DNA of 64,000 nt from Blastocystis hominis (taxonomy: Eukaryota; Sar; Bigyra; Opalinata; Blastocystidae). Positions 1 through 64,000 of the stretch are shown piece after piece. The stretch's first letter is position 1; each line of letters starts with the position of its first letter. The stretch covers positions 372,001-436,000 of the forward strand of contig NW_013171817.1 in assembly GCF_000151665.1 (NCBI RefSeq), written 5' to 3'. The notes below the pieces were generated by a model. That model had not been told where the DNA came from. It searched no databases and was given only the letters and a program-made list of their open reading frames with translations. Position numbers and translations under genes: made by a program.

Positions 1-2
1 CT

Positions 3-15
3 AACAAACAACACA
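3..15 (-). terminator. 3'-end motif of the kinase gene creating a stop
   Basis: On the minus strand the sequence is TG, TGT, TGTTTGTT. The TG falls in the first two codon positions of the kinase frame, so cleavage there plus a poly(A) tail gives TGA. Reading on instead adds the residues CVVC before a TAG. Confidence 0.7.
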
Positions 16-1526
16 CTGTTTCACATATTTACACGGCGTCAGCGGATAATACTGCTGCTCCTCGATGAAGCCATTTACCACATCGTCCATCGTCCGGAAG
101 CTCATCAGTCTGATCTCCAGACCTTCATCATCTCCTACCTCGCCTCCCACTCCGCATCAAACCGTTCCTCGCACGCATTCGGCACGATCTCATCCCGCAG
201 ACTCGAGAAAAACGGATGTTGCAAAGCCTCCTACATCATCATCATCATCATCCCTTCCTCCACCGCCGCACTAATCCGCTTCGCCGGATTAAACGTCAGC
301 ATCTTCAGCATCAAATCCGCCGCATCCGCGGGCACCGCTCTCGAGATGCACTGCAAAAACGGCCGTTCTTCGACGCGTTTTCGCCTCACAAACTCGCGAA
401 CTTCCGCTTTTTCGATCATTTCCAGATCCTATTCTCAACAAAACGCATCGCTCTCACTTCCTCCGTCGGCCTGCCGAAGAAGCTGAGGATCAGGTCCATC
501 AATTTGTCCGCGTTCGGAGCCTGGGAGTGACCGCTACCCGCGGGAATGACCTGGAAAAAGGAGGATCCGTGGAGCATTTCGGCGAGAACGACGCCGCAGG
601 ACCAAATATCGACTTTGTTCGTGTAGGTCTGATCAAAACCCGATCACTCCTGGTACCTCGTTTTCCACGAGCAGCTCGGGAGGGCGATAATCGCGGGTCA
701 CGACGTAGGAAGTGAGGTTGATCGCGTTGGAACGCGCCAAGCCGAAGTCGCAGAGCTACACGCCATGAAAGATTGTGTTTTTGTGTACCGCGACGTCGCC
801 GGAGGACGTGAGGAGAATGTTCCCGGGCTTGATGTCGCGGTGGATGAACTAGGGAAAAGGGGAAACCGGGGAAAACGCCCGCGGAATGGATGTAGCGAAG
901 ACCGAGAAGGATTTGGTAGGTGATGACGCGGATTTGATCGATGGAGAGGTACTGGGGAAAAGGGGAAACGGGGAATGAAACGTTCTGTGCGTCGATGGCG
1001 ACTTCGAGGTCGAAGGAGTAGAGCGGAGAGACCATGTAGAGCATGATGGAGCGGTTTTTCTGGGGAAGAACGGAGAGAGGGGAGTACGATGTTGCGGATG
1101 TCGCAGACGTAGGGATAGCAATAGAAATCGACGATGTCGAGGACTTGGGGGCACTTGTTGAAGAAACGCAAGTAGCGGAGTTCTCTCTAGGAAAAATCAA
1201 AAGAAAAAATGGGGAAAACGAGAGAACGAATATGTGTAGTATCGAAAGTGGGCAGCAACGGAGATATTTTGATTGCCACCTTCATGTTTGTCACCTGGAC
1301 ATGAGATAAAGACATTGAGAGAAACAGAATCAATAGCGGAGCAGACAATTCCATAACTGCCGCAACCTATCGCTGCCAAGGAATGATAGCGCGCATCGAT
1401 GTGTAAAATCAGCTTCTTCACGGAATACGTCACAAAGGACCTGGAAAAGTGAGAGTGAGGAAAAAACCGCTACCGCTTCAAAAGCGCAACAGAGCTTATT
1501 CCCAAAGGATTCGGGACTGCCTCCAT
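14..1526 (-). CDS. MAPK-like (CMGC) protein kinase
   Basis: Serine/threonine kinase assembled from about ten exons separated by introns of roughly 28-41 nt. The first exon starts at the ATG at 1526 (MEAVPNPLGISS) and is joined by a 33-nt intron to the glycine loop IGCGSYGIVCSA. Then follow the VAIK-type lysine segment (MKVAIKI), the catalytic loop IHRDIKPGN, DFGLA, an activation segment with a TSY triplet in the place of the MAPK TxY, RDYRPPELL where MAPKs have RWYRAPE, and the C-lobe DIWSCG and NPAKRISAAEALQHPFF segments. The order and spacing fit the CMGC/MAPK group; the substrate is unknown. The 3' end reads TG, three bases, then TGTTTGTT, so polyadenylation after the TG would make TGA. 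A TAG also lies at the first three bases of the window. I infer a signalling kinase; the exact MAPK subfamily is not assigned. Confidence 0.85.
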
Positions 1527-1800
1527 CAAGTAATTCAACAAAAGTCTAGGTTCAACAAGAATGGAGTGAAAGCGAATCTTTCCCTCTTCATTTCTCTATT
1601 GTCCTCTGAACGTATGTGCTCGTAAAAACAGAAATCCAAGCGCGGTATTTAAATCTAGTGTGTAATTGTGGGTATTGAGACATATGTCCTTGTCAATCGT
1701 TTCTTTCGCTGGATACCTGATAGGAACCACATTTGCCAAATTCATTTTATGCCAAACTACGGTTCCCTCCCTATTTTACTTTGTTCAAACAAACACAATA

Positions 1801-4800
1801 TCACTTTCTTTGTAACGCCTGAAAAGCCACAACAAATTCCTTGAGCGCCTTCCCCTGGTTCTGAACAATACGGATAATCTCCCGAATTTTGGAATGCAAT
1901 TTGTCATCTTCCTTTTTACTCGTCGCACACATCTCCTTCACTCGTTTATTCTCCAAATCCAGTCGCTCATTCTCCCTCCGCAGCAGATTCAGCGTAGACG
2001 CCAATCCACGTCGGACCAATCGTAATGTGTCCACGATGTCCTTCAACGAGCTCATCTTCTTCGATTTATCGAACTTCGCCAGCAGACAAATATTCATGCA
2101 CTCCTCGATCAAGCTCGAGAATTCCGGAGGCAGCTTCGACTCCTTCTGCTCCTTCCTGAGCGTTTCGCTCGTTTTTTGCTCATTCGAAAGCGACCGTTTC
2201 GTCTGCTCCAATTCCACGTTCTTCTGCTCCAACTCCACCTTCAAATCCTTATATTTCTGCTCGAATTCGTTGCGTTGTTTGATCACGTCCTTCACGAATT
2301 TATCTGCTTTCTGATCGATGTGGTCGTGACCCGACGCGTACGACTGCAGAACCGCGATTTTCTGCGAGAGATCGGTGTTCTGCCACTGCAGCGAGCTCCA
2401 CTCCTTCTTCAAGCTCTCATACAGCGACTTCTGGTCCTTCAGCATCTGTCCGAGCTGCACGACGTACTCCGCCACGCTCTCGATTCGCAGCAAAATGTGA
2501 GGGAAGAAGGGTTTTAAAGCGGTGAGAATGAGTTGAAGCTGCTGCTGATACACAAGCGAAGACGACGAAGACAACGACGAAGACGACGAAGGTTGGAGGA
2601 GTTTCGATTCGGCTGTGAGTTTTTGTGCGGTCAATTCGCGGTTTTGGCTTTCGAGCGTGGCGATCATTCTCTGGAGATACGCGTTGTGGTCCTCCAGCGC
2701 CTTCATCGCCGCCTGCACCGACAGCGGCTGCGTGCTGCTCATCAATCGCTGCGACAGCATCTGATCCAGCTGCGAGAAGCTCGACTTCATGCTCTCCACC
2801 AGCCCGATCTCCGTCACCAACTGCTGCTGCAGGCGCGAGACTTCCTGCTGCTTCAGCGACAGCTGCGCGCGCACTTCGCTCAGCTCGCTGGACTCGCGAC
2901 TCTGCGCCGCGACGCGTCCGCGCAGCTCGCCCAGCTCTTGCTGCGCGCGCTGGGAGGCGAGGTCGGACTCGCGTTTCGCCATCTGCACGGAGAACTGGAG
3001 CTGCTGGACCTCGCCTTGCAGCTGCGCGATGCGCTGGTCTTTGAGCCGGAGCGTCGCGTTGAGCTGAAGATTGGCGTCGATCGGCGCGTTCTGAAGCAGC
3101 GCGTTGAGCCGAGCGCATTCCTGCTCGCGCAGAGAGACCGTCTGGCGCAGCGTGGCCAGCTCGGCGGTGTTTTTCTCGAGCTGCGCGACCGCCTCGTTGT
3201 AGAGCTGCGTCGTCTGGTCCAGCTGCGACTGTAGAGCGGCGCTGGCGCGCTGTGCGGTTTCCACTTTTTGGGTCCAGACCTCCGCCGAGGCGAGCGACGC
3301 CGTCGATTGCTGCGATTGCTGCGATTGCTGCGATTGCTGTTGTTGTTGTAAGCGAGTGATGGAGGCCTCCAAGGAGCGAATCGTCGCGAGGGATTCTTGC
3401 AGTTGCAAAGCGGCGTGCGACGATTCGCTCTGCAGCAGAATGATCTGCGTGTTCTTCTCGGAAAGCTCCGAGCGCGCAGCGGTCAGCTCGGATTGCAGTG
3501 CGTCCAGTTTGGCATTCAACGCGTCCAAAGAGCGCGTCTCCGCTTCGCGTTGTCCCACGCCCGACACATTCAGCTCGCTCGAATGAAGCGGCTGCGCGTC
3601 TGCGGGTCGCGAGCCCAAAACCGAATTCATTTGACCCATCGAATTCATCGAATTCATCGAATTCATCGAATTCATGGAAGCCAGCGAAGTCTGCGCCTTC
3701 TTCAGCTCGTCTTCCAACGCAGACAATTGCTGCGCGCGCAGCTGCAGCGCGCTACGCGTCTGATTCAGTTCCTGCTGCAGCGAGGCCATCGCGTCCTCCT
3801 TCATTGCGAGCTGCGAGCGAACGTCCGATAAAAGTCCTTCCTGCGACGCGAGGCGACTCCGAACCTCGCGAAGCTCCGCTTGCAGCGCCAAAACCTGCGA
3901 GGACGCCGAGTCGTTTTGACTCATGGAGGCCACTTGCTGCTCAAACGAAGCGATCTGGCTGTGCAGCGATCGGTTCTCCGCGAGCATCTGCTGGCTCCAC
4001 GCGTACAACTCATGCAGCGATCCGCTCACCCCTTCAGGAGTCTCAGCGGACACTTCGGCGAGCGAGTGGCCTAGAGTTAACGCGCTTGCTTCCGCAGTCC
4101 TACTCGATCGGTTCATCGCCGAACCCTGCGTCACTTCCTGCAGAAGCTCGTAGAGTTGCCGCGCCGTGCTTCGCAGCTCGGCTCGTGTCGCTTCTTCTTC
4201 GCTCTGCGCGCGTCGCACCGCTTCTTGCAGCTCCAGAACGCGCTGCTCGCTCTCCTGGTATTGCCGTCGCGAGGTCTGCAGCGCCTCGTTCGCTTCGCGA
4301 AGTCGCTGCTCGCTCTGCGATTGCATGGCAGTCGTCGATTCGACATTTTCCAGCAGCGACTTCTCGCGCTGCTCCTTCTCTGCGAGCTGGTTCTGCAGCA
4401 TCTGTACGTCGCGTTCTCTCTGCTGCGTCGTCGCATTGAGTTGCTGACTCGTAGCACTCAGCTGCTGGTTCGCAGCGTCCAGCTGCTGCTTCAGCCGGTC
4501 GATTTGGCTCTGCAGCTTGCTCACATCGCGGCCAGCCTGCTGGTTTGTGAGCGTCAGGTTGGACTGGAGCGAGTCGCGATCGTCACGCAGCGAGGCCAAT
4601 TCGCTCAGAAGCTTTTCGTGCTGCGCGTGAAGCGAAGCCAGCTGATTCTGCGCGCTCTGCGACTGGTTCTGCGCTTCTTTCAACTCATAGAAGAGCGACG
4701 TCTTCTCCGTTTCCACGCTTTGGAGCCGCTGCAACGCCTCCTGTTTCTCCGATTCCAAACTCTGCACGAGCTGCAACGTATCTCGCTTCTCCGTTTCCGA

Positions 4801-6416
4801 ATTCTGCAATCGCTGCAGCGTTTTCTGTCTCTCCGCCTCCGCACTTTTCAATTGCTGCAGCGTTTCTTGTTTCTCCATCTCCGCGCTCTGCAATTTCTGC
4901 AGCATTTCCATCGCTGCCTCGTAGTCGCGCTGTTTCGTCGCCATTTCCTGCTGCAGCGACGCGATTTCCTTCAGTTTCGCGTCCTTCTCCTCTCGCAATC
5001 GCGTGTAATTCTCCACCAACGCGTTGTACTTCTCCCCCAAATCGCGGTATTTCGTCTCCGCCTCGCGCTGCACGTCGCGAACCTGCTGCTGCAGCTGCGT
5101 CACCGCGTCCTGCGACGACAACGCCGCCGCCTTCTGCGCCTTCTCCTGCTGCTGCAGCGCCGATTGCAGCGCCGCGATCTCGTTACTGGCGTCCGACAGC
5201 GCGCGTTCCTGCGACGAACACCGCGCCAGCACGTCGCTCAGCTGCGACGCCGAGGCCTCCAGCGAGCCCACCTGCTTCTGCAGCGACCGGTTCTCCGCCT
5301 GCACGCGCTGGCTCCACGACTGCAGCGCGCGGACGGACTCCTCGACACGCTCCGGCGACTCGGCGGCCAGCTGCGCGGCCGCTTCGGCAGAGGAGAACGA
5401 GGCGAGGGATGCGGGGCTGGGGGTGACCGCGGCGCGGACCGCTTGGAGAAGATAGGCGGCGCGCGAAGCGACGGTTTGCGATTGGAGCTGCTGGGATTGC
5501 AGCAGCTGGACCTGGCTCGAGGCGCTTTCCGCGGAAACCTGGACTTGGCGAAGCGACTGGTGCAGCTGCGCCACCTCCGCTTCTTTGTCCTTCAGCTGCT
5601 GCTGGAAGGCGGAGAGGTCGCTCTGCTGGTGCTGCACCGTGCCGCGAAGCTGGTCGATCAGCTCGTTGCACTTGGAAAGCTCTTGCGAGGAGGACTGCTC
5701 GCGGAGATAGAGGCCGGAGACCTGGTCGTTGAGCGCTTTCACGTCCTGCTCGCGCTGCGATAAGTTGGCTGAAAGCTGGTTTAGTTGGTCGGAGAGCGCG
5801 GCGTTGGCTTGGTGGAGCTGGTCTCGCTCCCTGGCGTCTTGCTCGCTTTGAACGTGCAGAGCATCGTTGTCTTTGCGAATGAGGGCGATGTCGTACTCGA
5901 AGGAGGAGTTGCTCTTGAGAAGACGAGCATTGTCCTCTTCCAGCTCGCCCACTCGCGATTTTAACTCATCGATTCTTTGGACATCGTAACTCATATCGTC
6001 CACTTGCTGTTGCAAATGGTCGCGTTCCTCCTGGAGAGAGGCAATCGTTCGGTCCATCGACTGCACTTGATTTGATAACTCTGGAATAATTTCTAAGGGA
6101 GTTAGGACTTGATTCAATCCATACTATTTTGCGCTTCTTTCAATTGCTGCTCTAAGTTGTCGGCTTGACTTTGCAACATTCGTTTTGATTCTTCCAGCTC
6201 CTTGTTAGCAGCAGAAAACTCAGAATTTGCTGATTCGATTTGACTTTGCTGATCAAGCAATACAGCTATCTTTTGGTTCAGGGAATTTATCATCGATTCT
6301 GCAATTTATGGTTCCATTACAGCCATACCTTTTTCATCCACTTGATGCAAAAAAGACTCAATCTCGTGTGCTTGGGAGGCTAAGACCACCTGCATCGCCA
6401 CGGGACCCGAATCCAT
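1801..6416 (-). CDS. Giant coiled-coil protein
   Basis: Protein of about 1,500 residues made almost entirely of heptad coiled coil, very rich in Gln, Ser, Leu and Glu. The start is the ATG at 6416 (MDSGPVAMQVVLASQ), followed by a 30-nt intron, a short second exon and a 32-nt intron that leads into one long open exon. The encoded stop is TGA at 1801-1803, followed by TGTTTGTTTG about ten bases on. No globular domain, signal or membrane segment is visible. Poly-Gln stretches and a small SMN tandem repeat lie near the middle. The overall look resembles golgins, TPR/Mlp nuclear-basket proteins or centrosomal scaffolds, but coiled coil alone cannot separate these, so no function is claimed. Confidence 0.85.
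3640..3675 (-). repeat. 9-bp tandem repeat inside the coiled-coil gene
   Basis: Four copies of a 9-bp unit (cgaattcat on the plus strand) encode a run of Asn-Ser-Met in the coiled-coil protein. It stays in frame, so length changes would not disrupt the gene. Confidence 0.85.
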
Positions 6417-6749
6417 TCCTGGATCAATAAGATTACTTTACTTCAAAACAATATACTGCTGATATCAAAAAGAAAATTATGGATTGATATGGTAGGACGA
6501 GTATGTGCAACCATTTAATTTTTGAGAGTTTCAAGTGTCAGACGATTGAAAATCCATAGTGGAGCGAAAGGATTGGTTAGGGTATTGTGGTAATGAGAAA
6601 AGGCCAATTACGAGATAATTACCAAAGTTTGGATGAATTAGAGAGACAAATATGAGGACCGCGGTTATTTCATTGTTTTATGGGAGACTGTCTTTCCTGG
6701 TTCTCCAACCAGTGACTGACCAAATAATCATCAGCTAGAAGTTGAAACT
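6417..6749. other. Divergent intergenic region
   Basis: This 333-bp gap separates the start of the coiled-coil gene from the start of eL22, so it should hold both promoters. I see no open reading frame of note, no RNA gene and no recognisable TATA-type element. Confidence 0.5.
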
Positions 6750-7241
6750 ATGTCCACTGTAGGTTTTTGTTGTGATAACGAAATGGGTGCGTTTGAAGAC
6801 GGGAAAACGCTAATGGTTGTATAGCCTGCCAAGAAGATCGAGTTCACCATTGATTGCTCTGCTCCTCTGAATGATAAGGTCATGGACCTTGCCTCTTTTG
6901 TAATTTGCTGAGCAGGAGGTTGATTTCTAGGAGAAGTTCCTGAACGAGCACATTAAGGTCAACAACAAGACCAATAACCTCGGAGACGTGGTTGCTGTCT
7001 CGAGCGCTGATACCAAAGTGAGCGTGACTGTTGCTGGTAAGATGGCCAAGAGATACCTGAAGGTTTGTCCAGAAAGGTGGATTGACGCGTAGTACCTCAC
7101 CAAGAAGTACCTGAAGAAGCAGAGCCTTCGTGATTACCTTCGTGTGATTGCCAACGGAAAGACTGGTTACAAGGTTGGATGTGTTTTTTGCTGTTCACTG
7201 CTTAGCTCACCTACTTCAATGTTGAGAAGGATGAGGAATAA
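6750..7241 (+). CDS. RPL22: 60S ribosomal protein eL22
   Basis: Cytosolic large-subunit protein eL22. The five-exon protein starts MSTPAKKIEFTIDC, continues with DKVMDLASFEKFLNEHIKV, a TNNLGD segment and KMAKRYLKYLTKKYLKKQ, and ends in an acidic tail NVEKDEE, all typical of the family at about normal length (roughly 110 residues). Introns are 66, 31, 30 and 32 nt; the first, just after codon three, is longer than usual for this genome. The encoded TAA is at 7239-7241. It is convergent with the next gene, and the shared motif lies 27 bp downstream. Confidence 0.95.
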
Positions 7242-7267
7242 ACTTGTTTTCTCTGATGATTATCGAA

Positions 7268-7284
7268 TGTTTGTTCAACAAACC
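7268..7284. terminator. Bidirectional 3'-end element (eL22 / presequence protein)
   Basis: TGTTTGTTCAACAAACC reads TGTTTGTT on the plus strand for eL22 and GGTTTGTT on the minus strand for the converging gene, whose TGA is only 2 bp away. The arms TTTGTT and AACAAA are complementary around a single C. Confidence 0.7.
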
Positions 7285-7286
7285 GT

Positions 7287-8890
7287 TCACCACCACTCTT
7301 CAGACAAGTCTACGGGAGGGACAGTAGAAGACGTGACTTCGCTCGGCTGGGTGCTCAACTCCTCTTTCTCACTATTCCTGATTTCTTCCGCTTTTTGTTT
7401 ATCCTTCTCCTTCTCCTTCTCCTTCTCCTCTTCCTCCCTCATCTCCAAGACAGAGTTCTCCACGATCGACACGATCGTATCTTCGGGATTGAGCTCCTCC
7501 TGCTTCTTTTTCTCCTCCTTCAACGTCGAGAAAATCCCAGGAATCGGAAACAGCAAGCGAGCCGGCTCCTCCTTCATCTGCGCCTGGAAGTCCCGATCGC
7601 CCTTCACCTTTTTCGCTGCAAGTCGCAGTCGATAGATCATCTGCATGATCATCTTCCCCAAATGGTACATAGCTATCCGACGGGATCTGCCGGTTGGCAC
7701 AAGCAAGAATATTGGTCAATTGGAGGAGCGAGAAGTACTCTGTGCGTGATTCCTTGATCATATCGACCAGCTCCGGGTTCGATTCCTCTAAAAAAATCAT
7801 TTTTTTCGAACCCAAAACGATGAAATCGGAGCGGATCCAGCACCGACGGATGTCGCAGACTGGGTCGCTGCAGCTTCCGATGGTAGTGCGATTGGATGTG
7901 TTTGAGAATGGACAGCACGTAGGTGCGATGCACCCCGCGGTTCTCGCCGTCCTCCTCCCGGGCGAACTGGTAAAAGTCGTTGATTTCCTTCTGGACGGTG
8001 GAGGAAACGGGGCTGATGTCGAACCATCGCTCGCCCTATTGCTCATTCCCGCGGGGAGGAGCGACGAAGAGGTAGAGAGCGTAGAAGTGGGGGAGGGGAC
8101 GCAGCGATTGGAAAAGCGACACGACGTTGGACTGGGTGAGAGGAAGCGACGCGTCGACGGGGAGCGCGGAGAGATCGATCCACTGCGTAGAAGGAGGAAT
8201 AAAAAAGAAAACTTCGTCGAGGACGTCGAGGAGAGAACGCATGGAGGCGATGCGGTGCGATGGGTCGGAGAGAATCGCCGCGGCTAAGCGAGTGGCGAAG
8301 AGGGAATAGTCGTAGTTCGCGTACTGAGAGAGTGAGAGAGAGCATTGGGATGAAGGTACTTCTTCAGCAGATTCTGGAGGAATTATCGAAAGCTTGGAGA
8401 GATAGTGAGCCAATTGGGGATGGGAACGAAGCAGATGAATCCGCTCGGCAGGATTGGCTCGATAGTAGTGTCCGTATAAGGATCCGACAGAAACTGCTAT
8501 ACCTGCTCCAACGAGAACCGTTTCAAAAACATATCTCTGTTCATTAAAGAGATATCGGAATACCACCCTATTCTTATGGTTTCGAAGTTGTTTCTCTTTT
8601 AGTATTGCGTCTGCAGCTTCTTTTTCGGATAAGACATCTGTAGAAAGCGTTTGCGCGTCCTCCACGGAATGAATGTTTATTTTTATATTTTTCTATAAGT
8701 TGGTCACGAAACAATTAATATCTACACCATCTGTATAGAGAGTGCTGGAATCAGCCACAGAAGCAGATTCTTCCTCTCCAAGAGTTGAGAAAATCCGTTT
8801 CTGTTTCTATCTGTAAAATGTAAGGACAAAGACTTGTACCAAGCATTGACGGCTACGACGTAGAAGTGGAGCTACAGCTTTTCGTAGCAT
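7287..8890 (-). CDS. Presequence-bearing membrane protein, probably of the mitochondrion-related organelle
   Basis: Not recognised by family. The start at 8890 gives MLRKAVAPLLRRSRQC, an Arg-rich amphipathic N-terminus typical of a mitochondrial presequence, joined by 33-nt introns to the next two exons. One hydrophobic segment (VLVGAGIAVSVGSLY) follows a basic stretch about 110 residues in, suggesting an inner-membrane anchor with a large C-terminal domain. The C-terminus is highly charged (a Glu/Lys run, then DLSEEWW) and ends at an encoded TGA. Six exons are joined by introns of 33, 33, 30, 31 and 28 nt; the last junction is the least certain. The first two exons would be missed without splicing, because the downstream frame opens with GTG. 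I infer organelle targeting from the presequence only. Confidence 0.7.
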
Positions 8891-9005
8891 AACCCCAGTA
8901 CAAAAAATTTAAAAAAGTCTTTAAAGTCAGAAATGATAATAGATAGATACACAATTACTTAAAAGTTTGGTTTGTGTCAGGGAAGCTGTTGTCTCTTTTT
9001 GGTTC

Positions 9006-10708
9006 ATGAATATCCTTTTATTGCTACGAGGCCAAAAGTGCCGTATCGTCTGCTACCTTATCATGTAATGCAATTGGTGATGTTTAATACTGTAGAACCG
9101 TTCTATTTGTACTATTTAATTACTTTGCGTCACCTATTGATAATACTGTAGTGTGAATCATTGCTTTCCAAATAGTGTTTAAGCGATATTTTGTCAAACG
9201 AGACTTTAGATCTTTTATTAAAAAGTGATGTAAGTGGTTTTAGCTCCTGTAGGTATTTTTTGGTTTTTGATCACGAACAGCTATACTTCATACTCCTTTA
9301 ATCGATTTTTACGATGCTCCTTCTCTAAAATTCTTTTCGCGGACAAAAACTGTCTATGCTAAAGACGTATGGAAGTGGGTTCGCAACCACAGATTCCGAA
9401 ACGGGATCTCGAAACAACTCGACTTTATTGCACAAGATTTAAGCTTTGATTCCTGCAATCAAGTGATTCGTGTCCATCCTATTGTACTGGATGAGTCACC
9501 AAGTTCATTTTTCTTACCAAGTGTTGATATAGTGGATGAAACAAATGCAATTCACACTCCGGAGTTCACTGCCATTTTTGTTTGCAAGTGGGTCTACGAA
9601 GCTATGTTTATGTTAGTTATATCCGGCTAAATGTCATTCCACTCCGAGTATCTCAATGGAATGGGTGACTCTCGATGCGCCTCATCATTCTCTAGACCTT
9701 GCATTTTCATGATCCACATCACATCGGAAGAGCAGCAATCCATGCTCTCTCGTTTCCTCCAATCCCACTCCTTCCCCGACACCGTTCAAATCTACATCTC
9801 TGTCTCGGAGCCGTTCTGCTACAGCGCTACGCACTTCCCCATCAATCGTCTTCGCAACTTCGCCATCGAGCACGTCCGCACAAGCCACTTCGTCGTGCTG
9901 GACATGGACCTGCACTTCTCCGACGCCATCTACGCCAATCTCCAGCGCGCCGACCCTTCTCTCTGGGCGCTGGAGCGATCCGTGGTCGTTCTCCCCGTGC
10001 TCTTCCTCACCGAGAAGGCAGTCAACACGGCGGCGTGCCGCGAGACGGAGGCGTGCGTGCTGATGTAGAGACGGAGAGGGCGTGGGACGTAGGAGCGATC
10101 GCGTCTCGCCGAGTTCATTCGAAGAGCTGCGGCGATGTGTGAAGACGCGGAGCTGCAGCCTGGACAAGAATCGACTGGGGTCGCATGTAGGGGCGAGGCA
10201 GGGCGCTGAGGGGCAGCGATACATCGATCGGAAGTGGCTGAAGGGAGGCGCGAAGCCGCTGCCGCTGCGCTGTTTGAAGTTTGAGGGGATGGAGCCGTAT
10301 GTGATTCTGCGCCGCGCTCCGGACACGCCCTTGTTTGATCCTCTGTTCTACGACTACGGAGGGAATAAGCAGACTTTTGTCGAGTCTCTTCGGTATTATT
10401 GTGCGTGTGGAGCGCGTGGCTGACGATTAGCCGATCAGTGGTTCGTGCTGAATAATGTCTTCGCCATCGACTCGAGACATCCCAAGTCGGAGAATCGCGC
10501 TTTCTTGAGGAATAGATCCGCTTATCGCCAGCAGTTCGATGAGACGTATCGCCACCGAGCCGCGCTGAACAGCTTCCTCATCCAGCTTCGAAGCCATGAG
10601 CTCCGACACTCCCAGAAAGAAAAGATGCCGATCTGCTCGCGCTTTTTCTCTCTTGTTTTCATCAAACACAAGGACGACAAGCATATGTTACAGTATAGAT
10701 TTCGTTAA
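9006..10708 (+). CDS. GT49 family glycosyltransferase, LARGE-like, type II membrane protein
   Basis: Golgi-type glycosyltransferase related to LARGE/B4GAT1. The start MNILLLLRGQKC is followed by a transmembrane anchor (IVCYLIITVLFVLFNYF) that only appears once a 31-nt intron is removed. Then come a stem, the WNGP segment, FPINRLRNFAIEHV and the metal-binding DxD region VVLDMDLHFSDAIY. After further introns (including one of 31 nt) follow the EPYVI and GGNKQTF segments that match the LARGE EPYVVVRRD and GWNKV motifs. Length is about 480 residues. It has one catalytic domain, whereas animal LARGE has two. The splice just after LFLTEKAVNTAACRE is not resolved. The encoded TAA overlaps the TAA of the converging C2 gene. 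The donor and acceptor sugars cannot be told from sequence. Confidence 0.82.
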
Positions 10709-11618
10709 TTTGGTTGAACAGTTGTGAAAACGGTGGATGGAGACACAACCCAAGTTGGCACGTCCATCACCTTGGTATATTCTGTAGAACCCCTATTACC
10801 ATTATTATAATAATAGTAAGATGAAGAAGCTAATGTTGGATGAGGTTCAGAATAAGAGGAAGTAGTAGTAGTAGAGCATCCAGAAACAGGAACAGCACCG
10901 TGGGTGTATGGAGCCTGTATGTAACAAGTTACAGGTAAACCTTGCAAAATGCAAGAGTCTTTTGTAACAGCAGGAACTAAGGAAGTTTGTGTTTGTTGCT
11001 GAGGCAAAATAGGGCAGGACATGGAATGAATAGGAACGGCGAAGCAATTACTAGGACGAGGACAAATGCTGCCTTGAGGGGGGGATATAGAACAATTTGA
11101 ACAGCTGGCATAGGTGGCGCAGCATGTTGGCGGGTAATTAAAAGAGGGGCAATCCCCGTAAACCTTAAAAATGACACGTAATGTTCCAGCTGATCCGGAA
11201 TACTTTGGACTCGTTAAATTAACATTCAAATCTAGTCTTCAGTGAAGAACATGACATCAAACCTTGGCGACCAGGAGGTAAATTTGATAAACGGATGTCT
11301 GCATACCCAATAAGTTTATCCTTTATAAAATGGCTATCAAAACTAAGCATTAGCCCCAAGTCGAGTGAACCGTACACTTCTACCCGGAGATCGGGTTCTT
11401 TACCTGTTAGGCACATCTCATAATTCCACCCTAGAATAAAATAGGGATTTGCAAACCGTACTGGGAGAACAACCTCCGTCATGAATAACAGATGTCCTAT
11501 ATACACTCTTTCCATAAGAGATTTTAACATAAGGGTCCAGTTTACCAAAAGTACTCACATTTCTTAATCCCGTTGCTCCGACAATAACGAATGAAACACG
11601 ACACTCTCCGTGGCACAT
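10705..11618 (-). CDS. C2-domain protein with a Cys/Tyr-rich tail
   Basis: A single N-terminal C2 domain starts almost at the first residue: VSFVIVGATGLRNV, then GKLDPYVKISYGK, SPRWNYEMCL and LIGYADIRLSNLPPG. Two introns of exactly 31 nt restore SPRWNYE and GRQDLNVNL. The usual second Ca-binding Asp cluster is degraded (YGSLDLGLM), so Ca-dependence is doubtful. The C-terminal half is low complexity, with many Cys, Pro, Ser and Tyr (a YYYYNNGN stretch). Plants and protists use similar small C2 proteins at membranes, but no specific role can be given. The TAA at 10705-10707 sits in a TTAA palindrome shared with the opposing gene. Confidence 0.75.
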
Positions 11619-11922
11619 AACAAACTCTTTGCAATAGGAAAGACAGCGTTACTATAATCAGAATAATCTTGAAGTAGATTTGTGGAGAATGGAAACGATT
11701 CCAGGAAAATTCTCGGAAGAAGTTCGATTTTTAATATTTGTGTTCTAATTGTACAGAACGCGAACCTGCTAACTGTAGAAAAAGTCTCTGAAGGAATTAT
11801 CTCGATTGGTCCCTGAATGAAGGAAGGTGTACATGGTTGTACACCCACATCGTGTTTTTATTTTCGATGACACTATATACCTATCCCTCCAATTTTGTCA
11901 TTATCTTTTATTTCGATTGGTG
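11619..11922. other. Divergent promoter region
   Basis: The 304-bp gap lies between the starts of the C2 gene (-) and the apyrase gene (+). Its short open frames have no domain features. The apyrase frame stays open upstream to 11827, so a longer N-terminus is possible, but the ATG at 11923 gives the better type II anchor protein. Confidence 0.45.
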
Positions 11923-13074
11923 ATGAAGAGTGCTTCGTATACCGGAAGAGAGTACAGTAGTGGGGCTCGCGTATACGATGACTTTGAATCCGATACGAAC
12001 GTTCTCCTTGATTCGAGAAAAATTAAGCAATTTCCAAAAAGCAAATACAATCTAAAGGTGATAGTCCCAAGTCTATGTGCAGTATTGTGTATGTTCTATG
12101 TGATTGGCCATTATGGGAGTTCTAACGAGTCTGTGAATTTACGAAGCTCCTCCTTGAAACAAGATGGCGTGTTTGATCTCGTGATCGTGTCTGACCTCGA
12201 CAAAAAGAGTCGTATTGTCGAATCTCGCAAAGGAGAGTGGAAGAGCATTATGAAGAAAGGAAGACTTTTGCGTGACAATGAGGGACGATATTCCATTGAG
12301 TGGAAAGGAGAAAGCACTCTCACTGGCAAAATCAGTGAAGCGGGAAGAGGAATGGAACTGAGTGCACTCACCTGGTTTAGGAACAAGCTGTATGCGTTCG
12401 ATGACCGAACTGGAATTGCTTTTGAGATTCGCGGTTCGAAGGCCATTCCTCGTTACATCATGATGGAGGGTGACGGAAACAACGACAAAGGTCAGAAGAC
12501 GGAGTGGGCGACCGTCAAGGACGACAAGATGTACGCAGGAAGCTTTGGCAAGGAGTACACGAATCCCGACGGTTCGATCAAGAACACGAACAACATGTGG
12601 GTGAGTGTAATCGATTCCCACGGGCAAATCACACACGAAGACTGGACCGATCGATACAACAAGCTGCGGCAAGCAGTTGGCTGTCCTTATCCAGGCTACA
12701 TGATCCACGAAGCGATTAGCTGGTCGCCTCATCGCAAGCAGTGGGTGATTCTGCCGCGTCGTGTGAGCAAGAAGCCGTACGATGAGAACGAAGACGAGCG
12801 GCGTGGGTCGAACACGGTGATTCTGGCTTCCGAAGACTTCAGCGAGATCGAAGTGAGGCATATAACGACGCTGACGCCGACTCGCGGCTTTTCGGAGTTC
12901 AAGTTTTTGCCTGGGTCGAAGGACAGCGTGATTGTGGCGTTGAAGAGCGAGGAGAACGAGGAGGAGAAGACGCAGAACTCGTATATTATGGTGTTCAACT
13001 TGGATGGAACGATGCTGATGGAGGAAACGGAGATTCCGGGGAAGATGAAATTTGAAGGACTCGAGTTCATGTGA
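11923..13074 (+). CDS. CANT1: Membrane-anchored calcium-activated nucleotidase (apyrase, CANT1 family)
   Basis: Single-exon gene of 383 residues. It has a short basic cytosolic N-terminus, a signal anchor (VIVPSLCAVLCMFYVIGHY), then the five-bladed apyrase domain: DLVIVSDLDKKSR, ELSALTWFRNKLYAFDDRTG, KTEWATVKDDKMYAGSFGKE, HEAISWSPHRKQWVILPRR and GFSEFKFLPGS. These match the CANT1 family, which hydrolyses UDP and GDP in the ER and Golgi lumen. UDP removal drives sugar-nucleotide exchange, so its place beside the GT49 gene makes sense, though the link is only by proximity. The TGA at 13072-13074 is followed by TG, TGT, TGTTTGTA, the standard 3'-end layout here. Confidence 0.92.
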   Translation: MKSASYTGREYSSGARVYDDFESDTNVLLDSRKIKQFPKSKYNLKVIVPSLCAVLCMFYVIGHYGSSNESVNLRSSSLKQDGVFDLVIVSDLDKKSRIVESRKGEWKSIMKKGRLLRDNEGRYSIEWKGESTLTGKISEAGRGMELSALTWFRNKLYAFDDRTGIAFEIRGSKAIPRYIMMEGDGNNDKGQKTEWATVKDDKMYAGSFGKEYTNPDGSIKNTNNMWVSVIDSHGQITHEDWTDRYNKLRQAVGCPYPGYMIHEAISWSPHRKQWVILPRRVSKKPYDENEDERRGSNTVILASEDFSEIEVRHITTLTPTRGFSEFKFLPGSKDSVIVALKSEENEEEKTQNSYIMVFNLDGTMLMEETEIPGKMKFEGLEFM

Positions 13075-13111
13075 TGTGTTGTTTGTAATTCGATTAACGA
13101 GTGATTGATTA

Positions 13112-13145
13112 TTTGTTTGTTTGTTTGTTTGTTTGTTTGTTTGTT
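13112..13145 (+). repeat. (TTTG)n microsatellite in the 3' flank
   Basis: About eight tandem TTTG units lie between the converging apyrase and dehydrogenase genes. The run contains many overlapping TGTTTGTT motifs on the plus strand only. Confidence 0.95.
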
Positions 13146-13175
13146 GAATTGATTGATTGTCTTTTGGATTGTTGG

Positions 13176-14233
13176 TTAACAAACACAGCAAGGCATCGAA
13201 TCTAAAATATCCTTCGTAGCCTCGAAAATCTGATTCTGCTCTTCTTCCGACTTCACGCGCGGAATCAATTCCTTCTTTTTACAGCAGCAGCACATATCTC
13301 CAGACTTGCAAACACTCTTCACCTTCTGACTCGCCGCTGCAAACGCGATCGTGCACGCGCCCTACTCCTCACTCTCTCCTCCCATCGCTACCTTCCACGT
13401 AGGGAAGAGGCACTGACAAATCTTCCACTGAAAGATCTTCCCAATGCAGCCCAGCTCCCGAGCAATCGCAGTCCCTGCGATTCCTGGATCACACGCGATC
13501 ACGAATAAGGACGGATTGCGTCGCGCCAGATACTGCGCATAGGAAGTCACCAGATACTTCGAGCGGAAATAGGGACTCCATTTATCATAGGCTTCTTGGC
13601 CGATGCAGAGATGCGTCCGATCGATTGTGTCTGGAGCTCCTTTGTTATACGTCAAGGAACTGACGAAGATCACACGAGCATCCCCTTCCAACAAGGGAAT
13701 GAGAGATTCCGTGAGTTGAACCACACCAAAGTAGTTGGTTTGACAGGTCAGTTCTTGGCCCGTGGGAGCTTCCGTATAGTTCGGAATCAAAGACACGCCA
13801 GCATTGTTGACCAAGACATTGAAGCGAATTCCTTGCGAACGGATTGTTTCGACGCAAGATCGAATAGAGGCAGCATCCGACATATCAACAATGAGATACT
13901 ACAGAGATTAGCTATTTCAAGAGTTACGTTGATGCTTTCATTTCCAGTCTCCTCCTTCAACGTGTTGCATGCTGTGATAGCCCGTTCCTGTGAACGGCAT
14001 CCTGTAATTAACAAAACAAAGAGAGGTTACCTATTGTCACTTTGCCGCCGGCCTGAAGCAGCATCTTAGCTACTAAAAATCCAAAGCCGCTGTTACCACC
14101 CTAAATGGAAAAATCACCTCAAGTACTACAGTAATGAAAAAAGAACGATTGGAAATATCTTCGCTCTTTAATTCCTCGGTGAGTGACTTGACAGAATATC
14201 TGTATCAAGAAGAGACCAAAATGCCTACTTCAT
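13176..14233 (-). CDS. Short-chain dehydrogenase/reductase, retinol-dehydrogenase/WWOX-like
   Basis: NAD(P)-dependent SDR. The start is MKYSVKSLTEELK at 14233; a 29-nt intron then leads to the Rossmann segment FFITGGNSGFGFLVAK, a second and third exon give CRSQERAI, and then LVNNAGVSL (the NNAG motif), VIFVSSLTY (the catalytic Ser strand), and YFRSKYLVTSYAQYLAR with the YxxxK pair. DPGIAGT follows the active site. Introns are 29-30 nt. The C-terminus adds a Cys-rich stretch (GDMCCCCKKKE) and an acidic helix. The gene ends TG, CTG, TGTTTGTT, so polyadenylation would give TGA after ...DSMP; an encoded TAA also follows the motif. The substrate is unknown. The CCCC cluster could be a lipidation or metal site. 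Confidence 0.88.
13178..13190 (-). terminator. 3'-end motif of the dehydrogenase gene
   Basis: On the minus strand the order is TG, CTG, TGTTTGTT, with the TG in codon positions 1-2. The spacing is the same as at the kinase, proteasome and SNF2 genes. Confidence 0.65.
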
Positions 14234-15014
14234 GTCTCAAACAGATAGGAAATGGATTTTCTACAGAGTAGCATACCAAAACAAAATATACAAAGTAGAA
14301 ATATAGTTAATTTTGTTTATTGGTAATAATGAGATGAGAATAATCTGTACAAAAAAATATTCTAGAATTGGTTTGGAATAGTTTAGATTAAGAGCGATTG
14401 TTGCCAAGAAAATAGATTAGTTACAGTTGAAGAAGCAAGGATTGGACTGTTATTATGTCGGTGACATAATGGTGCGATAAACTATGTCAATTGGATTGAA
14501 AATAACGAGAGAGAGTCGAAAATAATATATTAAACAGTAAAAGTGATATATTTTCTTTAAAAATGGTAGTGTTGCAAAATGATGGTGAAAGAAGAGAATT
14601 ATGAAACCAAAATATGACCTATGGGAATATACTATGAATTAGCAGTTAGATATTCACTGTGTATAAGAGTAATAGGATTCATGAGAATTTACCTACGTAT
14701 ATAATGAGAGATTATGGATAATGAATTGATGGACTCGCGAATTGAAATAATACTTTAAATGCTATTTCCTAAATCGTAAAAAGTTCAACCATATTATATC
14801 ACTTCGCAATTATAACAAGGATGGTTGAAAAGAGATCAAACAAAGATTGAAAATATGTTCCAATAGTTGAAAAACTCAATGATTATCAAAAAAAGAAGAT
14901 GCTAAAAAACAGAAATATCTTGTGTTCTATTTAACTGATTCTGTTTTAAAATGAAGCGTTTCCCCTCATATTCTTTCTTATTTCGAGGCGTAAGATTGCT
15001 GGATTATATTCATA
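14234..15014. other. AT-rich intergenic region
   Basis: About 780 bp of strongly AT-rich DNA with no open frame, RNA gene or repeat that I can support. It separates the dehydrogenase promoter from the MORN/LRR pseudogene. Confidence 0.5.
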
Positions 15015-16020
15015 TTGAGTAATAGAGAATGTGTAGTATTGCAATTCAATAATGGAGTATTCATGAATCAAGGATTAGTGGTCAATGAACAGAAAGTGTT
15101 GAAAGTGATTGGAAATTATCAAATTGGTGCTATTTCATATAATGAAGAACAATCCATAGAAGTAGTAGAAGGAATCGTGGATTTGGATCATGGAAGTCGA
15201 TTTGAAGGATTGATATTGACAGAAAACAAATTGGGCATTCCATTTGGATATGGTGAAATGTATGATGATAATGGATTCTTGTTGTACAAGGGCATAATGA
15301 TCAATTGGAAACGATTTGGATATGGAACGAGTTATCATAATAATGGATGTATTGAATATGAAGGATATTGGTGTGATGATAATCGATTTGGAATTGGAAA
15401 AGTGTATGATCGATATGGTAAATTAGTGAATGAATGTGAATGGTATAATGGAATTGAATGTGATATTGATGATAAATATGAAGGAGATGGCAGCAATCCA
15501 ATGAATATCGGAATGAAACATTTGAAACTGAGTGACAATTGTGTATTGGTTGATTGGGATGTTTCATTGTTGTATAATTTGGAATCAATCGAAATCGGTA
15601 ATGATTGTTTTGAATCAGTGCAAACATTCATAATCGATGGATTGAATCGATTGAAAACTATCAAAATCGGATGCAATTCATTTACTCAAAAAAGAAAGAT
15701 TGGGGAAATGATGAATCGAAATCATTCCACATATTGAATTGTGAATCATTGGAATCCATTCAAATTGGTGAATATAGTTTCAGTGATTTTGCTGGCGACT
15801 TTGAATTGAAGAATCTGCCACAATTACAATCCATTCAAATTGGTGATTGTACACTTTGTGGAAAAAATAATGATTCGTGTTCATTGATAATACGAAGTAA
15901 TAATGAAATGATTCGAAATGGTTGAAGGTAAATCTTCCAAATATAACATTTGATATCAATAATGAGGAAGAAAGCTTCAATAACTATCGTTTCGTGACAT
16001 TGGAAAGTGGGTTGGAATAA
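15015..16020 (+). pseudogene. Frameshifted MORN + BspA-like leucine-rich-repeat gene
   Basis: The first frame (15015-15737) encodes MORN-like repeats (FEGLILTENKLGIPFGYGEMY, YKGIMINWKRFGYGTSY, YEGYWCDDNRFGIGKVY), then leucine-rich repeats of the BspA type (YNLESIEIGNDCF, RLKTIKIGCNSF). The same repeat register continues in a second frame (CESLESIQIGEYSF, LPQLQSIQIGDCT) after loss of one base in an A6 run near 15690. It continues again in a third frame (LPNITFDINNEEES) after another one-base loss near 15920. Two frameshifts within one repeat protein suggest a decaying copy, although assembly error in homopolymers is possible. AT-rich codons, AT-rich flanks and lack of introns set it apart from its neighbours. 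Confidence 0.7.
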
Positions 16021-16969
16021 AGAATACTGATAGTATTTAGATATTTCAAATCTTCAAAAAACTATGTATTTCGTGGTTGCTGATTACTAAGACAAAAGGG
16101 TTACTTCCAGGATATCATTCGATAAAAAAATACCTGAATGGAAATCAATTTCGAGTTTTGCTTGTTTGAGGGATTTGATTTCAGCAATAGATGTTTTTCC
16201 TATTCTCGCTAATCTTCTACAAAGCATCTTTAATCCTGATCCTGAATATTAATATTATTGATTTCAAAATTCCGAATCTGATTTTGATTATGATTGTAAT
16301 TCCGATATTGGATTTGCGCATTTAATTCATTCTTTTTTAATGACGAATTGTTTATTCTATGCTTACATTGTGTTTTATTATACAATTACACTTTCTAGGA
16401 ATTAAGATTCGTAACGAATTTTTCAATACGTCGCGTATTTACATGATTGAGAATACAATAAACAAACAGATAGAATCGTACGATATTAATAAATACTTGT
16501 GGAAATTGTAAATAAAATGAATTCATTCTTTACCAATGTAAATCCAATGTGCAACCAACATTATCCTTACTCTGTATAACCATGTTTTGCAAAACAATAC
16601 TATGTGATTTGGTTGCCTTCAACACAACTATTTTTCAGCAGCAATGCTTGAATACAATACCAATTCTCAATGAACAGATATGTTATACTCTTTCAACAGG
16701 CAATGCAATACACATAAAGCTATTTTAACAATATCAATTCCCACTTACACAACAAACAATGACTTATAAACAGAGTTGTTGTCATTACTAACAAATAGAG
16801 TATTATTAATCGTATGATATTCAATTCCTTCAATCCCGTATATCCATGCTGCTATTTAGATCAAATAGTATTGCTCCTATAATACTAACATAATCAATCC
16901 AACCTATTCAGGGAAAAATGTAATTCCAAAAATTCCATTCATTTCTTGATGTGGGTAAATACTCATCAA
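16021..16969. other. AT-rich gap with no supported gene
   Basis: About 950 bp of AT-rich sequence. There are isolated AACAAACA motifs (3'-end motif on the minus strand) near 16460 and 16750, but no reading frame upstream of them looks like protein. It may hold further eroded copies of the leucine-rich-repeat family. Confidence 0.4.
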
Positions 16970-18865
16970 ATGGACGCTCTCCTTTTCTCTGCAGTGAGGG
17001 AACTTGGAATGTAGCGGTAAAAAGATCCCTATTAAATTTTAGATACATTCCTGATGACATTCTCTCTCTGGAAGATATGGATAGAGTTTTTTTCTTTAAT
17101 CTCTGTGTTCAATGCCTTTCCATGCTTTCTCCGGTAGTTCTCGAACACCCTGGTTTCATCTGCACAGAAGAAGACTTGAGTCATTCGAATTGCCTCGAAC
17201 TAGCGGAATCTTTCATCGTAAGTCTTCCTTCTTGAATCCATATCTAGAGTTGTGGTTATAGCCAAGAAATCGGTTTTAGCCTGTTTATGTACCCCGAGCC
17301 TAAAGATATTTCTGATGTTTTAACCTGGTTAGTGTCTTCAATCTCATTTTCACTCGAACAAGTTTGTTTCTTCACTCTTTTTCCATTTTAGGAGAAACGA
17401 GTATCGGTGGAGACAAAAGCTTCTGAAGGAAACGCAATTTTGAAATCGATATCCAATTGGCGCAATGGCGATATTTCTGAAACAGAAAGTTCTCGTATGG
17501 AACCACCAACGGACGAAACACATTTCTCTTTTAATGCCTCTACCTTTTTGGAAAGTGAATCAGAACTGCTTTGTAAGGAGCATCTGCGTTTTAAATGGAA
17601 TCGAATTCCCTCAGTTGCAGTTTTCGCTTGTTCATATCCGTAGACAGGACTCATCGCCTTGTTCGACGACAGCGTTGCAAACGCCCACATTTCCTTTCGA
17701 AATATCCAACGTTTTCTCTTTCTCTCTTCTGCTCTCTTCTAGTAATTTCTCTTTCCTCTGACCTCGAACCCCCCAACGAAGTAACATCCCTCTCCAACTC
17801 TTTGATGTGAAGGAATTGACGGCCATCCAGACCGACTTAATTCGGTGTAACCGGGTCTTTTTTTCTCACATTCGAAATATCAATCGATTGAACAAACAAA
17901 TCAACTCTGTTTCGCCCTCTGTTCTTTCTTTACGATTCTAGCTCAAACGAAACATTACAGAATTGAACCAATTAATCGAATTCACGCGAACGTCCTTTGA
18001 ACAGAAGCAAAAACTCATCGAGGACATTGACGTCTATCTCAAACAAATCAGCAATTCCTGCGACACGGTCGCCTCGGAATCATCCAAAGAAGAGTTCATT
18101 TATCAAAGCGAAAAAGGCGAAATCGTGAAGTTCATCATGGATTTGGAGTCTGAAAAACAAATCCTCTGGGTGAAATGCGTCCAACATGCATTAGATTTAG
18201 GAAAAATCGCAGGAGTTACTCAAGAAAATCAACGAAAGTCGACGCGAAATCGAAACGATCACAGCGATTGTAGGCGAAAAGAAACGAGAAAAGGAAGAGC
18301 TGGACGAGATGCTCCAGACAATTCCCCAGGTTTGAGCAGCGTTCGCGTGTCATTTAGCAATCTTTCCGAACCGTGTATTTGAAACGCTTACAGGAGTTAT
18401 CGCAGCGCAAACAAACGCAGCAGATCGATTTGACGAACGTCTCCAAGTCCATTGAACAGCTGAATTTGGAGATTAAGGACGTTGCGACGAAGGTGAAAAG
18501 CGCGGAGGGAACGATCGAGTCCACGCTTCGCGCGGTTTTAGGGAACGAAACGGAAGGATCCGAACTTTACAATCAGTTTTACAAACTGAAGAGAGTAGGA
18601 GAGAAGTGAATGTTGGGAGCTGTAGGCGTTCCATTCGTTTCTTACGGTTTTGTATACTCTTATGGAGACGGATGATTCCATCACTTCGATCGCATTGCAG
18701 TTGAACAAGATTGATGTTCCTGTCATTTGTAAAAATACGGACTATCTCAGACGGGATATTGAGAAAGTTCGAGTTTTATGGCGTTTTGAGGTATAGTTAC
18801 AACATGAGAACAAACTTCTAGCCGATAAGATTGCTCAGTTGGAAAAGGCATTTTCTGTTTGTTGA
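16970..18865 (+). CDS. CCDC22: CCDC22-like subunit of the CCC complex
   Basis: Endosomal CCC (COMMD/CCDC22/CCDC93) subunit that works with Retriever in recycling membrane cargo. The start MDALLFSAVRELG and the segment IYIPDDILSLEDMD form the N-terminal calponin-homology-like (NN-CH) domain, continuing through QEIGFSLFMYPEPKDISDVLTW. A linker with FRNIQ leads to long coiled coils: LNQLIEFTRTSFEQKQK, EKSQELLKKINESRREIE, KKREKEELDEMLQTIPQ, and the conserved YLKRLQELSQRKQTQQIDL block that matches the animal YTQRILEIVGNIRKQKEE region. The C-terminus is LQHENKLLADKIAQLEKAFS. About ten introns of 28-33 nt, several exactly 31, are needed; the one near 17750 is not certain. The end overlaps TGTTTGTT at 18856-18863, where cleavage after GCA T would give TAA. 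Confidence 0.82.
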
Positions 18866-19017
18866 AGACGCTTTTGATCGCGTTGAATGAAGGAAAGACA
18901 GTTAACGGCAATGAGGGTTTAATCAAATGCTTTTCACAATTCCGCGGGAAAATGAGATTTTTACCGGAACAATGATCAAACACATGAATATCCCCCACTT
19001 CAAAATACCTTTCCGTT

Positions 19018-19593
19018 ATGACTAGAAGAGCCATTTCCAAGAGGCAGCAAACGGGATACAGCCGACGAAAGAAGAGACGTGTTAGAAAGTGCTCTAGTTG
19101 CAAGTTGTTAAAAACAATGAGTTTTTACAAACCGATCATCCTTAATGGGAAAAAGGTTATGCCCAAGACCTGCCAGACGTGCAGGGACAAGAGAACTCAG
19201 TACTATTGGAGTATGGTTATATCTGCTTTTTGTAATGTAGCGTACGAGTCAAAGCATCCTAGAGATGCATCACCCAGTCTGGACACTCTTAGTTCGTCCC
19301 AAAGATCATCATCCCTTGATTTGTCTGCGGAGGAGAGAGACTCCTATGAATCTACAAGCCCCAGTAAAGAGGTTATTGTGAGTTCAGGTACGAATGACTA
19401 CCCGGATATCTCTCTTCCTCCCTACCCAGTATATCAGTCAGTATCATCTGACTCGGAATCACCGATTCCTCTTTGTAATTCTGACCAATTTTGCCCTTCT
19501 GTTGATGTGTATGCTAAAGAATCTGTTTTTGAATATTTTATGAATGATTACCCAATGGAGAACAGTTTTTACTTGACCAATGATATGTATTAA
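19018..19593 (+). CDS. Small basic protein with a Cys4 zinc-binding motif
   Basis: Unrecognised protein of about 180 residues. The N-terminus is Arg/Lys-rich (SRRKKRRVRK), followed by CSSC and, 25 residues on, CQTC, a spacing suited to one zinc ion, then RDKRTQYYW. After a 30-nt intron (following YYW) the rest is Ser/Pro/Asp-rich and acidic without predicted structure. The layout of a basic zinc-binding head and an acidic tail is common in transcription factors, including stramenopile proteins with a short Cys4 module, so a DNA-binding regulator is plausible but not shown. TAA at 19591-19593 is encoded. Confidence 0.6.
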   Translation: MTRRAISKRQQTGYSRRKKRRVRKCSSCKLLKTMSFYKPIILNGKKVMPKTCQTCRDKRTQYYWSMVISAFCNVAYESKHPRDASPSLDTLSSSQRSSSLDLSAEERDSYESTSPSKEVIVSSGTNDYPDISLPPYPVYQSVSSDSESPIPLCNSDQFCPSVDVYAKESVFEYFMNDYPMENSFYLTNDMY

Positions 19594-19657
19594 AGTAATA
19601 TGGTTGTATGATATGTTGTTTTCACAAGACGATTTGTACCCTCATTTTATCTTTCAA

Positions 19658-20331
19658 ATGCAGCGCACTTGTATTCGTTTTGGTGAACAAAATACTTGCT
19701 AGTTGCTCGTAGTTTTTCATTCTTATCGGATTTGGCAAAAAGAGGGATCGTTCTTCCTAAGGTGTCAAAACCTGTTGGTAACTATGTCAGCATTCTCCGA
19801 ACAGGAAACATGCTGTATTTGTGTATTATCGGTACGTTTTCTTCTGATGTTGTAGCGGGTGCTTTACCGATGAAGGAGGATGGGTCATTTTACAAAGGAA
19901 AGGTATGTGAAGAAATTAGGAATGAACTGTGAAGGTTGGAGCTGATATCGACGAGAAAACTGGATACGATGCTTCAAGAAGGGCGGGAATGGTGTTGGCA
20001 GCGAACATTTTGTGTAATCATTGTGATTCGGGTCGATAATAGCTGAGATCTCGGACCCGACCAAAGTTCGTGTTTGCAAAGTAGGTACCCTCGTTTTTTT
20101 CTCCCCATAGATAACTGGATTTGTGAATGCATGTCCTACGTTTGAGAAAGTACCTGCGGTTGTGAACGGCGCTTCAGATGTTTTAGTCGAGATTTTCGGT
20201 GAGAATGGCAAGCACATATCCATTTCTTGAAAGATTCTGTTTCTTAACGCCAGGCTCGTTCTGCAGTGGGTGTAGCGACATTACCTCTGGGAGTTCCTGT
20301 TGAAGTGGAGGCAATTGTAGAGATTTTGTGA
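19658..20331 (+). CDS. RidA (YjgF/YER057c/UK114) family protein with an organellar presequence
   Basis: RidA-type enamine/imine deaminase-like protein of the subfamily with the HARSAVG motif. The start MQRTFARSFSFLSDLAKRG looks like an organelle presequence and needs a 32-nt intron after codon four. It is followed by SKPVGNYVSILRTGNMLYLSG, GKVGADIDEKTGYDASRRAG, ITGFVNACPTFEKVPAVVNG, ASDVLVEIFGENGKHARSA and VGVATLPLGVPVEVEAI, at about family length. The GT-AG introns are 29-33 nt, but the last intron runs ATATCC...CCAG and only that removal restores GENGKHARSAVG. TGA is encoded at 20329-20331, then TG, AAA, TGTTTGAT. RidA clears reactive 2-aminoacrylate-like intermediates; an organellar role is inferred from the presequence. 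Confidence 0.88.
20216..20253 (+). other. Apparent U12-type AT-AG intron in the RidA gene
   Basis: A 38-nt intron starts ATATCCATTT, matches the minor-spliceosome 5' site ATATCCTTT at eight of nine bases, contains TTTCTTAAC close to the U12 branch consensus TTCCTTAAC, and ends CCAG. Removal keeps frame and rebuilds the conserved GKHARSAVG. The only in-frame GT-AG alternative (67 nt from GTGAGAATGG) would delete that motif. Confidence 0.65.
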
Positions 20332-20336
20332 TGAAA

Positions 20337-20352
20337 TGTTTGATAACAAAAC
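20337..20352. terminator. Bidirectional 3'-end element (RidA / CENP-S)
   Basis: TGTTTGATAACAAAAC reads TGTTTGAT on the plus strand after the RidA stop and GTTTTGTT on the minus strand after the CENP-S C-terminus. The arms TTTG and CAAA flank ATAA. Confidence 0.6.
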
Positions 20353-20353
20353 T

Positions 20354-20664
20354 CTGTAAGAGGAAGGATCGTTCTTTTTCTTCTTTTTCTTCTTTTCTTC
20401 GTCTATCGAAGAAATCAGCTCGTCAATTTGTGAAACTACTTTTGGCTGTCGACGGGCAGCTAAACGCACATCAGAGGGAGAGACAGTTGCTCGCTTGGCA
20501 TGAGCGGCAAATGCCTCCAAGTCCTTTGCAAGAGACTCTATGGATTACCGTACGTAAGGAGACTAAATACCCGAAAAATAGAGCACTAATTCACAAAGTG
20601 CAGCTACAGCCTTGATAGAATGTTATTTTTATTCCTACATCATTTTTAACTTCATAGTGACCTG
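20354..20664 (-). CDS. CENPS: CENP-S/MHF1-like histone-fold protein
   Basis: Partner of CENP-X in the kinetochore CCAN and in the Fanconi MHF DNA-binding complex. The visible protein is ...AVAALCELVLYF, then SESLAKDLEAFAAHAKRATVS, PSDVRLAARRQPKVVSQIDE and a poly-Lys tail. This matches CENP-S FAKDLEMFARHAKRTT and EDVKLLARR in order and spacing. Two introns are seen: 33 nt, giving FSESLAK in frame, and 28 nt upstream. The start codon is not resolved: upstream reading ...GHYEVKND continues in frame without a clear ATG. No encoded stop lies at the natural end; the open frame runs on under the RidA gene to 20281. I place the end next to the shared motif. Confidence 0.72.
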
Positions 20665-20737
20665 TAGATCCTACAAGTGACCATATATACATAGAAAAAA
20701 ACCTTCGTGCGCTGCTATATTCGCTACTGTATAGTAA

Positions 20738-23700
20738 ATGGATTTCTTATCAGACTATTTCATAAAACAAAATAATAAAAATCCATACATCCATTTTTTG
20801 GCTTATTTTGCCGCTCTTTTCTATACTAGTGTTTATTACAAATTATTTTCTGATTCTATGAAACAGAAAAAGCAGGTCAAGAAAAATACGGTTTGCTTGG
20901 AGCGATTTTGTTACATGTTAGGTCTTCTGTTATCCAGTCATAGGATCAGATTCTTCATACATTAAGTATGTCAAAGTAGAGTCTCCAGAAGTACGTGGTT
21001 TCGCTCCCTTTGAATTGCAGGCAACATCTGTTGTTTTGTGCCCAGATGAGTGTTCTATGTATGCAACAAATGATAGTGGTATGAAAGTCGCGATCCAATT
21101 TCCTTCAGTTCTTTCTATCACAACAGACTTCCTTTCGATTCTTCGCTCTTTGCTCTCTTCGTTTTCATACAACTTCCTCGGTAATTCATAGACATAGCTG
21201 TGCGTTTGTGAGGGAAACTACGGATTCAAGCCTTTGGCTGTGTATTCAGTTAGCAAAGCTTTCCACAATTCGCAAGCCCGTTTATCTTACCAAGCTCCTC
21301 TCCTATCTTCCTGTACTCTATCCTCAACTGTATCCGTCCATCTCTGACTCCTCCTCATCTATATCAAGCAAAGAAGCCATCAACCAAGTTGAAAGTATGA
21401 TCGAAGGGTCGGAGAGTGCTCAAAGTAGCACAGCAGACAATCATCAAAACGGCACAGCAAACTCGACCATCAACTCAGAAAATGGTTTGAAACAAGAGGA
21501 AGACAACTCTGTGGATGAAATGGATAGCGACGACAATCTGGGTTCCGAGCTTTCCTTTCTTTATTCCTGTCTTTCCATGCATCCCATCCCCGAATCCGTA
21601 GTTGCCTCGATCTCTGCCTCAATTCCTTCGTTTGTTCAATCTCAGCCATTTCCCCATCAGATCTTAGCGCTTTCGTGGATGTTGAGTCGTGAAGGGCTTC
21701 ATCACGATTCTTCCTCCCCATCCAATCCGTCTCTTCATCCCTTGTTCTCCTCCTGGCCGCCCGATCCCACATTGTATGTATCGCCGTGGACAGCAGTGTT
21801 TACACGAGAATTCATCCCGAATGAGACGGTTCGGAAGGGAGGAGTTCTCTGCGATACGATGGGACTGGGCAAGACCTTTGAGATGATTTTGCTGATTCTG
21901 ATGCACCCGAGAGATTCCCAGCCCATTGTGAAGAAGGAAGTTGCTTTGGGAAACGAAAGAAAAGAGATAATGTCTGAAAGTGATTCGATTCGGTGGAGTG
22001 CACCGAACAATCAGCGAAAGCGAGCGAGGAAACTTAGAGATGAGGAATTTTCGATGGATAATGAGGATTCTTGGGATGCGAAAAGAGGCAAGTATGAAGA
22101 ATACAACATAGACAATGACGAGCAGGGTATTTGTTGATAGGAATGTTTATTAGATAGCTTTTTGTGTGTGTGGAAAATGTGAAATCCATTCACATCAGAA
22201 CCTCATTCTGTGTACGAAATGCCATCGATATCAGCATTGGAATTGCATATTGTGGGTATCGAATGGAATTGATAACGTGCAGCGGAAAAAACAAGATGCC
22301 AATGCCTCCGTCGGAATACATCTGCTTTGATTGTAGAAAGAAACACCAAGATGAGTTGCCTATGTTGAAAGCAAAAACAACGCTCGTGATGATGCCTCTC
22401 CATATTTCAATGCAGTGGATCAACGAGCTGCACAAGCATCTCGTAGAGCATCCAGACGATGAAGACATCGTCAATGACTATTACTGTGAAGGCCGAGTTC
22501 ATAACATTCGCTATCTTTTATATCCTGGAATCTCTGTGATCTTACAGAATAAGAAAAAACGATTGTGTAATGGTTATTTGTAACGGAATGTGATGCATAG
22601 ACGATAACTTGCATTTGCTTCTACATCCAGAGTATCTTGCTCAATTCGATATTGTTTTCCTTCCGTATGAAAACTTCAAAACCGATTACGATTACTATAT
22701 TGCCAGACAGCCAACCTTGCGAAGAGAATTGAAAGTCATTCACTACAACTCCCCATTGTTCTGTATGGAATGGTGGCGTGTAGTTTTGGATGAAGTTCAT
22801 CTCGTGGAGAATTCGATTAGTTTGCTTTATCGCTGTGCTTCTCTTCATTACGACAATATCTGGTGCATTTCTGGAACTCCGTTTAACAAAAACCTCTCAG
22901 AAATGCAGGAAGCCATGTTTTTGATGAAGATTCCGCAGTATAGCAACGTTTCTGTTTGGAAAGAGTGCATTCAAGTTCTCTCTTCTCTACTCCTTTGATA
23001 TGTAGAAGCCGTTTTCTCTCAGAATCGATGGAGTGGCGGATTTGTTGTCCAACTTGATCTCTGAATACTATTGGCGAACCACTTTTAGAGATTTGGAACG
23101 GCTTTCGCCCGGTTTGATTCCTTCGCAGTCTCGAAGTATCAAGTTTGTGTTTTCAACGGGCGTTGAAGTTGGGAGATTGGCTATCGATATGAACGATAGA
23201 AAATGCACTACACGAACGTGAAGAATCGAATGATGAAGCAAATCAAGGAATACGTGAGCAAGATTCGAAAGCACTATGGAGACGATTTCTTAGAGTGCAA
23301 ATTGAATCCGAAGGATTTGTATCACGTTTTGAACGATCTGAAGCCTCTCCGTCAGGCATGCAATCACTATCAAGTTCGCATTTTTCAAGCATTTTCACAG
23401 ATAGATCGGCTCGAAAACTCTCTCTGGAATGAATTGCGAGATCCTTTCTCTCGAGCAAGTGAAGGAAAAGCTCGTGGAAAACCAAATACTGGACTGTCAG
23501 AATAGTCTGCGAAACTATGTAGCGTGCCACAACGCCATGGCGGGTCTGGGCATTCTGCAAGGAGACATCGAGGGTGCAGCTGCGTGCTACAAAGAGACTC
23601 TCGCGCAGTGCAAGAAGTACAACGAACTGAATCAGATCCACACGGATTTGGTGCAGTTGATTCATTGCAACTTCAATCTCTTGTGTTGTGAGGAAATGAG

Positions 23701-25809
23701 GCCAGGGTTGTTGGAGCCTTCTTTTCTGCAGGAGGTTCGGGAGTCTCTCAGGCAGGAGGAAGAGGAATTCCTCGAGAAACCAAAGAAGAACTTGGAGAAG
23801 GCGATTGCAAACTGCTTTTCAAACGATCTTCCGCAGAATCTCATTGAGGATTCATTTCGATTCATGCAGTCGGTTACGACGGAGTTGAATGATGGAATCG
23901 CTGTGGATGTGGGAAGTCGACTCCATTCATATGGAGATGAGAACGTTCTTTCTGTTTTTCAATTTGTCGACCGTTTGCAAGACTCGAATCCAAAGAACAA
24001 ATCCATCATCGCTTTCAAGAAGTCTTTGCGAGTTGGGCCTTTTCATTCGCTTCATAATAGTCGAACCTTCATCTCAGCGTTCACAGCAAGAGACTCAAGC
24101 TGCAAAGCCTTTCAGGCTGTCTTCAGTTTTTGTTTCGATGGAAAAACGTTCTCACTTCGGTTCGTTCTTCGATTCTGCAAGAGCTTGTTACGTTTAACGA
24201 GACTCCTTCTCTTTCTCTTGTTCATTTTGTTGTCTCTTTTCATGTTTAGATTTCGCAGTGCTCGAGCTGTCCTCGCTGCATTTCGCTCCAAAGCTCAGAA
24301 AAGGGAGCCCAGTTCAGCGATATCCGATCGAACGCTCCGCTATGTGCTCATTGTGAGTTCGAAAAGCGGATTCAACTCTACGATTCGTTAATTTTCGATG
24401 TTTTGCCGAGCAGCAAGGCGAACTTGGATGATCTAAAGTCGAATAATCCAGAAGTGGTTTCCAGTTCGCTAACAAATGGGATCGCTCTTCAACTCATCCT
24501 TCAGTTCTTCACGATTTCGAAAGCTACATCGATCGAAAACGATGAATCACGCCGTTTGCTTTTTCTCTTTCCTCTCAAGTCTAGAATTGCTTCAGCGTTT
24601 TGTCACGCAGTTGCAGCGCGAGAATGTTGCGATTCATTCACTTTGGAAGACGCAGCACGCCTGTCTGATGAGTTACGAGGAATTGGTTCAGTGCCGCTCT
24701 CGCATTTCGGTCCGCAGTCCTTCGAGTTTCCCTCAACTTGGCCTTCAAACGACGGTTCGTGAAATCGAAGAAAGCGATATTCCGGTTCTTCTCTATGAGG
24801 AAACGGAATCGTGCAAAAAATACTCCGCAACTCTTTCGTATGATCCATTCTTTTCTCTCTTTTTTAACCCTCATAGAACGCAAATCAGTCAGCTTCTTTT
24901 CATTCGCAGTTCCACTTCTCTTCTCGTCGAGAAATCCGATCTGACTTGTATGATTTGCATGTCCGAAGTCACATTTCCCTGCTCGGTTCTTCCCTGTGGA
25001 CATATGTATTGCACGGAGTGTCTGGAAGTGATGATCGATTCGTTTCGACGACGTTCCTCTAATTTGACATGTCCTCTCTGCCATCGAATCTTTTCGATAA
25101 ACGAGGTTTTGGCTTGCAGTTTGTTCTCAGAGAGATAGGTGACGATTGGAGATGCGTCGGCGCATGGATTAGTAAATGAAAATCGCTGGGGAATGAAGAT
25201 GGGCGCGTTGGTGGACTTGATTCGAACCATTCTGAAAACGGAGGGAAGCGATCGGAAGATTTTAGTGTACAGTCAATGGGAGGATAGTTTGGTGATTATA
25301 GGGAACGTTTTGAAGTAACGAATTGCGGATGGGTGAGAGATATAGAGCGTGTCAAATAAAGTATCTGATGATGAAGGAGAAGAATCGCTATGAATCGACA
25401 GAAGCGTTCAAAACAGACCCCACAGTTCCCGTGTTTTTGATGAGATTGCAGAAAGGGAATAATGGACTTGATATGTCGGTTGCTTCACACATTGTAATCT
25501 TCGAACCGATTTTGTCAGCGAGTTTGGGAGGGAAGGAGAGAATGATTGGTAGCAATGGAAGCGCAGGCAGTGGGGCGAGTCCAGCGAATTGGGCAGAAAA
25601 CGCCGACAGTGGTTCATTACATTGTTGTGAAAGACAGCATCGAGAGCAAGATGTAGGAATCGTGTGGTGTAAGAGAATGTAGATATTCGCTGTTCGAGCA
25701 TCGGAAACAGACAGAAGTGAGGCATTGCGGTTATGGGATATTGGAGCGAGAAACACTCACAGGACAAGAACTTATAGATTTGTGCAATGAATGGAATGTT
25801 TGTGAGTAA
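20738..25809 (+). CDS. SHPRH: SHPRH-like SNF2 helicase / PHD / RING ubiquitin ligase
   Basis: DNA-damage-tolerance ATPase and E3 ligase of the Rad5/SHPRH group, about 1,500 residues over some 15 exons. The first exon MDFLSDYFIKQ is joined by a 31-nt intron to VFCYPVIGSDSSY. Domains in order: first SNF2 lobe with FPHQILALSWML and Walker A GVLCDTMGLGKT; an inserted PHD finger (CVCGKC, CTKCHRYQHWNC, CFDC); motif Ia LVMMPLHISMQW; motif II WWRVVLDEVH; a long helical region; a C3HC4 RING (CMICMSEV, CGHMYCTECL, CPLC); and the second lobe with KILVYSQWED, NGLDMSVASHIVIFEP and motif VI QAVGRVQRIGQKTP. SHPRH uniquely carries the PHD and RING inside the helicase. At the end, TG, GAA, TGTTTGTG would create TGA just before an encoded TAA. 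Confidence 0.9.
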
Positions 25810-25812
25810 ACA
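25797..25812. terminator. Bidirectional 3'-end element (SHPRH / GLE1)
   Basis: TGTTTGTGAGTAAACA has perfect 5-bp inverted arms (TGTTT/AAACA). It serves as TGTTTGTG for SHPRH and TGTTTACT for GLE1. Both genes have a T at the first codon position 5 nt upstream. Confidence 0.7.
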
Positions 25813-25816
25813 CTTG

Positions 25817-27897
25817 ATAAATTCTTTGTATACAAATCAGTAAACGTATGCTGGTTCGAAACAAGGATCTTCAATCGGGCGATCGATCCACTCGTGAACG
25901 AAGGAAGATCTTTCAGATTCGGGATCGTTAATTCTCTAATATGTCTCAGCAGATTCGTAAACTTCGTCTCTTCTTTCTGCAGTAAGAATCCGCAGGTTTC
26001 TAAGAACGCTTCGATGTTCTGCGGAGCTTCTAAAAATTGTTCACAATCTGCCAATTGAATGAATAACAGAATCCACTTCCAAGCGAACTCAATGGGGAAC
26101 AGGCGGGGATTGAACAAAAAGAGGCCTGCAAACAACCGAATCATCATTGAATGCTGCATCATAGCGGGTTCAAACTTCTCCGCAGAGAGTGAATCCAGGT
26201 TGGAAGCTTCCAAACGAATTAATGGACACTCCTTATACAGCTGTCCCATAATCATGTTGACAAAGAGAGAATCGAGCGATGCAAGCTCAGCGAGTAGGAA
26301 ACTGAACGACATGCAAACGGTGGCTTCGCTGGCATCTTTTCCTTTCATGATGAGCCGTTTGGCCACATAATTCTTCATCACGAGCTCCACATCTTGATTG
26401 TGATAGCTCTGAATGCGATGAATGAGTTGCTGTGCGCATGTCTGAATCACGTTCCGATTGAACGCGACTCGATTGAGAATGCCCTGCAATTGCCACGATT
26501 CTTCCTTTAGAATTCGATGCGTTTCGTGTTCTGTATGGCCATTTTCGAGAATGGAATCTAATTCAGTGGCCATGTTAACGAGATCGGAAGGAAGGAGTGA
26601 GTAGGATTCAAAGAAGGTGTGGATTTGGGTTTTAAGTTTGTTTTTATCGATCAAATTGTTGGAAGGTGTGGAAGAATGAGTGAAATGATTCATTTGATCG
26701 CGTGGATTCGTTTCAAAAGAAGGAATCGAGGTTCTCGACCCATCAACAACATCATCACTATCCAAACTATCATCATTGGAATCAATTTCAGCACTTCTTT
26801 CTTTCTGAATCCTTTCGTTGGATCCAAAACTATTGATTTCATCCAATTTTGGTTTCTCCAATTGTAGTTTCTCCATTTCGATTTCTATTTCTCTCTCTTC
26901 CTTTTCCCTTTCCTTTTCTTTTTCCTCTTTTTCTTTCTCTTTTTCTTTCTCTTTTTCTTTTTTCTCTTCCTTTTTCTCTTCCTCTTCCTTTTCCCTTTCT
27001 TTTTCCTTTTCCTCTTTCTCTCTTTCCCTCTCTTCTTGTCTTTTTCTGCGTCTCTCTTCTCTCTCCTTCTCTCGGGTTCTCCGTTTCTCCTCCTTTCTCT
27101 TCTCCCTCATCGTGTCCTCCGTCTTCTTCACAAACTGCTCCAGCGTTTCTTCTTTCGTCTCCGCCATTTCCTCCGCAAATCTCTCCATTTCTTTCTTTCG
27201 CTCGGGAAGGGGCAGCTGGCTGCTCTCCCAGCGCGATCGGATCGCAGCCAAGTATTCAAACTCCACTTTCACCACGTCGCCGCACAGTTTTGAAAGCGTG
27301 TCGAGACCGGATTGCAGAGGCTCTGGACACACTTCCACAGGAGGACTAGACTTCACAAATTTTGAAAAAAAAAGTACATAGAGGGAGGTTCGATTTTGGA
27401 AGTGAAAGATTGAACGAGTTTTTGGTATGATTCTTGATGCTTGATGTAATCCTTGGCAGTCGACTCCAACAATTCGCGGTACTTTGTCGACTTCGAGGTG
27501 ATAGCGTCTACAGAAACTTGACCAGCTTGAAAGTGGTTGATGACTGTAGGATTAAAGTAGGTGTCGGCATATAGATCACTTCGGATTTCTTGGATACTGT
27601 CGAGGCGTGATAAGGCATACGAATTGTATAATCGCCTCTTTTCGTCAGCTTTCCTTTCCTTCTCTTCTTCTATCATCTGGTTGTATTCAGACACATTGAT
27701 ACTATAACTTGATCGTCTTTTCGACGAATGGGAGTCATGTGTCAAATCCTTGGGATAGCCAGCTACTCCTCAATACCATAATGATTATATACAAATTCTA
27801 CGGCGATCTTCAGAATGATGGGTCTCAGGCTGTAGAGAAAAACGAGTTCGCGAGGTCTAGCTCGTAACACCCATCGAACGCGCTGTACTTTACTCAT
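25817..27897 (-). CDS. GLE1: mRNA export factor GLE1
   Basis: Nuclear-pore-associated activator of the DEAD-box protein Dbp5 in mRNA export, also acting in translation. The start MSKVQRVRWPETHHSED at 27897 needs a 41-nt and a 30-nt intron to reach GYPKDLTHDSHSSKRR, then a 32-nt intron leads to the main exon. A very long charged Glu/Lys/Arg helix lies in the middle, and the C-terminal HEAT-like GLE1 domain follows: NYVAKRLIMKGKDASEA, VNMIMGQLYKECPLIRL, MIRLFAGLFLFNP, EFAWKWILLFIQL, IEAFLETCGFLLQ, FTSGSIARLKIL. The frame has no stop at its natural end and stays open to 25731 under SHPRH. Cleavage after TTA T, four bases before TGTTTACT, gives TAA after ...TKNL. Confidence 0.88.
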
Positions 27898-27987
27898 GAT
27901 TCAGTACGAACCGATGATGCAAATCTCTCCCCAAAAATAGGAAAAAAGAATAATAATCAACATACATTTCCAACAAACAAAACAACC

Positions 27988-29823
27988 CTATAGATCGCTT
28001 GGCGAAATCACATCGTCAATCTTCAGCACCATTCTGCACAACTGGGTAGCCAACTGGAACTGCTGCTGCTTGGAGATCAACGTCTCGATGACATGCGCCT
28101 CCTTCATATCATTGCTCCCATTTCCCATGCAGTCCACGCCCAGCCACGGCTTTCCCTGCTCCCTCTGACACTTCTTCAGGTAGGACACAATCTCCATGGA
28201 GGGCAGTCCGCTGTTCTCCGCGAGAGCGACCGCAATGTCGTCCAGCGCATCGCAGAACGCTCGGTACGCGTACTGCTCCATCCCTCCCACCGTCGCCGCG
28301 AACTCCTCGATCGCAATGGAGCACGCCAGCTCCGCCGAGCCGCCTCCATACACGATTTTGTTGTCCTTGATCAGATTGCGAGTCACGCAAATCGCGTCCC
28401 ACAACGATCGCTTCACCTCCTGCACCATCATGTCGTTCCCTGCGCGGATCAACACCGTCACCGTCTTGCTGTTCTTGCACTCCTCCACCACCAGCAGCGA
28501 CTCCTTCGTCGTCCCGACCGGCTCTTCCCGGACGCACCCGGCAAAGCCCAGCTTGTCCGGCGATAATTCCTCGAAGCGAGGCACGATCTTGGCGCCCGTC
28601 GCGATCGCCAGCGCCTCCATTTCGAGCCCGCCGACCCAGCGCACGGCGTGGATTCCGTTCTGGTAGAGCAGCGAATTGGCCTCGTCGTCGAAGCCTGCGC
28701 GTGAGCCCATCCAGCCAAGAAGAAAGAAGCCTACCCCACTGGCAGATGGCGAGATTGGCGCCGCTGTCCTTGATCAGCTTCACCATGTTGCGGAAATAGT
28801 TCTGCTCCTGCTCGTACAGATCCATCAAGTCCTATCCATCACGCCAAACCCCGATCAGACCACCTTGCCCGATTTGATCTCCACTTCGTGCTTCGTTTTC
28901 GGCTTCGGCGGCTCGAACGGACACGTCAGCAGGCAGATCTTCGCGTTCTTGAGCTCTTTCGGCATCTGCGGGTGCGAGAATCCCTTGTCCAGAACCAGCC
29001 CGTTAATCAGACACGTGTCCTCCAGCTTGCCGCCCGTTTTCGTCTGCACTCGACGAGACACAAGTCAACGTACGGTCAGTTTGATGAGGTCGAAGCGGAC
29101 GTCGCGACGGGGCAGATCGGCGACCGAGAGCACGGCGCGCACGGCGATCTCGGCCATCTGCCGCTTGAATCTGAGGGTCAGAGAGGGCGAGAGAAGGGAC
29201 TTATTCACGATTTTGGAGGAGAGAGTGGTCAAGGCCACTTCCACCAAGGGCTCGATGTTCGTCTCCGTGAAGTCGATCGTCGTCGCGATCTTGCTCAGAT
29301 GCTCCACGGCGATTTTGCAGGCCTGCTCGTACCCGTCCGCGATCTTGACCGGGTGAATGCCCTTGTCGAGAAGCTCTTGAGCCTACATCGAACAGCCGCT
29401 CGAGGCAAACCTTTTCCAGCATGGCTCCGGCGAGGACCACCACGCCCGTGGTTCCGTCGCCCACTTCGTCGTCTTGAGATTGGGAAAGTTCGACCATCAG
29501 CTTGGCCACTTGGTGCTCCACTTGCATGTTCTTCATAATGGTCGCTCCATCGTTTGTGATCGTTACTTCTCCGTCTTGGCTCACCAGCATCTTATCCATA
29601 CCTACAGAGTGAGTTTGTCCAATAGGAGTACACCCTTGGGTCCGAGAGAGGTTCTTAAAATAGAGCACAGAGTTCGAGCAGCCAGAATATTCGCCTACGC
29701 AAATCAGAAGAAGGATCAACAAGAAGTTACACGAATTGCCTCCAAGCCCTTGACACGCTGTTTCTTTTCCTGCTCACGAATAATAATGTAAGGATTTCCA
29801 AACTCGTCAAATGTGAGACTCAT
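27988..29823 (-). CDS. CCT5: Chaperonin TCP-1/CCT subunit epsilon
   Basis: Subunit of the eight-member cytosolic chaperonin that folds actin and tubulin. The start [18 protein letters not shown] matches CCT5. Signature segments: [21 protein letters not shown] (nucleotide-binding), [21 protein letters not shown] with the catalytic [110 protein letters not shown] and [20 protein letters not shown] and [10 protein letters not shown] are diagnostic for epsilon. Five short introns break the gene. GC-rich codons mark it as highly expressed. The end CTA TAG is followed by GGGTTGTTTTGTTTGTTGG, so either the encoded TAG or a poly(A)-made TAA would serve. Confidence 0.95.
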
Positions 29824-30212
29824 TTCTATTTATCACCTTCTCTTTGGCACTCTATACCTTTCCACTAATAGTAAACTATAAAATAAGGAGTCAATGAGTT
29901 AAATATAATGGCCGATAATTGGCGTTAAGTTGTTCTTGATAATCATTCGATCAATCAAAGTGTATAGCAATGAAACAATATGAAATAGTTGACAGGCAGA
30001 CGCGTCTCCGCTCATCCAAACCGTCGCAGAAGAGAAATAAAAAATGAACGAATTTTACTGGAACACGTAGATACACAATGGAAAATAGTACTTACGCCTT
30101 TTCATTTCCATCTAATCAAATATAACAACTTTCGATTGTGTCCCATAGTTCGGAGTCAGTTTTCTTTTATATTAATATTTCAGGAGCTCTTTATAGTAAT
30201 TAGCGTTTCTAT
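29824..30212. other. Divergent promoter region CCT5 / formin
   Basis: The 389-bp gap holds no believable gene; the one open frame (29989-30255) lacks similarity to anything and overlaps the formin start. The shared promoters for both genes must lie here. Confidence 0.5.
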
Positions 30213-33200
30213 ATGTCGTGGTTTTGGAAACGACGACCTCTCTCCGAAAGCCTAGATTGGAAACGAGCAGAAGACCAAATATTGAGTATATTTTGTTTAC
30301 CACCACTATTGCTTAGTCGTTGGAACTGTCACAAAGTCTCCAACAAACAAGGACGCTCATGAAAACAATGTCGATGACTTAGCCAAGTTTCTGAAGGAGC
30401 AGTATAAGGACGAATTTTTAATTTTCGACTTAACGTTTGTATTCGTTTCATTTCTGATTCTTAGTTCTCTCTTAGGAGAAATGGCTCAATTCTATGGTCA
30501 TACGGTTCGATTCACATTGAGCAACATTTCTCTTGACTCCGTTTTCCGTATCCTCTATGCTATCGACTATTGGAACAATAACCCTAAACACTGTGGTATG
30601 AATTATTGAAAATTGCGACACCCTAGTTGTATTACACGATGAAAAATATTCATTCATGTCTGAGTTGATCATGACTTGTTACCATCTTCGTAGAGCTATC
30701 GATCAGGGACAAGCCTCTGCCTTTGAAATTCTAGAATACTACATTTCAATGCGATACACAGCTGGAGACTTGGATCACATTCCTACTCTTTTGACCCGGT
30801 TTGTGAATGAATTCCAAATTAGTCTTTCTGTCGACAGCTCGGCGGAGTACAAAGGTCCCTACTTACTCACCCAAGTGGCCTGCAACTATTTCTACAAGTC
30901 AAATGGCGAAGAATTTGATGTTTGTCTTTAGAGCACCAATTCATCTCTAGAATCCCCCGATTCTTGAAGTTTACAAGAGTCAGAATCTGATCTATTCGTC
31001 GATAGGAAACGAATCGAACATTATTTGGGACGATGAGCCAGGCTACTTTCTTATCCGGTTGAATCAAGAGATCTTTGGAGATATGACCTTTGCGTGTTAT
31101 GAGCAGCTGGATGATGGCAAACGGCGGCTTTTGTGGAAATATTGGGTGCATACCGCGTTTTTACCGAAGTCAAACGATTCGGAAGCGACGGATCAAGAAT
31201 CTGTTGGGATAAGGAATGGGTTTCATGTGTAGTGTATTTGTACAGTGTATAATAACAAAATTGATATCGTGAATAACTCTATGGTGAATGCCTTGTGTCT
31301 TAGTTATGGAATGAAGCGATGCACGACTCACATCACACAGTTCCAAGACGTTTCTTTCTTTCTTAAGAACGTGGACGCACGAATTCAAGGTTTAGTGGAT
31401 ATTGTGAAGCACCACGGAGTGATCGTGAATGGAAATAGCTTCAAGGCGTTGCGATCAGCCAGCCGAGACGAGAATATCGTGAAGCTGTCATTACAGCTGT
31501 CGATTAACGATCCGAAGAAAGCCACAAAAATGTTGAATGACGGCGTTTTGGATCCTTTGAAGGTGTATGTGTACTCCCGCAGTATTTATTTTATTCATGT
31601 TTTATGAACTGTAGAGCCTACGATTGATAGTAGTCCGAAGGCTGTAATGCCTATAGAGGAAAATAGCCGTCTGGTGTCTCCTCGCCAGGAAGTACGCAAT
31701 CCGCCCAGTTCGATTCTGTCAATCAACATTAACAATTTGGATGAGAATGACTTGGAGAATATTGACGTGGACACTTTGGTAAACATCAAGGGATTGGATA
31801 CGACTACATCTCTGAAGGATCTTCCGTTGGACAGCGTGAAGGATATCGATATCGGTTTGGAAGATTTTAGCTCGATCAACTCGAAGGACATTTGCGCGAT
31901 CTGTCACCAACACAAGCCAAACGAGGTCGATCAGTTAATAAAATGCACGCACTGCGGGAACAAATACCATACAACTTGCTTGAAGTTGCCGCCCATTCCA
32001 TACTCCGTTCTGATTCCACTCGAAAAGAGAAAGCATGACAACTATGTTAAAGACAATTATGGCAAATGGTTGTGTTCAAACTGCAAGAAAAAGGAACCTT
32101 CGACCTCTGGCATGCAATCTCCCAGTATCCAGTCTCCTGCTACTTCTCCCAAGAGGCCACATATCGGTATCAGTCCGATTCCTTTCTTCAGACCTTCAGG
32201 AAAGACTACGACACCACTTACTCCCAGTTCACCAAAGCTCACACCCTCTTTGCCGGCGTTGGTGCCATCTCCAAACAGTCAACTTTCTCCTTCGCCTATT
32301 TCTTCACCTCGTCCTGTTCAACCTGTTATAAAGAAGGCAGCAGGGGCGGATCTTTCCAATGGTGGAGTGATCGTTGGCACGCAAGATTATTTGTGGCTAC
32401 AAAAGCAAATGAAGATAGGAAAAGTTCCAGAAATTCCTTCTGTCCCGATTCCTAAGCTAGAGACACAGTTGGTACCTATTTATACAGACAGCGAGGCATC
32501 ATCAGAGGATGAAGCGGCATCTACAACAGCATCTACAACAGCATCTACAACAGCATCTACAACAGCATCTACAACAGCGCCAAAGCAGACAAAAAAGAAG
32601 CACATCAAGACCGAAAAACTGAGATCATTTTTGCAAAGCTTATTGGTAATGCCGAATGATACTACAGATTTTGATGAATTCATCGTGAAAGTAACAGATT
32701 TAGTGAAACAGAATAGCCATCCATCCGATTTGGATCTCGTATACGCAGTTCCTGTGTTTTTGTTGAGATCTATGTTACAAACCGCGGCTATCTCTCCATC
32801 ATCGATTCCGATGAGTGGAATTTCGAAGATTGATGGAAAGGAAGTGACTCGAATAGCAGATCATCCTAAATTAAAGCCTTATTTTGACCGTTTACAGAAA
32901 AGTGAGAAGGTAGAAGATATTAAAAAAGATATGACTGGGGCTGGAATTGATGATTCCCTGCTTGATAAAGATCCCAATACAGTCGTTCTGTTAGACAATT
33001 ACAATGTATCCTATGTGCAATTCGAGAAAACTTCTGTCTCTAAACCGCAGGAAGATGAGGTGAGCACGAGTGTAATTCGTCTGAAAGCTACGGATCACCC
33101 GCTCTTTAGGAAGTATTTCAATATGCTAAAGCGAAATATTCCTAGAACAGATGTGGAGAAAAACATGATTAGTTGTGGACTAGATCCATCTGTTTTGAAT

Positions 33201-36200
33201 AAGCCGAATGAATTAGTGGAGTATGTGCCCCCTCCTCCTCTTCCTACGCAAGAGTCTACAGATAAGGTGATTTCTAAGCCTGAAATAGAACCTATAAAGT
33301 CTGTGGAGCCAAAGAAAGTATCTACAAAGAAGATAGTGAAGTTATGCGAACATCCTGTATATTCTAAATACTTCAACATGTTGAAAAAGGGAGTTCCCGA
33401 GGTAGCTGTTCGTCACTCGATGATGCGAGACAAGGTTGATAGTTCTATACTGGATCGCGATCCTAATGAAGAAATTGAGATCGAAATCGAAATTGAAGTA
33501 GAAGAAGGAGCAACAGCAGCAACACCATCAAAGAAGAAAGTAAAGTTATGTGAACATCCTGTATATTCTAAATACTTTAACATGTTGAAAAAGGGAGTTC
33601 CCGAGGTAGCTGTTCGTCACTCGATGATGCGAGACAAGGTCGATAGTTCTATATTAGACAGAGATCCTAATGAAGAAATCGAAATTGAAGTAGAAGAAGG
33701 AGCAACAACAACACCATCAAAGAAGAAAGTAAAGTTATGCGAACATCCTGTATATTCTAAATACTTCAACATGTTGAAAAAGGGAGTTCCCGAGGTAGCT
33801 GTTCGCCACTCGATGATGCGAGACAAGGTTGATAGTTCTATTCTGGATCGAGATCCTAATGAAGAAATTGAACTCGAAACCGAAGAAGAAGGAGCAACAA
33901 CAACACCATCAAAGAATGAAGAAGAAGGAGTAACAACAACACCATCAAAGAAGATAGTGAAGTTATGTGAACATCCTGTATATTCTAAATACTTTAACAT
34001 GTTGAAAAAGGGAGTTCCCGAAGTAGCTGTTCGTCATTCAATGATGCGAGACAAAGTTGACAGCTCTATTCTGGATCGTGATCCTAATGAAGAAATTGAA
34101 CTCGAAACCGAAGAAGAAGGAACAACAGCAACACCATCAAAGAAGAAAGTAAAGTTATGCGAACATCCTGTATATTCTAAATACTTCAACATGCTGAAAA
34201 AGGGAGTTCCCGAGGTAGCTGTTCGTCATTCAATGATGCGAGATAAAGTTGATAGTTCTATTCTGGACAGAGATCCTAATGAAGAAATCGAAATTGAAGA
34301 AGAAGGAGCAACACCATCAAAGAAGAAAGTAAAACTATGCGAACATCCTGTATATTCTAAATACTTCAACATGTTAAAGAAAGGATTACCTGAAACAGCT
34401 GTTCGTCACTCAATGATGCGAGACAAAGTCGATAGTTCTATATTAGACAGAGATCCTAATGAAGAAATCGAAATTGAAGTAGAAGAAGGAGCAACAACAA
34501 CACCAACAAAGAAGAAAGTAAAGTTATGCGAACATCCTGTATATTCTAAATACTTCAACATGTTAAAGAAAGGATTACCTGAAACAGCTGTTCGTCATTC
34601 GATGATGCGAGATAAGGTTGACAGCTCTATATTGGATCGCGATCCTAATGAAGAAATCGAAATTGAAGAAGAAGGAGCAACAACAACACCATCAAAGAAG
34701 AAAGTGAAGTTATGCGAACATCCTGTATATTCTAAATACTTCAACATGTTAAAGAAAGGATTACCTGAAACAGCTGTTCGTCATTCAATGATGCGAGATA
34801 AGGTTGACAGCTCTATTCTGGACAGAGATCCTAATGAAGAAATCGAAATTGAAGAAGAAGGAGCAGCGCCATCAAAGAAGAAAGTGAAACTGTGCGAACA
34901 TCCTGTATATTCTAAATACTTCAACATGTTGAAAAAGGGATTACCTGAAACAGCTGTTCGTCATTCAATGATGCGAGACAAAGTCGATAGTTCTATATTG
35001 GATCGAGATCCTAATGAAGAAATTGAACTCGAAACCGAAGAAGAAGGAGTAACTACAACACCATCAAAGAAAGAAACTAAGATGATCAAATGTATTGATC
35101 ATCCAAAATATGGAAAGTACTTTAAAATGCTTTATGATGGTATTCCTCAACGATTTGTTGAGGAAAAAATGAAGGAAGACAATGTTGATATATCGATTTT
35201 GGAAAATAATGCTACGACTATGATTGAAGTAGATGTTAAAGATATTCAGGAAAAGCCACAAGTTACGTTGAAAAAACGAAAAGTGAAATTGTGCGAACAT
35301 CCTGTATATTCTAAATACTTCAATATGTTGAAGAAAGGATTGCCTGAAGTTTCCGTCCGCCATTCGATGATGCGGGATGGAGTAGACACAACTTTTATAA
35401 CGCATGATCCTAATGAAGAAATCGAAATTGAAGAAGAAGATGAAACAGCAGCAACACCATCAAAGAAGAAAGTAAAACTGTGCGAACATCCTGTATATTC
35501 TAAATACTTCAACATGTTGAAAAAGGGATTGCCTGAAACAGCTGTTCGTCATTCAATGATGCGAGATAAGGTTGATAGTTCTATTCTGGATCGAGATCCT
35601 AATGAAGAAATCGAAATTGAAGTAGAAGATGAAACAGCAGCAACACCATCAAAGAAGAAAGTGAAGTTATGCGAACATCCTGTATATTCTAAATACTTCA
35701 ACATGTTAAAGAAAGGATTACCTGAAACAGCTGTTCGTCATTCGATGATGCGAGATAAGGTTGACAGCTCTATATTGGATCGCGATCCTAATGAAGAAAT
35801 CGAAATTGAAGAAGAAGGAGCAACAACAACACCATCAAAGAAGAAAGTGAAGTTATGCGAACATCCTGTATATTCTAAATACTTCAACATGTTAAAGAAA
35901 GGATTACCTGAAACAGCTGTTCGTCATTCAATGATGCGAGATAAAGTCGATAGTTCTATATTGGATCGAGATCCTAATGAAGAAATCGAAATTGAAGAAG
36001 AAGGAGCGGCACCACCACCACCACCATCAAAGAATGAAGAAGAAGAAAAGCCTCGAAATGACGAAATCAAAGTTACTCCTAGAACACACAAAGTGGCTTT
36101 GAAGGAAGCTCCAGAATACAAACAGTTCTTTGTTATGCGTGAGCGTGGCGTTCCTATTGTCCAAATCAAGCGATTCATGAAGAAAAACAATCTAGATCCA

Positions 36201-37839
36201 TCGATAATCGATAGAGATCCACAGTCGCTCATTGAAGTGGAAGTAGATTTCATTTAGTCTTTACTCAATCTAGGTGTCCTCAGCTCCTCTTTACGATCAT
36301 CCAGTTTATGCCAAATACTTCGCCATGCTGAAAGGAGGCCATTCGAAGAAGGAGATTGAGATGATTATGAAAGGAGATGGAGAGAATGCTAATGTAATTC
36401 TGCTGTGTTTGGTGTAAAGTATAGGTTCTCAACTATGATCCGAAAACGGATTGGCCTGTCGAGACGAAAAAGAAACAAAACCAAAGACGCAAAACAACGC
36501 GAAAGAAGATTCACTGGCACCCAGTCAAGCTTTCTGAGGAGGATGTATACCATGTCTTTATAGATTCATTTGTAGTTGAAGAAGAGTTACTGGAACTCAC
36601 TGGAGACACTCACATTCCTTCAAGAAGATGATGCTCTCATGACTGAGTTCGAAAATATCTTTGTCAACAATCCAGATGAAAATAAGCCTGTGGAGGCTAA
36701 GCCGGTCGTCGAGAAGAAGCCTCGATTTGTTAGTCTCTTGGTTAATTTCATTATAATAGGCGACCTTCCTGGACGGAAAGCGTTCTACAAACGTTGGCAT
36801 TTCAATCTCCAAAATCAAGGTTGAACCTTCAGTTTTGCGTCGTTCTCTTCTATTACTAGAGCCGGAACTCGCGGATATCTCTCTCTCCACTCTTGAGTCG
36901 CTTAATGTTGCTCTTCCCACGCCAGAAGATCTCAAAGCTTCTTCTGCTTATACTGGAGATCCCGAGAAACTGGCTCCATCCGACCGTTTTATTTACGAAA
37001 TGGCGAAACTCCCTCGCTGTCGAAACAAGCTGGATTGTTTGTCTCTGAAAATGACGATTACGTCAAGTATTGAAGACATCAAGCAGCGTGTCGGATTTAT
37101 CACCCAGGCTTGTTCTGAGTTGCGTACAAGTCAGCGATTCCGCACACTGATTGAGTGTGTGCTGATGATTGGTAATACTCTAAACGTGCAGAACGAAGAA
37201 GCCTCTCGTATGGTGATTGTTCAGGCGTTCCAACTGGACTCGTTGCTGAACCTAACGAATACCAAGGGATTCGATAAGAAAACATCGTTATTCATGTATC
37301 TGGAGAAGCTTTTGGTGCTAAAACATCCCGATGTGTTCGATGTACAGATGGAGTTGAAGAGCTTGCCACAGGCAGCTCGCGAAAGCTTCGAAAGCATTCA
37401 AAAGGATCAGGATACGCTGAGCAGACAGCTGGAGTCGGTGGCAAGTGAGCTGAAGAGTATAGAAAACGAAGTGTCGTCTGCAGAAGGTGAAGCAAAGCAA
37501 GAGCTGGAAGAGGCTGCGAAACGATTGGGAGATTTCGCTTCAACGGCGCAAGTTCAGATCGTGGATTTGCGGAACGAAGTGGACAATGTGAAGGAGACGT
37601 ATATGGATTTCTTGCAGTATTTCTGCCAGGACACGACGCTCAAGTCCGACGAGTTTTTCGCATCATTAAACGGATTTTTCGACGAGTTGCAATCGTTACA
37701 CGCAAAGATGACAGAGCAGAGAGAGCGTATGCAGCGAAAGAAGGAGAAGGAAAAACAGAAAGAGCTGTTATCGAAGAAGCAAAGTACTGCGACCAGTCCA
37801 GTTTCAAGTAAATCAGAATCATCTTCCAGTAGTGTGTAA
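30213..37839 (+). CDS. Giant formin: degenerate PTEN-C2, PHD finger, 18 CCDC53-like repeats, FH2
   Basis: Actin nucleator/elongator of about 2,400 residues. The start MSWFWKRRPLSESLDWKR leads, through introns of 30-33 nt, into a PTEN-type phosphatase fold (DDLAKFLKEQYKDEFLIFDL, FRILYAIDYWNNNPKHCVVL). The catalytic HCxxGxxR loop is replaced by LHDEKYSFM, so it should be inactive, as in plant class II formins. A C2 domain follows (GDMTFACYEQL, WVHTAFLPKS). After a helical region comes a PHD finger (CAICHQHK, CTHCGNKYHTTC, CSNCKKKE), then 18 repeats of the type KYFNMLKKGVPEVAV. FH2 has KIHWHPVKL, SYWNSL, LPRCRNKLDCLSLK and VLMIGNTLN. The FH1 is tiny (PPPPPSK). The encoded TAA is at 37837-37839. 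Confidence 0.88.
32518..32578 (+). repeat. 12-bp tandem repeat in the formin
   Basis: Five copies of acaacagcatct encode a run of TTAS units in a flexible linker between the PHD finger and the repeat array. Confidence 0.9.
33326..36030 (+). repeat. Array of about 190-bp coding repeats in the formin
   Basis: Thirteen near-identical copies of a unit with core LCEHPVYSKYFNMLKKG, a helix RHSMMRDKVDSSILDRDP, an acidic patch EEIEIE and a TTPSKKK linker, plus one diverged copy (CIDHPKYGKYFKMLYDG) at about 35080. Two older units precede and two follow the array, giving 18 in the protein. Nucleotide identity is very high and differs mostly in the linkers. Two variants, GVPEVAV and GLPETAV, occupy the first and second halves of the array. 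This points to recent expansion by unequal exchange. The unit resembles the repeat of WASH subunit CCDC53. Confidence 0.9.
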
Positions 37840-37841
37840 CA

Positions 37842-37856
37842 TGTTTGTCTCAAACA
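37842..37856. terminator. Bidirectional 3'-end element (formin / four-TM protein)
   Basis: TGTTTGTCTCAAACA has perfect 6-bp inverted arms (TGTTTG/CAAACA) around TCT. It lies 3 bp after the formin TAA and 8 bp before the TAG of the opposing gene, so the two coding ends are 24 bp apart. Confidence 0.75.
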
Positions 37857-37863
37857 ATCTCAA

Positions 37864-39258
37864 CTATCCCCCATGATTCCTCTCTTCCTCCATCTCTCGG
37901 ATCTCGTCCACATGAGGAGAGTGCATGAGGACCAATTCATCTAACGAATATGGAGTGAAAATGTCCTCCAACGAGTTGGACATTAAAATTCGCGGATTGA
38001 CGCGACGCTTCTGATAGACGTACACAGACATCACAATGAACATTATAACCAGCTCCACTAGAATCAACACACCGCCAACAATGATTAAAATCTTCCCAGA
38101 ACGCGTTTGCTGCAGCTTCGAGGTTCCGAAACATCCCGCATCGATGCCTAAAAAGAGCTTGTCGTCGCTGCACCCCTTCGTTTCTTGGCTCGCAGAAATC
38201 ATCGGGTCAAACACGTTCACTACTGAAACGGGAATTTCCGAGACTGAGGAATTCTTTGAGTAAATCGCAGGCGACCAAAACTCTGAAAAATAACAGCCTG
38301 CGTGATAAGGATCGATTCGTCTAGCTCAAATCAAGGCTTAAAAAAGTACTCAGAACGATCAATAACCGCAGAATCCTCGGTTAGCGCAACACGGTAGCAG
38401 ATGCTGGTGAGAAAGAAGGTGATCACACATTCTCCGCTCATGTAGTCCCAGACTCCGTTACGTTTGCTGCAGTAATCCACACAGGTGTTGACATCCCAAC
38501 AATCCAACACCCTCTGGTTCAAACGTTTGGTGGATGAGAGTGGGATTGACTCTGATAGAATTGAAGTGTGATTGACTGTGTAGAGAGTGACATTTAGGAC
38601 ATTTGCAGAAATAGATATGTTTGTTGTATAATAAGTAGATGCACTAAATACACAACCTTCTTCAGGATCACCAGCTTTTGTGCAGGAATCCGCCACAGGA
38701 TAATATGTTGTGTTTGGTGTTTCATATAAACGTAGAGGAACTTCATTTACGGTAAATTCCATAGCTTTCCACTGTGGGAGTATATCGAAATAGTGATCTA
38801 GCCTTTCATTATACCTATAGTGAAGAGTAGACAAAAATGGATACGATATAATGGAATTAATTCGTGCATTTCCAGTACACACAATTACAATTCCAAGAAT
38901 GCATACTACGATTGGAGCCACAAACATTAGGGAAATAGACAACGCATATTTGTTTATTAGCTTGAGATATGCCACTTTGCGATATGGAGCTGTCATTATG
39001 ATATTATACAACGAAAAACTCTAACTTCAGGGGTTTCTTGATTTAAACAACCGCGGTTATTATGAACAATACAGAACACTGAAGAATCGTTTTCTGGAGA
39101 TAGAATACTCTAGGGTTCATATAAAAATGGTCAGTAATGTGTTTCGGTAAGTAAATCAGAGCTATCGTTTGAAGGGGAGTAGGGTCTTTTCCTATGGCGT
39201 GTATGGAACAAATGGGTTCTAACAGTACCCACAGATAACTAATCATAAGTAAGCTCAT
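37864..39258 (-). CDS. Four-transmembrane protein with a glycosylated Cys-rich loop
   Basis: Unrecognised membrane protein of about 445 residues, tetraspanin-like in layout. TM1 is near the N-terminus (SLLMISYLWVLLEPICSI). A 31-nt intron joins VLFIITASFSLYNIIM (TM2). TM3 is SISLMFVAPIVVCILGIVIV. A large loop of about 250 residues has N-glycosylation sequons (NTT, NIS, NVT, NHT) and paired cysteines (CWDVNTCVDYC), so it is probably extracytosolic. TM4 (ILIIVGGVLILVELVIMFIVM) follows, then an acidic cytosolic tail. A 29-nt intron joins DRSE to RIDPYHAGC. The tetraspanin CCG motif is absent, so membership is unproven. The encoded TAG is at 37864-37866. The first exon might extend upstream. Confidence 0.65.
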
Positions 39259-39586
39259 AAAATGAAAAGAAAAGCAGCAAATCTAGGAAATAGAATTCAT
39301 AAGTAACGTCAATTTAATATGATATATCGCTTATTTTGCCTAAAACTTGATTGCTCGTTTGCCTTTAAAAAATGGGGTGGTTACGACTTAGATACTTCCA
39401 ATTACGGCGATTACTACAGTTTACAGCCTCAATGTTCAGTCTTTCTTCCTATCTTCACCATAGTTGCTGGAGAGTGTGCATTATGCATATACTTTAAAGT
39501 CCCAAAGACTTAGCTATTATCACTGATTTCCAAAAATCTGACATATTTCTTCCATTTTTCACTTCTTGTCAATTCTTATAAACTCA
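39259..39586. other. Divergent promoter region
   Basis: This 328-bp AT-rich gap lies between the four-TM gene (-) and the proteasome gene (+). The open frame at 39319-39513 shows no domain and is not supported. Confidence 0.45.
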
Positions 39587-40465
39587 ATGGATCACTCTTA
39601 TTCATTCTCTTTAACCACATTCAGTTCTTCCGGAAAGCTTCTTCAAATCGAGTATGCACTTAACGCAGTCAATAAGGGGAAAATGTCCGTAGGCGTAACG
39701 GGTAATGATATGGAGATGCGTTTAAGCTTAGCTACGAACGGTGTAGTGATTGCCACAGAAAGAAAGGTTCCTACCATTCTTATTGAAGAATCTTCGATCC
39801 AAAAGATTCTTCCTCTTTCAGAAAATATTGGTTTGCGTGCTTTGCCCCCATTGACATGTAGGTGTAGTCTACTCTGGAATGGGACCCGACTTCCGTATTA
39901 TCGCTAAAAAGGCACAGAAGAAGGCTAGTACATACTATGCTACATTTCACGTACTGAAGCACATTTAATTATTTAGAAATAGGAACAAATACCCTGTACG
40001 ATTCTTGTTCAGGAAATCGCATCGATCATGCAAGAATACACACAGTCCGGTGGTGTCCGTCCGTTCGGAATCTCTCTGCTTGTAATTGGATACGACGAAG
40101 ATAAACCACGCCTCTACCAGGTGGATCCCTCGGGCGCGTACTTCTCTTGGTATGCCACCGCGATTGGAAAGAACTACATAAGCGGAAAATCGTTTTTGGA
40201 GAAGGTTGGTGCGACATTTCGTGGTGATGATTAGCGATGGAGCGAAGACATGGAGCTGGAGGACGCTGTTCACACAGCGATGTTAGCGTTGAAAGAGAAC
40301 TTCGAAGGCGAGGTGAGAGCGCGTATTGTTGGTAATGATGGGTAGATGAACGAGAACAATATCCAAGTGGCGTACGTGTCGGAAGAAACGGGTCGCAAAA
40401 TCCACATTTTGACGCCCGAAGAGATAAAGGATTATTTGGAGGAGATGGAATGGAGTGTTTGTTGA
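39587..40465 (+). CDS. PSMA2: 20S proteasome subunit alpha-2
   Basis: Alpha-ring subunit of the 20S proteasome. The protein [129 protein letters not shown] and [14 protein letters not shown] follows alpha-2 throughout at the usual length. Introns of 30, 31, 32, 30 and 33 nt restore each conserved block. At the end, GAA TG is followed by GAG and TGTTTGTT, so the poly(A) tail would give TGA right after ...EEME, the natural C-terminus. The encoded TGA at 40463-40465 would add four residues (WSVC). Confidence 0.95.
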
Positions 40466-40473
40466 AGGAAACA
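40456..40473. terminator. Bidirectional 3'-end element (PSMA2 / Hsp70-like)
   Basis: TGTTTGTTGAAGGAAACA carries TGTTT/AAACA inverted arms. It provides TGTTTGTT to PSMA2 and TGTTTCCT to the Hsp70-like gene. On each strand the sequence TG plus three bases precedes it, with TG in codon positions 1-2. Confidence 0.75.
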
Positions 40474-40476
40474 ATG

Positions 40477-42527
40477 CAAAAGAGGAACAAACCCGCTCCG
40501 AGAAGTCTTCGCGAGTCTCGGAAATAAACTTTCAGGAAGATGTAGGCGAGGATTAAAAAGAAGAGAACGACACAGAGCTCCAGGACGCTGCGAGTTTAAA
40601 ACGAAGGTTAATGGATTGTACTTGGACATGTTGACGTCAGGCTCGTAGGATCCAGTGCAGGTGGCGGAGATTCGACCGCTTTCAGAGACGGTGAGCGCGA
40701 CGCCGACCTAGAAATGAAATCATGGAATGGATCGAGAACGGAGTGAGGATCTTCGATGTTGAGATTGTTGAGCTTGAAGCAGAAACTACCAAGTTTCTAT
40801 GATGAAAAGAGTGGAAACGCGTGGATACTTTCATTTCATTGGGCGAGTTTTCTTCTTCTTTGACTTTTGTTTCTGTTTTCTCCAATTCTTCTTCTTGTTC
40901 TTGTTCTTGTTCTTTTTCGATTCGCGATTTCTTTCGATATACATTAATCAATAATTCCTTCTGATTCTCCTCATTCAACGCCACTTCCACGCTTCGTCGA
41001 CACGGAATCGTCGCTCCCTTCGGAATTACTACTTTGTACCCCATTTCGGTTTCGATGCAGAGATCGTACGGCAGCAAATCAATGAAAAGCAAGGAGCGAA
41101 TTTCGTCCTCCGTCACTCCCATCCAACTCGCACACTACAATTCAACGATTTCTGCGTGTTTTCCACTTGAATGGCTGCGCCGCTCACTGCGACCGATTCG
41201 TTCATATTGTTTTTTGGATTGTAAATGCTCAGCAGATCCGGGAAGTACTGTGGATTCATCCAATTCATCGAACGAAATACAGTGTTCGGGAACAATTTCT
41301 GCAAGTACTCGTACACGAGATTGCAATTCGCGACGCCTCCAGAGACCAAAACATCATCAAACTCTTTTAGCGCGATGAAATGGTCATGGAGCCACGTTTG
41401 GAAGTGTGAATCAAACGCTTCGATTTGCTGCTCTACGATTTTCTTAAACGCCTGCGGCGAAACGACGACGGAGACGTTCGTTCTGTCGATGTTCATTTGC
41501 TTATCGATCGATCGGAGCTGGAACAATCGCTTCGTTTTGTTCATTGCATCGTAAATGTTCAGCGCGACGCGATTTCGATGCGCGTAGTTCGACTCGATTC
41601 GATCTCGAATGCTTTTTGGCTATCAATCAGAGAACGAGGATTCGTTCACATAGCGGCTATGAATCGATTTCGCGAGCGAAGAAGCGATCGAACTGCCGCT
41701 TAATTCGGAAAACTCCGCCTCGTGAAGGACGCGGAATTCATTGGCGTGTTCCACGATGGAAAGGCGAACCGAGTCCCATCCGAAGTCAAACAGAATGAGC
41801 TTTTTCGTAACGTGGTTATCAAAGAATCCGTAAGAAAGACAGAGACTTGTCGTCGTTTCGATCAGCTCGATTTGGATCGAAAGACGCTGCGAAACGACGG
41901 AGAAGAAAGAACGCAACGCGTCGGTGATCTCTGGAACTACGAGGAACATGACAGAGATCGATTTGTGGAGATGCGACTCGGATTGAGTCTGGAAATCACA
42001 ACTTGGATGAAAACTCACTTTGACTGCTCCTAGAAAATCGCAGAATACATCGTGCAGGGAGAGCTTTATGCTTTCGTTATTTACAATGATATGCCACTAA
42101 CGGTAAACGGTTTGCACGATTCTACTCTCAAAGATTCTTCCGCATTGCTAATGACTTCACAGGCGGTTAGGGAGGAGTAGGTTGCAATCAATTCATCCGT
42201 TATCGGATGTTTCAGAAAGACAGGGAAATAACGAATCACTTGCTTGGGAGAAATGAGCAATCTCTCAATTGCCTCTACGCCAATCGCATAGCTATATCGT
42301 CCCTAGGTCGAACGCACTCGTTCATGTCTTACAGAGTATGCAATTGCTGTAGGAATTGAATTCGATTCTGATAATGGCAGCAAACTCGAGCACCCATCTT
42401 CCGGATTCCAATAAGCAACTTTGGTAAATTCACTTCCCACATCCACTGCAATGACTGCACTGTTTTCTGAATCGATTGTTTGCTCAGGCAGCCGGTATTT
42501 CTCCACTTTTAAATAGCTCCCGCTCAT
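40477..42527 (-). CDS. Divergent Hsp70-like protein with a C-terminal transmembrane anchor
   Basis: Hsp70/GRP170-superfamily protein of about 600 residues. The ATPase domain opens with VIAVDVGSEFTKVAYWNP (the phosphate-1 loop) and continues with WHIIVNNESIKLSLHDVFCD, KLILFDFGWDSVRLSIVE and DVLVSGGVANCNLVYEYL (adenosine-type motif). The substrate domain includes LLFIDLLPYDLCIETEMGYK and VVIPKGATIPCRR. A Glu/Gln/Lys-rich insert follows, then, after a 34-nt intron, a hydrophobic helix (VLELCVVLFFLILAYIFLKV) and RDSRRLLGAGLFLF. Introns of 29-31 nt support the joins. No N-terminal signal peptide is visible in the chosen start, and an upstream exon is possible. No encoded stop follows: the frame stays open to 40026 antisense to PSMA2. 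TG, CAT, TGTTTCCT predicts TGA. Confidence 0.75.
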
Positions 42528-42566
42528 TCAGGCAATGTATTTGAAACAAAAAGTGTTAGTGCATCC

Positions 42567-43369
42567 TTATTCTGTCAAGTAATTACTCAACTTCAGGGAT
42601 AAGTCCAATGAATCGCTATACGCAACAATCATTTGAATAGTTGGATTGGCTTTTCCCTTGATTGCTTCCAGTGATGATTTATACGCCTATTTGTAAAGTA
42701 CTGGATCAATCTAGACTTCTGTAGCATTCTTAAGCATTTGTGCTTGTTCATACTCCGAGATCTCTCCTGCTGCTTTCATTTTATATTCCAGCGTGTTCAC
42801 TAGCAGAGTATTGCATTCGTCATTGTCCGTAAGACTGGAAGTGAGCTCGGTAGCCTTCTTTGTAAAGTCGTTGGTTTTTTCATGGATTTCAAAGCAGGAA
42901 GCAAGGTCGCCGGAGCTTGTCAATTCTGCGATCTTTTCCTGATTCGTCTTTAGGTTTTTCGCTAGTTCCTTCAATTCTGCAGCTTGCTTTCGAAAATTGC
43001 AAAGTCTAGTGACTATTCACATACATTTACACACCTAATTTCCAGGATTCTGTTTTCTTCCACAGTTCCCATAACGACAAATCGATCTTCATAATTTACA
43101 CACGGAAATTGTAAAGGATCCGATGGTACATACGAGGCATTGTTGTGGGAATAAAGAGGAGGAGGAGGAATGTTTCTGCGGAATTGCTGCCCTGCGATTT
43201 CCAGTACTTCTATAACGTTTCCCTTGTCTCTTCCAATTCGAAACCCATTTTCTGCAGAGAACGCATACCCATCAAGGCAATGACCGACTTGCTTTTCCTA
43301 CATGTTACCTGTTTGGAAACGTGTTACAAAGTCGGATGGTTTCGGCACGATGGAGTGTAAAGAATTCAT
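42567..43369 (-). CDS. Uncharacterised protein with a C-terminal helical region
   Basis: Not recognised. The start MNSLHSIVPKPSDF at 43369 is followed by a 30-nt intron and EKQVGHCLDGYAFSAENG, FRIGRDKGNVIEVLEIAG, then a proline stretch (IPPPPLYSHNN). A 29-nt intron leads to a mostly helical half (FRKQAAELKELAKNLKTNQE, HEKTNDFTKKATELTSSL), and a 30-nt intron to the last exon (AYKSSLEAIKGKANPTIQM), ending LSLKLSNYLTE with an encoded TAA. Length is about 245 residues. The next gene starts only 40 bp downstream on the same strand. No membrane segment or catalytic motif is seen. Confidence 0.55.
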
Positions 43370-43670
43370 TCGGTAACCACATCAAGTCGGCGAAGATGAC
43401 AAGTTGTCAATGAATCATCCAAAAATGTGTATCTCCCTAATTTTCTTTTTTGTAACATCATCACGTTATACACATCATCACACTCCATTTTCAACAAACA
43501 CTCCAACCAAAAGTTGTATAGTAATAATCAAAGTATTGGTGGTGATAGCAGTAGTAGTAGTAGTAGTATAATACTCAAATTAAAATAATGATTGTCTTTC
43601 GAGGTAATTCATGAAAACGTTCATTCTTCATTTCTTTGTTGGCACTCTTTAAGAACTATCAATACATTCT
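43370..43670. other. Intergenic region with minus-strand 3'-end motifs
   Basis: About 300 bp lie between two minus-strand genes. An AACAAACA stretch near 43493 (TGTTTGTT on the minus strand) and a (GTA)n run near 43550 are the only features. The 3' UTR of the upstream gene probably ends here. Confidence 0.4.
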
Positions 43671-45519
43671 TCATTTGTTGTATCCTTCATAAAGCGATCG
43701 AGCGAGCGTTTTAAACCCAATAATATTATCAAATTCGGGGAAGAAGTAGCTACAATTATCGAACAGACTGTGGAACAACACCGAGAGCGAATCATGCAGT
43801 CGTTTCTTTTCTTCTTTGGACATTCCCGTCTTCTCTTTTCCCTTCCCTTTTCCTTTTCCTTTCTCCTTTCCTTTTCCCTTCCCATTTTCTCTCTCTTTTT
43901 CCTTCTCTCTCTCTTTTTCTTTCTCCCTCTCTCTCTCCATTTCTCCATTCTGTCGTTCCTCACCCTCCTCAGTTTCCACGTTTCCCCTTTTCTCGGTGTG
44001 AGTGACCAGCATCCCCGTAGGAATCATCGCGTTGGACGGCAGCGTGTAGAACCGCGCGCACAGCCTCTTCAGCGCCTTTTCCTCCAGCGAGAACTCGTAC
44101 TGCGGGATCTCCGTGCGGTCCCTCTTCTCTGCGGGCCGCACCTGTCTGGACCGCAGCAAGCCGTCGACCGGGGACGCGTCCACGAGCTGGTTCCCCACGT
44201 AGAAGCACACCTCGCTGGGATTGGAGGGCGCGCGCGGCTCGATGAGCTGGCAGGGCAGGGTGAGGTTGAGGTTCACCGCGCGCTGCGAGTCTCCCGAGAC
44301 CTCCACGCCCTTCCCGGAGCGCACCAGGAGCACGGAGCGGTCGAGCGGAGGAGGCACGTCGCGGTCGGTCGGGGAGGGCGAAGGCAGCGGGCGGTCCTCC
44401 CAGTCGGCGCGCCAGGCGGAGCAGAGCGTGTCGCGATCGAAGGCGGGCGGGAGGGCGAAGAGGTCGAGGCCGAGGAGCGGGGAGAAGTCGGAGGAGGCGC
44501 CGAGCGAAGGGTCGACGATGTCGGGGTAGTAGGGATGGGAGGGGAGCGAAGGGAGGAGGGACTCGGAGAGAAAGGAGGCTGCGAGTGAGCGGGAGAGGGC
44601 AGAGAAACAGGCGCGATCGTCGTGGGGAGGGTCGACGGGGGGAGGGTCGCTTGTGGAGGGCCGAGGAAGGGCCGAGGAGCGACGAGGAAGCACGGGAATG
44701 ACCACTGGAGAGGAGGAGGGAGCGTCGGGCTTGTCCGCTCCGGAGAGAACCATCTGCTTCATGAAGAGGACTAGAGAGAGAGAGGGAGAGAGAAGGGGAA
44801 ACATTTGGACTCGAGAACGACGGCGTCCATGTCGAATTGGGAAAAGACGGGGAGAAAGACGTGCTGGAGAATGATGTACGCGACGTCCAGAATGGTGAAG
44901 GGGAAGACCACTTCGGCACTGATCGGGTAGGGTCCAACGAAGGTCGAGGGACACTTTGGAGGCAGGAAGGGAAGCGAAAACGAGTCTGCAATGAGAGGAG
45001 AAGAACACACGTACTGAAGGGCTTCGCGTGGCGAGTGGGGCGTTTGCTGAGGGTAATTGAGGGAGGAGAAAACGTACACGTAGAGAACAATGGGACACTG
45101 TTGCGGGTGATAGGGAAATGCGCTGATGAACTCATCGGACTCGAGAAGGTCGCGAGGTACGAAAATAATATCATAGAAGCATCCGTTGATCATTTTACAA
45201 AGCAGCTTGCGATTGGAGAAGACATCGAATGAGCAGAGCACGCCACAGTCACTGAAAAAGGATGTCAACATGTAGCTAAGCTGCCGACAGTTGACACAGG
45301 AGTCAGCAACCAAGAGTGCGCGACAAGAGCGACTTTCGTGAGAGAGAGTGTCATCTGCTGCTGAAGCTGGTTTCGGAGAGTCGTGCTTCGGATCCTGAGG
45401 ATTTTTATCCGTCCAATTTGAAAGAGTCACTTTCCTTCCAGAAGGGATATCGGTATTATGATACACCTAGACTTGTTAGCGGGACAGTCCACGCATACGG
45501 AAAAATCTTGATTAAACAT
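43671..45519 (-). CDS. Uncharacterised protein with a receiver-like N-terminal region
   Basis: About 590 residues, family unknown. The start MFNQDFS at 45519 needs a 32-nt intron to join VYHNTDIPSGRK. Residues near 55-140 (CRALLVADSCVNCRQLSYML, CFYDIIFVPRDLLESDEFI, PIVLYVYVFS) resemble the alternating fold of a response-regulator receiver (LLVDDS...YDLIFMD), but the phosphorylated Asp is replaced by Val/Pro, so it could only be a pseudo-receiver. A Pro/Ser-rich middle, a region with WRADWEDRP and VCFYVGNQLVDASP, and a Lys/Glu/Gly repeat tail follow, ending with a small helical segment LHDSLSVLFHSLFDNCSYFF. TGA is encoded at 43671-43673. The introns around 44770-45080 are not resolved. Treat the receiver call as tentative. 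Confidence 0.5.
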
Positions 45520-46044
45520 TAAACTGCCAATATTTGTGTCCCAGCCTCCACCAAAATCCATAGTTACGATAATGTATTATCAAAATACAGTAACCAAGAA
45601 ATCTAAAACACTAATTAGGTTGGACAAAACGTAAAATAAAAAACAATCTGCTTACAGAATCGCTCTCTTAAAGCTTTTTCGTATTTCAACTTCCTATTTT
45701 GGAAGGAATTAAGTCACAAGACTTGGTTACACGTATAGTGGTTTATGATAATCAACAATACAAACACGATTATCGATTTTTGGAATGGAAGTATTTCCGC
45801 TTTTATTTGAAACTTGAGAACATGATAGAATCCCGATTCATTCACCTCGGTGTATCGGTATACTGTACTGTATCCTATTGATTTCATCATGAGGTGATAT
45901 TCGCTCTATTGATAGAGAAAATTGGAAAATCGAGAATCCTTGATTATCATAAATTTCGATCACTGAACGTACAATGACTGAAGGCTGATGTATGGATGCT
46001 CTATAATCATCAATTCCTAGTTCCCAGAAGAGGTATTTTGAGAT
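45520..46044. other. Divergent promoter region
   Basis: About 525 bp, AT-rich, upstream of uL6 and of the receiver-like gene. The small open frames do not resemble proteins. No tRNA or other RNA gene was recognised. Confidence 0.45.
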
Positions 46045-46695
46045 ATGAAGATAACACTGTCTACTAATCATGTGGAAATTCCCGAAGGAGGTAGGGAGTC
46101 GTTATTTGCGGGTTTATCGTTTTAGTGAGCGTGATCGTCAAGAACCGACGTGTGATCGTGAAGGGACCTCGTGGTACTCTGCACCGCGACTTCTCCCACC
46201 AGTTTGTGGACATCCGCAAGGAAGGAAACAGAGTGTATGTGGATCTCTGGTTCGGACTGCACAAGAACATTTCTGTGGTCAGAACGATTTGCTCGCACAT
46301 CCGCAACATGTTCACCGGTGTGACTCACGGATACCGCTACAAGATGCGTTTCGTGTACGCTCACTTCCCCATCAACGTGGCGATCAACAAGGACGGTACC
46401 AAGGTGGAGATCCGTAACTTCCTCGGTGAGAAGCGTGTGCGCCACATCCATATGCAGGAGGGCGTGACCGTGACCAAGTCCGAGGCCCAGAAGGATGAGA
46501 TCATCCTTGAGGGAAACGACATCGAGGCCGTGTCTATTTCTGGTATGTGTTTTTAGGCAGAAGGGATAACGAATAGCCTCTCAGATCCACCTGTGCGTGT
46601 TGGTGCGCAACAAGGATATCCGTAAGTTCCTGGACGGTATCTACGTGTCTGAGAAGGAGCTGTGTGTTGCTGAGGAGCAGGAAGACGAGGAATAA
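46045..46695 (+). CDS. RPL9: 60S ribosomal protein uL6
   Basis: Cytosolic large-subunit protein uL6 (L9e) near the sarcin-ricin loop. The first exon [15 protein letters not shown] is followed by a 35-nt intron and [20 protein letters not shown], then [76 protein letters not shown] and [20 protein letters not shown] across a 34-nt intron. The end is [20 protein letters not shown] plus an acidic tail. Length and motifs are normal. The encoded TAA is at 46693-46695, and TGTTTGTT lies 29 bp downstream. Confidence 0.96.
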
Positions 46696-46723
46696 ACTCG
46701 CCAATTCTTGGGAACGGATGTTG

Positions 46724-46743
46724 TGTTTGTTGGAACCAAACAA
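46724..46743. terminator. Bidirectional 3'-end element (uL6 / Rsm22)
   Basis: TGTTTGTTGGAACCAAACAA supplies TGTTTGTT on the plus strand and TTGTTTGG on the minus strand, arranged tail to tail around GGAACC. Confidence 0.7.
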
Positions 46744-46745
46744 GG

Positions 46746-48468
46746 CAAAGGGACAGTTCGCCTCCCCATTCAGCCTTTCGAATCAGTCGATATTTCTCCA
46801 GGTCGTCTTTCATCTTCCGCTTTGAAAAGATTCGGCGCTCCAGCGTGCCTTCGGGACTGCAAACGTCCACCAAAACGTGCTGATCGCGCTTGATCGGCGT
46901 TTGCAACACTCGCCAGGTCTTGGCCTCCTTTTCCTCCGGAGTGGAAGTCGATCGAGGCGTTGGATTTTCTGTTGTTGGGTGCGTTGGATTCTCAGCTATT
47001 GGGTGTTGTGGTTTCTCCGCTTCACTGAGAGCTAAATTCTCCGCTTTACTGTGTGATTGACTCATTGTCTCGCTATTCTCTTCATTTTCATTTTGATTCT
47101 CTGTTTCCATTTGCATTCCCATCTTTCCTTCCTCCTTCCTTCCACTTCCCTTCTCCCCTTTCTCTCCCTTCCCCGTTTCCACCCTTCCTCCCTTCTTCCT
47201 CTTCTCCATCGCCACATACGAAAACACCTCCGCCGCCCTCCTTCTCGCCTTAAACTCCTACACCATCCAGCCCTCTCTTCTCCCCTACCGCCGTCGGCCC
47301 CGGCTCGCACTGCTGCGCGAACCGACACCAGTTCTTCCGATTGTCTTTCAGCGGACACTCCGCATCGTGCGGACACGGCGCCACCACCGCCGCTCGCTTC
47401 GATTCCGCCTCCATCCGCAGAACCAGCGACCGCGCGCACCGCACCAAATGAAAGCCCCATCGCGTGCCCGCTTCGGAGATGAGGAGCGTGCCGCCAGGGC
47501 GAAGAAGCTCTGCGAGATGAGGGAGAGAAGAGGAGGAAAATACCCCAAGCGATGGCGATGGCGGAGATTCGCGCCTTGTTCGATGGAAGTTCGCTGAGAA
47601 AACGGTCGATGCAGATGAGATCGAAGTCGGGTTCTTTCTGGATAGGAGGGAGAGGAGGAAGCGAACCTCTTCGAGGACGGAGAGCAGCGAGGGGTAGGTC
47701 GTGATGGAGGGGAGAGGCGAAGAAAGCGAAGATCGACGTGCGTTTAGAAGGGAAGTGGATTGGGCGAGCATGTATTCGCTGCTATCCACGAGAACGATGT
47801 GCTGGAGGGTAGGGAAGCGGTTGAGGACGGAACTGAAAGGTGGAAGGAAGAGAGAAAGAGGGTACAGCGTCGAAGCGCCACAGCCACTACCGATGTCAAG
47901 GAAGCGTTTTGGGGAAAAGGTAGGGGAGAGGTGAAGTGAGATATCGGAGAGAATCCGAGAAGAAACAGCGTAGCTAGACTGAGAAAACAGACATGAACGA
48001 ACTTTTTAGCGATGCGATATTCTGCGTATACGACGGATGTCAACTCGTCGTAAATGAGCGGCTTCATCATTTCCGACGGATCTTGGTTGGAAAGAACTCC
48101 ATCACCCCAATTCACAAAATCCTTATGTACCTCACGTGATCTCACCATCGCCAAATACCTATTCTAAGCACAAAAAGGAAAAAGCAAACTCCTTCCATTG
48201 CTGCTCGCGATTTCGGTGCAAATAGCGTTTACACGCCTTACGGACATTTGTAGCAGCATATTCGGGTAATTCAATCTCTTGTCTCCAGCGAGGACGAGAA
48301 GGAATAGGAATAAATTCATTATCTACTTGAAATTGCGATTTACAACCTATTACCTGTTGATTCATGTCGCAGACCAACACTGTAAATTGCTGATCTTCCT
48401 AAAAGACTCGATTTGAAAACGAATTGGTTTCTACACCTGTACAGCATTGTACAGGCCTGAGATAACAT
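46746..48468 (-). CDS. Rsm22/METTL17 mitoribosome assembly factor
   Basis: Methyltransferase-fold protein that helps assemble the organellar small ribosomal subunit. Segments: EIELPEYAATNVRKACKRYL, RYLAMVRSREVHKDFVNWG, YAVSSRILSDI, then the SAM-binding strand FLDIGSGCGAST, IVLVDSSEYMLAQS, LLRPGGTLLISEAGTRWGFH, and the Cys-rich AAVVAPCPHDAECPL with WCRFAQQ. The last, with VDVCSPEG, forms the four-Cys set that holds an iron-sulfur cluster in METTL17. A Glu/Lys/Asn-rich insert precedes KRDQHVLVDVCSPEGTLERR and IRKAEWGG. Start at 48468 (MLSQACT) is probable, but the first introns are not resolved. No stop is encoded near the C-terminus; the frame runs open to 46553 under uL6, so TG plus poly(A) at about 46746 is inferred. 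Confidence 0.82.
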
Positions 48469-48567
48469 CCTCAACTTTACAATTCGATGAGTCCAAAAAT
48501 CACAACTATTTTATTCTGTATTGTATTTATCTTATTACTTGTTGAATAGAATCTTTGTACGCTCCTA

Positions 48568-50276
48568 ATGAAGTATTTATACCTCTTGATGCTTCTCTTC
48601 TGCATAATTCCTATTATTATGCAGGAATTCGATGATGATGACGAGAATAGTGATATTGAGGAGGAAGAGGGATCTCTGCTGGACTTTGACAATTTTATTA
48701 AGAAATTTGGCAAGGATTATGGGTATGGTGGAAAACTTGACCAGATTCGAGAGCGCGAATTGAAACGAGTCCATGGAGCAGTGTACTTGGACTATACAGG
48801 AGCAGGAGTCTATCAAGAATCGCAGGTTCGTAAGTGCAACGATTTGCTTCTTGATTTCCTGCTTGGCAATACACATAGCGTTAACCCCTCAAGCAAGAAA
48901 ACAGAAGAATTGGTATTCAATCACTTATATCCCCTGACTTGCAGGTTGAACATATTCGTACGCAAGTTCTGTCCTTTTTCAACACTACTGCAACCGAGTA
49001 CAGTGTGATTTTCACAAGTGGAGCAACGAATTCGCTCCATATCATCGGTGAGATCTTCCCCTGGACGAAAAACAGCAAGTATTACTATCTTTCCGAAGTA
49101 TTCATTGTCTCACTCTCCTCATTCCTTTCAGTGCCACAACTCCGTTATCGGTATTCGTGAGTACGCCTATCGCTACGGCGGTGGCTTCCGCGCAGTCAAC
49201 GAGGAGGACCTTCCATCCAGCGGAACCTTCGAAGTATCCTACTCTGAGACCTCTCCGTTTTTCAACCCGAACCACACCTTCAGCCTCTTCGCCTTCCCCG
49301 CGGAGGACAACTTCGCGGGCGTGAAATACCCGCTCCATTGGATCAAAGACGTCCAGAACGGCTTCTTCAACGACGTTTGTCTGTTTCTCTGTTTCCATTG
49401 CAGGGCTCGCAGTGGCTCGTCGCGTTGGACGCCGCCGCGTTCGTCCCCACCAACCCTCTCGACCTCTCCCAAGTCCATCCCGACTTCGTCTCGCTCTCCT
49501 TCTACAAGATGTTCGGGTTCCCCACGGGAATTGGTGCGTTATTGGTGCGCAACGCGGTGGTAGGCGTGCTAGACAAAGTGTACTGGGGCGGTGGCACGGT
49601 GTCTCTGGCGAGCGAGCTCACCCGCTTCAACAAGTTCCACGTAGAGATCGAATGGATCGTGAGACCCAGAGCCGGCCTTCCAGCAAGTTCGAGGACGGAA
49701 CCATCAATTTCCAGGCGATTGCGTGCATCGGAATCGGCCTGGACACCCTGCAGTCGCTCGGAATGCACGCCATTCAGAAGCACGTCGCCGCGGTGACCGC
49801 GCTGCTCTACGACGGACTCAGCAGTCTCTACCACTCGTGAGGTTTGGAGCGCGATGCGATGTAGGAACGGAATGCCGCTCGTGGAAGTGTATGGCAAGCA
49901 CGCGTTGAAGGACCCCTCCGTGCAGGGAGGCGTGCTCTCCATGAATTTGAAACGTCCTGATGGGAGTTACATCGGGTATTATACGGTGCAGGTGGATTCG
50001 GCGCGGGCGAACGTGCATTTGCGGACGGGGTGCCACTGCGTCCCGGGAGCGTGCCGGAAGTACTTGAACCAGCCGAAGGAAGTGTATGAGGAGCTGTGGA
50101 AGCAGAAGGATAGTTGCTCGGATTCGATTGATAGCTACAAGGGAATCCCGCTGGGAGGAGGTGGACATGAGGAGGAAGGATGAGGTGTAGTGCGAGCTTC
50201 GATGGGGTATTTGACCAGTTTCGAGGATATCACGCGGTTTATTGATTTTTTGCGAGGTTATCTGGATAAGGAGTGA
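48568..50276 (+). CDS. Molybdenum-cofactor-sulfurase-type PLP enzyme (class V aminotransferase)
   Basis: Pyridoxal-phosphate cysteine desulfurase-like domain of MOCOS/ABA3, which sulfurates the Mo cofactor of xanthine dehydrogenase and aldehyde oxidase. Segments: VYLDYTGAGVYQESQV, FTSGATNSLHIIGEIFPW, YYLSECHNSVIGIREYAYRY, WLVALDAAAFVPTNPLDL, FVSLSFYKMFGFPTGIGAL (catalytic Lys), YWGGGTVSLAS, SSKFEDGTINFQAI, RTGCHCVPGACRKYL and VRASMGYLTSFEDITRFI. Introns of 28-34 nt restore each block. The protein stops (TGA 50274-50276) after the aminotransferase domain; the C-terminal MOSC half of full MOCOS is absent. The start MKYLYLLMLLFCIIPIIMQE is hydrophobic and looks like a signal anchor; an earlier ATG at 48487 with a 27-nt intron is an alternative. 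Confidence 0.85.
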
Positions 50277-50304
50277 GGGAATGGTTAAATGAATGGGACT
50301 GGGA

Positions 50305-50319
50305 TTGTTTGTGAAACAA
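50305..50319. terminator. Inverted-repeat 3'-end motif downstream of the MOCOS-like gene
   Basis: TTGTTTGTGAAACAA is a perfect inverted repeat (6-bp arms around GTG) about 28 bp past the TGA. No coding end of a minus-strand gene is adjacent, so its minus-strand use is unclear. Confidence 0.5.
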
Positions 50320-50481
50320 GCATGGTAGTTGAAATGAATAGGCATGCAATATTATCGATAGACTGGAGATAGAGGATATGACCGACTTTCTGGACATCAG
50401 GCTGTTCACTAAGTATGTTCGAAGCTAGACTGATCAGGAGTAATAAAGGAAAGGCAAAACCCGAGATTACTGCTGCTTATG

Positions 50482-50605
50482 AACAAAGACCCAAGATTAC
50501 AACATCTACTCCAACAAAGACCCAAGATTACAACATCTACTCCAACAAAGACCCAAGATTACAACATCTGCTCCAACAAACACCCAAGATTACAACGTCT
50601 ACTCC
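50482..50605. repeat. 31-bp minisatellite carrying 3'-end motifs
   Basis: Four head-to-tail 31-bp units (aacaaagacccaagattaca... ending ctactcc) with a partial fifth. On the minus strand each unit holds TTTGTTGG, and the last ones hold TGTTTGTTGG. It starts about 28 bp past the stop of the minus-strand EH gene, so it multiplies that gene's candidate 3'-end signals. Confidence 0.9.
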
Positions 50606-50632
50606 AACAAACACTCCCAAACAAAACAGCTA

Positions 50633-53478
50633 CTACAGGATCTTCTTCAGCGAGGCTGGAAGAGAAGAAGGCAGCTCTGCGCCTCCCTTAACTTGTCTAA
50701 GCAAGAACATGATCACAATGAACTGGCCTTCTGTTACACCTTCCTTCTGTCCGCGCGGCACCAGCCTCATCACTCTCTTAATGCCCTGATCGTCGACTCT
50801 CGACCGCTTGAACTCCTTGAGAGCCACGGCGTTGGCCATGAGATCCTCGTCCTCGCTAAGGTTTCGGAACATCTTTCGCAGCTGGTTGTGCGTCTTCTTG
50901 TCCAGCACCCACGTATCATCTTCCTCTTCTTCCTCTTCCTCTTCGTCTCCCTCCTCCTCGCTCTCGTCGACGTCTTTCGGAACCTTCGGCGATGGCTTCT
51001 TGCCGCGACTCTTCTTGCCTTCTCCCAAGAGCTCTTCGTACGCGGGCGGCAGCTTCGCGGGCAGTGCCGCGCCCTTCTGCAGCGCGTTCAACATCAGCAT
51101 GCAGGCCACGAACTGATTCTCGTTCAGCGCATCGACCTTTCTGCCACACACCAGGAGAATGCTATCGCTCACTCGCTTCTCTCGACTCCTACACGTCGCG
51201 GATCTCCGTTCGCTTCACCTTCGACTGCTCGAATAGCTTGATCGCGTTCTTCATCGGCAGCTCTGCCTCGCCGCCGCTCTGCTTCATGAACAAGCCGTGC
51301 AGCTTCGCCTTGGCGGCCTCGTTGATCTCCCAGTTCATCTCCTTCTCTTTCTTCGGCGACTTCTCAGGCTTGGGCGACTTCTCAGGCTTCGGGGATTTCT
51401 CGGGCTTCGGGGATTTCTCGGGCTTGGGGGAGGAGCGGCCCAGCACGATGGCGAGCTCGTCGGGAAGGGATTCGGGTATTGGCTTTCCGTCATACGCGAG
51501 CTGGGGGTGAGAGGAGAGAAAAGGGAGCGACCTTGCAGATGTACATGATGACAAGGAACTGAGCGAAGTTGAAACGAGACGTGTCGGATGTCACCATCCG
51601 CTCGCTAGGAATGAGCCACGGCAAACCACCTCGCTGCGTACATGTGGTTGATCGCATCCTCATCTAGTCCGCAATTAGCGAACACGACGGACGCGTCCTT
51701 GTTCGCGATAAGCCCGTTCTTCTCTCTCTCAACGAAGTACTTCTTGAATTTTTTGAGGTGGTCGATGGTCAGCGACCATTCCTTGCCCTGCGCGCTTTCC
51801 TACGCTCAACCAGCCCCTTCACTCCTCCTACGATGCGTCGTGCCACCTCTTCCTCGCTCACCGGACCGTTAATGTCCATCGCTGCCTCTCCCATCTCCGG
51901 CGCGGCAACTTCCGGCTCCTCTTCGCTCGGCGGCTCCTCCGGCTCCTCCTCGCTCTCCGGCTCGATCCACGTCTGCGGCCGCGGCAGACCCAGCGGCAGC
52001 GAGCCGCGACTGGCCGCGCTGAGCACGCCCATCATCACGGCATACGCGGATGCTCTGATCCGCCGATCGTTCACGAGCTTCTTGACGGTGTCGGCGATCT
52101 TCTGGAGGTCGCGGTCCTCGAGGTCGGGCTGCTCGGGCTCGACTTCCGGCAGCTCGCCCCAGGTGTAGGGCTCGATGACCGATCCGGCCTGGATGATGGC
52201 GTTGATGATCGACACGTTGGGGTTCTGCTCCTTGTCCACGGTCGGCAGCGAGCAGATCATGCGGAGCTTGTCGTACGCGGAGTAGGCGCGCGCCGCGAGG
52301 ACGAACTCCACGCAGTCCTCGCTGGAGGCGAAGTTCAGCTGGATCTGCTTGCCCTCGATGAAGAGATTGGCGCTCTCGGGCTCCCCGCGGATCGACGACA
52401 CGAACGCGTTGGGGCCGTACTCTTCGTTGTAGATCGTGCGGCCGCCCTTCATCAGCTGCAGCCCGTTCTTGTTCGCCTGCACCGCGAAGTTGCCGGCCTT
52501 CTTCGCCTCTACGCCTCAGCCCAAGCCAGAACGCCCACTCGCCTGGTCTTCGGGAGGGAGGTCCGAAGTGCCGATCAGATCCTTCCGCATCGCTCGCTTC
52601 TTCTTCAGCAGCAGGTTAATCTACCGTCACACTCCGCTCGCGTCGCCCACCTCATCTTCCATTTCCTGCGACACTTTCACGCAGTCCATGTCGTACTCCA
52701 CCGAGGAGCCCTTGTAGTTCACCAGCAGGCGCACGCGCTTGCCGGCGTCCTCCGCCACGGGCGTGAACACGGGGCCTGTGGCCACCTGCACGGGCATCTG
52801 TCCCTATCCGTCACCGCCCAACCCCGTGCAAACCGCGCGGGACGCGAACCAGGTCAGCGTCGACGCGTCCGTCAGCGGGAAATCCTGCTCGTGGTAGCGG
52901 ATGCGGCCGCTCACGCAGTACTAGCCATCAGATTGGGAGTAGGAGGATACGGAAGAGCCGACCATCAGAATGTTGTTGGTCTTGAGGTGGAGACGACCTC
53001 GAATGTTTCCTTCCTTCGCCGTGGCGAGACTACCGCGCAGCATGCGCAGCTGACCCATGGCGTAGTCGATGGAAAGCTGGAGATGAAGTGGACAGAAAAG
53101 GACTACGTTCAGAGTGTTCACGGCACTCTCATCTAACATAATTTCGCTACTGCATTTTTCCTTGACAGATCTCGCTTTTGCATTCGTCACACCGCGTCCC
53201 GAGGTCAATCTGGCTCTTTCCACTCCGGGGATTTTCGATAAACGCATTTCCACCTTATTAAGATATTTCAGAGAACCATTGCCCCTAACATGAACATGAG
53301 CAAATTAAACGCTACGACGCAACAATACAGATTCCGGATCTGCCCTTCTTGACATCAAGACTATTCCACTCAACATCTATCAGATTAGTGCACAGTGAAG
53401 GACCTCACCTCCAATTTCAACCTCACTAATTTCTTCCTGAACATCTTCTGGTCGTTGTCCAGGTTTTAGTTGGACCAT
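50633..53478 (-). CDS. EH-domain protein (three EH modules), Eps15/intersectin-like
   Basis: Probable endocytic adaptor of about 830 residues. The start MVQLKPGQRPEDVQEEISE is joined by 32-34-nt introns to an N-terminal region of unknown fold (SLDVKKGRSGICIVAGNGS, KVEMRLSKIPGVERARL). A beta-rich region (NGLQLMKGGRTIYNEEYG) and an acidic linker follow. Three EH domains come next: KEWSLTIDHLKKFKKYFVER ending SLPDELAIVLG; MNWEINEAAKAKLHGLFMKQ ending LPPAYEELLG; and DDTWVLDKKTHNQLRKMF ending LPSSLPASLKKIL. Each has the W-x-L start and the LP-xx-LPxxL end typical of EH. EF-hand Ca ligands look incomplete. A KPEKSP tandem repeat sits between the first two. EH domains bind NPF peptides. TAG is encoded at 50633-50635. 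Confidence 0.72.
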
Positions 53479-53880
53479 AATCTCGAATGAATCTACGATG
53501 TGACCCCTTATCATCTGCTATCCACTTTCAACGCTCATCCCAAGCCACTGTTTTATAATACTGTTCACAACGCTTCATTGCATAGTGATTTTTGGATTGC
53601 TTGATTAGAGCCGACCACTGTACGCTCGATGATACTATTTTTGGTCTTTTTTTCAAGTAGCAAGGCTTCTCTTTTGGAATTGTGATCACCAATCATTAGA
53701 AAAATGCATAACAGGGCGATATCCAGTATAAAATCGCAAATGAAATTTAAGCTATCCCGTGTGGGAAAAGTGTAGATTCAAACATCCTTTTTGCCTTCCC
53801 GCAAACTCCGCGAAACCAATACAACTCTCGTACGATTTTATGCAAACATATCATTCAAACAAACACATCCAAACAGGCAA
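53479..53880. other. Intergenic region between two minus-strand genes
   Basis: The 402-bp region should hold the EH gene promoter and the 3' end of the upstream gene. AACAAACA-type motifs at 53856-53876 (minus-strand TGTTTG) mark the upstream gene's 3' end. Confidence 0.5.
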
Positions 53881-55206
53881 TTACATAACAACACAACACG
53901 CTTTGCAGCCCTTCTTCATCAACTCCGCTCTCTCCTGTGCATTGTTCTGTGCCTCTCTCGCCCTCTCCACCGCGGACTGTGCCTGATTGATCTTCTGCTG
54001 TGCCTGATTTACCGCGTCGTTCGCTTCTTGTTTCCCCGATCTCTGCGCCGCCTGCCTCGCTCTCTCCCACATCTGCTGTGCCTCGTTCGCCTTCGACTCT
54101 GCGGTCCGCGCCGATTCCGCGATGGACCGCGAGGCCGCTTCCACGATTTCCACTTCAATCGCTTCTTCGATCTCTCCCATCTTTCTCTCCGCTTCACTCG
54201 CCGCTTCGTTCGCCGCCAGCACCAGCTCCATCGCCTTCCTCGCCAGCTCCACGGCCTCTCGCATCGCCCTCCGCTTCTCCACCTCGGTCTGCACGTTCTT
54301 CGCGCGCGTTTCCACCGCCGAGCAGCGCGACTGCAGGTCTTCCACTCCCGCCACCGACTGCGTCGCGGCGTCTGCGAACTCGGAGGCCTTGACGTAGCCG
54401 GAGGCCTTCGCGGCCTGGACGGCGGCTTCCTTCGCTTGCGTGGCCTCGGTGAGCTTCGGCCGCGCTTTGGCGACCGCTTCGATGACTTCCTTCGCGATCG
54501 CGAAGGCCTGGGAATCGGATTCGGCGGTGGCGGCGGAGAGCTTGGCTTCGGCTTGAGCGATTTTGGTTTCGGCTTCGACCACGAAGGACTGGGAGGCTGT
54601 GCTTGCTTTCTCGGCCTCTTCGGACTTGGTCTTGGCCTCCTCTTGCTTCTTGACGCGCTCTGGGTCGGGAGGGAGGAACTCCAGAGGGATGTCCACTTCG
54701 ACTTTGGGACGCTGGAACCCTCCCACGTCGTATTCCACCTCAGGGGGAGGATTGGTCACGACATCGAACTTTATGAAGGGCATGATTCTTTTGCGGAGGT
54801 CCGAAACATACTGAATGGTTTCGTCAGAGAAGCCGCGAGGATACTCTCCTGGAATTGGAGCAGGGGCAATGGGCGGATGTTTCATGATGGTTGCACGATT
54901 GACATAATGACATTTTTCAGGAGGATCGTAGTTCTTGGTGGGCATAACAGGATGTGCAAAAGGACTCGCTCGATAGAAGGGTTCATAATGGGGATAATCT
55001 TCCTGTTCCTTTACTGGCTCTCCGGGTTGACCGGGCTTCACTGTAGCAAGCCCAGACGGAGAGGATTTAGACAAACCCGAAGTAGTGGAGGGGATTACGT
55101 TACTATCCATCGAAGCTCTTACGGGCTTATCCTAGAGATAAGATCAAGTGTCTAAAACTACCAAAGAGCCAAGTTTTAATAAGTTTCCACTTTGAGCTGA
55201 ATTCAT
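53881..55206 (-). CDS. Ala-rich coiled-coil protein ending in a CaaX-like CVVM
   Basis: Protein of about 430 residues, family unknown. The start MNSAQSGNLLKLGSL at 55206 is joined by a 30-nt intron to DKPVRASMDSNVIPS. The N-terminal third is Pro/Tyr-rich (YPHYEPFYRASPFAH, PPEKCHYVNRATIMKH, FDVVTNPPPEVEYDVGG). The rest is a long Ala/Glu-rich coiled coil (AESARTAESKANEAQQMW), low in hydrophobics apart from Ala and Val. The C-terminus is KKGCKACCVVM with an encoded TAA, a good farnesylation-type CaaX box with two extra cysteines that could be palmitoylated. TGTTTGG follows 8 bp later. This suggests a membrane-tethered rod. GC-rich, biased codons imply strong expression. A structural alveolar, membrane-skeleton or cortical role is possible but unproven. 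Confidence 0.7.
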
Positions 55207-55902
55207 ACTCTATACATGAATCTTCGAGTTAGTAGGCTTACTCAATTTAAATATATAAATAGAAAGTCTTCTATAAACGATTGTTTGGGGCACAAACGAG
55301 ATTTGTTATAAACTGAATAGTTTATTCTTTTGATTTAATATATTTTTGTGAAATATACGATTCATCAAACACACCCGAATCTGTAGTGTAACAAGAAATC
55401 ATAACAATAATGTGAAATGAAAGGGTGGGAGCCATATGGATAATGCAACATATTATTTTGTCATGAACATTATGTATAATTGAAAACAGGCAATCTAGCA
55501 TCTTCTAGAGCTTTCTTGCTATTAAATGTGTATAGTTTTGAGTTTAAATCATACAAGATGCAATATTTCTTTCCATATAATACGATCTTCAAAGAATATA
55601 TATATATATATTGAGTACTTGCACTGACAACTAGACTCTGTATTGACCTTTTCATCAAATTATATTATACGAAAGCAAACAACAACCTTTCGTTGTATAG
55701 TTTCATTGACCATACTAAAAGATCGAGTGATTCCTATTACGATATGATTACAACCGCTTTAGCGTTCCATTTATGACAGAGTCAACAGATTCAATTTTAA
55801 AACAAATGTGCCTATTCATTTTTCTTGCAAATCGTAACTCCTCTCCATATTCTGCAGTGCTCTTTCTGAGAAGGCAATATTTGCTAATCATATCAAATTT
55901 AA
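55207..55902. other. AT-rich intergenic region with a (TA)n run
   Basis: About 700 bp between divergent genes. A (TA)n microsatellite lies at about 55598-55612. A minus-strand open frame at 55470-55658 (LYGKKYCILYDLNSKLYTF) reads somewhat like protein but has no clear upstream exon, so I leave it as a possible small gene only. Confidence 0.4.
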
Positions 55903-58900
55903 ATGAGTAGCAACCTTCAATCGTCACCCCAAGATGATGATGAGATCCAAAAGCAAATAGAGCTGGAACAGCAGCAACAGCTTGATGAAGCTCTTATCAT
56001 CCGTGCCCGTAAGTGGCAACAGAAGAGAGTGAAGAAATTTCACCAATCCGAGAAGGGAACGATTGTTAGTATGCAAACTATCGAAATGCCTGTGGAACAC
56101 CTTCGAAAGATTGTGCGCGATCACGGCGACATGTCGTCTCGTAAATTCAGAAATGATAAGCGTATCTACTTGGGCGCTTTGAAGTAATCTTCGTTGTTGC
56201 ACCTTATCGATTAGATTTATGCCTCACGCAATCTTGAAGCTGCTGGAGAATATGCCCATGCCATGGGAGCAGATCCGCGATGTCAAGGTGCTTTATCACA
56301 TCACAGGTGCTATAACCCTGGTCAACGAGGTTCCGATGGTGATCGAGCCCATCTTCATTGCGCAGTGGTCGACGATGTGGATGATGATGCGGCGAGAGAA
56401 GCGTGATCGTCGAAACTTCAAGCGAATGCGATTCCCTCCCTTCGATGATGAAGAGCCTCCTCTCGACTACGGAGACAACATCCTGGATGTGGAGCCGCTC
56501 TCCGCCATCCAGATGCCCGACCTCTCTCCCGAGGACGACGCAGCGGTCATCGATTGGTTCTACGACCACAAAGCGCTCAGCGAAGACACCAAATACACAA
56601 ACGGTCCCTCCTACAAGAAGTGGCATCTCTCGATCGCGATCATGGGGAATCTGTATCGACTGAGCAACCAGTTAGTGACCGACATTACAGACCAAAACTA
56701 CTTCTATCTCTTCGACAAGAACTCGTTTTTCACTGCGAAGGCGCTCAACCTGGCGATTCCTGGCGGTCCGAAGTACGAGCCTTTGGACCGCGATGTGGAG
56801 GTGGATGAGGACTGGAACGAGTTCAACGATGTGAACAAGATCATCATTCGAAACCCGATCCGAACCGAGTACAAGATCGCCTATCCCTACATGTACAATG
56901 AGAGAACGAAGCACGTTTCCATCCCGTTCTATCACTACGCGGCGTCGGCGGTGATCAAGACCAACGATCTCGACCAGCCTGCCTTCTACTACGATCCGAT
57001 CATCAACCCGATTCCCGCCTTCGAGTCTGCGAACGCGCACAGCGTCGTGGTACGTTCTGCACAGCCTGCGTCATGGATAGGAAGTCGATTTGGACGAGGA
57101 CATCGTTCTCGATGAGGCGGATCTTCCCTTCCTGAGCGACGAATCTCTCTTCCTCCGTACTCTCCTCCCTTCCAGTTTCTCACTTCTAGCGACCACGGCG
57201 GAAGGCATCGCGCTGTACAACGCGCCGCGCCCGTTCAATCTGCGGTCCGGACGCACACGCCGCTGCTTCGACGTTCCGCTGGTGAACTCGTGGTACCGCG
57301 AGCACGTGTCCTACACGCTCCCGCTGAAGGTGAAGGTCAGCTACCAGAAGCTGCTGAAGGGCTGGGTGATGAACCAGCTGCACCGCAAGCCGCCAAAGGC
57401 GCAGAAGCGCCGCGACCTGCTGCGGTCGTTGCGGTCGACGAAGTTCTTCAAGACGACGGAGGAGGACTGGGTGGAAGCCGGGTTGCAGGTGGTGCGGCAG
57501 GGCTTCAACACGCTGAATCTGCTGATTCACCGCCGCGGCCTGAACTATTTGCATCTGGACTACAACTTCAACCTGAAGCCGATCAAGGTGCTGACGACCA
57601 AGGAGCGAAAGAAGTCCCGCTTCGGAAACGCCTTCCACTTGACGCGCGAGATTCTGCGTCTGACCAAAATCATCGTCGACTGCCACGTGCAGTTCCGACT
57701 GGGGAACATCGATGCGTTCCAGCTGGCCGACGGTCTGCAGTACGCGTTCGCGCACATCGGGCAGCTGACCGGAATGTACCGCTACAAGTACCGCCTGATG
57801 CGCCAAGTCCGCATGTGCAAGGACTTGAAGCACGTGATCTACTATCGATTCAACACCGGCGCGGTCGGCAAGGGCCCGGGCTGCGGCTTCTGGTTCCCCG
57901 GCTGGCGCGTGTGGCTGTTCTTCCTGCGCGGAATCGTCCCGCTGCTGGAGCGGTGGCTGCAGAACTTGCTGGCTCGTCAGTTCGAGGGTCGACACAGCGA
58001 CGCGACGCCGCACACGGTGACCAAGCAGCGCGTGGAGAGTCAGTACGACTTGGAGCTGCGCGCTGCGGTGCTGCAGGACATCCAGGATATGATGCCGGAG
58101 GGCATTAAGAACAACAAGAGCAAGACGATCGCGCAGCATCTGAGCGAGGCGTGGCGGTGCTGGAAGGCGAACATTCCTTGGAAGGTGCCCGGCTTGCCGC
58201 CAGCGATCGAGTCGATGATCCAGCGCTACGTGAAGGCGAAAGCGGACTGGTGGACCAACGTGGCGCACTACAACCGAGAGCGAATCCGCCGCGGAGCGAC
58301 CGTGGACAAGACGGTGTGCAAGAAGAACGTGGGGCGACTGACGCGTCTGTTCCTGAAGAAGGAGCAGGAGCGCCAGCAGAACTTTTTGAAGGACGGTCCG
58401 TACATCAGCGAGGAAGAAGGAGTCGCAATCTACAAGACCGCCGTGAACTGGCTGGAGTCTCGGCACTTCTCGCCGATCCCGTTCCCGCCCACGCAGTACA
58501 AACACGACACAAAGATGCTGACGCTGGCGCTGGAGCGACTCCGCGAGAACTACAACAGCAACAGCCGAATGAACCAGAGCCAGCGAGAGGAAATGGGTCT
58601 GATCGAGCAGAGCTACGATAATCCGCACGAGACGCTGCAGCAGATCAAGCGCTATCTGCTCACGCAGCAAGTCTTCAAGGACGTGAAGCTGCAGTTCTTG
58701 GACCTGCACAGCCATTTGTTGCCCGTGTACGAGATTGATCCGCTGGAGAAGATCACGGACGCCTACCTGGATCAGTATCTGTGGTACGAGGCCGATCGCC
58801 GCAAGCTGTTCCCGAACTGGATCAAGCCTTCGGACGAGGAGCCGCAGCCCTATTTGGTGTACAAGTTCTGCCAGGGCGTGAACAATCTGACCGATTTCTG

Positions 58901-61004
58901 GTCGTGCGAGAATGGGGAATGCAATGTGTTGATGGAGGCGACGCTGGACAAGGTGTACGAGAAGATCGACCCGATTCTGCTGAGCCGCTTGCTGCGTCTG
59001 ATCGTGGACCACAACATTGCGGACTACATGAGCAAGAAGAGCAACGTGAAGATCACCTACAAAGATATGGAGCACGTGAATCACTACGGTCTGATCACCG
59101 GACTGCAGTTCGCAGGCTTCATTTTCCAGTACTACGGACTGATTCTGGACCTGCTGCTTCTGGGAATGCACCGAGCCTCCGAGCTGGCCGGTCCCCCCAC
59201 AATGCCGAACAAATACTGCTCCTTCCACGACACGGAGACGGAGATTCGCCATCCCATCCGTCTCTACACTCGCTACATCGACAAAGTGTACATCGTGTTC
59301 CGCTTCACCGCGGAGGAAGCGAAGGATCTGATCCAGCAGTACCTCACAGAGCACCCCGATCCCAACAACGAAAACATCGTGGGCTACAACAACAAGAAGT
59401 GCTGGCCGCGCGACAGCCGCATGCGTCTCATGAAGCACGACGTGAATCTGGGCCGCGCCGTGTTCTGGAACATGAAGTCGCGCATTCCTCGCTCGCTGAC
59501 GACGTTCGAGTGGGACAAGAGCTTCGTGTGCGTGTACTCGCAGGACAACCCCAACTTCCTCTTCGACATGTGCGGATTCGAGGTCCGGATTCTCCCGAAG
59601 TGCCGCATGCCGCGCGAGCAGCAAGTGCAGGCGCGCGACGGCATCTGGCCGCTGCAGAACGAAAGCACGAAGGAGCAGACCGCCGTGGCGTTCCTGCGCG
59701 TCACCGAAGAGGAGCAGCGGATGTTCGAGAACCACATTCGCCAGGTGCTGATGAGTTCGGGCGGCACGACGTTCACGAAGGTGGCGAACAAGTGGAACAC
59801 GGCGCTGATCAACTTCATGGCGTACTTCCGCGAGGCGGTGATCAACACGGAGGAGATGCTGGACATTCTGGTGAAGTGCGAGAACAAGATCCAGACGCGA
59901 ATCAAGATCGGACTGAACAGTAAGATGCCGTCGCGTTTCCCGCCCGTGGTCTTCTACACGCCGAAGGAGCTGGGCGGACTGGGCATGATGTCGATGGGAC
60001 ACATCCTGATTCCGCAGAGCGACCTCACCTACTCGCGCCAGACCTCCACGGGAATCACGCACTTCCGAAACGGAATGTCCCACGAGGAGGACCAGCTGAT
60101 TCCCAACCTGTCGCGCTACATCACGCCGTGGCTGTCGGAGATCGAGTCGTCGCAAGAAGCGTGGGCGGAGTACACGTCCAAGAAGGCGGAGGCCAACGCG
60201 ATCAACCGCCGGTTGACGTACGAGGATCTGAGCGAGAGCTGGGACCGCGGTCTTCCGCGAATCAGCACGCTGTTCCAGAAGGACCGGCACACGCTGGCGT
60301 ACGATAAGGGCTACCGCGTGCGTCTGGTGTTCAAGCAGTACACGCTGCTGCGCTACAATCAGATGTGGTGGACGCACCAGAGCCACGATGGTCGCCTGTG
60401 GAACCTGAACAACTACCGCACGGATGTGATCCAGCACCTCGGCGGCGTGGAGAACATTCTGGAGCACACGCTGTTCAAGGCGACGGGCTTCCCGACCTGG
60501 GAGGGACTGTTCTGGGAGAAGGCTTCGGGCTTCGAGGAGCAGATGAAGTACAAGAAGCTGACGAACGCGCAGCGCAGCGGTCTGAACCAGATTCCGAATC
60601 GTCGGTTCACGCTGTGGTGGTCTCCGACGATCAACCGAGCGAACGTGTACGTGGGTTTCCAGGTGCAGCTGGACCTGACGGGTATCTTCATGCACGGAAA
60701 GATCCCCACGCTGAAGATCAGTCTGATCCAGATCTTCCGATCGCACTTGTGGCAGAAGATCCACGAGAACATCGTGATCGATCTCTGCCAGGTGTTCGAC
60801 CAGGTGCTGGACGATCTGGCGATCAGCTCGGTCGAGAAGATGACGATCCATCCGCGCAAGTCGTACAAGATGAACAGCTCGAGTTCGGACGTGGTGATCA
60901 ACGCGTCCTATCGCTGGAACACCTGCAAGCCCTCGCTTCTCCACGACGACCACGACGAGTTCACCGACCAGCCCACGCAGCAGTACTGGCTGGACGTCCA
61001 GCTG

Positions 61005-61039
<35 letters not shown>

Positions 61040-63064
61040 CTACTGCCGCGCCAAGTTCCTGGACTACATCTCCGACTCGATGACCACGTACGCCTCCTCG
61101 ACCGGAGTGTTGCTGGGCGTGGATCTCGCGTACAACATGTACTCCGGCTTCGGCCACTACATTCCGGGATCGAAGCTGCTGCTGCAGCGCGCGATGGCGC
61201 GAATCATGAAGGCGAACCCCTCGCTGAGCGTGCTGCGCGACCGAATTCGCAGCGGCCTGCAGCTGTACTCGTCGGAGCCGACGGAGCCGATGCTGAGCAG
61301 CCAGAACTACCAGGAGCTGTTCAGCAACCAGGTGGTGTGGATTGTGGACGACGAGAACGTGTATCGTGTGACGATGCACGCCACACACGAGGGAAACACC
61401 ACCACCAAGCCCATGAACGGCTTCGTCTCCGTGTTCAATCCTCGCTCCGGCCAGCTCTTCCTCAAGGTCATCCACACGTCGGTCTGGACGGGACAGAAGC
61501 GTCTGACGCAGCTGGCCAAGTGGAAGACGGCCGAAGAGATCGCTGCGATCATGCACAGCACGCCGGTGGAGGAGCAGCCGAAGCAGATCATCGTGACGCG
61601 CAAGAACTTGATGGACGCGATGCAGGGCATGCTGGTCGATTTCCCGAACACGGTGCTGAAGACGTCGGAGATGCAGCTTCCGTTCGCTGCGCTGGGCAAG
61701 GTGGAGAAGATCAGCGACCACGTGCTCAAAGCCACGGGTCCGCGCAACGATCTTTTCAATCTCTACGACGACTGGCTGGAGACGATTTCGTCGTACACCG
61801 CGTTCTCGCGTCTGATCCTGATTCTCCGCGCCATCCGCTTGAACCCCGTGCAGGCCGCGGCCATTTTGCGCCCCACGGCGGACACGATCACGCAGCCGCA
61901 CCACGTGTGGCCGACGTTCACCGCGGAGCAGTGGATCGAAGTGGAGCACAACCTCACCGACATGATTCTGGCGTACTACAGCAAGAACAACAACGTGTCG
62001 GTGACGTCGCTCACGCAGAGCGAGATCCGCGACATCATTCTGGGCATGCCGATCGCGCCGCCCTCGCAGCAGCGCCAGCAGATGGCGGAGATCGAGTCGC
62101 AGGACCGCGACCAGAGCCAGATGGTCTCGGTGACCACGCGCACCACCAACGTGTTCGGCGAGGAGATGACCTCCACCACCACCTCGCAGTACGAGCAGCA
62201 GACCTTCTCGTCGCGTGCGGACTGGCGCGTCCGCGCGATCTCCACCGCCAACCTGCCTCTGCGTGCGCAGAACCTCCACGTGGCCACCAGTCTGGACAGC
62301 GAGAACGCTTACGTGCTCCCATCCAACCTCTTCAAGCAGTTCGTCTGCATCGCCGACCTCCGCACGCAGATCTGCGGTCTGCTGTACGGCGTGTCGCTCC
62401 CGGACGACCCGCACACGATGGAGGTGCGTCTGATCGTGCTGCCGCCGCAGATGGGCTCGCAGATGGCGGTCAAGATCCCCGACCAGCTCCCGCAGCACGA
62501 GCTGCTGGAGGGCCTGGAGCCGCTGGGGTGGATCCACACGCAGGCGCGCGAGCTGCACGCGCTGTCGTCGCGCGACGTCTACACACACTCGCACATGATG
62601 GACACGAATCCGTCGTGGGACGGGAAGAAGACGGCGATCATCACGTGCTCGTTCATTCCGGGCTCCGTCTCCGTGGCGGGCTACAACATCACGAAGGAGG
62701 GCTACGACTGGGGCCGGCTGTCGAAGGACCAGGGCGCGAACACGACGGGGTTCGACGAGAACACGATGTTCCACACGTGCTCGGTGCTGTTTAGCGACAA
62801 GTTTTTGGGAAGCTTTTTGGTGCCCGCGGAGAACAGCTGGAATTACAACTTCCGGGGAAGCCAGTTCCGAGCCAACGATCCGTACGACGTGGTTCCGGAT
62901 GTGCCGAAGGAGTACTACGATCCGGTAGGAGAGGGAAGAGGGATGGGGTTAATGGGTAGGTGCATCGCCCGGAGCATTTCAAGAACTTCTGTAACATCGA
63001 GCAGGACGGGCCGCAGGGCATCGAGCAAGAGAATGTAATGGAGCGGGAGGATGAGTTCAATTAA
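55903..63064 (+). CDS. PRPF8: Pre-mRNA-processing-splicing factor 8
   Basis: Core U5 snRNP protein at the heart of both major and minor spliceosomes, about 2,350 residues. The start [16 protein letters not shown] leads to [10 protein letters not shown], then a 31-nt intron and [40 protein letters not shown] and the long N-terminal, reverse-transcriptase-like ([39 protein letters not shown]), endonuclease-like and RNase H-like regions follow at high identity to human PRPF8. The C-terminal Jab1/MPN domain ([20 protein letters not shown]) ends with [13 protein letters not shown] after a 35-nt intron. The second intron (57049-57079) is exactly 31 nt. Only three introns interrupt 7 kb. The codons are GC-rich. 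TAA is encoded at 63062-63064. Confidence 0.98.
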
Positions 63065-63077
63065 AAAAAGAGTGGGT

Positions 63078-63085
63078 TGTTTGTT
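63078..63085 (+). terminator. 3'-end motif of PRPF8
   Basis: TGTTTGTT lies 13 bp after the encoded TAA and 50 bp before the next ATG on the same strand. Confidence 0.65.
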
Positions 63086-63134
63086 GTAAATTTTGTTTTC
63101 GGCACATTTTTTGGAGAGTGTTCACCAGCTGAGG

Positions 63135-64000
63135 ATGGAGGATGCGGAAGTGAAATCCCGAACGTTTGCGAAAGAGGAGTTCAGTATCGAGCGGGATTGT
63201 CTCGAAATGCTCCATCGCAAACCCCGTGTCTCTAAAAACGTTTTTCAAGCATACCACAAGGAGATTACGGAAATTGCAAAGGCGAGTAAGCAGTTGTTGC
63301 TAGATATTATAGAGAAGAAACGGAAGTAGGGGATTTCGCGTCGAAATACATGATTTCTAGATATGTCGCGTTCATTCAGCAGTTAGAAGACGATCTCCTA
63401 TCCGAAAAGTCGATTCAGGAGCAACAATTTGTGGTCGTGGGAACAGCAATGAACGAATTGAAAAACAGCATTGCTCTGGTACTTTTACGTTTCGTTTTGC
63501 TAATTTCCAGGGAGAGTCTGAGAAGAAGCAGCTCCAGTCCGAAATTGCACGAATTCAGGAAGAGATTCAAGCGAGCAGTCAGCGCGTATTTTTGTCTTGA
63601 TTCTTTGAAGCGTAGAAACAAGACGTTTCCACGATGCGCGACAAGCAGGCCTCGGAGATCCGTCTGCTGCAATCCCAAGTGGATTCGATCACCAACACCA
63701 CCGAATCCCTTCGAAAGGAAAAAGAAGAGAGCGAAGCGACCAAATCGCAGCTAAGCTCCGCCTTGCAGCAGCAACAGCAAGAAATCGGCACATGCTCGCA
63801 AGTTTTGGAGGAATCCTACACGCAGAAGCATGTGAAGCTGACCGCGGACATCAATGAGAAGAGAGAGCAATTCGAGCGTCTGAAAGAGCAGTTCGCCTCG
63901 GAGTGCGACGCACGTGCCAAGGAACTCAAAGAGCTTCGACAGACGATCGAAGCGACCTCCAACCGTCTGCAAGACCTCGAGAGCCGAGCGAGCGAATTGC
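63135..64000 (+). CDS. Coiled-coil protein (3' end outside window)
   Basis: Partial gene. The start MEDAEVKSRTFAKEEF at 63135 follows PRPF8 by 70 bp on the same strand. Exons are joined by introns of 35, 32 and 30 nt: EIAKASKQLLLDIIEKKRK, YVAFIQQLEDDLLSEKSIQ, GESEKKQLQSEIARIQEE, KQDVSTMRDKQASEIRLL. The visible 220 residues are continuous coiled coil running off the right edge (DLESRASEL). A Gln-rich stretch (QQQQQE) occurs. The family cannot be named from this part. Confidence 0.75.

Follow-up and report, generated by a model that had tools for sequence, protein, structure and literature searches.

A RidA/YjgF family gene in the 64,000-nt stretch of Blastocystis hominis DNA analysed here (hereafter the window) raises the question of how it encodes a full-length protein. 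When a 38-nt segment of the gene is retained, the frame continues as GKHISIS and ends at a stop codon inside the segment. An initial annotation had proposed that this segment is an AT-AG intron of the U12 type, and both its coordinates and its letters proved exact (Table 1). Our analysis makes it very probable that the segment is a U12-type (minor) spliceosomal intron with AT-AG ends (A-type). Support for this reading comes from the sequence, from genes for minor-spliceosome components in the genome and from a further minor intron that is itself well supported. The points that run against it are the disfavoured AT-AG combination, the short branch-to-acceptor distance, a change in U6atac, weak predicted pairing to U11, a U4atac match under its cut-off and the failure to find 59K in the assembly, and these are weighed below. 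Papers given by PMC number are cited from excerpts of their text.

The start codon and the first intron of the gene were placed by visual comparison with P0001, a protein of Blastocystis sp. NMH (WA588_004948) that starts with MQRT.... Removal of the four GT-AG introns and of the 38-nt segment yields a reading frame ending in ...VEIFGENGKHARSAVGVATLPLGVPVEVEAIVEIL-stop, and the C-terminal sequence of the spliced RidA/YjgF protein is ...FGENGKHARSAVGVATLPLGVPVEVEAIVEIL. Intron removal raised the PF01042 score from 28.4 bits for the truncated protein to 56.4 bits (cut-off 27.3) and that of PF14588 from 56.8 to 61.5 bits (cut-off 35), and with both families matched the product belongs to RidA/YjgF; the NCBIfam model TIGR00004 gave 43.6 bits on the spliced protein, under its cut-off of 106.25. 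Residues S128, P136, V141, E142, E144 and E148, all encoded 3' of the intron, are invariant in an alignment of 15 sequences, which sets spliced RidA beside 14 of the 120 matches listed, among 4003 proteins over the threshold.

Alternative excisions across the break were listed if they were at least 20 nt long, started with GT, GC, AT or GA at 20141-20249, ended with AG no further than 20299 and left the frame open to the end. Only one of the 32 in-frame excisions tested, 20216-20253, gives the conserved GKHARSAVG, in line with the original claim that no other removal restores it. These results bear on the possibility that there is no intron, and that a broken gene or an insertion in the assembly simply ends translation at GKHISIS. 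Such an explanation accommodates the in-frame stop of the retained segment, but the part downstream is conserved and falls into frame upon exact removal, and we consider it very improbable. A longer U2-type GT-AG intron, leaving a protein without part of the conserved block, was also considered. In-frame GT-AG excisions do occur, including two of 68 nt (20186-20253 and 20199-20266), whilst the 67-nt alternative that had been named at the outset was not borne out, as no in-frame GT-AG excision of that length is among those listed. However, the 68-nt excisions delete the conserved VEIFGENGKH or GENGKHARSA, and their length is roughly double that of the four GT-AG introns of the gene (29-33 nt); we regard a longer intron as exceedingly improbable.

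The closest of the matches listed for the spliced protein came from Blastocystis sp. NMH (61 % across the entire query). P0001, which is among the 15 aligned sequences, reads GKHISPIHNRS... where spliced RidA has GKHARSAVG, sharing GKHIS at the same site and then going astray, which at the level of protein is what would be expected if a gene caller had missed the same donor, and which again speaks against a broken gene. The NMH model apparently runs into the same minor intron, and this public gene model is likely to be mis-annotated, suggesting a reason why automatic gene models fail here. P0001 additionally carries 10 extra residues at the site of the 32-nt GT-AG intron.

The minor 5' splice site has the consensus RTATCCTTT, and the minor branch site has the consensus TTCCTTAAC. 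The full intron on the forward strand reads ATATCCATTTCTTGAAAGATTCTGTTTCTTAACGCCAG, ends in CCAG and is flanked by CAC (His) and GCT (Ala). Its donor and branch site each depart from consensus at a single position, as close a match as had first been reported; the change in the branch site is C to T and keeps a G-U pair with U12. According to the excerpt of PMC3584512, U12-type introns are defined by their 5' splice site and branch site, and with one mismatch in each, both defining features are present in the RidA intron and shared with canonical U12-type introns. It differs from the latter in two features that are not defining. The usual ends are AT-AC or GT-AG, AT-AG being a disfavoured combination, and the optimal branch-to-acceptor distance is 11-13 nt (PMC3584512, in excerpt), whereas the RidA intron has AT-AG ends and stops 6 nt beyond the presumed branch adenosine at 20247 (7 nt with the other A as branch point). 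The very short distance of about 6 nt given in the initial annotation therefore stands.

Table 1. Features of the RidA/YjgF gene, its very probable minor intron, and minor-spliceosome genes and further candidate introns in the assembly. Positions without a C-number are those of the window; C-numbers denote contigs.
Feature	Location	Strand	Basis or remark
RidA/YjgF family gene (PF14588, PF01042)	19658..20331	+	Profile matches; start by eye
First intron, 26 nt	19677-19702	+	Inferred by eye
GT-AG intron, 33 nt	19823..19855	+	Listing of exon joins
GT-AG intron, 32 nt	19903..19934	+	Listing of exon joins
GT-AG intron, 29 nt	20014..20042	+	Listing of exon joins
GT-AG intron, 30 nt	20081..20110	+	Listing of exon joins
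Very probable U12-type intron, AT-AG, 38 nt, phase 0	20216..20253	+	Sole GKHARSAVG-restoring excision among 32
Minor-type 5' splice site ATATCCATT	20216..20224	+	Sequence; single mismatch (+7) to RTATCCTTT
Branch site TTTCTTAAC	20240..20248	+	Sequence; predicted U12 pairing
U12	C6:173891-174036		64.6 bits, cut-off 53
U6atac	C4:154865-154981	-	61.6 bits, cut-off 33
U11	C2:1061533-1061659		49.5 bits, cut-off 39
U4atac	C1:522013-522142		42 bits, under cut-off 53, E 6e-5
CENATAC/CCDC84 (PF14968)	C40:93523-93795		62.5 bits, cut-off 25.3; one internal TAG
CENATAC/CCDC84 (PF14968)	C40:92588-92791		44.4 bits, cut-off 25.3
AT-AC candidate intron, 47 nt, dephospho-CoA kinase gene	C3:82423-82469		Strong
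GT-AC candidate intron, 39 nt, MPN-like gene	C3:109198-109236		Weaker; 8 nt after branch A

We also considered whether the segment is a real intron that the major spliceosome removes, as a rare AT-AG intron of the U2 type. In favour of this are the GC and GA donors that occur in major introns of Blastocystis as well, the AT-AG ends and short branch distance, which are atypical among minor introns (PMC3584512, in excerpt), and the weak predicted pairing of the RidA donor with the 5' end of the genome's own U11 (3 bp, -2.3 kcal/mol). Against this, a near-consensus minor donor and a near-consensus branch site occur together here and, by eye, in none of the four GT-AG introns of the gene. The genome also contains minor snRNAs, and AT donors are typical of the minor introns of this lineage in the excerpts of PMC10639083 and PMC5608401. 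We judge removal by the major spliceosome to be decidedly unlikely. Pairing energies do not help in this choice: the RidA branch site is predicted to pair with the genome's own U12 with a bulged A at -7.9 kcal/mol, and the energies of the three candidate introns in Table 1 (-7.9, -4.7 and -4.0) against those of the same-gene GT-AG introns (-1.9 to -10.2) show that predicted pairing does not discriminate minor from major introns.

A U12-type intron of this size would not be foreign to the lineage. For Blastocystis ST1, all four snRNAs are reported together with seven specific proteins and 346 U12-type introns, and such introns and components are said to be identifiable in ST7 as well (PMC5608401, in excerpt). 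A second excerpt gives 253 putative minor introns for ST1, 196 of them AT-AC and 49 % in phase 0. Their median length is 39 bp and their mean slightly below 42 bp, no other average in that dataset being shorter (introns of <30 bp were excluded from it); the same source describes 11 of 12 aligned ST1 minor introns as lost in B. hominis (PMC10639083). The 38 nt that had been called remarkably short are so across eukaryotes but, given this median, not in Blastocystis, where the size is ordinary and the kind of intron already known. The RidA intron resembles those of ST1 and ST7 in lineage (by protein similarity), length, AT donor and accompanying minor snRNAs, but ends in AG where ST1 minor introns are mostly AT-AC. 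For a Blastocystis minor intron its size is ordinary and its end less usual, and it adds an AT-AG member to the set. Human A-type (AT-AN) minor introns, which are CENATAC-dependent, likewise combine an AT donor with acceptors that include AG (PMC8280824, in excerpt), and a CENATAC-like gene is present here too; the RidA intron is far shorter, and dependence on CENATAC is a feature of the human system. A weak AT-AG minor candidate is also on record for Thalassiosira pseudonana, for which the excerpted source calls the evidence very poor and reports that no U12 snRNAs were found (PMC2846911).

A strict pattern combining donor, branch site and acceptor, composed after the RidA intron was known, had a single match in the window, where 0.075 would be expected per dinucleotide shuffle (40 shuffles), and three matches in the 264 kb made up of the window and 200 kb of its contig. 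Over the same 264 kb, permuted donors (n=29) gave a mean of 0.38 matches and a maximum of 2, and permuted branch sites (n=60) a mean of 0.62 and a maximum of 4. Because at least three matches were reached by 4 of the 60 permuted branch patterns, motif rarity is moderate evidence only, and the case rests on restoration of the protein.

The search for further minor introns covered C3:1-200000, on the same contig as the window, and the initial suggestion to scan for others was rewarded within these 200 kb by one strong and one weaker candidate. The strong candidate likewise has TTTCTTAAC as its branch site, and once more 6 nt follow the branch A. When this segment is excised together with four GT-AG introns (30, 31, 32 and 31 nt), the product is a dephospho-CoA kinase that scores 164 bits with TIGR00152 (cut-off 65.55) and 160 bits with PF01121 (cut-off 27). 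In protein comparison, P0121 from Blastocystis strain DL (64 % over 65 % of the query) and P0128 from Blastoise (49 % over 99 %) are both continuous across the junction. The second candidate lies in a gene that we take to be MPN/Rpn8-like, and carries less weight, since a GT-AG excision of 21 nt, judged by eye, is in frame too; the 53-residue fragment at this site matched no Pfam family. Counting the RidA intron, branch-to-acceptor spacings are 6, 6 and 8 nt, with mixed ends in two of the three. A looser pattern produced 15 distinct matches (16 rows, one of which repeats the window), three being those in the RidA, dephospho-CoA kinase and MPN-like genes; the other 12 were covered by automatic frame checks only. 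The automatic open-frame filter was not used for rejection, as the RidA intron itself fails it owing to 90-nt flanks that reach other introns. Dozens of matches to a still looser RTATCC pattern in the window and C3:1-200000 led to no further intron being picked by eye.

Profile searches with Rfam cut-offs were run on the same 18.7-Mb, 40-contig assembly and on 14 control genomes. U12, U6atac and U11 were found over their cut-offs, and U4atac was found below its cut-off but with pairing to U6atac. Among the controls, matches at E <= 10 were seen in 7 of 14 for U12, 11 of 14 for U6atac, 3 of 14 for U11 and 11 of 14 for U4atac, none of them over the cut-off. A single U6atac match out of 13 exceeded the cut-off. 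No U6atac relatives were matched in viral and prokaryote contigs. The U4atac segment GUCCUUAUCG and the U6atac segment CGAUAAGGAC are perfectly complementary; stem II is predicted at -27.1 kcal/mol and stem I pairs at a predicted -8.8 kcal/mol. Relative to the Rfam consensuses, U4atac has CCUUAUC for CCUUgUC and U6atac has GAUAAGG for GACAAGG, a compensated change within stem II. These snRNA genes are presumably expressed.

The donor-binding segment of U6atac, UUGAGCCGAGAGAAGG, has GCC for AAG when compared with the Rfam consensus AUGAAAGGAGAGAAGG. In the pairing register of other organisms, donor positions +6 to +8 thereby lose their partners. Predicted energies for the three donors with the genome's own U6atac (-5.0, -1.4 and -4.6 kcal/mol) are weaker in all three cases than with the consensus U6atac (-5.6, -3.6 and -5.5 kcal/mol), the loss being slight for the RidA donor, the first of each series. 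With the 5' end of the genome's own U11, the same donors are predicted to pair at -2.3, -2.3 and -7.5 kcal/mol. Compensation by U11 for the U6atac change is not clear in this prediction, which counts against a donor choice led by U11. In the excerpted literature on Blastocystis minor introns, supplements aside, we found no description of this donor-segment variant. The altered U6atac and the short spacing are a lead and not a finding, coming from three introns in one genome.

The minor-specific proteins sought were 25K, CENATAC, PDCD7/59K and U11-48K. The assembly contains both the 25K domain and CENATAC. The ubiquitin-like domain of 25K (PF18036) scored 60.9 bits, with no match in the 14 control genomes; among PDB structures, it matched the U11/U12-25K chain (E 1.2e-08). 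PF14968 was likewise absent from all 14 controls, and the TAG within the higher-scoring of its two CENATAC/CCDC84 matches is perhaps part of an intron. As with the snRNAs, expression of these protein genes is presumed. PDCD7/59K had no match in the assembly, in a search that gave none in any control either. U11-48K was sought through the zinc finger PF05253 (42.1 bits; over cut-off in one of 14 controls), whose sole match in the assembly fell in a TRM13 gene: the ORF also has the CCCH finger of TRM13, whose methyltransferase domain (98 bits) lies in the following ORF. With these domains beside it, the match was ascribed to a tRNA methyltransferase and dropped as 48K evidence, so that U11-48K was not found. 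Of the components that the initial annotation had named, U11, U12 and U6atac were recovered over their cut-offs and U4atac below its own, and 48K was not found. The TRM13 gene in question lies on C2 (excerpt 1261-2461, forward strand), and the match of its CHHC finger to zf-U11-48K is a trap for the use of PF05253 as a marker.

On the reading of the segment as a U12-type intron, the ATATCC donor would be recognised by U11 and the TTTCTTAAC branch site by U12. The U4atac/U6atac.U5 tri-snRNP would join next, probably aided by CENATAC; this protein promotes the splicing of AT-AN minor introns in human cells (PMC8280824, in excerpt) and may have a similar role here. The adenosine at 20247, as the putative branch nucleotide, would then attack the donor; joining of the exons as CAC|GCT would follow, and the product would encode full-length RidA. 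More tentatively, the minor spliceosome of this lineage might follow relaxed rules, with acceptors 6-8 nt past the branch A, a mixture of AT-AG, AT-AC and GT-AC ends and a U6atac without the consensus pairing to +6 to +8, such that donors would be chosen via contacts other than those known elsewhere; we hold this to be possible but doubtful. If the 6-8 nt spacing and the altered U6atac hold genome-wide, the lineage would offer a test of the minimal size of minor introns and of which snRNA contacts are dispensable.

The window also contains an ORF of 1985 aa for Prp8, a core protein of both spliceosomes, at 57081-63038 on the forward strand. For residues 1-500, a match labelled Haematococcus lacustris ranks first (66 %), followed by two NMH proteins that are 88 % identical along all 500 residues; an ENA protein shows 100 % identity over 87 %. 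The NMH RidA model (WA588_004948) and one Prp8 model (WA588_004960) are both on contigs listed at 496,763 bases and so probably lie on one contig, with the neighbourhood conserved. The motif TGTTTGTT is described as a Blastocystis polyadenylation/stop motif in the excerpt of PMC5608401. It is the commonest of its 28 permutations both in the window (23 occurrences, median 7) and in C3:1-200000 (80 occurrences, median 20). A further ORF, at 31608-37839 of the window on the forward strand, contains many near-identical HPVYSKYFNMLKKG repeats. We take the start of this ORF to be zinc-finger-like, and it is presumably followed by a formin-like ORF.
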